A DNA stretch of 32,137 bases, from IMG/VR virus record IMGVR_UViG_3300028025_002294, positions 1 through 32,137 of that record. One strand, 5' to 3'. The position numbers and the translations under genes are program-made. The notes below the pieces were generated by a model that worked only from the letters and a program-made list of their open reading frames with translations, was not told the origin of the DNA and ran no database searches. Position 1 is the stretch's first letter. Each line of letters begins with the position of its first letter. Shown piece after piece: positions 1 to 32,137 of this stretch. This stretch comes from a virus.

Positions 1-1
1 G

Positions 2-445
2 AACATGACTGCAGGTGGAGATGGTACTTTTGGTAGAGTAGATACAGAAGAAACTAAATTAAAAAGAAGTAGTCATCACTTAGGGCAGAAAAGATCAGAA
101 GAAACAAAACAACTTATGAGTTTAGCAAAGAAAGGAAGGGCTCCAAAAAAGTCTAATTATGCTTGCTCTGAAGAAGCCAAGAAAAAAATATCAATAGCTA
201 ATAAAAATAAAATTAAACCTGATAGTTATAAATTAGCATGTTTAAACACTAGAGAAAAGAATCTATTAGAAAATCATGGTGGTATATTGCAAATTAACCC
301 AGTAGATAATTCTGTAATAAAAGAGTGGGCAACTACCATAAAAAACATAGCTTCTACTTTAAATTATGATGATAGTCATATAGGAAAGTGTATTCGTGGA
401 ACTAAGAAGTTAGCATACGGATTTGTTTGGAAATATAAATACTAA
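2..445 (+). CDS. Homing-endonuclease-like protein, C-terminal part (NUMOD3/NUMOD1-type DNA-binding region), cut by window edge
   Basis: The reading frame is open to the left edge, so the start is not visible; the ATG at 5 is internal or accidental. The first residues (NMTAGGDGTFG) resemble the segment linking a GIY-YIG or HNH nuclease core to its DNA-binding tail. Two short basic repeats follow (ETKLKRSSHHLG and SEETKQLMSLAKKG, then SEEAKKKISIANKNK), typical of NUMOD3 motifs. The last ~55 residues (ILQINPVDNSVIKEWATT to the end) resemble a NUMOD1/IENR1 helix-turn-helix unit. Such tails position homing endonucleases of phage introns or free-standing elements on DNA. No catalytic core is visible here, so nuclease type and activity cannot be judged. 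The stop lies 3 nt before the first tail-fibre gene, suggesting a selfish element parked beside or inside the fibre region. Confidence 0.72.
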   Translation, partial: NMTAGGDGTFGRVDTEETKLKRSSHHLGQKRSEETKQLMSLAKKGRAPKKSNYACSEEAKKKISIANKNKIKPDSYKLACLNTREKNLLENHGGILQINPVDNSVIKEWATTIKNIASTLNYDDSHIGKCIRGTKKLAYGFVWKYKY

Positions 446-448
446 GAC

Positions 449-3400
449 ATGTCTAATGAATTTATCGTAAAGAACGGACTTATAGTAGGGGGTAATGTGG
501 TTACCTCGGGAACTATTACTATTAATGGAGCTCTTGCAGCTACACAATCTTGGGTTACATCTCAAGCTTATTTAACTTCTGCTAGTTTAAGCGGATATGC
601 TACACAGTCTTATGTGACTAGTGCTATATCTGCTTTGATAGATGCAGCTCCTGGAGCGTTAGATACGCTTAATGAACTTGCAGCAGCACTTGGAGACGAT
701 GCTAACTTCTCTACAACAATAACAAACAGTATAGCTTCTAAGCAATCACAACTTAACGGAACTGGCTTAGTAAGAATGTCAGGAACAAGTGTAAGTTATG
801 ACAACACTACCTACTTAATTTCTAATTTTGGAAATATAGAAGGAGATCATACTTATGGGTATCCTTCAAGTAATGGTTGGTATAAAATTGCAGAGATTGT
901 TTTAACCTCATCATGCCAATCTTTTAATCTTTGGGGAGAATATAGAGACACAGGTTACTTTGATAACTCTCACTATAGAATACATATTACTGCAAGAGCA
1001 GAGTGTGACTTTCCAACTAACAACGAAAGTCATGCTATTAATGTAAACATATACGGAAGTAGTACTAATGAAACTTATTTTAGTAATAATGTAAGAGTTG
1101 TTCTTACTTCATCTTCTTCTAATTACAGAAAATATGAACTACAATACTACAGAGAAACTTGGGATACAGGTAGTTGGAACTTACAAACTTTAGGTTGGAC
1201 TACATACACAACTTCTCAAACTGCAGGAACTCCTACAGGAACTCCTAGAGTCTACTATGTTTCTAAGTTTAGCACAGACAATATTTTTGTTGCTAACAGA
1301 CTTTCTATAGGAACAACTTATGCTGGGTTTGCAGCTAACATTGCAGGAACAACGTACATTATTGGGGCTTCTGCTTGGGTTAATGATGGATATGGATTAA
1401 CAAATGCTAGTAGCCCAGGTACAGGTTTCTTCCCTTACAGTGATGGGACTTTAGTTTTTAATTCTGCCAACTCCGAAAAAATGCGTGTTGCTTCTAGTGG
1501 CAATGTCGGAATTAACACTAATAGTCCAAACGAAAAACTTACTGTTGTAGGAAATATAAACGTATTAAATTCGGGAGGAACCAAGATAGGTTTTGGTACT
1601 TCAGATTCATTTATTGCATATGGTTCATCAACAGCACATTATGGTATATCTTGGGGATGGACCTCAAATCCATTAGTACTTTCAGGTTACTTTGGAGTGG
1701 GAATATTTAGTGAAGGAGCAGAAAGAATGCGTATTACTGGTAGTGGCAATGTGGGTATAGGTACCACTAGTCCAGTAGCCAATTTATCTGTAGTAGGTAC
1801 TGTAAATTTAGGTGCTCAAACTTCTGGATTTTATAATACAAACTCCGTACTTCATATTGCTAAATCAGGCGTAGCTCAAATCACATTTGAAGATTATCAA
1901 GTAACAGCAGGTATTGCAGTTGCTGCTAGTGTAATGAGTTTTGGAAACCAAGTATCTGATGCTACTTATAGATTTAAGTATAACAATGTTTATAATGGTA
2001 ACTTTGCTTCAACTGGAACTACATTAGTACAATTTAATCCTACTACAAGTTATATTAGTGCAGGTAACTTTGGAATAGGAACTACTTCACCAGATACACC
2101 TTTGGTTGTACAGGGAGGTAGTGCAGGAACAGGTGGGTGGAATAGAACAGCAACTTTATCTGCTACGTATCCTGGACTTATTTTTAATAGTAATGGTACT
2201 AAGTGGGGTGGAATGGCATATGACTACAGTAGTGCTATGCGATTCTGGGTTAATGCTAGTAACAATGATATATTTGCTGGTACTCTAGCAATGTCTATTT
2301 TAAATAATGGTAATATTGGTATTGGTACATCTAATCCATCTACTAAACTAGACGTCATTGGTAATGCTTGGATTAACAGACCGTCTAATAAAGTAGACAA
2401 TGCTAGTTGTACAGAGTTGCCTTCTAGGGTAGAATTCAACAACGCATTTGCGTCAGGACAATCTGGATACATGATATTCAGATATCCTACTTACAATAAC
2501 TTTTTAATCTCTGGTGATTATGACGGCAATGTAGGAGGAGCAATTCCTAATATCCAGTTTGGTAGACAATCTACTGTTTATATGCACATTAACAGTAGTA
2601 ATGGAAATATAGGTATTGGTACTATCGCTCCAGATAGTCCTCTTGAAGTAGATGGTAGGGTAAGTATTCGTGGGGGAAATGAATTGTATTTTGGTCAGTC
2701 AACTTCTGGAATAGGAAGTTGGACTACTAGAATGTATGCAAGTGGATCTACCCATAAGTTCAATGCTTCTACATTTATATTTAACAATGAGGGATATGGT
2801 GGATCAGAGTATATGCGTATTACTTCTGCAGGTAATATTGGAATTAATACAACTACTCCATATGCAGGTACTGGTGTTACTTCTGTAACTATAAACGCAG
2901 CTGGATATCCTACATTAGCTTTTCAGAACAATGGTTCAAGAACAGGTGAGTTAATAGGTTACTATAATCACTTAGCCCTTAACACTCCAGGATTTATCGC
3001 TTTAAGCCCAGGTGACTCAGAAGCTGTTCGTATTACAACTAGCGGTAATGTTGGTATTGGAAGTACTAGTCCTACTCAAAAACTTCACATAGTTGGAACA
3101 GGTGCATCAAATGACGGTATTACTATACAAAATACAAATGCATCTGGTAACTCCCAACTTAGATTTTTAAATACTTCTGGAACTGAAAGAGCAGCAATTA
3201 CTTACGTTAATGGTGCAGATGCAGTTTACCACTATACAGCAGGAGGCGGTAACTTGCTTAATTTAGTAGGTGCTAACGTAGGTATAGGTACAAATGGTCC
3301 AAGTGATAAATTATCAGTAAATGGTAATATAGGTGTAGAATATGCAGGATATTTTGGGTTCTATAGATACTCTTCAGCAATACATACATTTAGTACAGAT

Positions 3401-5131
3401 GGAATTACTTCTGCTATGTTTGGTATTGCTGGAGGAGTATTCAGTGGTAGAAGTGATGCAGGACTTACAGTTTCAGGATATGATCAATTAAGATTCTACA
3501 CTGAAAATTCTGAAAGAATACGTATAAATAGAGCAGGTAAAGTATCTATAGGAACTACAGATACCAACTCAGACAAATCAGACTTTACTGTTTACACTGG
3601 TTCTGGTGCAAGTCTTGCCCTTACTGACGATCAAGTAAGAATGGGTGGTGCAGATGTTAACTGGGGTGTTGCACTAAGATCATACGGTGCACTACAAACT
3701 TACGGACAGGCTTTAGCTCTTAATACACAGGCTGGTAATTATGCGGTCAATGTTCAACCTAATGGAACAACAGTAGCACAATTCTACCAAGACTACTCTT
3801 ACTTCCCAGGATTAGATTTTTCTATCTCTAGAGTAAATGGAACACACTCATCTAACTACTTTAGAGGTGATGCATCCCATCTAGTTATTGGTACAGGAGG
3901 AACTCTCCATCTTAACTACGGTAACACGTCTGGTAATACTTATATTTCTGGTAGTACATATGTTAATAGTAATCTAGTATGGCATCAAGGAAATTTAACT
4001 AATTTAAATCAACTTACTAATGGGCCTGGGTACATTGCATCTGGCTCAACTATATCTGACACAGGATCTTGGACTAATGCAACTAAGTTTAAATCTTCAG
4101 GAGATATATCGTATGTTGGTGCAGGGAACCACTCTTTACAGATTTTCTCGGATACTAACAATGATGCCTTTATAGCATTTCATATTTCTGGTGACTATGC
4201 AGTTTATTTTGGTTTAGATGATTCCTCAAATAGATTACACACAGGTGGTTGGTCAGAGGGAGCTAATAAATATCAAATTTGGGATACTAGAGATTTTACT
4301 TCTACTAATATAAGTAACTGGAGTACAGCCTATTCTTGGGGCAATCATGCTTCTGCTGGTTATCTTACCTCTGGTTCCTTAAGTGGTTACGCTACTACAT
4401 CTTATGTAACAACCCAAATCAATAACTTAATCGCAGGAGCACCAGGAGCATTAGATACACTAGATGAATTGGCTGCTGCATTAGGAGATGATTCAAACTT
4501 TGCTACTACAGTAACTAATAGTATTGCAGGTAAGGTATCTAAAGCTGGTGATATTATTACTACTAGTAATAATTACGGATTAGTAATTGATCACACCCCT
4601 GCTCTTGGTGACTTTGTTGATGCTCTCTTAGTAAGATCAACAACAAGTGGTCAAAGAGCTCAAATAGGTTTTGCAACTGTTGACTCTGATGGAAATCACC
4701 ATAGAGCATCAATTAGAGCATACAAAGGGCCTGGTACTCTTGAAGGTGTATTTGGAATTGCTTTGCGTCAAGCAGGCAGTGGGGCCCATATCCAAAGGCT
4801 TACTTTAGATTATTTAGGTAATTTAACTATTGGTGGAGCACTTACAGAATCTTCTTCTATTAAACTAAAAGAAAATGTAGAAACAAGCGAGGGAAATTTA
4901 GAAAAGGTAGTAAATTTGAGACCAGTAACTTACAATAAGATTGGGTCTCAGACTACAGAATTAGGACTTATTGCAGAAGAAGTTGCTGAGGTCTACCCAG
5001 AGTTTGTACAATATGATGAGAACGGAGAACCTATAGGGGTTAACTACTCACGCTTAACTGCTGCTCTTATTGGTGCAGTTAAAGAATTAACAAATCAAGT
5101 TCAAGAATTAAACAAAAAGATAAATGGCTAA
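449..5131 (+). CDS. Giant tail fibre / receptor-binding protein with C-terminal Peptidase_S74 chaperone domain
   Basis: This 1560-residue protein is beta-rich, Gly/Ser/Thr/Asn-rich and fibrous. At least nine repeats of the form (M/I)RI..GNVGIGTTSP...L.V.G run through about residues 345-1050, a hallmark of S74-type fibres. A module reading GALDTLNELAAALGDD occurs near the N-terminus (nt ~637-735) and again near the C-terminus as GALDTLDELAAALGDD (nt ~4429-4545), so the ends share an internal duplication. The C-terminal ~94 residues, from about 1467, form a Peptidase_S74 intramolecular chaperone: SSSIKLKENV with the Ser/Lys pair of the autocleavage site, then LGLIAEEVAEVYPEFV and a terminal helical coiled coil. 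In known members this domain drives trimer assembly and then cleaves itself off. The stop overlaps the next start by 8 nt. It probably binds host surface glycan or protein. Confidence 0.9.
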   Translation: MSNEFIVKNGLIVGGNVVTSGTITINGALAATQSWVTSQAYLTSASLSGYATQSYVTSAISALIDAAPGALDTLNELAAALGDDANFSTTITNSIASKQSQLNGTGLVRMSGTSVSYDNTTYLISNFGNIEGDHTYGYPSSNGWYKIAEIVLTSSCQSFNLWGEYRDTGYFDNSHYRIHITARAECDFPTNNESHAINVNIYGSSTNETYFSNNVRVVLTSSSSNYRKYELQYYRETWDTGSWNLQTLGWTTYTTSQTAGTPTGTPRVYYVSKFSTDNIFVANRLSIGTTYAGFAANIAGTTYIIGASAWVNDGYGLTNASSPGTGFFPYSDGTLVFNSANSEKMRVASSGNVGINTNSPNEKLTVVGNINVLNSGGTKIGFGTSDSFIAYGSSTAHYGISWGWTSNPLVLSGYFGVGIFSEGAERMRITGSGNVGIGTTSPVANLSVVGTVNLGAQTSGFYNTNSVLHIAKSGVAQITFEDYQVTAGIAVAASVMSFGNQVSDATYRFKYNNVYNGNFASTGTTLVQFNPTTSYISAGNFGIGTTSPDTPLVVQGGSAGTGGWNRTATLSATYPGLIFNSNGTKWGGMAYDYSSAMRFWVNASNNDIFAGTLAMSILNNGNIGIGTSNPSTKLDVIGNAWINRPSNKVDNASCTELPSRVEFNNAFASGQSGYMIFRYPTYNNFLISGDYDGNVGGAIPNIQFGRQSTVYMHINSSNGNIGIGTIAPDSPLEVDGRVSIRGGNELYFGQSTSGIGSWTTRMYASGSTHKFNASTFIFNNEGYGGSEYMRITSAGNIGINTTTPYAGTGVTSVTINAAGYPTLAFQNNGSRTGELIGYYNHLALNTPGFIALSPGDSEAVRITTSGNVGIGSTSPTQKLHIVGTGASNDGITIQNTNASGNSQLRFLNTSGTERAAITYVNGADAVYHYTAGGGNLLNLVGANVGIGTNGPSDKLSVNGNIGVEYAGYFGFYRYSSAIHTFSTDGITSAMFGIAGGVFSGRSDAGLTVSGYDQLRFYTENSERIRINRAGKVSIGTTDTNSDKSDFTVYTGSGASLALTDDQVRMGGADVNWGVALRSYGALQTYGQALALNTQAGNYAVNVQPNGTTVAQFYQDYSYFPGLDFSISRVNGTHSSNYFRGDASHLVIGTGGTLHLNYGNTSGNTYISGSTYVNSNLVWHQGNLTNLNQLTNGPGYIASGSTISDTGSWTNATKFKSSGDISYVGAGNHSLQIFSDTNNDAFIAFHISGDYAVYFGLDDSSNRLHTGGWSEGANKYQIWDTRDFTSTNISNWSTAYSWGNHASAGYLTSGSLSGYATTSYVTTQINNLIAGAPGALDTLDELAAALGDDSNFATTVTNSIAGKVSKAGDIITTSNNYGLVIDHTPALGDFVDALLVRSTTSGQRAQIGFATVDSDGNHHRASIRAYKGPGTLEGVFGIALRQAGSGAHIQRLTLDYLGNLTIGGALTESSSIKLKENVETSEGNLEKVVNLRPVTYNKIGSQTTELGLIAEEVAEVYPEFVQYDENGEPIGVNYSRLTAALIGAVKELTNQVQELNKKING

Positions 5132-8100
5132 TTTATTATCCAATACCACAATAGGCGGTTACCAGTCTATACACACAGGTAACATAGGGAGTTATGCACT
5201 AACTAGTCTTCCCTCTCATAATCATGATGATAGATATTTTACTGAGACTGAGTCTGATGGAAGATTTCAACCCTTAGAGAATCAAAGAGTATCTACCTCA
5301 AGTACTGTAAGGTTTTCAAATACTTATACTACCGCATGGTTTAGAAATGATAACTCTAATACAGGTCTCTATAATGAGAGTACTACAATGCACTGGTCAT
5401 CTAATGAGAATGGTTTTTGGGATGTTTCTTCTACCAATACTGAGTCTTCTATTAGATTCTATACAGGGGGACATAAGAGTGCGTTAAGAGGTTATGTTTA
5501 TGCTGATACAAGTAACAACATTGGTTTCTTAAATAATGCTGGTAGCTGGTCTTTAAGAACTACTACTTCTAGAAATACTATTTTATATGGCAATCTTACA
5601 GTAGGACAAGATACAGCAGCTTCTTCAATCTTTATGTCTGATTCAGATGAAGGGATGAGGGAGATTCATTGTAACTCTAATAGAATTGGATTCTTGACCC
5701 AAGGTGGGAGTTGGGGTGCTTATGCTGATGATAGTGCTAACTGGTTTTCTACAGGATACATTCAGTCATTTACATCAATGTATTCTCCTATTTACTATAG
5801 TGGAAGTGACTCTACTTATTATGTAGATCCTAATGGAATAACAAATATTAAGAGACTTTATGCAAATGATAAATACCATTACTTTGGTTCTAGCTCTAAC
5901 TGGGATGATGGAAGTTTAAACGGAGTAAATAATAATATAACTAACGTACACTTTCAAGGTCACGTAGACTTTTGGATAGGTGCAGGTAATACTAAGTGGT
6001 ATACTAGTGTTGCAAGTGGTCACCATGATTTGCTTATCAACACTATGCAGAGCGGTGGAGGTAATACTAGAGGTATTACATTTACAGCATCTACTAATGG
6101 TGGATCAGTTTATAGATTAGGTAGATGGTTCTCTCACAGTACACAAACAGGAAGCTACTTAAACGTAGACGGAAGTATTAAGATTGGAGGAACCAGTGAT
6201 ACTTACTTTACACCGACAGCAAAACTTCAAGTGATAAGTTCCACTGCAGGAACAGATGTTGTTGCCGTAGATGGCGTCTATGGACGTTTATTTACAGTAA
6301 CAGATGACTTAAGTGATTCTTTGTTCTCAGTTAATACGATAGCAGGTCTTCCTGTGATAGAAGCTTTTGCTGACAACACAGTTAAAATAGGTAAATACGG
6401 ATCTAACTCTATTACTATTTCAGGTAGTAAAATAGCAATCAATAGTGATACAGTAGATGCGAACTTCCCATTTTTTGTAGGAGACAGAAGTGTAGCAGGC
6501 TCTAGATACTCTTTGACTAACAAGGGTATGGGCTTTAACCTAGCTGATAACTATGCTCAATTACAACTTTACGGAGGAAACGGATCTTACATTGATTTTG
6601 TAACTTCTTCTGGCCAAGATAGTGGAGGAAGAATTATGTGGAACGGTACTAACTTTGTTGTTGGTGGTTCTATGTATCTTAATGATGCATTATACACTTA
6701 CACTCTTTATGATCGTAATGATACTGGCTATTATTTAGACATGAATGGTACCTCTAGACTAGGTACATTGAATATCAATCAGTTAAGTGTTTATGGAAAC
6801 ACTTATTTGGGAGACGGTAACGGAGATGAAGTTCACATTAATGACATTCTTAGAGTAGGAGCAACTGATTCAGGTGATGCACACTTTTACTTTGGTGAGG
6901 GTGGATCAGCAGGTTCTGATTATGGTTCGCACTGGTATTGGGACTCAGGTTACACCTTTACTTGGAATACAAGAAACAATGGTACAGATACTGCTTTATT
7001 TGACTATGTAACAAACGATACTACATACATAAATTGGAGGCGTAACTTCCATATGCAGAATCGTGAGATTAATTATACAGCACAATTACATTTTAATGGA
7101 GGTACCCGTTTTGTTACTTATAATAGTAACTACTTATATTTTCAACCAGACTCTACTTCTGTAGGAGGAATTCTTGTTAGAGATGGAAATTCTAGCATAA
7201 GAGGTTATAGTGCATACTTTGATGGTAGTGGATTTGGTCTTTTAAACTCTTCAGGAAACTGGGGTATTCGTCTTAATCCTGGAAATGTTGGAACTGAATT
7301 ATCTTATGCAGGAAGTTTAAGATTAGATACACGTTCTGGAGGTGTTGGAGTTCAAGGTAACGTTTATACAAATGCTGACTATGGATACGGTCTAGTAGGT
7401 CTTTATTCTTCTGTTAGATATCAGGGTGTATTTGCAATGAGTAACGATTACAAGTTACTTGCTGATGGAACAGGTACGGGAAATCTTTATGGTATTGCAT
7501 GGACACATACAAACGTAGGTGGGCAATCTAAAACAGGTTTAGATCATCAAGCATTGTTTGTAACTAATGGTATTACTCAAACAGCTATTGGTACAGGTAT
7601 TTGGACTTCAGGACTTATTACTACAACTTCTTATGGAACATCTGCAAACTGGAATACCGCATTTGGTTGGGGTAACCACGCTAGTGCAGGATACCTTACA
7701 TCTCTCCCTTCACATAATCACGATGACAGATACTACACCGAATCAGAAATAGATTCTCAGATAAGTGCAAGACTGTATCAGACTTCAGGTGGTACGATAG
7801 ATGTAAACGCTTTTAATAGTACGGGATTATACAGAGGTTCAACAGGCAGTTGGACTAATAGACCAACTATAACTGATAATTCAGGAGCTCTTTTACAGAT
7901 AGATACACACCCAGGAAATTATCATACACAATTATTTTTTGATTCAAGCGGTACTAGATTGTATTTAAGATCAGCTATTGCAGGTTCTTGGGGAAGTTGG
8001 GTTACTATGTGGCATTCTGGTAACCTTACTAATTTAAATCAGCTTTCAAATGGTCCTGGGTATGTTACAAGTTCAGGTTCTGTTAACTATGCTACCTCTG

Positions 8101-10730
8101 CTGGCAATGCTGACACAGTAGATGGATATCACGCTACAAATGCTGCAAGTGGGCTTGCTTACTATGCAAGTAACGGATACTTGTATGTTCCATCTTGGAT
8201 TAATGTAGGAAGTGCTGGTATATTTTCAAGTACAAATAATGCTCACATAAGACCTAATACAGGTGCTTATGGAGCGTGGGAGATGATTGGTTCAAAGGGT
8301 AGTTGGGCTGCTATTTACTTTAACGATAGTAGTAATTATTTAATGGCTAACAATAATGAAGTTGGTCATTATCAAAACGGGATAGGGTGGAAGTATAGAT
8401 GGTATCAAGGTACAATGTACATTAGTAGAGGCACAACTGGTGGTGGTACTGAATTTACTGTTCTTGATAGCGGTAACTACACATCATACTCTCCTTCTCT
8501 TACAGGATCAGGTGCTTCAGGTACTTGGGGTATTAACGTAACTGGATCTGCTGGATCTGCTGGTAGTGCTACTACTTCTACTAACCTTTCTGGTACAGGA
8601 GGCTCGTCTATTCAGTCTACTTCAACAGGAACCTCTTATACTGCTAACTACCAAGTAAGAGAAAATGCTGGAGGTAGTGGTAGCACAAATGAAATTTATG
8701 CACCTCAATTAGCATTCCATTGGGGAGGAGTTGTTGCTTCTAGCATCATGATGGAATCTAGTGGTAGAATGGCTATTAGAAATAATCCAGGGGGATCGTA
8801 TGAAAACTTTATAGCAGCAGTTATTTACTCTTCTGGTTATGGAGATTCCACACAATGGAATACAGCATACTCATGGGGTAATCATGCAAGTGCAGGTTAT
8901 ATTACATCATCAGGAAGTATTAGTGGTACAGCAGGATCTATATCAGGGTTTAATAACCCTACAACAGCATCTACTGCTAATACAATAGCATATAGAGACG
9001 GTAGTGGAGATATATCAGCAAGAGAATTTGTTTTAACAGCATCTACTATTCATACTACAACACCTTCTTCTATAGTTGGTATATTTCCTACAACAAATCA
9101 AGTTGTAAAATTTGGAGATACTGCTATAAAAAACTTCTTAGGATTAGGATCTTTGGCATACAGTTCAGCTACTATTCCTACAAATAATAATCAACTTACT
9201 AATGGTGCAGGATATGTAACAAGTTCTGGTTCTGTTAGCTACGCTACAACAGCAGGCACAGCAAATGCAGTTGCTTGGACTAACGTATCTAGCAGACCAA
9301 CAGCACTTTCTCAATTCTCTAATGATCTAGGAAATTATGGTGGTTGGATTACTTCTTCAGGTAACGCTGCTACTGCAACTAACGTAGCATGGACAGGAGT
9401 AACTGGAAGACCTACAGCATTATCTCAATTCAGTAATGATTTGGGTAACTATGGTGGTTGGTTAACTACAGGAGGTAAGGCTGCAGACTCAGAATTATTT
9501 GATGGAACTGATTCGATATACTTTGTTAAAGGTAATGGAACAAATGCACTTGGACGTACCACAACTAATAATAGTGGTGGTAACTCTGCTGGAGGATTAT
9601 CTTCTGGATTCTATGATGGAAGTGGTATGTCAAATATGCCGACAAGTGACTGGTATCATTTGATTGTAAACTCTCACCACAATAGTGCAACAACCAACCA
9701 GTACGAGTTTCAATTAGCAACTGCTTTCTGGGACAAATCAAACTTTTATGTTAGAAGTATTAGTCCTGGAGATGTAGGACCTTGGAGAACACTTGTACAT
9801 AATGGAAATATAGGTAGTCAATCAGTAAGTTATGCTTCTACCTCAGGTAGTGCTACTACTGCAGGAAGTGCAACAATGGCACAACAACTTAGTAAGTCTG
9901 GTGACATCTATGGACAAGACTGGAATAGTTACTACGTAAGTGGTAAGTTAATCGTTGCTAACGCACTAGGACACAGTGGAGCTAACAGACCTAACCTTAC
10001 CTACGATTACGGTGTAGCTTTATCTTACGGAGAAACTGGTGGTCCATTATTGCAAATGTACTTCCCAGAAAACTCAGGTAACATTGGTACTATTTTTAGA
10101 AAAGGTACTTATAGAACTGGTTGGAATGGTAACTGGAGTACTTGGAAAACATTAGTAGAGCAAGAAGGAAATACGTGTACTATTGTTGGGGGTAATGGAA
10201 CAGGTCTAGAGGTTCATGGTAACGTAGGTTACAACCAAGATCCTTTGACTTACTTCTTGATAAGAGGTCAAGCAGACACTAGTTGGAAAGCACTTAAAAT
10301 ACGCTTAACTGGAGATGCAGGAGGACAGGATATTGAATTCAGACGTATAGCAGAGAATGGTACAGACTCAAGAATGTGGTATATTCCAAGAGGCGGAAAC
10401 ACTGTTAACTTTGACTATCCAATTGTTCAGCCTTCAGATTCTAGACTTAAGGATAACATCACTTCTATCAGTACTCCTGTAGAAAAGATTAAATCTCTAC
10501 GTGGTGTAGAGTTTGATTGGAACTCAGGTGAGCAAGTAGGCACACATGATGTAGGTCTGATTGCTCAAGACGTTGAGGCAGTTCTTCCAGAAGCAGTTAT
10601 TACTCAAGAAGATGGATACAAGAACTTGGCTTACACTAAAGTTATCCCTCTATTGGTAGAAGCAATGAAAGAACAGCAAGCAATGATTGAGGCTTTAAGA
10701 GCTGAAATAGAACTTTTAAAAAGTAAATAA
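5124..10730 (+). CDS. Second giant tail fibre protein with C-terminal Peptidase_S74 chaperone domain
   Basis: This 1868-residue fibrous protein starts inside the end of the preceding fibre gene (8-nt overlap), implying coupled translation. Repeat types include LPSHNHDDRY(F/Y)TE (near residue 30 and again ~855), WGNHASAGY(L/I)T units, LTNLNQLSNGPGYVTSSG units and two adjacent copies of RPTALSQFSNDLGNYGGW (nt ~9290-9465). The WGNHASAGYLT and LTNLNQL..GPGY units are shared with the upstream fibre, so the two genes have exchanged or duplicated modules. The C-terminal ~98 residues, from about 1771, are a Peptidase_S74 domain: SDSRLKDNI with the cleavage Ser and the Lys, then VGLIAQDVEAVLPEAV, and a terminal coiled coil. 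It lacks the GNVGIGTTSP repeat array of the first fibre. It is likely a long fibre or baseplate-attached adhesin; the partner and receptor cannot be inferred. Confidence 0.9.
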   Translation: MANLLSNTTIGGYQSIHTGNIGSYALTSLPSHNHDDRYFTETESDGRFQPLENQRVSTSSTVRFSNTYTTAWFRNDNSNTGLYNESTTMHWSSNENGFWDVSSTNTESSIRFYTGGHKSALRGYVYADTSNNIGFLNNAGSWSLRTTTSRNTILYGNLTVGQDTAASSIFMSDSDEGMREIHCNSNRIGFLTQGGSWGAYADDSANWFSTGYIQSFTSMYSPIYYSGSDSTYYVDPNGITNIKRLYANDKYHYFGSSSNWDDGSLNGVNNNITNVHFQGHVDFWIGAGNTKWYTSVASGHHDLLINTMQSGGGNTRGITFTASTNGGSVYRLGRWFSHSTQTGSYLNVDGSIKIGGTSDTYFTPTAKLQVISSTAGTDVVAVDGVYGRLFTVTDDLSDSLFSVNTIAGLPVIEAFADNTVKIGKYGSNSITISGSKIAINSDTVDANFPFFVGDRSVAGSRYSLTNKGMGFNLADNYAQLQLYGGNGSYIDFVTSSGQDSGGRIMWNGTNFVVGGSMYLNDALYTYTLYDRNDTGYYLDMNGTSRLGTLNINQLSVYGNTYLGDGNGDEVHINDILRVGATDSGDAHFYFGEGGSAGSDYGSHWYWDSGYTFTWNTRNNGTDTALFDYVTNDTTYINWRRNFHMQNREINYTAQLHFNGGTRFVTYNSNYLYFQPDSTSVGGILVRDGNSSIRGYSAYFDGSGFGLLNSSGNWGIRLNPGNVGTELSYAGSLRLDTRSGGVGVQGNVYTNADYGYGLVGLYSSVRYQGVFAMSNDYKLLADGTGTGNLYGIAWTHTNVGGQSKTGLDHQALFVTNGITQTAIGTGIWTSGLITTTSYGTSANWNTAFGWGNHASAGYLTSLPSHNHDDRYYTESEIDSQISARLYQTSGGTIDVNAFNSTGLYRGSTGSWTNRPTITDNSGALLQIDTHPGNYHTQLFFDSSGTRLYLRSAIAGSWGSWVTMWHSGNLTNLNQLSNGPGYVTSSGSVNYATSAGNADTVDGYHATNAASGLAYYASNGYLYVPSWINVGSAGIFSSTNNAHIRPNTGAYGAWEMIGSKGSWAAIYFNDSSNYLMANNNEVGHYQNGIGWKYRWYQGTMYISRGTTGGGTEFTVLDSGNYTSYSPSLTGSGASGTWGINVTGSAGSAGSATTSTNLSGTGGSSIQSTSTGTSYTANYQVRENAGGSGSTNEIYAPQLAFHWGGVVASSIMMESSGRMAIRNNPGGSYENFIAAVIYSSGYGDSTQWNTAYSWGNHASAGYITSSGSISGTAGSISGFNNPTTASTANTIAYRDGSGDISAREFVLTASTIHTTTPSSIVGIFPTTNQVVKFGDTAIKNFLGLGSLAYSSATIPTNNNQLTNGAGYVTSSGSVSYATTAGTANAVAWTNVSSRPTALSQFSNDLGNYGGWITSSGNAATATNVAWTGVTGRPTALSQFSNDLGNYGGWLTTGGKAADSELFDGTDSIYFVKGNGTNALGRTTTNNSGGNSAGGLSSGFYDGSGMSNMPTSDWYHLIVNSHHNSATTNQYEFQLATAFWDKSNFYVRSISPGDVGPWRTLVHNGNIGSQSVSYASTSGSATTAGSATMAQQLSKSGDIYGQDWNSYYVSGKLIVANALGHSGANRPNLTYDYGVALSYGETGGPLLQMYFPENSGNIGTIFRKGTYRTGWNGNWSTWKTLVEQEGNTCTIVGGNGTGLEVHGNVGYNQDPLTYFLIRGQADTSWKALKIRLTGDAGGQDIEFRRIAENGTDSRMWYIPRGGNTVNFDYPIVQPSDSRLKDNITSISTPVEKIKSLRGVEFDWNSGEQVGTHDVGLIAQDVEAVLPEAVITQEDGYKNLAYTKVIPLLVEAMKEQQAMIEALRAEIELLKSK

Positions 10731-10731
10731 C

Positions 10732-10944
10732 ATGAAGACTACAGTAGAAATTATAGACGGTATTCCTGTAACTACTAATACCTTTGAGGATTCTGATTAC
10801 GCTACAGACTTACAAAAAGAAAGTTGGCTTTCTGTCTGTAGCGGATGCGAGTTTAAAGGAGAAGATAACTGTAAGAGTTGTGGTTGTTTGTTAGAATCTT
10901 TAATGAATCTAGCAACAGCTAAGTGTCCACTAGATAAATGGTAA
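10732..10944 (+). CDS. Small Cys-rich putative zinc-binding protein
   Basis: This 70-residue protein starts one base after the fibre stop. Its C-terminal half carries a Cys cluster, SVCSGCEF...NCKSCGCLLESL...KCP, arranged as CxxC...CxxCGC...C, which should bind a metal ion. Compact proteins with a similar CxxCGC pattern recur in Bacteroidota phages, usually without known function. The later gene at 26587 has a related pattern (CINCPYNS...CSFCGC). The position between fibre genes suggests a virion-assembly or minor structural role, but nothing in the sequence proves this. Confidence 0.75.
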   Translation: MKTTVEIIDGIPVTTNTFEDSDYATDLQKESWLSVCSGCEFKGEDNCKSCGCLLESLMNLATAKCPLDKW

Positions 10945-10947
10945 GAT

Positions 10948-11493
10948 ATGGGATTGGTATACGGATCTATTACAAATAAAGTTACTTCAGGAGATATTAA
11001 TGCTATTTCCCTAACTAATGCTACTATTGATACAACCTTTACAGGGAACAATGGAACAGATGGTTCATATCAAATAAAGATTAATCATAATAACTGTGGT
11101 TGTAACTTAACTCAAGTAGATATTGAGCTTAAAGATAATATTAACTGGAGGTATATTACTTTTGAGATGGATACAACAGGAGCATCTGCATGTTGGGGAT
11201 TCAACCACGGTGATTACAGTAATACAGGGAACTTATTAGCATACGATGAGCCTTCTGGGGACAGAGTCTTTGAAAATGTCAATTCTTGGGAGAATCTACA
11301 GTTTATTTCTCATAACAAAACAGTTGCTTGTGACAATGACGCTAATAACTTTATGAGATATAACGAGAATGGTCCACGTGTGTTTTGTATGAAGAGACGT
11401 AGAAATGTAAATGGTTCATTAGCTGCAATTAGTTTTGGTAGAGCATGTAACTGTAATGGAACAACAATAGTTAGAAATATAAGAATCTGGTAA
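10948..11493 (+). CDS. Cys-containing beta-rich protein of the fibre cluster, function unknown
   Basis: This 181-residue protein has no signal peptide and no membrane segment. It is predicted to be mostly beta strand, with many Asn, Gly and Thr residues like its neighbours. Cysteines occur in the pairs NNCGCNL and ACNCNG plus several single ones, unusual for a cytoplasmic phage protein; they could hold metal or structural disulphides. It lies 3 nt after the Cys-rich small gene and 1 nt before the LamG-like gene, in one transcription unit with the fibres. A tail-tip or fibre-accessory role is plausible from position only; I do not recognise the family. Confidence 0.7.
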   Translation: MGLVYGSITNKVTSGDINAISLTNATIDTTFTGNNGTDGSYQIKINHNNCGCNLTQVDIELKDNINWRYITFEMDTTGASACWGFNHGDYSNTGNLLAYDEPSGDRVFENVNSWENLQFISHNKTVACDNDANNFMRYNENGPRVFCMKRRRNVNGSLAAISFGRACNCNGTTIVRNIRIW

Positions 11494-11494
11494 T

Positions 11495-13087
11495 ATGCCT
11501 ACCTCAATTGGACAAAATAATAAGGAACTAGGATTGGTATTTGCTTTTGACACAGCAGATATGTATAACTCTTATAAAGGAGAACCTACTACTAATCTTA
11601 TTCCTTCTCCTGAATATAATTCTTACCCTACTTACGGAAATGGTTGGGCTAGTTATAACACAAATCAGTACTGTGGTAATAATGGATGTGCTGTATTTTG
11701 GGATATTCCAGCAATTGCTAGTGTGTCAAGTAATATAGTAACTACAGTAAGTTCTCACCCAATAAGATCTTTTGATGTCATTAGACCTGAGACAACAGGT
11801 GGAGGAGTAACTGCTAACGTAGACTACGTAGCAAAGAGAATATCAGCTACTCAATTTTCCTTACACGCTTATAATAGTTCTCAAGACGGAAGTCAAGGAT
11901 ATATTAATCCAGTTACAGGAGGACATAAAGTACACGATAGTTATTGGTTAGACGAAAGAGTATCAGTAAACGCAAGTAGTTTTCCTACAAAATGGTGGGG
12001 GGCTCCTCACTTACCTAACTCAGGAATAGTTAAAGAAATTATACCTAATGGATTTGATTTATTTCCTACTCCAACAAATTGTATAAGATTACATTGGAGT
12101 AGACCTGATGGAGTAACTGATGGTATGTCTTATGGAGTAGATGCTGCTGTAACTATTGGACAGCCAGTTACAACTTCATTTTATGTAAGAGCAGCTTCTG
12201 CTAGTGCTGTAGGTCAGTATATTGCATTTCAGCACTACAATTATGGAGGTATTGGTGGATCTAATGGATTTTTTTTAAATGCATTTACAGGTGCATCTGG
12301 AGTATGGGTAAGACGTAGTTTTACTTTTACTCCTACTCATGCTAACTTAATTTCATATTGGTTTCCAAGTAGTGGAAACATGAAAATAGATATAGCCAAC
12401 ATTCAGATAGAACAAAAGTCACATGTCACTCCTTTTACTATAGTAACTAGAAATAATACTAACTCTCTTTTAGACTTAACAGGAAACCATACTATAGACT
12501 TAAATACGTGTTCATTTACTGCTACAGGACATCCTACCTTAGATGGTACAGATGACAGGATTGATTTAGGTAACGTAAGCGATTACTTTACTCCTTCAAC
12601 TAAAGCTATTACAGTAGAAGCTGTGTTTAAGATTACACCAGGAGCAAGTGGGAGTATGGGACCTATATTTGAGAACTACAGATTTAACTTCTGGTACAAC
12701 TACTCAAATGATACTGTATATGGAGCTGTAAGAACAGGCCCTCCTGAAACTGCAGGTTACCAATATGCCAATGATAAGTCTTCTACTATTGCTTGTAGTT
12801 CAAAAGGAAGTTATAACCACGTAGTTATGATATACGAAACTATAGGAGGTTCTAACAGTAGAATTTCTTTTTATATAAACGGACAGTATGGAGGAATGGC
12901 TGAAGGATTAAAGATGGGTTCTTATCCTATATATGCTTCTTGGATAGGACAAAGTAATCACGGTGGTTATGGTACTTATAAATTAATAGGAGAAGTGAAC
13001 GCTTTAAGAGTTTATACAAGAGCTCTAACTGCAAGTGAAATTATACCAAATTATAAAAGTTATAAAACAAGATTTAATCTAGCTTAA
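11495..13087 (+). CDS. LamG/concanavalin-like adhesin, probable tail-associated carbohydrate-binding protein (paralogue 1)
   Basis: This 530-residue protein has no signal peptide, as expected for a virion protein. The N-terminus carries GLVFAFDTADMYNSYKGEP, a segment shared with the next gene. The middle (about residues 200-310) looks like a beta-sandwich of carbohydrate-binding type, with TTSFYVRAASAS and a later IQIEQKSHVTPF motif. The C-terminal ~190 residues form a LamG/Laminin_G_3-like domain: TLDGTDDRIDLGNVSD, ITVEAVFKI, HVVMIYE, ISFYINGQ and LRVYTRALTASEI, the usual order of strands and end motif for this fold. The final NYKSYKTRFNL matches NYKHYKLRYNL of its paralogue. It likely binds host glycans as part of the tail fibre or baseplate. 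It is followed 1 nt later by the related gene. Confidence 0.78.
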   Translation: MPTSIGQNNKELGLVFAFDTADMYNSYKGEPTTNLIPSPEYNSYPTYGNGWASYNTNQYCGNNGCAVFWDIPAIASVSSNIVTTVSSHPIRSFDVIRPETTGGGVTANVDYVAKRISATQFSLHAYNSSQDGSQGYINPVTGGHKVHDSYWLDERVSVNASSFPTKWWGAPHLPNSGIVKEIIPNGFDLFPTPTNCIRLHWSRPDGVTDGMSYGVDAAVTIGQPVTTSFYVRAASASAVGQYIAFQHYNYGGIGGSNGFFLNAFTGASGVWVRRSFTFTPTHANLISYWFPSSGNMKIDIANIQIEQKSHVTPFTIVTRNNTNSLLDLTGNHTIDLNTCSFTATGHPTLDGTDDRIDLGNVSDYFTPSTKAITVEAVFKITPGASGSMGPIFENYRFNFWYNYSNDTVYGAVRTGPPETAGYQYANDKSSTIACSSKGSYNHVVMIYETIGGSNSRISFYINGQYGGMAEGLKMGSYPIYASWIGQSNHGGYGTYKLIGEVNALRVYTRALTASEIIPNYKSYKTRFNLA

Positions 13088-13088
13088 T

Positions 13089-14348
13089 ATGGCAGTAGCA
13101 CAAGGATACGGAAAGACATCAAGTAACGGATTAGTATTTGCTTTTGATGCAGCTGATATAATTAACTCTTTTAAAGGTAAACCAGGTAGTAATGTATTAA
13201 ATGGTGTCTTTAGAATTTACGATGGGTATAGTCTAAGTACCTACAGTAATGGAAAGTTATTTGAAACTAACGGATATACAGAGGTAGTAAACATTCCTAC
13301 TTTAGGCACTATGACGGTAGAGTCCGTTGAGATTTATAATGTATATTCTGGATATGGAGATGATGGAAATTTTAACTGTTGTCCAAGTTTATTTAGGTAT
13401 CATAATAGTTGGAGATCCATTATACTACAGGGCAACACAAACTACACTTACGAAATTGTATACAAGTGTGATTCAGGATACACACATCCTAACTATATGT
13501 ATCACTACGAGTATAGATCAGACGGTACTTACAACACAGAGTTTGGAGTACATGATAATAGTAGAAGAACTGAATTAGGAGATGGGTGGTATCATGCTTG
13601 GGGATCATTTACAACTCAACCTACTACAGCAGATGGATCTTTTGGATTATGGTACTATAACTACAATACTAAAGACAAAGTATCTGTTGCTAAAATTAGT
13701 TTACAAGAGGGACTTAGCGTACTTCCTCCTAGACAACTTATTACCCCTAACACTACTAGATCTGTAACACAGTCTCTTTATGACTTAACTGATAATGCAA
13801 CAATAAATCTTTCCAATGTATCATTTGATATTACAGGAGAACTTGTATTTGATGGTACAGACGATACAATATCAGTAAACTCATACCCCGCTATTGAACT
13901 AGTGGATAATGTTTCGATTGAGTATGTTTATATGCGACTCTCAACAGATCCTATTTTAGATGTTATTGCAAATAAGTATCATAGCACAGGATGGGAATTA
14001 TTTTGTACAACTTCTAATACATTTGCATTAGCTGGAAGAAATGGAGATGGCACATATTATTCAACATCAAATGCGGCCTACTCTATACAAAATAATAAGT
14101 ATTATCATTTAGTTGCCATTAAAGAAGGTAACTCATGGAGATTATATGTAAATGGAGAACTATATGCATCTCTAACAGCGACTAGTATAGGAACTTGGAG
14201 TAATACAGGGATTCTTCAAATTGGCGGAGAAGGTGGTGGATATTTTCCTAATATGAAATTACCAATTTTAAAAATCTACAATAGGGTTTTAATACAAGCT
14301 GAGATTTCTCAAAACTATAAACATTATAAATTAAGATATAACTTATGA
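13089..14348 (+). CDS. LamG/concanavalin-like adhesin, probable tail-associated carbohydrate-binding protein (paralogue 2)
   Basis: This 419-residue paralogue of the preceding gene shares the N-terminal GLVFAFDAADIINSFKGKP segment and the C-terminal LamG-like domain: ELVFDGTDDTISV, VSIEYVYM, YHLVAIKEG, WRLYVNGELYASL and LKIYNRVLIQAEISQNYKHY. The central part is shorter and largely different from paralogue 1, consistent with tandem duplication followed by replacement of the binding module. The middle contains another beta-sandwich-like stretch with YNYNTKDKVSVAKISLQEG. There is no signal peptide. The stop overlaps the next start (ATGA at 14345-14348), implying translational coupling. Likely function: receptor or glycan binding at the tail. 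Confidence 0.77.
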   Translation: MAVAQGYGKTSSNGLVFAFDAADIINSFKGKPGSNVLNGVFRIYDGYSLSTYSNGKLFETNGYTEVVNIPTLGTMTVESVEIYNVYSGYGDDGNFNCCPSLFRYHNSWRSIILQGNTNYTYEIVYKCDSGYTHPNYMYHYEYRSDGTYNTEFGVHDNSRRTELGDGWYHAWGSFTTQPTTADGSFGLWYYNYNTKDKVSVAKISLQEGLSVLPPRQLITPNTTRSVTQSLYDLTDNATINLSNVSFDITGELVFDGTDDTISVNSYPAIELVDNVSIEYVYMRLSTDPILDVIANKYHSTGWELFCTTSNTFALAGRNGDGTYYSTSNAAYSIQNNKYYHLVAIKEGNSWRLYVNGELYASLTATSIGTWSNTGILQIGGEGGGYFPNMKLPILKIYNRVLIQAEISQNYKHYKLRYNL

Positions 14349-14683
14349 GCAATTTTCCAAATAGACGTTGGCTTATAATCCCAACGATAGACATAGACAA
14401 GATTAACTTTGATGAGGTATTACAGATTTCTCCTGAGACCTTAAGACTTTCTAAAGACCAGAGTAAAACCTTTATCAAGTATGATATCTATACAGTAGAG
14501 GAGGATATCATACATAACACTACTAATCCAGAGACAGGAGACCCTATTATAAATACTGTTTCTGCTGGAACTTATGGTAGACCTTCTATTTATAAAGAAG
14601 GTATGAAAGAATATCTTCACGAAGAGATATTAGAAGTCCTATCTACAGAAGAATGGATCTTACCTAATATCTTGACAATTTAA
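14345..14683 (+). CDS. Small protein ending the fibre operon, function unknown
   Basis: This 112-residue protein starts within the stop of the LamG-like paralogue. It has no membrane segment or signal peptide and is mixed alpha/beta with many acidic residues. It begins with MSNFPNRRWLIIPTIDIDKINFDEVLQ; the NRRWLIIP opening and a mid-sequence regular in Thr and Glu (KYDIYTVEEDI) do not match a family I can name. Position last in the fibre operon, just before a promoter, suggests a fibre-assembly or capping role, but this is only positional inference. Confidence 0.65.
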   Translation: MSNFPNRRWLIIPTIDIDKINFDEVLQISPETLRLSKDQSKTFIKYDIYTVEEDIIHNTTNPETGDPIINTVSAGTYGRPSIYKEGMKEYLHEEILEVLSTEEWILPNILTI

Positions 14684-14701
14684 CTAATAGCATTATATTT
14701 G
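14672..14701 (+). promoter_or_regulatory. Bacteroidota-type promoter (TTG-N19-TATATTTG)
   Basis: TTG at 14672-14674 is followed after 19 bases by TATATTTG at 14694-14701, an exact fit to the Bacteroidota primary-sigma consensus (-33 TTG, -7 TAnnTTTG). It overlaps the end of the preceding gene and lies ~36 nt before the gene at 14738. The 13-base string AGCATTATATTTG recurs exactly at 15275-15287. Confidence 0.75.
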
Positions 14702-14716
14702 TAATGTATACAAATC

Positions 14717-14732
14717 TAAAATTATAATTTTA
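14717..14732. promoter_or_regulatory. Perfect 16-bp AT-only palindrome in the 5' leader
   Basis: TAAAATTATAATTTTA is a perfect palindrome lying between the promoter and the start codon at 14738. It could be an operator half-site pair or a weak RNA hairpin near the initiation region. AT-only palindromes arise easily by chance in DNA this AT-rich. Confidence 0.35.
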
Positions 14733-14737
14733 CAACA

Positions 14738-15244
14738 ATGGCACTTAAAATCACAAAAAGCATTGGTACCGATAAAGGTATTACCAATGAGGCATACGTA
14801 CGTATTGCCGACTATCAAATTTCTAAATCTGGTAACGCTAACTTCCGTATCCAGCTTTTCTTAAATGAATCAGATGCTACTCCTAGCAATGCTTCTATGG
14901 GCCCTATGGGTGGAGATCAAGCACGTAACCAAGCAATTGGTGAGTACTTGTCTGTTCCTTTGACTAAGCAAGTAGAAGAAGTAAAAACTCGCACTATGAT
15001 GCAACCAGTAGAGAAGGACGTAGTTAAGACTCGTACTATCACTAATGCAGAAGGTGAAGAGGTATCAGAAGAGTACACTGTAAAAGAGTACGTAACTGAA
15101 GAAGTTACCGAGGAATACACAGTAACTAACACTGTTCCTGATTTATCTTCAGCTGAAGGTGTTGACATTTTTGCATTTGGCTACAGCCACTTGAAAGTAA
15201 AACTTGTCAGCTTATTCTCTGCTGCAAAGGTAGAAGACTGCTAA
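14738..15244 (+). CDS. Putative abundant virion or accessory protein with Glu/Thr/Val repeats, function unknown
   Basis: This 168-residue soluble protein is expressed from its own promoter 36 nt upstream. The N-terminal ~75 residues (MALKITKSIGTDKGITNEAYVRI) look like a beta domain. Residues ~80-130 form an imperfect repeat rich in Glu, Val and Thr (KTRTMMQPVEKD, KTRTITNAEGEEV, EEYTVKEYVTEEVTEEYTV), likely extended or alternating strands. The C-terminus (GVDIFAFGYSHLKVKLVSL) is again ordered. Codon choice uses CGT for Arg more than the fibre genes do, often seen in highly expressed phage genes. A structural or tail-assembly role is possible, but no family is recognised. Confidence 0.65.
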   Translation: MALKITKSIGTDKGITNEAYVRIADYQISKSGNANFRIQLFLNESDATPSNASMGPMGGDQARNQAIGEYLSVPLTKQVEEVKTRTMMQPVEKDVVKTRTITNAEGEEVSEEYTVKEYVTEEVTEEYTVTNTVPDLSSAEGVDIFAFGYSHLKVKLVSLFSAAKVEDC

Positions 15245-15279
15245 TTTGGCAGGATTTATAAGTATTTATAAAAAAGCAT

Positions 15280-15287
15280 TATATTTG
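15280..15287 (+). promoter_or_regulatory. Probable promoter -7 element (TATATTTG)
   Basis: TATATTTG at 15280-15287 matches TAnnTTTG, and the surrounding 13 bases (15275-15287) are identical to those of the promoter at 14689-14701. No TTG lies at the expected ~19-base spacing, so the -33 element is weak or missing. The next gene starts 25 nt downstream. Confidence 0.55.
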
Positions 15288-15312
15288 CATAAACCAACTA
15301 AACATATAAATC

Positions 15313-15612
15313 ATGGCAACTAAATTAAACGAACAAGAAATTGAAGCAATCAAAGGCTTCCAGCAAAAGACTCAAAACGTAATTATGGATTTGGGTAAGA
15401 TTGAACTCCAGATGAATGACTTGCTTTCTGTAAAAGAGAAAGTAAAAGAAGCAATGGCAGAAGTAGTGAAAGAACAGAATGAGTTCTTCCAATCTATCGA
15501 AGCTAGCTACGGTAAAGGTCAAATCAATTTGGATTCATTTGAATTCATCCCTGCTGAAGCACCTGCTGATGAAACTCCTGTAGTTCCCTTTACTCAGGCA
15601 GAAGTATTGTAA
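15313..15612 (+). CDS. Small coiled-coil protein widespread in crAss-like and related Bacteroidota phages
   Basis: This 99-residue, mostly helical protein has heptad-like spacing over residues ~5-65 (ELQMNDLLSVKEKVKEAMAE region), followed by a YGKGQINLDSFEFIP motif and an acidic Pro-rich tail. The pattern of helices, then a Tyr-Gly-x-Gly turn, then 'INLxxxEFxP', recalls a small protein family common in Bacteroidota phages; I have no established function for it. It is monocistronic, sitting between its own -7 element and a strong terminator, so its dose is likely controlled separately. A chaperone or assembly role is possible but unproven. Confidence 0.7.
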   Translation: MATKLNEQEIEAIKGFQQKTQNVIMDLGKIELQMNDLLSVKEKVKEAMAEVVKEQNEFFQSIEASYGKGQINLDSFEFIPAEAPADETPVVPFTQAEVL

Positions 15613-15632
15613 TATTATTTATTACGCAAAAG

Positions 15633-15665
15633 AAACCCTCAGAGAAATCTGGGGGTTTTTTGTTT
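15633..15665 (+). terminator. Rho-independent terminator
   Basis: An 11-bp stem pairs 15633-15643 with 15648-15658 (AAACCCTCAGA with TCTGGGGGTTT, one G-U pair) around a GAAA tetraloop. Six to seven T residues follow directly. This is a textbook intrinsic terminator closing the gene at 15313. Confidence 0.9.
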
Positions 15666-15678
15666 AACAGTTAAGTAG

Positions 15679-15708
15679 TTGACTTATTTTTTTAAAGTTT
15701 TATCTTTG
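15679..15708 (+). promoter_or_regulatory. Bacteroidota-type promoter (TTGAC, 19-base spacer, TATCTTTG) for the lysis and secreted-protein operon
   Basis: TTG at 15679-15681 (in TTGAC) and TATCTTTG at 15701-15708 are separated by 19 bases, an exact consensus match. It follows the terminator directly and precedes the holin-like gene with a ~170-nt leader, so it likely drives the long operon that follows. Confidence 0.8.
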
Positions 15709-15762
15709 CCCATAACCAACCTTTTCTCACCTAAGTACCGTTTATGAAAGTCCGAAGTTACT

Positions 15763-15885
15763 TTGAACATCCTTTCAGATATCACTGTGCTGGTGAGTTT
15801 AACTGTTTTTCTCACTGTCCTACTTTCTAAGTGGGCTATAGAAGACATTATTAAATTCTTAAAGAATAAAAAAGGTAACATATGA
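15763..15885 (+). CDS. Possible small hydrophobic protein (non-ATG start) coupled to the holin-like gene
   Basis: This frame encodes about 40 residues: a strongly hydrophobic segment (ILSDITVLVSLTVFLTVLLS) followed by a basic-amphipathic tail (KWAIEDIIKFLKNKKGNI). Its stop overlaps the next start as ATATGA, the coupling arrangement seen elsewhere in this operon. The only in-frame start candidates are TTG 15763 or GTG 15787/15793. An ATG at 15744 opens a different frame that would need a +1 shift to enter it. A one-TM protein next to a holin suggests an antiholin, pinholin or spanin-like role. Non-ATG initiation makes this uncertain. Confidence 0.4.
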   Translation: MNILSDITVLVSLTVFLTVLLSKWAIEDIIKFLKNKKGNI

Positions 15886-16130
15886 AACTATTAAACTTTA
15901 TTGGCGGACTCTTCAAAGATGAGAAGGGTGTTGTCTCCATGAAACGATTGTGCGGATTAGCATGCACAGTTACACTATGCGCTACATTGTACGCTAACTC
16001 TTTTACCGAAGCTCACTTTGCTCCTTCTGTTCCTTTGGTGGATGCAGTTGCTTTGTTGGCTTTTGGCTGTTTAGGTTTGACTTCTGTTGAGAAAATCATG
16101 AAGAAGCCAGAAGCACCTAGCGAAGACTAA
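15882..16130 (+). CDS. Holin-like small membrane protein
   Basis: This 82-residue protein begins with an amphipathic segment (LLNFIGGLFKDEKGVVSMKR), followed by two hydrophobic segments at about 23-40 (LCGLACTVTLCATLYA) and 51-68 (LVDAVALLAFGCLGLT), ending in a charged tail (EKIMKKPEAPSED). The layout, with the 'KGVxSMKRxxGL' opening and 'VALLAFGxLGL' second helix, fits small holins of Bacteroidota phages, which form lesions in the inner membrane to release the endolysin. It lies 27 nt upstream of a peptidoglycan-enzyme candidate, the usual holin-endolysin order. No biochemical motif distinguishes it from other two-TM proteins. Confidence 0.7.
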   Translation: MKLLNFIGGLFKDEKGVVSMKRLCGLACTVTLCATLYANSFTEAHFAPSVPLVDAVALLAFGCLGLTSVEKIMKKPEAPSED

Positions 16131-16133
16131 TTT

Positions 16134-16157
16134 ACTATAAACTATAAACTATAAACT
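16134..16157 (+). repeat. Three tandem ACTATAA heptamers directly before the endolysin start
   Basis: ACTATAA occurs at 16134-16140, 16141-16147 and 16148-16154, followed by ACT and the ATG at 16158. The repeat fills nearly the whole gap between the holin-like and endolysin genes, where the ribosome binds. Slippage in copy number would alter the initiation region. Confidence 0.8.
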
Positions 16158-16745
16158 ATGAGCTACACAAGAGAACAAATCGAAGCGGCTATGAAAGCTA
16201 AAGGTTACAAGTACTTTGAAAACGGAGACTTTAACATCAACATTATTGGTGTTAGAAACTCTGCTACTGGTACTAAAGTAACTAACGTATTTGACGATCA
16301 CTTGACTCTTTCTTACAAAGAAGGTGGAGAGTGGAAATTTAAAATCTGGCCTGCTACTACAGATCCAGGAACTAAGGGAGTTAAAGAATTCCATAACGCT
16401 GCAGGTGTTGCACGTTTAGTACCTGGTCAATACTCAGGTTCACACCACATTGCATTACACCAAGGTAAGTACGAAGCTTTGAAACAAAAGGCTAACGTTA
16501 AAGTTTACCGTGATGTTAACAAAGACATGAACTATGATGAGTCCAAGATACAAGAAGGGATCTTCGGTATTAACATTCATAAAGCTGGTGCAGACTCTAC
16601 CTACGTTGAGAACTGGTCAGAAGGTTGCCAAGTGTTTAAGAAGTCTGCCGACTTTGATGCGTTCTTGGCTATCTGTAAGAAGGCTGCAACATTGGGTGGT
16701 AATTCTTTTACGTACACTCTTATCGAGTCTAAAGACATTAAGTAA
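16158..16745 (+). CDS. Putative endolysin with L,D-transpeptidase-like (YkuD-type) catalytic motif
   Basis: This 195-residue soluble protein has no signal peptide, as for a holin-dependent lysin. Its C-terminal half carries GIFGINIHKAG...NWSEGCQVF: His141 followed by Ser154-Glu-Gly-Cys157. This resembles the His...[S/T]xGC signature of the L,D-transpeptidase/YkuD fold, with Cys157 as candidate nucleophile. Upstream segments (HNAAGVARLVPGQYSGSHH, KVYRDVNKDMNYD) are also found in phage proteins of this type. Members act on peptidoglycan stem peptides; here cleavage is likelier than cross-linking given the position after a holin-like gene. The glycine of a classical HG pair is replaced, and activity on peptidoglycan is inferred, not shown. 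The stop abuts the next ATG. Confidence 0.65.
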   Translation: MSYTREQIEAAMKAKGYKYFENGDFNINIIGVRNSATGTKVTNVFDDHLTLSYKEGGEWKFKIWPATTDPGTKGVKEFHNAAGVARLVPGQYSGSHHIALHQGKYEALKQKANVKVYRDVNKDMNYDESKIQEGIFGINIHKAGADSTYVENWSEGCQVFKKSADFDAFLAICKKAATLGGNSFTYTLIESKDIK

Positions 16746-17216
16746 ATGAAAGGACTTCTAGTAAGTCTTTTTCTGATTCTCTCTATCCCCTGTTCTTCTC
16801 AGATTAAAGTGATGAAGGCAGGGGATGGTTGGGATTTAAGGGTAGACTCAGCCTTAGCATTAATTGCTCAAACAGATGTCAACACATACACTAGATTAAT
16901 AGATGTCTGCGACATAGTAGACTTTTGGATTAGTCCCTATTCTTCTAACAACATCTCTCAAGACGGAAACACTATTTACATAGCCGTAGGAGATGCAAAG
17001 ATGAACTCAATTGCTAACTTAGCTTGTGTTCTTGTACATGAGAGTCTTCACCTAAGCTACTTGCTACATCCAATAGCACAGAGTCTAGATGAAGAAGAAC
17101 TTAAGTGTTACATATACGAACTAAGTTTTATAAATAAACTACCAACCCCAGAGCCTTGGTTACAGGCAAACGCTGTAGAACAAATACATAAACTAAGTAA
17201 AATAAAAACAAAATGA
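16746..17216 (+). CDS. Secreted HExxH protein (putative zincin metallopeptidase)
   Basis: This 156-residue protein has an N-terminal signal peptide (MKGLLVSLFLILSIPCSSQ, cleavage near residues 15-19). Cys16 is not in a good lipobox. Residues 98-102 are HESLH within CVLVHESLHLSY, the zinc-binding HExxH of minimal metallopeptidases. A downstream acidic helix (SLDEEELKCYIYEL, with Glu116-118 and Glu125) can supply the third ligand, as in gluzincin-like folds. It would act in the periplasm or outside the cell. It starts immediately after the endolysin stop and overlaps the next start by 4 nt. Candidate roles are cleavage of envelope proteins during lysis or processing of the secreted partners encoded downstream. 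I cannot name the family. Confidence 0.65.
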   Translation: MKGLLVSLFLILSIPCSSQIKVMKAGDGWDLRVDSALALIAQTDVNTYTRLIDVCDIVDFWISPYSSNNISQDGNTIYIAVGDAKMNSIANLACVLVHESLHLSYLLHPIAQSLDEEELKCYIYELSFINKLPTPEPWLQANAVEQIHKLSKIKTK

Positions 17217-19114
17217 ACAAATTAATTAAAGTCCTCATTGGAGTGCTTACATTGTTGGTTGGCAATGTATCAGCACAAAGTTCTGCTACCTCTCCAGGTA
17301 CAGGTCATTGGGTAGTAATTGACTCAGGCTATCAAGTAGCTACTAACACTGTAGGTCAGACAGTTGCTCCTCTACATTTCTATAACACTTCTACTTCAGA
17401 GAAGATCACAGGTATGCAATTCCGTGTGTTCTACGACAAAACTGCTTTTACTGCAGTTGTTCCTTCTCTTAAGATTTCTACTACAGATCAATATCTTCAG
17501 TACGTAGATAGTAACACACAAGGATTCTTAACAGTTACCTTGGCTTACACAGGTACTAACTCTACTTACAACTATTCTAACGGAGCTACATTTGATTTGA
17601 CTTTCACTCACGCTGCTGAGTCTATATGGAATACTTTAGATTCTATCAAGACTTTAAAAGTTACAGGTGTTAAGTCATTCTCTAACAGAGCTGCTACTAA
17701 CTGGGGTAACGATACTACTTTGGTAGTTTACTCTTATGGTGGACGTTTTAACCAAAAGGTATTGAGATTTGCTACTAAGTTTAAGAACGTAACAGGTACA
17801 GATGCCAAGAACTTAACAGTTAGTTTAGAGAAGAGAGCTAAAGGTTCTTCTACTTGGACTGAAGTTGCTGCACAGAAAACTAACTCTAATGGGGTAACTG
17901 TATTCCGTAAGTTCTTAGATACTACTTATTGGGATGTACGTATTGTAGTTAAGGGAGACACAATGACTCCTGGTAACGTATTCTCTACTGCAGATGCACA
18001 GAAGATCAATCAATCTATCTTAGGTCAATACACTCCTGCAGGATTTGATTACTACACAATGGATGTAAACGGAACTACTGGTGACATTTCTATTGCTGAT
18101 GTATACTCTGTGTATGGACGTTTGGCAGGTAGATTCTCTGCTTGGCCTAACTCTAAGAAAGATGTAATGTTCTTTACAGTTGCTGAATACAATGCAATCA
18201 ACGGATCTGCTACTAACTTAACTTCTACTTACTCTACTGTAAATAACTTTACTTACTCTGTAGATGGAAGAGATTCTATCACTTACTATGTAGCTGTTAA
18301 AGGAGATGCAAACTCTACAGGATTTAAGATGGCTCGTTTAACTCCTATTAAGATTGTTAACTCTGCTAACGCAAAGCGTTACATTATTGACGAAACTGTA
18401 AGTTATGATTTCCCTGCAGAAACTATTGAGGTAAACATGCCCAAAGTAAGTGTAGACGAAGGTAACCTAGTTAACATTCCTGTTAAAGTTTTGACTAACG
18501 GAAAGAACCTAGGTGCACTACAGTTATATCTTAAGTATGACACAGCTTACTTAGAGTTTAAAGGTATTGAGAACTCTGAGAAAATGATGAAGTGGACTAC
18601 TTATATGAACCCTTCTAATGGTATAGTATCTTGGGGAGGTGCTGACTTAACTAACGAGAACATGCTTAATGATGGAGAACAGGCTTTCAATGTTCAGTTT
18701 ATTGCTAAGAAGCCTCAAGATAGTTGGGCAAGTGCAGCTTTGTGGACAGGTGCTAAATATGTAGGAGACAAAGACTCTAAGGATATGAACATTACTCCTG
18801 CTATGGGTATTGTAGAAGTACGTAGAGTTAACAAAGGAACTGTTTCGCTTAATGACTTAAACTCTATTATAGTATTCCCTAATCCTACAGAAGGAAACAT
18901 CCAAGTTCAATTTAAGATTAAGGAAGATTCTAACGTAGACATGGCTATCTCTGATGAGGTAGGAAGACGCATAGAGACTATTTTAAAGCAACGTATGCCT
19001 GCAGGTAAGTACAAGTATAGTGCAAACCTAGATCGTCTCTCTGACGGCATTTATATTCTTTCTGTAACAACTGAGACAGAAGTATTACATTCAAAAATAA
19101 TCGTACAAAAATGA
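17213..19114 (+). CDS. Secreted multidomain protein: cohesin-like, transthyretin-like, dockerin-like, cohesin-like, T9SS type A sorting domain
   Basis: This 633-residue protein has a signal peptide at 1-21 (cleavage before QSSATSPG). Residues ~33-172 look like a cohesin-type beta-sandwich (ITGMQFRVFYDKTAF). About 185-248 is a transthyretin/Cna-B-like sandwich (LTVSLEKRAKGSSTWTEV). About 254-308 is dockerin-like: a first repeat lacking calcium ligands (FSTADAQKINQSILG), then DVNGTTGDISIADVYSVYGR with a one-residue insertion in the loop. A FFTVAEYNAIN module follows (320-330). About 404-536 is a second cohesin-like domain (LGALQLYLKYDTAYLEF). Residues 546-633 are a classic type IX secretion C-terminal domain: FPNPTEG (555-561), SDGIYILSV (610-618) and terminal KIIVQK. 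It should be exported by host Sec and T9SS and anchored or released at the host surface. This is highly unusual in a phage. Confidence 0.8.
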   Translation: MNKLIKVLIGVLTLLVGNVSAQSSATSPGTGHWVVIDSGYQVATNTVGQTVAPLHFYNTSTSEKITGMQFRVFYDKTAFTAVVPSLKISTTDQYLQYVDSNTQGFLTVTLAYTGTNSTYNYSNGATFDLTFTHAAESIWNTLDSIKTLKVTGVKSFSNRAATNWGNDTTLVVYSYGGRFNQKVLRFATKFKNVTGTDAKNLTVSLEKRAKGSSTWTEVAAQKTNSNGVTVFRKFLDTTYWDVRIVVKGDTMTPGNVFSTADAQKINQSILGQYTPAGFDYYTMDVNGTTGDISIADVYSVYGRLAGRFSAWPNSKKDVMFFTVAEYNAINGSATNLTSTYSTVNNFTYSVDGRDSITYYVAVKGDANSTGFKMARLTPIKIVNSANAKRYIIDETVSYDFPAETIEVNMPKVSVDEGNLVNIPVKVLTNGKNLGALQLYLKYDTAYLEFKGIENSEKMMKWTTYMNPSNGIVSWGGADLTNENMLNDGEQAFNVQFIAKKPQDSWASAALWTGAKYVGDKDSKDMNITPAMGIVEVRRVNKGTVSLNDLNSIIVFPNPTEGNIQVQFKIKEDSNVDMAISDEVGRRIETILKQRMPAGKYKYSANLDRLSDGIYILSVTTETEVLHSKIIVQK

Positions 19115-19461
19115 ACATTAAAAAAACACTTGGTTTCAGCCAAGCAGAACCAGTAGCAGTAGATCCTAAGAACAGGTTCTACTATATGCTACAACAAATG
19201 CAAGCTAATCGTTGGAGAATCACAGCAATTGTATTAGGTTTGTTTACTTTAATTATTGTTGGAATTAATGCAGCAGTATTTTTAGGAGCATCTATTGGAG
19301 AAGATTGGAAAGAAATGTTACTTATTTTGTTGGGTGCCTTTGTAGGTAACTTAAACAAAGTAGTAGATTACTGGTTTAATTCTGAAGATAGAGATAAAAT
19401 GTTAATTCAAAAAGTAGACGAAGAAGACGGAGAGTCTTTATCTAACACAAGTAATCCTTAA
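19111..19461 (+). CDS. Two-TM membrane protein, possible second holin
   Basis: This 116-residue protein starts in the stop of the preceding gene (ATGA). A soluble N-terminal ~33 residues precede TM1 at about 36-60 (TAIVLGLFTLIIVGINAAVFLGA), then a short charged loop, then TM2 at about 68-85 (MLLILLGAFVGNLNKVVDYWF). The tail is acidic (EDRDKMLIQKVDEEDGES). The layout could be a holin or another inner-membrane lysis or exclusion protein. The 'LGAFVGNxxxVxDYWF' second segment is a pattern shared with small holin-like proteins of other phages. No enzymatic motif is present. Confidence 0.65.
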   Translation: MNIKKTLGFSQAEPVAVDPKNRFYYMLQQMQANRWRITAIVLGLFTLIIVGINAAVFLGASIGEDWKEMLLILLGAFVGNLNKVVDYWFNSEDRDKMLIQKVDEEDGESLSNTSNP

Positions 19462-19463
19462 TT

Positions 19464-19667
19464 ATGGCTATACCCTGTCCGATGTGTAAAGAACCCCTAG
19501 GCTTAGACTTAAAGTTTATCTTAAAGAATCCTAAGTCTGGGTGTCCACACTGCAGTACTATCTTTAACTTCACAATAAACGAAGAAATAAAAACATCCTT
19601 CTACTCTGCAATTAAGGAGATAGAGAGTGTCAAGAAATCGTACCAGGGTACAGTTAAATTTAAATAA
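19464..19667 (+). CDS. Small zinc-ribbon protein
   Basis: This 67-residue protein has two CxxC knuckles: CPMC (residues ~5-8) and CPHC (~28-31), separated by ~19 residues (EPLGLDLKFILKNPKSG). That is the spacing of a minimal zinc ribbon. A short helical tail rich in Lys and Glu follows. Zinc ribbons commonly bind nucleic acid or stabilise a protein interface, but this one has no further domain. It lies 2 nt after the two-TM gene. Its role in this operon is unknown. Confidence 0.7.
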   Translation: MAIPCPMCKEPLGLDLKFILKNPKSGCPHCSTIFNFTINEEIKTSFYSAIKEIESVKKSYQGTVKFK

Positions 19668-19691
19668 ATAAAACAAACTAATATATAAATT

Positions 19692-20282
19692 ATGGCAGAT
19701 TCAATTGCAGATCAATTCAGAGGACTTCCTATCGAAGACCTTATTGTAAGCCCTATTGTCGGAATGGCAAAAGGACAGGCTAAATTAAACGAAGTAACTT
19801 GGAGATACATCTCTGAGGTAGCTTTTGAGAAAAAAGGTGATGCTAATGTTGCACGCTCACTTGACGTAGAAATGCAACGTGTATTCACAGATGGAGATAC
19901 AGGAATCCAAGAACTTAAAACTGTTTACAGTAAAGTTCCTATGCTTCCTTTGGTTCCATTGCCTTCTTTGGCAATTACCTCTGCTGATATTAACTTTACT
20001 ATGGAAGTAAAAACTTCAGACATGTCTAAAGAGTCTAACGATTCTCAGTCAGCTTATGAAGTATCTGCAGGTGGCAAATGGTGGGGTATGAGTTTTAATG
20101 CTAAAGTATCTGGTAGTGTAAGTTCTCATCGTGAGAACACTAGACAAACAGATAACTCAGCTAAGTATGAAGTAAAAGTACACGCAGAACAGTTGCCTCC
20201 AACAGAAGGCATGCTTAAATTGTCTGACTTCCTTACAGCAATGTTGGAGCCTTCTTTAGTTCCATTGAGTAAAGAATCTTAA
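19692..20282 (+). CDS. DUF2589-like protein (paired gene 1)
   Basis: This 196-residue cytoplasmic protein opens with QFRGLPIEDLIVSPIVGMAK, the 'LPxEdLIxxPlxAxxxAQ' N-terminus typical of DUF2589. The middle shows PMLPLVPLPSLAITSADINF and a strand-rich segment. NTRQTDNSAKYEVKVHAEQ and an EGMLKLSDFL end helix follow, again matching the family. DUF2589 is widespread in bacteria but its function is not established to my knowledge. Its start region resembles that of the gene at 15313 (AACTAA..ATATAAAT.ATGGCA). It is followed 26 nt later by a shorter, apparently related protein. A complex of the two is likely. Occurrence in a phage late operon is not something I know a precedent for. Confidence 0.7.
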   Translation: MADSIADQFRGLPIEDLIVSPIVGMAKGQAKLNEVTWRYISEVAFEKKGDANVARSLDVEMQRVFTDGDTGIQELKTVYSKVPMLPLVPLPSLAITSADINFTMEVKTSDMSKESNDSQSAYEVSAGGKWWGMSFNAKVSGSVSSHRENTRQTDNSAKYEVKVHAEQLPPTEGMLKLSDFLTAMLEPSLVPLSKES

Positions 20283-20308
20283 TTAGAAAATTTGAGTAAC
20301 TTTGCTGT

Positions 20309-20779
20309 ATGGCAAGATTAAACATTGAGGAACTTGTAGGCGGTCTATTAGAGGCCGCCATGGTTTCTCAGAGTATTAGTGAAAGACAACACATTAATGC
20401 TCTACGAAATTACTTTAATGAGGATGGTACTCCAAAGGTTACAAACTTTATGATTGGAGACAAGGAGTTACTAGTGCCTCTTTACATTCTAGCAGATCAC
20501 TCTTCTATTGGACTAGATGAGTTAGATATAGAGTTTGAAGCTAGATTAATTTTTGGGGATGAGGAGAAGGAAGTATCCAGTCTTAAGAAGTCTCTACTGG
20601 GATTATTTAAGAAGAAGGGGTACGAACACAATATAAAAGGAATTGAAGTAGACTCAGGAGTTAACCCTACTGCTTCAGGGATGGCTAAGATTAAAGTTAA
20701 ATTCAAAGCCGATGAAAAGCCTGAAGCTGTGTCTAGAATCATTGACTCTTATATACAAACACTAGGAGAAACAAAGTAA
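20309..20779 (+). CDS. DUF2589-related partner protein (paired gene 2)
   Basis: This 156-residue cytoplasmic protein appears to be a distant relative of its upstream neighbour. It has an N-terminal helix (IEELVGGLLEAAMVSQSISE), a strand-turn block LLVPLYILADHSSIGLDELDIEFEARLIF that parallels PLVPLPSLAITSADINFTMEV, and a C-terminal strand-helix block (MAKIKVKFKADEKPEAVSRIIDSY) that parallels YEVKVHAEQ...EGMLKLSDFL. Such short/long pairs often accompany DUF2589 genes in bacteria. No catalytic motif is evident. A TAnnTTTG-like match just before the start (20297-20304) lacks a -33 element and is probably chance. Confidence 0.6.
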   Translation: MARLNIEELVGGLLEAAMVSQSISERQHINALRNYFNEDGTPKVTNFMIGDKELLVPLYILADHSSIGLDELDIEFEARLIFGDEEKEVSSLKKSLLGLFKKKGYEHNIKGIEVDSGVNPTASGMAKIKVKFKADEKPEAVSRIIDSYIQTLGETK

Positions 20780-20780
20780 T

Positions 20781-21041
20781 ATGAAAGAAGGATCTATAGG
20801 TGAAACATTTTTTGAGAAGCTGAAAGAGCAATCCTTCACTATTATATTATTAGTAGGCATCTTGTACTACCAGAACATGAACTTTAAAAATCAGTTGGAA
20901 GAGTATAAAAAGATGATACAGGATAAAGAAACTTTAATTCTTAAGCTTACTGAGGACGAGAGAGCTAGAATGATTGAGCGTAATCAGTACTTAACGGAAC
21001 AAAGAGATAAATATGTAGAAGAACTTATAAATAAAAATTAA
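20781..21041 (+). CDS. Small single-TM coiled-coil protein (i-spanin-like layout)
   Basis: This 86-residue protein has one short hydrophobic segment at about 17-30 (SFTIILLVGILYY), then a continuous charged helix to the end (NQLEEYKKMIQDKETLILKL...YVEELINKN) with heptad periodicity. An N-terminal anchor plus periplasmic coiled coil is the layout of inner-membrane spanins (Rz-like). A lipoprotein gene lies two genes downstream, but that protein is CsgG-like and far larger than usual o-spanins. Alternatively it may be a generic membrane scaffold. It starts 1 nt after the preceding stop. Confidence 0.55.
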   Translation: MKEGSIGETFFEKLKEQSFTIILLVGILYYQNMNFKNQLEEYKKMIQDKETLILKLTEDERARMIERNQYLTEQRDKYVEELINKN

Positions 21042-21045
21042 TATT

Positions 21046-21363
21046 ATGTCAGAAGAAAAAGAAGAAAGCGGTATGTCCGCTATCAAAAAAACAATCATTG
21101 GTGCCATCACCACTGCAATTACTGCAGGAGGTGCTTGGTTTGCTACTCACCTAGGAGGAGGCGAAGAACCAAAAGAGGAAGCTAAGACAGAACAATCTGC
21201 TCAGCCTGTTATTAACGTTAACTTAGAGAACAACAACACTAACCAGCAAAAGCAATCAGGTGGAGGTACTACTACCATCATCAGAGAGAAAGAGGTTTCA
21301 AAGCCTGCTGCTACTCCTGCTCCTGCTACTAAACCTCAACCAGATGAAGAAGATCCTTGGTAG
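21046..21363 (+). CDS. Small membrane-anchored protein with low-complexity tail
   Basis: This 105-residue protein has a charged N-terminus, then one hydrophobic Ala/Gly/Thr-rich segment at about 14-36 (KKTIIGAITTAITAGGAWFA). A disordered tail follows, rich in Glu, Asn and Gln (INVNLENNNTNQQKQSGGG), and then Pro/Ala (PAATPAPATKPQPDEEDPW). Small one-helix proteins of this kind include holins and spanin-like linkers, but no family is identifiable. Its last 20 nt overlap the start of the CsgG-like lipoprotein gene in another frame, suggesting coupled expression. Confidence 0.6.
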   Translation: MSEEKEESGMSAIKKTIIGAITTAITAGGAWFATHLGGGEEPKEEAKTEQSAQPVINVNLENNNTNQQKQSGGGTTTIIREKEVSKPAATPAPATKPQPDEEDPW

Positions 21364-22033
21364 TCTATTGTTGACTGTTGTATTGTTTGCTTGTGGTAGT
21401 ATGAAAACAACCACAGATGATGAGCCTGTAGTATCTAAGGACATCTCTAGTGTATCTGGTTATACAGATTCTATTAAAAAAACAGTTCAAGTAGTTAGTG
21501 TAGACATGACAAAAGTCTTAAGTTTGTATCCTGCTTTACAGGAGAAGAACGTAGGCTTAGGTTTTGCTGAATCCGTACTAGATTATTTAGATGAAACAAA
21601 TCGTTTTATATTTACTGAGGAGAAGAGTGAGATCAAGGAGAGGATGGTAACTCAGTTTAAAGCTTCAAAGAAAGGTGTATTTGATGAACCCATTGATGGA
21701 AAAGGTAAGATTAAACCTGCTCACTACTTTGTTTACGTTACTGTGGCTGATTTTGCTGTTGATGAAGACGAGCAAGTTGATGGCCTTAAGTCAAAAGTTG
21801 CTGTCACTACTTTTATACGTCTACAAGTTCGTTTTGTTGATGCCAAAACAGGTCAAATTTATATTGGCTCTGGAGAAGGAGAATCACAAAAGGTAGGAGA
21901 ATCTTTCTTAAAGTCTCTAGACGATATGAAGTTTTCTCAAAGTACTGTAGGTAAAGCTACCAGAAAGTCTCTAGAAACTGCTTGTACTAATGTGATTCAA
22001 AATCTCATTAAGGCAGGTGTATTTAAAAACTAA
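21344..22033 (+). CDS. CsgG-like outer-membrane lipoprotein
   Basis: I chose the ATG at 21344, which gives a clean lipoprotein signal: MKKILGSLLLTVVLFACGS with lipobox LFAC and lipidated Cys17. Starting further upstream only adds a Leu-rich artefact from the overlapping gene. The mature ~210 residues follow the CsgG/HfaB pattern: VGLGFAESVLDYLDETNRFIF (helix plus 'NRF' strand), AHYFVYVTVADFAVDE, a RLQVRFVDAKTGQIYIGSGEG strand pair, then GKATRKSLETACTNVIQNLI as the closing helix. CsgG forms a nonameric outer-membrane secretion pore for curli; relatives lacking the pore hairpins serve as periplasmic scaffolds such as LpoB. Whether pore-forming hairpins are present is unclear. It overlaps both neighbours (20 nt and 17 nt), so the three form a tight block. 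Confidence 0.7.
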   Translation: MKKILGSLLLTVVLFACGSMKTTTDDEPVVSKDISSVSGYTDSIKKTVQVVSVDMTKVLSLYPALQEKNVGLGFAESVLDYLDETNRFIFTEEKSEIKERMVTQFKASKKGVFDEPIDGKGKIKPAHYFVYVTVADFAVDEDEQVDGLKSKVAVTTFIRLQVRFVDAKTGQIYIGSGEGESQKVGESFLKSLDDMKFSQSTVGKATRKSLETACTNVIQNLIKAGVFKN

Positions 22034-23477
22034 GATATTAATTTTATTCATGATAGCTCTGTCCCTCAAAGGCCAGAGCTTTATGTATTCCTATACAGAT
22101 CCCTGTACTCAGGAGTTAAAATTCATTAACGCAAATATGTCTAGTCCTATAGTAATTGCTTACTATGGACAGGTGCAAACTTTCTCTTACACAGAATTAC
22201 AAGATGGTACTTTTGATAATTGGATAAATAGTGTATATTTGAAGTATAAAAATACATCACCCTGTCAAGGAGTTGGAGTAACAACTACAACAACAACGAC
22301 TACAAATGCGACCTTAAACATTGTAAGTAATGTTATGAATTTAGGGGCCATCTCAAATGTAGGAAGTGTTAACGTAGATGTAGGATCTAGCACTTCTTCA
22401 GGAACTAACGTAGGAACAACCAATAAAACAAACAATAATGACAGTAGAACTAATTCTCGGAATCGTACTAGTAGTAGCTCTAGTAATTCTAATTCTTCTA
22501 GCAGCTCGTCAGGAGAAACTGGAAGCAGCAACAATGGAGGAAATTCATCAGAAAATCAAAGTGGGTCAACATCCAACTCCAGTAATGGAAGCAGCGGAGA
22601 AGGTAATGGAGGAAGCAGTGGCGACAATTCCAGTGGTGGAAACAGTAGTGGTTCCAGTAGTGGAAGTAGTAGCGGAAGCTCCAGTGGTAGCGGAAGTGGT
22701 TCCTCCAGTGGTAAAACCGAAGAAAAAACGGAAGTACAAACCGAGAAACCCTCAGAACAAAAAGTAGAGGAAACTAAGACTGAGCAACAAAAGACTCAGT
22801 CTAGTGGTACTGCGAAAGCAGCCAATAAAGCTAAAGCCGAAGTTGCTAAGCCTGCGATCTTAGTAACTGGTGATTTAGTTGGTATTCAGACTAAGTCTGA
22901 TGGAGCACAAGATGCAAGAGGTACTGCTTCCTTTACAAGAGTAAAAGGAGATGGTACTTCTTCTCTTGGGTTCTCAGCCGATTATATGCTTAATGCTAAG
23001 ATCGGTAATATCTCCTGTGTCCGTTCATGGATAGGAGCAAACAAAAAAGGCAACAAACACATTAGTGTTGTTTCAGATGGTCTAAGTCTAATGCCTAAGT
23101 CAATATCTAATACACTCTTGTTTGTAAGAGTAAACTCAGTTAAAAACTTTACAGCACTTTATGGGGCAGCTGGAACCTACGGTAAGTTATTTGGAGAAGA
23201 GATGATCTCTACTATTGCAATAGGTGGCTTTATGTACAAGGGAAAACTTACTAAACACATGGATGCTACAATTATTATGGCAGGTATCTATTCTCCCTAC
23301 TCTAAGTATTATACAGAGTCTATATTTGAAGCTAAGCCTATTGTAATTCCTTTCTTTAACTTTACCTACAAGATGACTAAGACATTTGGTTTAGGTATTA
23401 CAGGCGGAGGAACTTACGTAGCTGGTCAGGATATTCTTAACTTTCAAATCTTAATGGGAGCAAAGTTATTGATATGA
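22017..23477 (+). CDS. Exported Ser/Gly/Asn-rich protein with barrel-like C-terminus
   Basis: This 486-residue protein has a signal peptide at about 1-20 (MYLKTKILILFMIALSLKGQ). The start at 22017 lies in the end of the CsgG-like gene and gives the best n-region; a second Met at residue 12 would shorten it. Residues ~21-85 form a small domain with two Cys (DPCTQEL, SPCQGVG), followed by eight consecutive Thr. About 130-235 is a low-complexity Ser/Gly/Asn spacer, then a Glu/Lys-rich stretch. The last ~200 residues alternate hydrophobic and polar residues in strand-like runs (TLLFVRVNSVKNFTALYGAA, TIAIGGFMY, ATIIMAGIYS) and end in NFQILMGAKLLI, consistent with an outer-membrane barrel or surface beta domain. 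It is likely a partner of the CsgG-like protein. No known family is recognised. Confidence 0.65.
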   Translation: MYLKTKILILFMIALSLKGQSFMYSYTDPCTQELKFINANMSSPIVIAYYGQVQTFSYTELQDGTFDNWINSVYLKYKNTSPCQGVGVTTTTTTTTNATLNIVSNVMNLGAISNVGSVNVDVGSSTSSGTNVGTTNKTNNNDSRTNSRNRTSSSSSNSNSSSSSSGETGSSNNGGNSSENQSGSTSNSSNGSSGEGNGGSSGDNSSGGNSSGSSSGSSSGSSSGSGSGSSSGKTEEKTEVQTEKPSEQKVEETKTEQQKTQSSGTAKAANKAKAEVAKPAILVTGDLVGIQTKSDGAQDARGTASFTRVKGDGTSSLGFSADYMLNAKIGNISCVRSWIGANKKGNKHISVVSDGLSLMPKSISNTLLFVRVNSVKNFTALYGAAGTYGKLFGEEMISTIAIGGFMYKGKLTKHMDATIIMAGIYSPYSKYYTESIFEAKPIVIPFFNFTYKMTKTFGLGITGGGTYVAGQDILNFQILMGAKLLI

Positions 23478-24457
23478 GGTGGGTTATTGTTCTATTCTTC
23501 TTTGTGAACGCACTGAGTGCACAATTCACTTATTCTGGATACTTATATAGTGCAAGTGGAAATGCAGCTTCTAATGTGGCTATAAAGCTGTATAGAAGAA
23601 CAAACTCTACTATAACAGGATTCACTTCTCAGAACAACTATAACGGACACTCTTACTATCGTTCTACAGGAATAGCAAACTGGACTACAGCTAAATCTAA
23701 CTGTGTTGCTATGGGAGGACACTTGGTTACAGTTACTACTTCTGGTGAAAACAGTTTCTTATTTAATCTTTGGCCTTCTGGTTGGATAGGACTAACAGAT
23801 GAAGTAACAGAGGGGACTTGGAAATGGGTAACAGGAGAAACTTTTTCTTATACAAACTGGAACTCAGGAGAACCCAATAACTCAGGTAATGAAGACTATA
23901 TTCAGTTTGTAGGTAGTGGAAAGTGGAATGACTTAAACAATAGTAGTAGTCTGGCTTATGTTATAGAATTTGATTACATAGTTACAACTTCTTCTTGGGC
24001 ACTTTATAAAACTATTTATACTAACTCTTCGGGGTACTATTCTATCTCTGAGACTTATGATCCTTCTAAAGAATACTACATAGAGGTAGATGCCCCTACT
24101 AGAGTCCAAGCCTATACTACCTCAGACATTCAAGCAGTATCTAATGTAATCTTAGGAAAGACTGTTAGAAACGGATTATCCTTTCATATGTTTGATGTAA
24201 ATGAAGATGGAATACTTTCAGTAGCAGATAAGTATTACGTAGCTGCAAGGAAAGCTGGGAGATTCTCTAGGTGGAGAACAGCTCCTGACGTAAGACTCTT
24301 TACTACTACAGAATACAATGCTATCAAAGCAGCTAAAGTAAACGTACGTACAACTTATCCTGGAGTTAGTACTTTTACAACCTCTACTTTAAGTAGTGGA
24401 GGAACTTTAAATCTATACCTAATAGCTCCTGGATACTCTGGAGCAGTAACCTACTAA
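23474..24457 (+). CDS. Secreted C-type lectin domain inserted in a transthyretin-like domain, followed by a dockerin-like domain
   Basis: This 327-residue protein has a signal peptide at 1-16 (cleavage before QFTYSG). Residues 17-48 start a transthyretin/Cna-B-like sandwich (SGYLYSASGNAASNVAIKLY). A C-type lectin domain occupies ~57-168: WIGLTD (104-109), EPN (133-135, the mannose-type calcium/sugar motif) and WND (151-153). It has only one Cys (Cys77), so the usual disulphides are absent. The sandwich resumes at ~172-205 (WALYKTIYTNSSGYYSI). A dockerin-like pair follows: a degenerate first helix (TSDIQAVSNVILG) and a perfect EF-hand-type loop DVNEDGILSVAD (241-252). The tail RFSRWRTAPDVRLFTTTEYNAI matches the same module of the protein at 17213. 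It lacks the T9SS tag. It is probably exported to the periplasm or surface to bind glycans. Confidence 0.78.
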   Translation: MRWVIVLFFFVNALSAQFTYSGYLYSASGNAASNVAIKLYRRTNSTITGFTSQNNYNGHSYYRSTGIANWTTAKSNCVAMGGHLVTVTTSGENSFLFNLWPSGWIGLTDEVTEGTWKWVTGETFSYTNWNSGEPNNSGNEDYIQFVGSGKWNDLNNSSSLAYVIEFDYIVTTSSWALYKTIYTNSSGYYSISETYDPSKEYYIEVDAPTRVQAYTTSDIQAVSNVILGKTVRNGLSFHMFDVNEDGILSVADKYYVAARKAGRFSRWRTAPDVRLFTTTEYNAIKAAKVNVRTTYPGVSTFTTSTLSSGGTLNLYLIAPGYSGAVTY

Positions 24458-24466
24458 ACCTATAGG

Positions 24467-24500
24467 TTGCCAAAACTGTTTTATTTTTATACTTTTGGCA
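24467..24500 (+). promoter_or_regulatory. Promoter (TTG-N20-TACTTTTG) overlapped by an 8-bp perfect inverted repeat
   Basis: TTG at 24467-24469 and TACTTTTG at 24490-24497 fit the Bacteroidota promoter with a 20-base spacer. TGCCAAAA (24468-24475) and TTTTGGCA (24493-24500) form a perfect inverted repeat covering both promoter elements. It could be an operator that occludes the promoter. As RNA it could be a hairpin ending the upstream operon, but the T-rich run is in the loop rather than after the stem. Confidence 0.55.
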
Positions 24501-24522
24501 GAATATAAATTATCTTACTAAC

Positions 24523-24969
24523 ATGAAAAAACTATTTATACTTTCCGCTTTAGTCACTATGATGGCTTCTCTGAGTGCTCAATGCTACAAGATTGACACT
24601 GTAACTTCAATTGCTTCTGTAACAGAGATAGGAGGAAGACCTATTATCTTCGGAGCACAAACAACTCTAGAAGAGATTGCTAGCACAAAGTACCAACTAT
24701 GTAATGAAGGTAGTCCTATTTCAGGAGAAATCAAATCCATTGCTATGCCTGAGCAACTCTTAAACATTGTAGGCTTACAGTTTCTTAAGCGTGAATACAT
24801 TGTAATTACACAGATCAATGTCAATGGAACTGTTGTAACAGGAGAAGCAAAAAAGATTGTCTATGTAAATGCAATGTTTGTTTCTGTAGAAGGGATTCCT
24901 CATAACAGAAAAGCTTACTCTAAGGCTTTAGAGAAGTCATTTAAGAGTGGATTTGAAAAATTGAAATAG
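24523..24969 (+). CDS. Small secreted protein, function unknown
   Basis: This 148-residue protein has a clear signal peptide (MKKLFILSALVTMMASLSAQ, cleavage before Gln or Cys at ~20-21). The first mature residues include a Cys but not a lipobox. The mature part is mixed alpha/beta: strands IASVTEIGGRPIIFGAQT and REYIVITQINVNGTVVTGEA, then KKIVYVNAMFVSVEG, and a C-terminal basic helix (RKAYSKALEKSFKSGFEKL). I do not recognise the family. It has its own promoter and follows the lectin gene, so it may be regulated apart from the rest of the secreted set. An envelope role is inferred only from export and context. Confidence 0.65.
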   Translation: MKKLFILSALVTMMASLSAQCYKIDTVTSIASVTEIGGRPIIFGAQTTLEEIASTKYQLCNEGSPISGEIKSIAMPEQLLNIVGLQFLKREYIVITQINVNGTVVTGEAKKIVYVNAMFVSVEGIPHNRKAYSKALEKSFKSGFEKLK

Positions 24970-25305
24970 GTTAGGTTCCTTCTCGAATGAGAAGTTGTCT
25001 ATTTTGACTTTCTATTCTAACTTATATTACAGCAGTTTTTAACCAAATAGCTCCTCTGAGCTAAGTCTCTGTTCTGTCCACTTATTGCCTACGGTCTATT
25101 AGTTGTAGGTCAGAGCACTGTAAACTTCGTAAGAACATTTTGACACTATCGGAGAAACCTCTTTTCACCTCTGAGGGCTACTCATACTATCCAACTTCTA
25201 GCAGATTACTTTTGAATCCTCGTCTGCGAACACAAAGATGTGATGTCACTACGAAGGTAACTACATTTTGTAGTCAACTGTTTGCTCTGTTGATAATTTG
25301 TGAAA
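24970..25305. other. 336-base stretch without a convincing gene; several small hairpins
   Basis: Codon-like structure is absent on both strands; the one longer + frame (25140-25355) does not look like a protein. Short perfect stems recur: CTTCTC-GAAT-GAGAAG (24979-24994), which may weakly terminate the upstream gene; TAGCTC-CTCT-GAGCTA (25048-25063); CCTAC...GTAGG (25088-25109); and ACTAC-ATTTT-GTAGT (25260-25274). It lies between the 3' ends of a + and a - gene, so it could be 3' UTR sequence or a non-coding RNA. No tRNA could be folded. Confidence 0.4.
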
Positions 25306-25578
25306 TCAAATTCCTGCTGATCCCTGAGGATGCATATAATCAGTCTGTTGCATAGGCTGTTCATCGTCTAGAATTGCATCTAAAGCTTCTTCAATGTAAT
25401 CAAATAACATTTCTTCGGTATACTTTTTACGATAAGTAAAGAGTTTAAAGCCTTCGTATAGAGCAATCTTAAATCCTCCTATATCTCCTGCTAGTTTGAC
25501 TTTCTCATCTTCGAGTGCAAGTAGAAAAATATCAAACACCTCATCGGCATTTGGCTTTTTAATTTTATCCATAGACAT
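25306..25578 (-). CDS. Only minus-strand gene: small acidic protein, function unknown
   Basis: This 90-residue protein is read opposite to all other genes. The start ATG at 25578-25576 is preceded after 7 nt by a perfect AGGAGG (25591-25586), and a TATATTTG -7 element lies just upstream (25603-25596). Together these make it much more credible than a shadow frame. The protein is helical and acidic (DEVFDIFLLALEDEKVKLAG, YTEEMLFDYIEEALDAILDDE), with a central GFKIALYEGFKLFTYRKK segment and a disordered end. There are no Cys residues, signal peptide or membrane helix. A small gene divergent from a DNA-binding gene suggests an early, regulatory or exclusion function, but no family is recognised. 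Confidence 0.7.
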   Translation of the reverse strand: MSMDKIKKPNADEVFDIFLLALEDEKVKLAGDIGGFKIALYEGFKLFTYRKKYTEEMLFDYIEEALDAILDDEQPMQQTDYMHPQGSAGI

Positions 25579-25585
25579 AACAGGT

Positions 25586-25603
25586 CCTCCTTGTACAAAT
25601 ATA
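25586..25603 (-). promoter_or_regulatory. Minus-strand -7 element and strong Shine-Dalgarno
   Basis: On the minus strand TATATTTG (25603-25596) is followed by AGGAGG (25591-25586) and, 7 nt later, the ATG at 25578. The nearest upstream TTG is 23 bases away (25629-25627), too far for a good -33 element. This is the only consensus Shine-Dalgarno I noticed in the window. Confidence 0.6.
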
Positions 25604-25654
25604 ATCGTAAATTATTTTTTGTCTAGCAATAGTTTTTCACCTAAAATAATCATA

Positions 25655-25762
25655 CGTGTTAAGAATTGGATTAACACGGTTAATATTCTAAGTTAAAAGT
25701 ACCCTTCGAGTTAACATATAACTTGACTTTTTTTGCTAAGGTAGTATATTTGTTTACGTTAA
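25655..25762. promoter_or_regulatory. Candidate operator cluster: CGTGTTAA inverted repeat and repeated GTTAA
   Basis: CGTGTTAA (25655-25662) and TTAACACG (25671-25678) form a perfect inverted repeat with an 8-base spacer. GTTAA also occurs at 25679-25683, 25692-25696, 25710-25714 (as palindromic GTTAAC) and 25758-25762. The set spans the gap between the divergent minus-strand gene and the DNA-binding gene and surrounds the + promoter, as expected for repressor sites. Confidence 0.5.
25723..25752 (+). promoter_or_regulatory. Bacteroidota-type promoter (TTGAC, 19-base spacer, TATATTTG) for the packaging operon
   Basis: TTG at 25723-25725 and TATATTTG at 25745-25752 are separated by 19 bases, an exact consensus match. 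The start codon at 25777 lies 24 bases past the -7 element. It likely drives the genes through terminase and portal, since no other promoter-like pair was seen between them. Confidence 0.8.
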
Positions 25763-25776
25763 AACAAAACCAACCA

Positions 25777-26148
25777 ATGAAAGTAGCACGTAAATACGAA
25801 GAAGGAGTTAAGTTACATCAGGCATATATTGATGTATTACTTAGACTTGCGGGGTATAGATTATCTGATCTGTACACCAGTATATTAGCCCATAGTTCAT
25901 TTTACGGTACTTTAGACAAAGTAGTGAAAGAAAGAATCGCCAGTGAGTTTGACACATCAATCCAAGTTATCTCTAACGGGATAACTAAGTTAAGAAAGAT
26001 GGGCATCTTAGAAAAGAATGCAGTCAACCCAAGACTGTGTCCTACTAGCAAGCAAGGTGTCACCCTCACTTTGATTCTCTCAACCACTAATGTAGGATTG
26101 GCTAATACTAGTCCTTCAGCTAAACTTGAAGTAGCAGTTACTGCATGA
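25777..26148 (+). CDS. Putative winged-helix DNA-binding protein with a fibre-like C-terminal tail
   Basis: I chose the ATG at 25777 (MKVARKYEEG) because the frame upstream runs through the promoter. The 123-residue protein is helical; residues ~62-88 (ASEFDTSIQVISNGITKLRKMGILEK) read as a helix-turn-helix with recognition helix and wing, as in replication initiator or MarR-like folds. A gene like this commonly opens the packaging operon of crAss-like phages. The last ~20 residues (TTNVGLANTSPSAKLEV) strikingly resemble the GNVGIGTTSPxxKLxV repeat of the S74 tail fibre at 449. This suggests recombination with fibre DNA or convergent low complexity. It may bind the GTTAA cluster upstream and regulate its own operon. 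The stop overlaps the next start (ATGA). Confidence 0.65.
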   Translation: MKVARKYEEGVKLHQAYIDVLLRLAGYRLSDLYTSILAHSSFYGTLDKVVKERIASEFDTSIQVISNGITKLRKMGILEKNAVNPRLCPTSKQGVTLTLILSTTNVGLANTSPSAKLEVAVTA

Positions 26149-26687
26149 CCTCAATAAAGGATACATACGAAACCATCGAAATTAAAACCTATGCTGCTTA
26201 TTCAGACGTAGCAAAAGAAATGGGTCTTACTATTGATAAGGTAAGTACTGTATACGAATGGTACTTGAAGAAGACCATTGAGGACATTGTAGAATTACCT
26301 ACAGTTAAAGTTAGATTATCTGGATTAGGTGTTCTGGTTTTTAATCCTTCTAGAGCAATCAAGTTGATAGCTAAGAAACTTAAATCAGAATATCTCTTAA
26401 CACTTGAACCTAGACCAGACTTAACAGCAATTAGAGGTTACGCTAACTACTACATGCTAGGAGATTGGCTTAAGCTTTTTAAAGATAGATACGAAAGAGG
26501 CAAAACTAAAAAACTCTACAACCAACAAACTTTAGAGTACATGGATAGAACCTACGAAACACAAATATTAAACCACCAAAAATTATATGAATCCTTACAA
26601 AGAGTACATGGCCCTGAGCCTGAAGGGGCTAAAGAATTTGAACAAAGTATTGGAGGGAGTAGCAACCAAGACAGCGAATCAATTTAA
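26145..26687 (+). CDS. IHF/HU-like DNA-binding protein of crAss-like type
   Basis: This 180-residue protein has an N-terminal ~90 residues that match the HU/IHF layout: two helices (YSDVAKEMGLTIDKVSTVYE, WYLKKTIEDIVE), then a strand-turn-strand VKVRLSGLGVLVFNPSRAI that parallels the 'v.i.gfGtF.v..r.ar' core, and a following helix. The C-terminal ~90 residues form a charged helical extension not found in bacterial HU. IHF-like subunits encoded just upstream of the terminase are a known feature of crAss-like phages. It probably bends DNA for packaging or transcription. It overlaps both neighbouring genes (4 nt and 101 nt), the second being unusually long. Confidence 0.72.
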   Translation: MTSIKDTYETIEIKTYAAYSDVAKEMGLTIDKVSTVYEWYLKKTIEDIVELPTVKVRLSGLGVLVFNPSRAIKLIAKKLKSEYLLTLEPRPDLTAIRGYANYYMLGDWLKLFKDRYERGKTKKLYNQQTLEYMDRTYETQILNHQKLYESLQRVHGPEPEGAKEFEQSIGGSSNQDSESI

Positions 26688-26964
26688 ACTATTGAGCAAT
26701 GAAAAACAGAACATTATCGCAGACAGAATGGACATTTGTATTAATTGTCCCTACAATTCAAGAAACGCAGTCACTTCTCCCGAATATGTACAACTCACAG
26801 GCAAGCACTACAGCACTAACAGAGACGAACTTCACTGTTCGTTTTGTGGCTGCATCTGTACCTACAAAACGTCATCTCTATCTTCAAATTGCGGAATAGA
26901 GACTTGGAACGCAGAACACCCTTTACATAAAATAGAATTAAAATGGAAAAGCACAGAACAGTAA
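26587..26964 (+). CDS. Small Cys-rich protein of the terminase-proximal cluster
   Basis: This 125-residue protein has an N-terminal ~45 helical residues (MNPYKEYMALSLKGLKNLNK) and a C-terminal metal-binding-like domain with CINCPYNS, CSFCGCIC and NCGIETWN. The CxxC...CxxCGC pattern predicts zinc binding. I kept the start at 26587 although it overlaps the IHF-like gene by 101 nt, because the N-terminal helix is in frame and continuous with the domain. A later start would lose it. Related small proteins appear in this position in Bacteroidota phages. The function is unknown. The pattern resembles the small protein at 10732. Confidence 0.65.
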   Translation: MNPYKEYMALSLKGLKNLNKVLEGVATKTANQFKLLSNEKQNIIADRMDICINCPYNSRNAVTSPEYVQLTGKHYSTNRDELHCSFCGCICTYKTSSLSSNCGIETWNAEHPLHKIELKWKSTEQ

Positions 26965-27071
26965 CCATTAAGAATGGTTGCGACAAAAGACCTGGTAGCA
27001 AGTGTGGAGTTCAGATCTACTTCTTGCCTGCCGACAAACCTTTAACAAAGGTTTCTTCTAAAGCAAAGTAA
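26943..27071 (+). CDS. Tiny basic protein, function unknown
   Basis: This 42-residue frame (MEKHRTVTIKNGC...VSSKAK) overlaps the end of the preceding gene by 22 nt and ends 1 nt before the next ATG, filling an otherwise unexplained gap in a gap-free operon. It is basic, with two Cys (NGCDKRPGSKCGVQIYF) that could bind metal or pair. Strand-like segments flank a Gly/Pro turn. Tight packing supports it as real; no family can be named. Confidence 0.55.
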   Translation: MEKHRTVTIKNGCDKRPGSKCGVQIYFLPADKPLTKVSSKAK

Positions 27072-27072
27072 G

Positions 27073-27279
27073 ATGATAGACAACCAACCAACCCCCAGCC
27101 AGCCATATGTAAACTTTACTTTACAGGATAACTTATTCGAGACGTTTAAGATATTTTGGAAAGCAGGGTTTTCGTATAGTAAAACAGGCAGAGATGAAGA
27201 CTTCTATGCACGTGTGCTAGAAGACATTATGAATATGCCTCAAGAACAATTCTTAAAGAAATACTCAGATGGCCGTTAA
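27073..27279 (+). CDS. Small protein of the terminase cluster, function unknown
   Basis: This 68-residue protein has a Pro-rich opening (MIDNQPTPSQPYVNFTLQDN), a helical middle (NLFETFKIFWKAGFSY) and an acidic helix (DEDFYARVLEDIMNMPQEQF). There is no signal peptide or catalytic motif. It overlaps the next gene by 11 nt and sits two genes before terminase. A packaging-accessory role is a positional guess. Confidence 0.6.
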   Translation: MIDNQPTPSQPYVNFTLQDNLFETFKIFWKAGFSYSKTGRDEDFYARVLEDIMNMPQEQFLKKYSDGR

Positions 27280-27586
27280 GAAATTATCATACATATCAGC
27301 AGAACTGGAGTGGGCAGAACAACGCTTAACTGAATGGAGAGCTTACATAGATAACAACCCTATCAATTCTTTGAAGGATAGGATTGAATGGAAGCCTACA
27401 GCTAAGGGCGGAACTATGCCTATGGTTATTGCTAGTCAAGAGTCTCAGATTAAATCTCTTAGAGATACTATGAAAGAGTACTTGGCTTTACTAGAAGTAG
27501 TAGATAGGTTGAGAGAGAAAGAGGAACAGAAAGCAGAAGCTAGAGGTTCTCAAGAGATTAACGGTAAGATGAAACAATTCAATTAA
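27269..27586 (+). CDS. Small coiled-coil protein before terminase (possible small terminase subunit)
   Basis: This 105-residue protein is almost wholly helical, with two long charged helices: AELEWAEQRLTEWRAYID, and SQIKSLRDTMKEYLALLEVV running into RLREKEEQKAEARG. They are joined by a Pro/Gly-containing linker (WKPTAKGGTMPMVIAS). It ends 1 nt before the large terminase start. Position and coiled-coil character fit a small terminase subunit or packaging regulator. Small terminases are too divergent to assign by eye, and no helix-turn-helix is visible. Confidence 0.6.
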   Translation: MAVKKLSYISAELEWAEQRLTEWRAYIDNNPINSLKDRIEWKPTAKGGTMPMVIASQESQIKSLRDTMKEYLALLEVVDRLREKEEQKAEARGSQEINGKMKQFN

Positions 27587-27587
27587 T

Positions 27588-29597
27588 ATGCATCCTAATC
27601 TAGATAGTCCTGAATTCTTAATTAATGTAAAGTCTCTCCCTGACATTGGATCAGAGGAGTATGATGAATTTTGGGAGAATGAGGATAAAAAGATTACAGA
27701 CGGTGTAACTATTAATGGATTCTACTTTTCTCCGTTTATCTACTGGCATTTAAATTACTGGTCTATTTACGTAGATACAATGGTAGGTAAACGTCAAGTT
27801 CGTAAACTAGACAAACCTCAGCTTTGGGATACTTATTTAGCAGTAGATGAGACCATTCACAAAGCAGAGAATCACGAGGATGGAAAGAAGGGAGTTGTTA
27901 TGGTAGGATCCAGACGTATCTCTAAGTCAGTTTTAACTTCTTCTTACATGGCTCACAAAGCCATTACACAGAAAGGTTCTGACAACTTGATATCTGCGCT
28001 TAACCAACCTGACTTAAAAGTAATTACAGACTACGTAGACTTAGGTATTAGAAATCTTCCTGACTACTTTAGGTTCCCTCGTATTGAGGATGACTGGAAG
28101 AGACAGGTAACTTTAGGATTTAAAGACAAGAGAACTAATGCTCGTAATGAGTGGTCTAAGTTCCACGTACGAAACTTTGATGAAGGTAACAATACGGAAG
28201 CAGCGGCAGGTCTTACTCTATCTTCTTTTCTATTAGAAGAAGGAGGAAAAGGAAAGATCCTTAGTTGTCTAGCGGCAACTACTCCTTGTTTTGACAGTCC
28301 TTATGGATGGCGTTGTTCTCCTTTTGTCATCGGTACATCTGGAGATATGACTAAAGCAGCAGATCTAGAAGAACTCTTCAACAATCCTGAAGCTTATAAC
28401 TTCCTTCCTGTAGAATCTAATGACACAGGAAAGTCTTATGGACTGTTTATCCCAGGTACTCGTTCTTTGAAAGTTCCAAAAGAAGAAACTCCCCTAGGAC
28501 TTTACTTAGGTAAAGAGGATCCTTCTGAACTAGACTTGATTAAGATCTGGGTAGCAGACGAAGAGAAAGGAAAAGAACTTATCTTAAAATCAAGAGAACA
28601 GACTAAGAAATCAAACGGATTAGAAGCTTACTTAAAAGAAGTAATGTACTATCCTTTGAATCACGAAGAGTGTTTCTTAGAATTATCTCAGAACATATTC
28701 CCTGTAGACTTACTTCAAGAACAACTACAGAAACTTAGTGCTCAAGAGATTCAAGCAGACAACGTAGAACTCTACACCAACTCTGAGGGAAAGATAAGAC
28801 ACAAGTTTACAGACAAGAAGCCTGTTTCTAACTTCCCTGTTAAACCTTCAGATCCTATTGAGGGTTGTGTTCAGATTTGGGAATACCCTCTGTCAGAAGC
28901 CCCCTATGGACTTTATACAGCAGGAACGGATCCTTATAAACAGTCTCAGGCACACTACTCAACTTCTTTGGGTTCTACTTACATCTATAAGAGAGTTCAT
29001 AATTTAAGTGGAGAAGGCTGGCAGAACATAGTTGTAGCTTGTTACACAGGTCGCCCTAAGAAAATTGAGACTTGGTATGAAACAACTAAGATGCTTCTAA
29101 AGTATTATAATGCTAAGACTCTTTGCGAGAACATGGACTATGGTTTTATCCAGCACTGTGTAGATAAGAATGAGTCTCCTAAAGTCCTAGAGAAGACACC
29201 TAAGTTTCTTAATGACATCCACCCTAACTCTACAGTAAACCGTGACTATGGTATTCACATGACTAAAGACATTAAAAACTATTTGATGTCCCTTATCATT
29301 GAATACATTACAGAAGTCGTAGATGTAGAAAGAGACGAAGAAGGAACTATCGTAAAAGAAAGACTAGGTGTAACTAGAATACTAGATCCTCTTTTAATTA
29401 AAGAGTTAATCAAGTTCACACCTAAGTTAAACGTTGACCGAGTTATTTCATTTGGTTTAACTTTAGCTATGGCTAAAACTCTTACTACACAAGTTATCAT
29501 TTCTAACTCAAATGATGATAATAGGATTCAGGCTTACTTCAGAGAAAGAAAAGGTAACTCTTTATTCCGTACAACCTCTTCACCCTTCCGTTACTAA
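27588..29597 (+). CDS. terL: Terminase large subunit (ATPase/nuclease)
   Basis: This 669-residue protein is the DNA-packaging motor. A Walker A-like P-loop lies at about 107-114 (VMVGSRRISKS, a variant lacking the classical GxxxxGKT), preceded by an N-terminal block with YFSPFIYWHLNYW typical of crAss-like terminases. A Walker B-type strand is near 212-219 (SSFLLEEGG), with adjacent acidic residues. The C-terminal nuclease domain shows the RNase H-like acidic strands: YTAGTDPYK (Asp ~447), then LCENMDYGF (~513), and a later DYGIHMT region. Length matches crAss-like TerL. It is coupled to the preceding small genes by 1-nt spacing, and the portal gene follows 21 nt later, the usual order in this group. 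Confidence 0.9.
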   Translation: MHPNLDSPEFLINVKSLPDIGSEEYDEFWENEDKKITDGVTINGFYFSPFIYWHLNYWSIYVDTMVGKRQVRKLDKPQLWDTYLAVDETIHKAENHEDGKKGVVMVGSRRISKSVLTSSYMAHKAITQKGSDNLISALNQPDLKVITDYVDLGIRNLPDYFRFPRIEDDWKRQVTLGFKDKRTNARNEWSKFHVRNFDEGNNTEAAAGLTLSSFLLEEGGKGKILSCLAATTPCFDSPYGWRCSPFVIGTSGDMTKAADLEELFNNPEAYNFLPVESNDTGKSYGLFIPGTRSLKVPKEETPLGLYLGKEDPSELDLIKIWVADEEKGKELILKSREQTKKSNGLEAYLKEVMYYPLNHEECFLELSQNIFPVDLLQEQLQKLSAQEIQADNVELYTNSEGKIRHKFTDKKPVSNFPVKPSDPIEGCVQIWEYPLSEAPYGLYTAGTDPYKQSQAHYSTSLGSTYIYKRVHNLSGEGWQNIVVACYTGRPKKIETWYETTKMLLKYYNAKTLCENMDYGFIQHCVDKNESPKVLEKTPKFLNDIHPNSTVNRDYGIHMTKDIKNYLMSLIIEYITEVVDVERDEEGTIVKERLGVTRILDPLLIKELIKFTPKLNVDRVISFGLTLAMAKTLTTQVIISNSNDDNRIQAYFRERKGNSLFRTTSSPFRY

Positions 29598-29618
29598 AAC
29601 TAAAACAAATATACTAAA

Positions 29619-32072
29619 ATGATTATTGAAGCATTTAAAGAGCATGTAGATCCCGTCAATCATGCCTACTTCTACCCTGAGCAATTTGTAAGCTTAGAGT
29701 ATAAGCAGTCTGAGAAATGGATAAAGTCTACTATGGACTATTTTGCAAATATTGCATTTGCACAATACAAACAGAACGTAGCTTTTAGAAAAAACTACCG
29801 CTTACTTAACGGAGAATTTAACTTTGCTGACTATACAAACGTTGCAGACTATCAGGAGCTAATCAGCTACTTGGAAGATGTTCCTAATCAGGATCCAGAT
29901 GTTCCTCAGCACTTAAAGCACTACCCAATAGTTAACCCTCCTATCAATCAGTTAAAGGGAGAGTTGATCAATCGTCCTCACAAGTACAAAGTAAAAGCTA
30001 TAGATGACGAAGCAATCAATGAAACTATTGACTTCAGAACTGAGTTAATCAAGGAACACTTCTTAAAGAATCTTGAAGCTCAGTTAGAAGGACAGGAGAT
30101 TGATCCTGAACAAAGAGCACAGATGGAGCAAGACATCCAGAATAAAATCTTGGATTATACTTCAGTTGCAGAAGAGTGGGGTAACAAAACTCTTAATGCT
30201 CTTAAATATCATTTTAACTTTAGAGATAAATCTCAACAGTCATTTCTAGACTTCTTGGTAACAGGTAAAGAGTTTCACCACTTCTACCCTGATAACTCTC
30301 GTTTAGGCTTTAACTATAAAGTAGAGAACCCCTCTAACGTATGGTACTTAGGTAATCGTAATGCTCAGTATACTACAGACTGTTGGGCACTAGGACTTAT
30401 TGAAGTTCTTTCAATGACTGAGATTGTAGATCGTTATAACTTAACAGGAGAAGAAATCGAACACTTGAAAGTTCGTTCTCTTCAAAACTTAAGAAACAAC
30501 GAATACTCTCCAATGGCTCCTGCTCTTCCAGATCCTAACGATCCTTTGTGGCAGTTGACATTTGAAAACGTAGGTGACTTTGCTAACGGTGGTATTGATC
30601 ACAACGTATTCTCTTTTAACTCTCAGCATGCTTATACGGTAATTACCGCTTACTGGCAGTCTAAGAAGAAGATCTTCAAACGTACTTACTTAGATGAAGA
30701 AGGATACCAACAAGAGATGTTTGTATCTGAAGACTACAAAATAGATAAAACTCTTGGAGATATCTCTATCGAAGAACTTTGGATTAACGAATGGTGGAGA
30801 GGAATCAAGATTGGAGCTAACATCTATGTAAACGTAGAACCTTTAGAATTTATTCAAGATTGTCCTCTAGTAGGAATCATTAATACTTCTCGTAACACTC
30901 AAGGTAAATCTCTTCTAGATCTTCTTAAGCCTTACCAAGTTCTTTACAACATCTGTATGAACCAGCTATGGGAACTTCTTGAAAAAGAAATTGGAGTAGT
31001 GTTCTTGGGTGACTTAAAAGTAGTTCCTAAGAAAGACTCTCAAGATCCTATTGAGACAATGCTTTGGAAAGCTAAGAACAGAGGTACTCTTTTGATTGAT
31101 ACTTCAATCGAGAATACAGGAGGAGCTGTACAGTTCAACCAATTCTCTCGTATTGACCTTACTCGTTCTCAGGAAATCCAAGCACGTATTCAATTAGCTC
31201 AGCAACTTCGTCTAGAAGCTTATGAGTTGGTAGGTATTACTCGTCAACGTCTAGGTAACTCTCAAGCTTCAGATACAGCCACAGCAGCTAACAATGCTTT
31301 GATTCAATCTTTTGCTCAAACAGAAACTTGGTTTGCTTGGCATGACAATGTATTGCAGAGAGTATATCAGACTATTCTAGATATGTCTCAGTACATTGAA
31401 TTGCAGAAACCTACTTCTACGCTTAACTATCTTAACTCTGAACTAGAGAACGTATTCTTAAGAGTAAGCAAGAACGAACTTCTTCATGAGTTGTTTGTAT
31501 TTGTTTCTTCTTATGCAGAAGATAAAGTTACTTTGGAACAGTTGAAACAGTTGGCTCAACCTGCTATGCAGAATGGAGCAGAGCTTTCTGAGATGGTAGA
31601 CTTGTTTACTGCTAACTCTGAAAGAAGTCTTCGTAAGACTTTAGGAGAAGTACAGAAACGTAAAGAAGCTATTCGTCAACAAGAACAGGCTCTTAAACAA
31701 CAAGAGTTGCAACAACAACAAGAACAGTTCCAACAGAAGATGCAGATGGATGCTGCTGAAAAAGAGAAAGAAGCTCAACGTGATGACATGAATAAGCAAC
31801 TTGATCGTGAGAACAAACTTCAGATTGTACAACTTCAAGGTATTGCCAATGAAGGTTCTTATAATCCTGACGTAGATACTACTGGACTTTTAATTGAACA
31901 GACTAAAATAGCTCAAGATATTTCTAAGCAAACTTTTGAGAAAGTAACTAAGAATAAAGAGCTCAGTTTGAAAGAGAAAGAGCTAGCACTCAAGGAGAAA
32001 GACATCGACACCAAGTTAAAAATAGCTCAAACAAATAAAAACAAATACGATTCTGGCTCAAAAAAGAAATAA
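29619..32072 (+). CDS. Portal protein
   Basis: This 817-residue protein directly follows the terminase, as portals do. The N-terminal part contains RKNYRLLNGEFNFADYTNV and an NPPINQLKGELINRPHKYKV segment typical of crAss-like portals. The middle has long helices and a strand region (YQVLYNICMNQLWELLEKE) that matches the stem/wing core. LGNSQASDTATAANNALIQS precedes the barrel helices. The C-terminal ~130 residues are a Gln/Glu/Lys-rich coiled coil ending in a Lys-rich tail (~690-817). At ~817 residues it is larger than many portals but in the range for crAss-like phages. It should form the dodecameric ring at the capsid vertex. Confidence 0.87.
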   Translation: MIIEAFKEHVDPVNHAYFYPEQFVSLEYKQSEKWIKSTMDYFANIAFAQYKQNVAFRKNYRLLNGEFNFADYTNVADYQELISYLEDVPNQDPDVPQHLKHYPIVNPPINQLKGELINRPHKYKVKAIDDEAINETIDFRTELIKEHFLKNLEAQLEGQEIDPEQRAQMEQDIQNKILDYTSVAEEWGNKTLNALKYHFNFRDKSQQSFLDFLVTGKEFHHFYPDNSRLGFNYKVENPSNVWYLGNRNAQYTTDCWALGLIEVLSMTEIVDRYNLTGEEIEHLKVRSLQNLRNNEYSPMAPALPDPNDPLWQLTFENVGDFANGGIDHNVFSFNSQHAYTVITAYWQSKKKIFKRTYLDEEGYQQEMFVSEDYKIDKTLGDISIEELWINEWWRGIKIGANIYVNVEPLEFIQDCPLVGIINTSRNTQGKSLLDLLKPYQVLYNICMNQLWELLEKEIGVVFLGDLKVVPKKDSQDPIETMLWKAKNRGTLLIDTSIENTGGAVQFNQFSRIDLTRSQEIQARIQLAQQLRLEAYELVGITRQRLGNSQASDTATAANNALIQSFAQTETWFAWHDNVLQRVYQTILDMSQYIELQKPTSTLNYLNSELENVFLRVSKNELLHELFVFVSSYAEDKVTLEQLKQLAQPAMQNGAELSEMVDLFTANSERSLRKTLGEVQKRKEAIRQQEQALKQQELQQQQEQFQQKMQMDAAEKEKEAQRDDMNKQLDRENKLQIVQLQGIANEGSYNPDVDTTGLLIEQTKIAQDISKQTFEKVTKNKELSLKEKELALKEKDIDTKLKIAQTNKNKYDSGSKKK

Positions 32073-32119
32073 AATGATCTGAAATTGGGGGGTTCTTGAG
32101 CCAGAAAATCCCCCATTTC
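32051..32119 (+). promoter_or_regulatory. Two overlapping inverted repeats after the portal gene (possible attenuator or terminator)
   Basis: TTCTGGCTCA (32051-32060, inside the portal end) pairs perfectly with TGAGCCAGAA (32097-32106). A second stem pairs GAAATTGGGGG (32081-32091) with CCCCCATTTC (32110-32119), with one bulge. The left arm of stem 2 lies in the loop of stem 1 and the right arm lies outside it, so the two stems are mutually exclusive or form a pseudoknot. No U-tract follows stem 2. Confidence 0.55.
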
Positions 32120-32137
32120 AACATATTGTATATAACG

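Follow-up and report, generated by a model that had tools for sequence, protein, structure and literature searches.

In phage phi29, the structured pRNA forms a ring on the portal and is needed for packaging. Phages also encode orphan structured RNAs such as GOLLD and ROOL, often near tRNA islands, in which one half is conserved and the other variable. Divergent promoters that depend on a regulator, known from phages and from bacteria, carry regulator-like sites between, and upstream of, both promoters. In the crAss-like phage crAss001, the structural genes and the terminase are expressed late, and late transcription has been ascribed to the host polymerase (PMC8375218, PMC10136315). The Bacteroidota −7 consensus is TANNTTTG, with transcription usually starting 4–5 nt further on (PMC6847099); in the primary (sigma-ABfr) promoters it is combined with a −33 TTTG element.

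The window analyzed here is the whole 32,137-base IMG/VR virus record IMGVR_UViG_3300028025_002294, the source of which is environmental DNA only. Its packaging operon (26145–32072, plus strand), delineated by PHROG matches, consists of small genes followed by those of the large terminase subunit (TerL, 27588–29597; phrog_6681, E 5e-98) and the portal (29619–32072; phrog_6547, E 2e-101). Because of these matches, and because the nearest described phages by TerL are Leptolyngbya phage Lbo-JY46 (39.7% identity), Cellulophaga phage phi4:1 (30%) and then gut crAss-like phages, the window is, on protein similarity, a fragment of a crAss-like phage. The comparative set comprises 52 loci with a relative of TerL and 37 with a relative of the first packaging gene, most of them on metagenomic contigs. 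No tRNA or tmRNA was detected in the window. Lbo-JY46 and phi4:1 have tRNA arrays in place of the structured RNA described below, and neither gave a match to this RNA. In phi4:1, a 91-aa gene on the minus strand (gp074, L133:2524-2799) diverges from the packaging operon in the same layout as the 90-aa gene of the window, without detectable similarity between the two products.

GTTAA sites and the conserved half-site array

The gap at 25579–25776 separates the 90-aa minus-strand gene from the first packaging gene, and an earlier note made from the sequence had pointed to GTTAA recurring there on both strands within about 105 bp. All the sites are indeed present, at 25658(+), 25671(−), 25679(+), 25692(+), 25710(+)/25711(−) and 25758(+). 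The resulting 7 occurrences in 105 bp (25658–25762) make this the densest 105-bp stretch of the window, the next independent cluster having 5, and compare with 1.23 expected from dinucleotide shuffles of the same stretch (P=0.001; P=0.005 over the whole 198-bp gap). The note would have given up its reading if GTTAA were equally frequent in other intergenic DNA; the gap contains 7 in 198 bp, the other intergenic DNA of the window 4 in 713 bp. In the near relative G1, the corresponding gap has 9 in 196 bp, compared with 33 in 6,375 bp for the rest of its intergenic DNA. Two observations are in line with a chance cluster in AT-rich sequence next to a promoter: GTTAA is not enriched over the window as a whole (133 observed, 119 expected), and other 5-mers attain 6–8 copies in some 105-bp windows. 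As AT-rich DNA has clusters of other 5-mers too, the count by itself is moderate evidence.

It is conservation that renders the cluster convincing. Alignment of 18 control regions, those of the window and of 17 relatives retaining the minus-strand gene, reveals an array of five invariant half-sites at 25647–25695 (TAA 25647, TTA 25659, TAA 25672, TAA 25681 and TTA 25693), whose start-to-start spacing of 12, 13, 9 and 12 is fixed in all of them; a comparison of GTTAA spacing in relatives had been proposed in the note. Column shuffling yields 0.76 such cores on average instead of 5 (P=0.0002), a value to be taken as a guide only because the aligned relatives share descent; AAT and ATA overlapping TAA 25647 are likewise invariant (within 25640–25711). 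Four of the cores belong to the GTTAA sites of the note and one had not been counted. The perfect 8-bp inverted repeat that it described, CGTGTTAA-N8-TTAACACG (25655–25662/25671–25678, loop of 8), is present, but only its TTA...TAA part is kept in relatives and the outer CGTG/CACG is not. The GTTAAC palindrome is also found, at 25710–25715, and the TTAAC adjoining the −33 element is retained in the clade; the 25758 site is not conserved. Distant lineages carry TTATAAC...AACTTG near the packaging promoter, and TTAAC-N7-GTTAA together with GTTATAAC is found 5′ of the packaging −33 element in L080, L081, L086, L088, L091 and partly L029, which represent lineages devoid of both the minus-strand gene and the RNA; most RNA-less lineages show the motif as TTAAC-N7-GTTAA; in some distant lineages the count drops to 1–2 GTTAA. 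The invariant cores at fixed spacing largely refute the chance cluster, which is rendered extremely improbable also by the recurrence of the motif in distant lineages. As the half-sites persist where the minus-strand gene is missing, their primary role is most likely at the packaging promoter. Judged from this alignment, the stretch between the packaging genes and one backward gene is a genuine bidirectional control region that evolution has conserved.

Divergent promoters and their putative regulator

The note had placed a consensus promoter among the GTTAA sites. A promoter is present, but of the Bacteroidota type, and a second one of the same type faces the minus strand. On the packaging side (25723–25752, plus strand), TTG at 25723, within TTGAC, is separated by a 19-nt spacer from the −7 box TATATTTG at 25745–25752, and the core TTAACAT..AACTTGACTTTTTTT...GTATATTTG is near-invariant in the 18 control regions. 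The divergent promoter (25596–25625, minus strand) comprises TAGACA at 25625–25620 and the same −7 box at 25603–25596; read on the plus strand, its core contains ACAAATATA, invariant, and TTTTGTCTA, near-invariant. The −7 boxes of both strands fit the Bacteroidota consensus and are conserved in relatives, and a sigma-70 reading was dropped in favor of TAnnTTTG on both strands. With the sigma-ABfr promoters the locus thus shares the −7 box on either strand and, on the packaging side, the TTG located 19 nt upstream; it differs from them in that TTGAC follows TTAAC/TAAC half-sites (25710–25722, including the palindrome, directly 5′ of TTGAC and also seen in relatives), which are absent from that consensus. 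The conserved half-sites (25647–25722) are flanked on either side by a −33 region, a position upstream of each promoter core and overlapping neither. Similar promoters exist elsewhere in the window and in the relatives G1 and G2, whereas an equally dense half-site array is found only in this gap.

More promoters of the Bacteroidota type are located between genes of the tail region (window 15701, 14694 and 24490) and form a candidate late promoter set. One small intergenic gap, at 14694–14718, contains overlapping TAnnTTTG matches on both strands, as does relative G2 (28267/28291). At 23474–24457 lies the gene of a 327-aa protein with a PF00059 domain (C-type lectin, E 7e-16), and diversity-generating retroelements make use of this fold; a retroelement template near this gene was rejected, there being no template/variable repeat nearby.

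The gene at 25777–26148 (plus strand) heads the packaging operon and encodes 123 residues. Homologues occupy this position in 48 of 48 informative TerL loci, and likewise in Lbo-JY46. The note had called its product a putative winged-helix protein, and by structure prediction it probably is one: the AlphaFold model has a pLDDT of 79 and its top PDB matches are winged-helix regulators of the PerR/MarR type. These matches are weak (E>=0.17), for which reason the winged helix is likely rather than proven, and the match to HTH_Crp_2 (E 0.032) falls short of the cut-off. The 90-aa product of the minus-strand gene (25306–25578) belongs to no known family; it is predicted to form three helices (pLDDT 78), gives no helix-turn-helix (HTH) match, and has no PDB match below E 2.2.

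The divergent genes, the repeated inverted sites and the winged-helix candidate on one side had led the note to see the layout of a genetic switch. In the lambda-type bistable form, two divergently encoded repressors would compete for shared operators and thereby choose between two states. What stands from that proposal is the divergent region with conserved operator-like repeats between two promoters, whereas bistability finds no support and is very unlikely: the conserved sites are clear of both promoter cores, the minus-strand gene encodes a predicted three-helix protein lacking an HTH match, the half-site motif persists in lineages without that gene, and no integrase of the tyrosine type (PF00589) was found in eight relative records of about 100–119 kb each. 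The Bacteroidota-type promoters, the position of the sites upstream of both cores and the lack of a tyrosine integrase and of a recognizable second repressor suggest instead that the GTTAA sites are a regulator-binding array shared by a late divergent promoter.

In the mechanism that we propose, host RNA polymerase would read both promoters late in infection, and the array would be bound, at intervals of roughly one helical turn, by a DNA-binding protein of the phage; the likeliest candidate is the 25777 product, a predicted winged-helix protein, which would act on its own promoter. From its position upstream of both promoters, this regulator would determine when and how strongly the packaging operon and, where present, the minus-strand unit are expressed. 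Compared with known regulator-dependent divergent promoters, the minus arm here encodes a structured RNA and the regulator is putative. Taken as a whole, this model of a late two-way promoter region with a shared regulator array and a minus-strand unit including a trans-acting RNA is the one toward which we lean, with some reserve.

A somewhat unlikely alternative is that the half-sites are bound by a borrowed host transcription factor or by a nucleoid or IHF-like protein, the 25777 product acting in packaging, for instance like a small terminase. Consistent with this are the retention of the first packaging gene across lineages whose site arrangements differ greatly, the small terminase (PF05119) encoded by the first gene of the RNA-side operon in the unrelated phage L146, and the weak DNA-binding match of the 27269 product (phrog_19906, E 0.018). 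The spacing, on the other hand, is fixed in the clade more strictly than binding by a loose architectural protein would call for, and no Pfam or PHROG match to a terminase small subunit was obtained for the 25777 product, which, its PDB matches being weak, could nonetheless be a packaging protein.

Structured RNA on the minus strand

Downstream of the 90-aa gene, the gap that separates it from the upstream tail gene is conserved beyond expectation; the tail operon is closed by a terminator-like hairpin at 24979–24994 (plus strand). The note overlooked a conserved structured RNA on this arm. Comparative folding delineates an element of about 234 nt (25018–25251, minus strand), with a 5′ domain at 25247–25142, containing the helices P1 (GACAU/GUGUC), P2, P3 and P4 (UUGGA/UCCGA), and a 3′ domain at about 25141–25018. 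This two-domain fold is common to 22 distinct aligned sequences. RNAalifold predicts 44 pairs, 28 of which show compensatory changes on both sides, with swaps such as GACAC/GUGUC to GGCAC/GUGCC or GCAGA/UCUGC to ACCUG/CAGGU. With the structure held fixed, 97.4% of cells are paired, as opposed to at most 44% when it is slid by 1–3 columns. The covariation score is 0.438 (0.209 in shuffled alignments) and the structure measures exceed 500 of 500 shuffles with one exception, the number of further pair types (95/500); the consensus fold reaches −90 kcal/mol, against −41 ± 4.6 in an independent column-shuffle control. Folding of single sequences was uninformative (z −0.5 and −1.5), and comparison alone revealed the RNA. 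Thus, minus 25251–25018 is, on comparative grounds, a strongly supported structured noncoding RNA.

The ratio of G-U to A-C combinations is 92:5 in the modelled minus sense and therefore favors the minus strand, with the reservation that the structure was itself derived on that strand. A plus-strand RNA representing the 3′ UTR of the tail operon was rejected on this ratio and on a weaker consensus fold (−81 vs. −90). As most indels would shift a reading frame (lengths not multiples of 3), a protein-coding region was rejected as well. A candidate −7 box, TACCTTCG, precedes the RNA of the window at 25252–25259 (minus strand) with one mismatch to the TAnnTTTG pattern, and 11 of the 17 listed RNA copies have a perfect TAnnTTTG about 4–7 nt before the P1 stem, a distance that agrees with the usual 4–5 nt from the −7 box to the transcription start.

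No Rfam match was obtained for the RNA of the window or for its distant copies, even at permissive thresholds, by which known families including RNase P, GOLLD and pRNA were rejected. A Y RNA with a Ro partner was discarded too, no TROVE protein (PF05731) being found in 11 relatives. The RNA is previously uncatalogued in the sense of being absent from Rfam; survey supplementary tables (e.g., PMC8040213) lie outside this comparison, and an earlier unnamed listing is possible.

Distribution and possible role of the RNA

A covariance model detects one RNA copy in each of 33 fetched TerL loci and in the window, always opposite to TerL, and never a second credible copy within one record. Among the 48 informative loci, 29 have the RNA and the 90-aa gene, four the RNA only, and 15 neither (in one of them, L077, the locus is cut by the contig end). 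The 90-aa gene was thus never found without the RNA, and profile searches of ten whole RNA-only or RNA-less records did not recover it elsewhere in them. Pattern scans combined with the model identified the 5′ domain in 11 further viral contigs (L142, L146, L159, L161, L183, L243, L244 and L246–L249), with E-values, rough for this model, of 1e-16 to 1e-5. A simple helix search recovered P1–P4 with different sequences in all aligned further contigs except L246, and the 3′ parts of these copies differ. The RNA lies upstream in contigs with a crAss-type TerL (phrog_6681) and portal (L159, the group L142/L243/L244/L247/L248, and L249). In L146, with an HK97-type TerL (phrog_9), it lies just upstream of the small terminase gene and diverges from it; in L161/L183, with a phrog_2 TerL, it is encoded on the same strand, about 2.3 kb upstream. 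In L246 it is near an M23 peptidase (lysis) gene, and no terminase was found on that contig. Wherever a terminase was found, the RNA is therefore upstream of it, including in two contig types with non-orthologous terminases. In L159 (5208–5354, minus strand), about 19 tRNA genes in an array surround the RNA, and the first packaging gene has a homologue next to it.

Further pattern scans of viral contigs gave no new members, and blastn gave no copies in cultured phages. No credible match was obtained in 12 described phages that are crAss-like or related, crAss001 and phi14:2 among them, and the four weak model matches in this set all lack the CCGATAGTG core. Copies in host genomes were rejected likewise: bacterial and archaeal genomes gave 50 exact matches to 16-mers, a number not above chance, and none is convincing by the model. 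Its absence from roughly 14 loci of close relatives and from these 12 phages means that crAss-like packaging in general does not depend on the RNA.

Alternatively, the RNA could be part of the 90-aa mRNA, a 3′ UTR or stability element acting in cis, and not a separate RNA: it follows the 90-aa gene directly on the same strand, and that gene was never seen without it. We regard this reading as unlikely, given the four relatives with the RNA but without the gene, the −7 box right before the RNA in most copies, and the occurrence of the RNA in unrelated contexts. The reading that we prefer is that the RNA would act in trans, late in infection, and most plausibly as an accessory to the adjoining packaging or assembly machinery. 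Such a role is the most attractive guess because the RNA recurs next to packaging genes whose terminases differ, and it is a lead only because the contexts that can be considered independent number about three, most of the RNA contigs sharing one terminase ancestry.

Like the pRNA of phi29, the element is a phage-encoded structured RNA of 100–250 nt beside packaging genes, here in crAss-type, phrog_9 and phrog_2 terminase contexts. It differs from pRNA in having no sequence or Rfam match and another architecture, and in occurring with terminase-type motors. It recalls GOLLD and ROOL by its one conserved and one variable half and by the tRNA array of L159; in the clade of the window, however, it is much shorter, its conserved half is the 5′ one, and Rfam matches are lacking.

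The control of late genes in crAss-like phages is poorly known, and the conserved operator array and promoter pair now provide concrete candidates for testing. The RNA, absent from Rfam, is common to crAss-like phages and to contigs with other terminases, upstream of the packaging module. That it founds a new family of packaging-associated RNAs working with terminase/portal motors and co-expressed with the packaging operon through this region is a fairly unlikely proposition, yet one that, if true, would make it a functional counterpart of phi29 pRNA outside the phi29-like phages. Should the RNA act in packaging or assembly, RNA parts of packaging machinery would not be a peculiarity of phi29.
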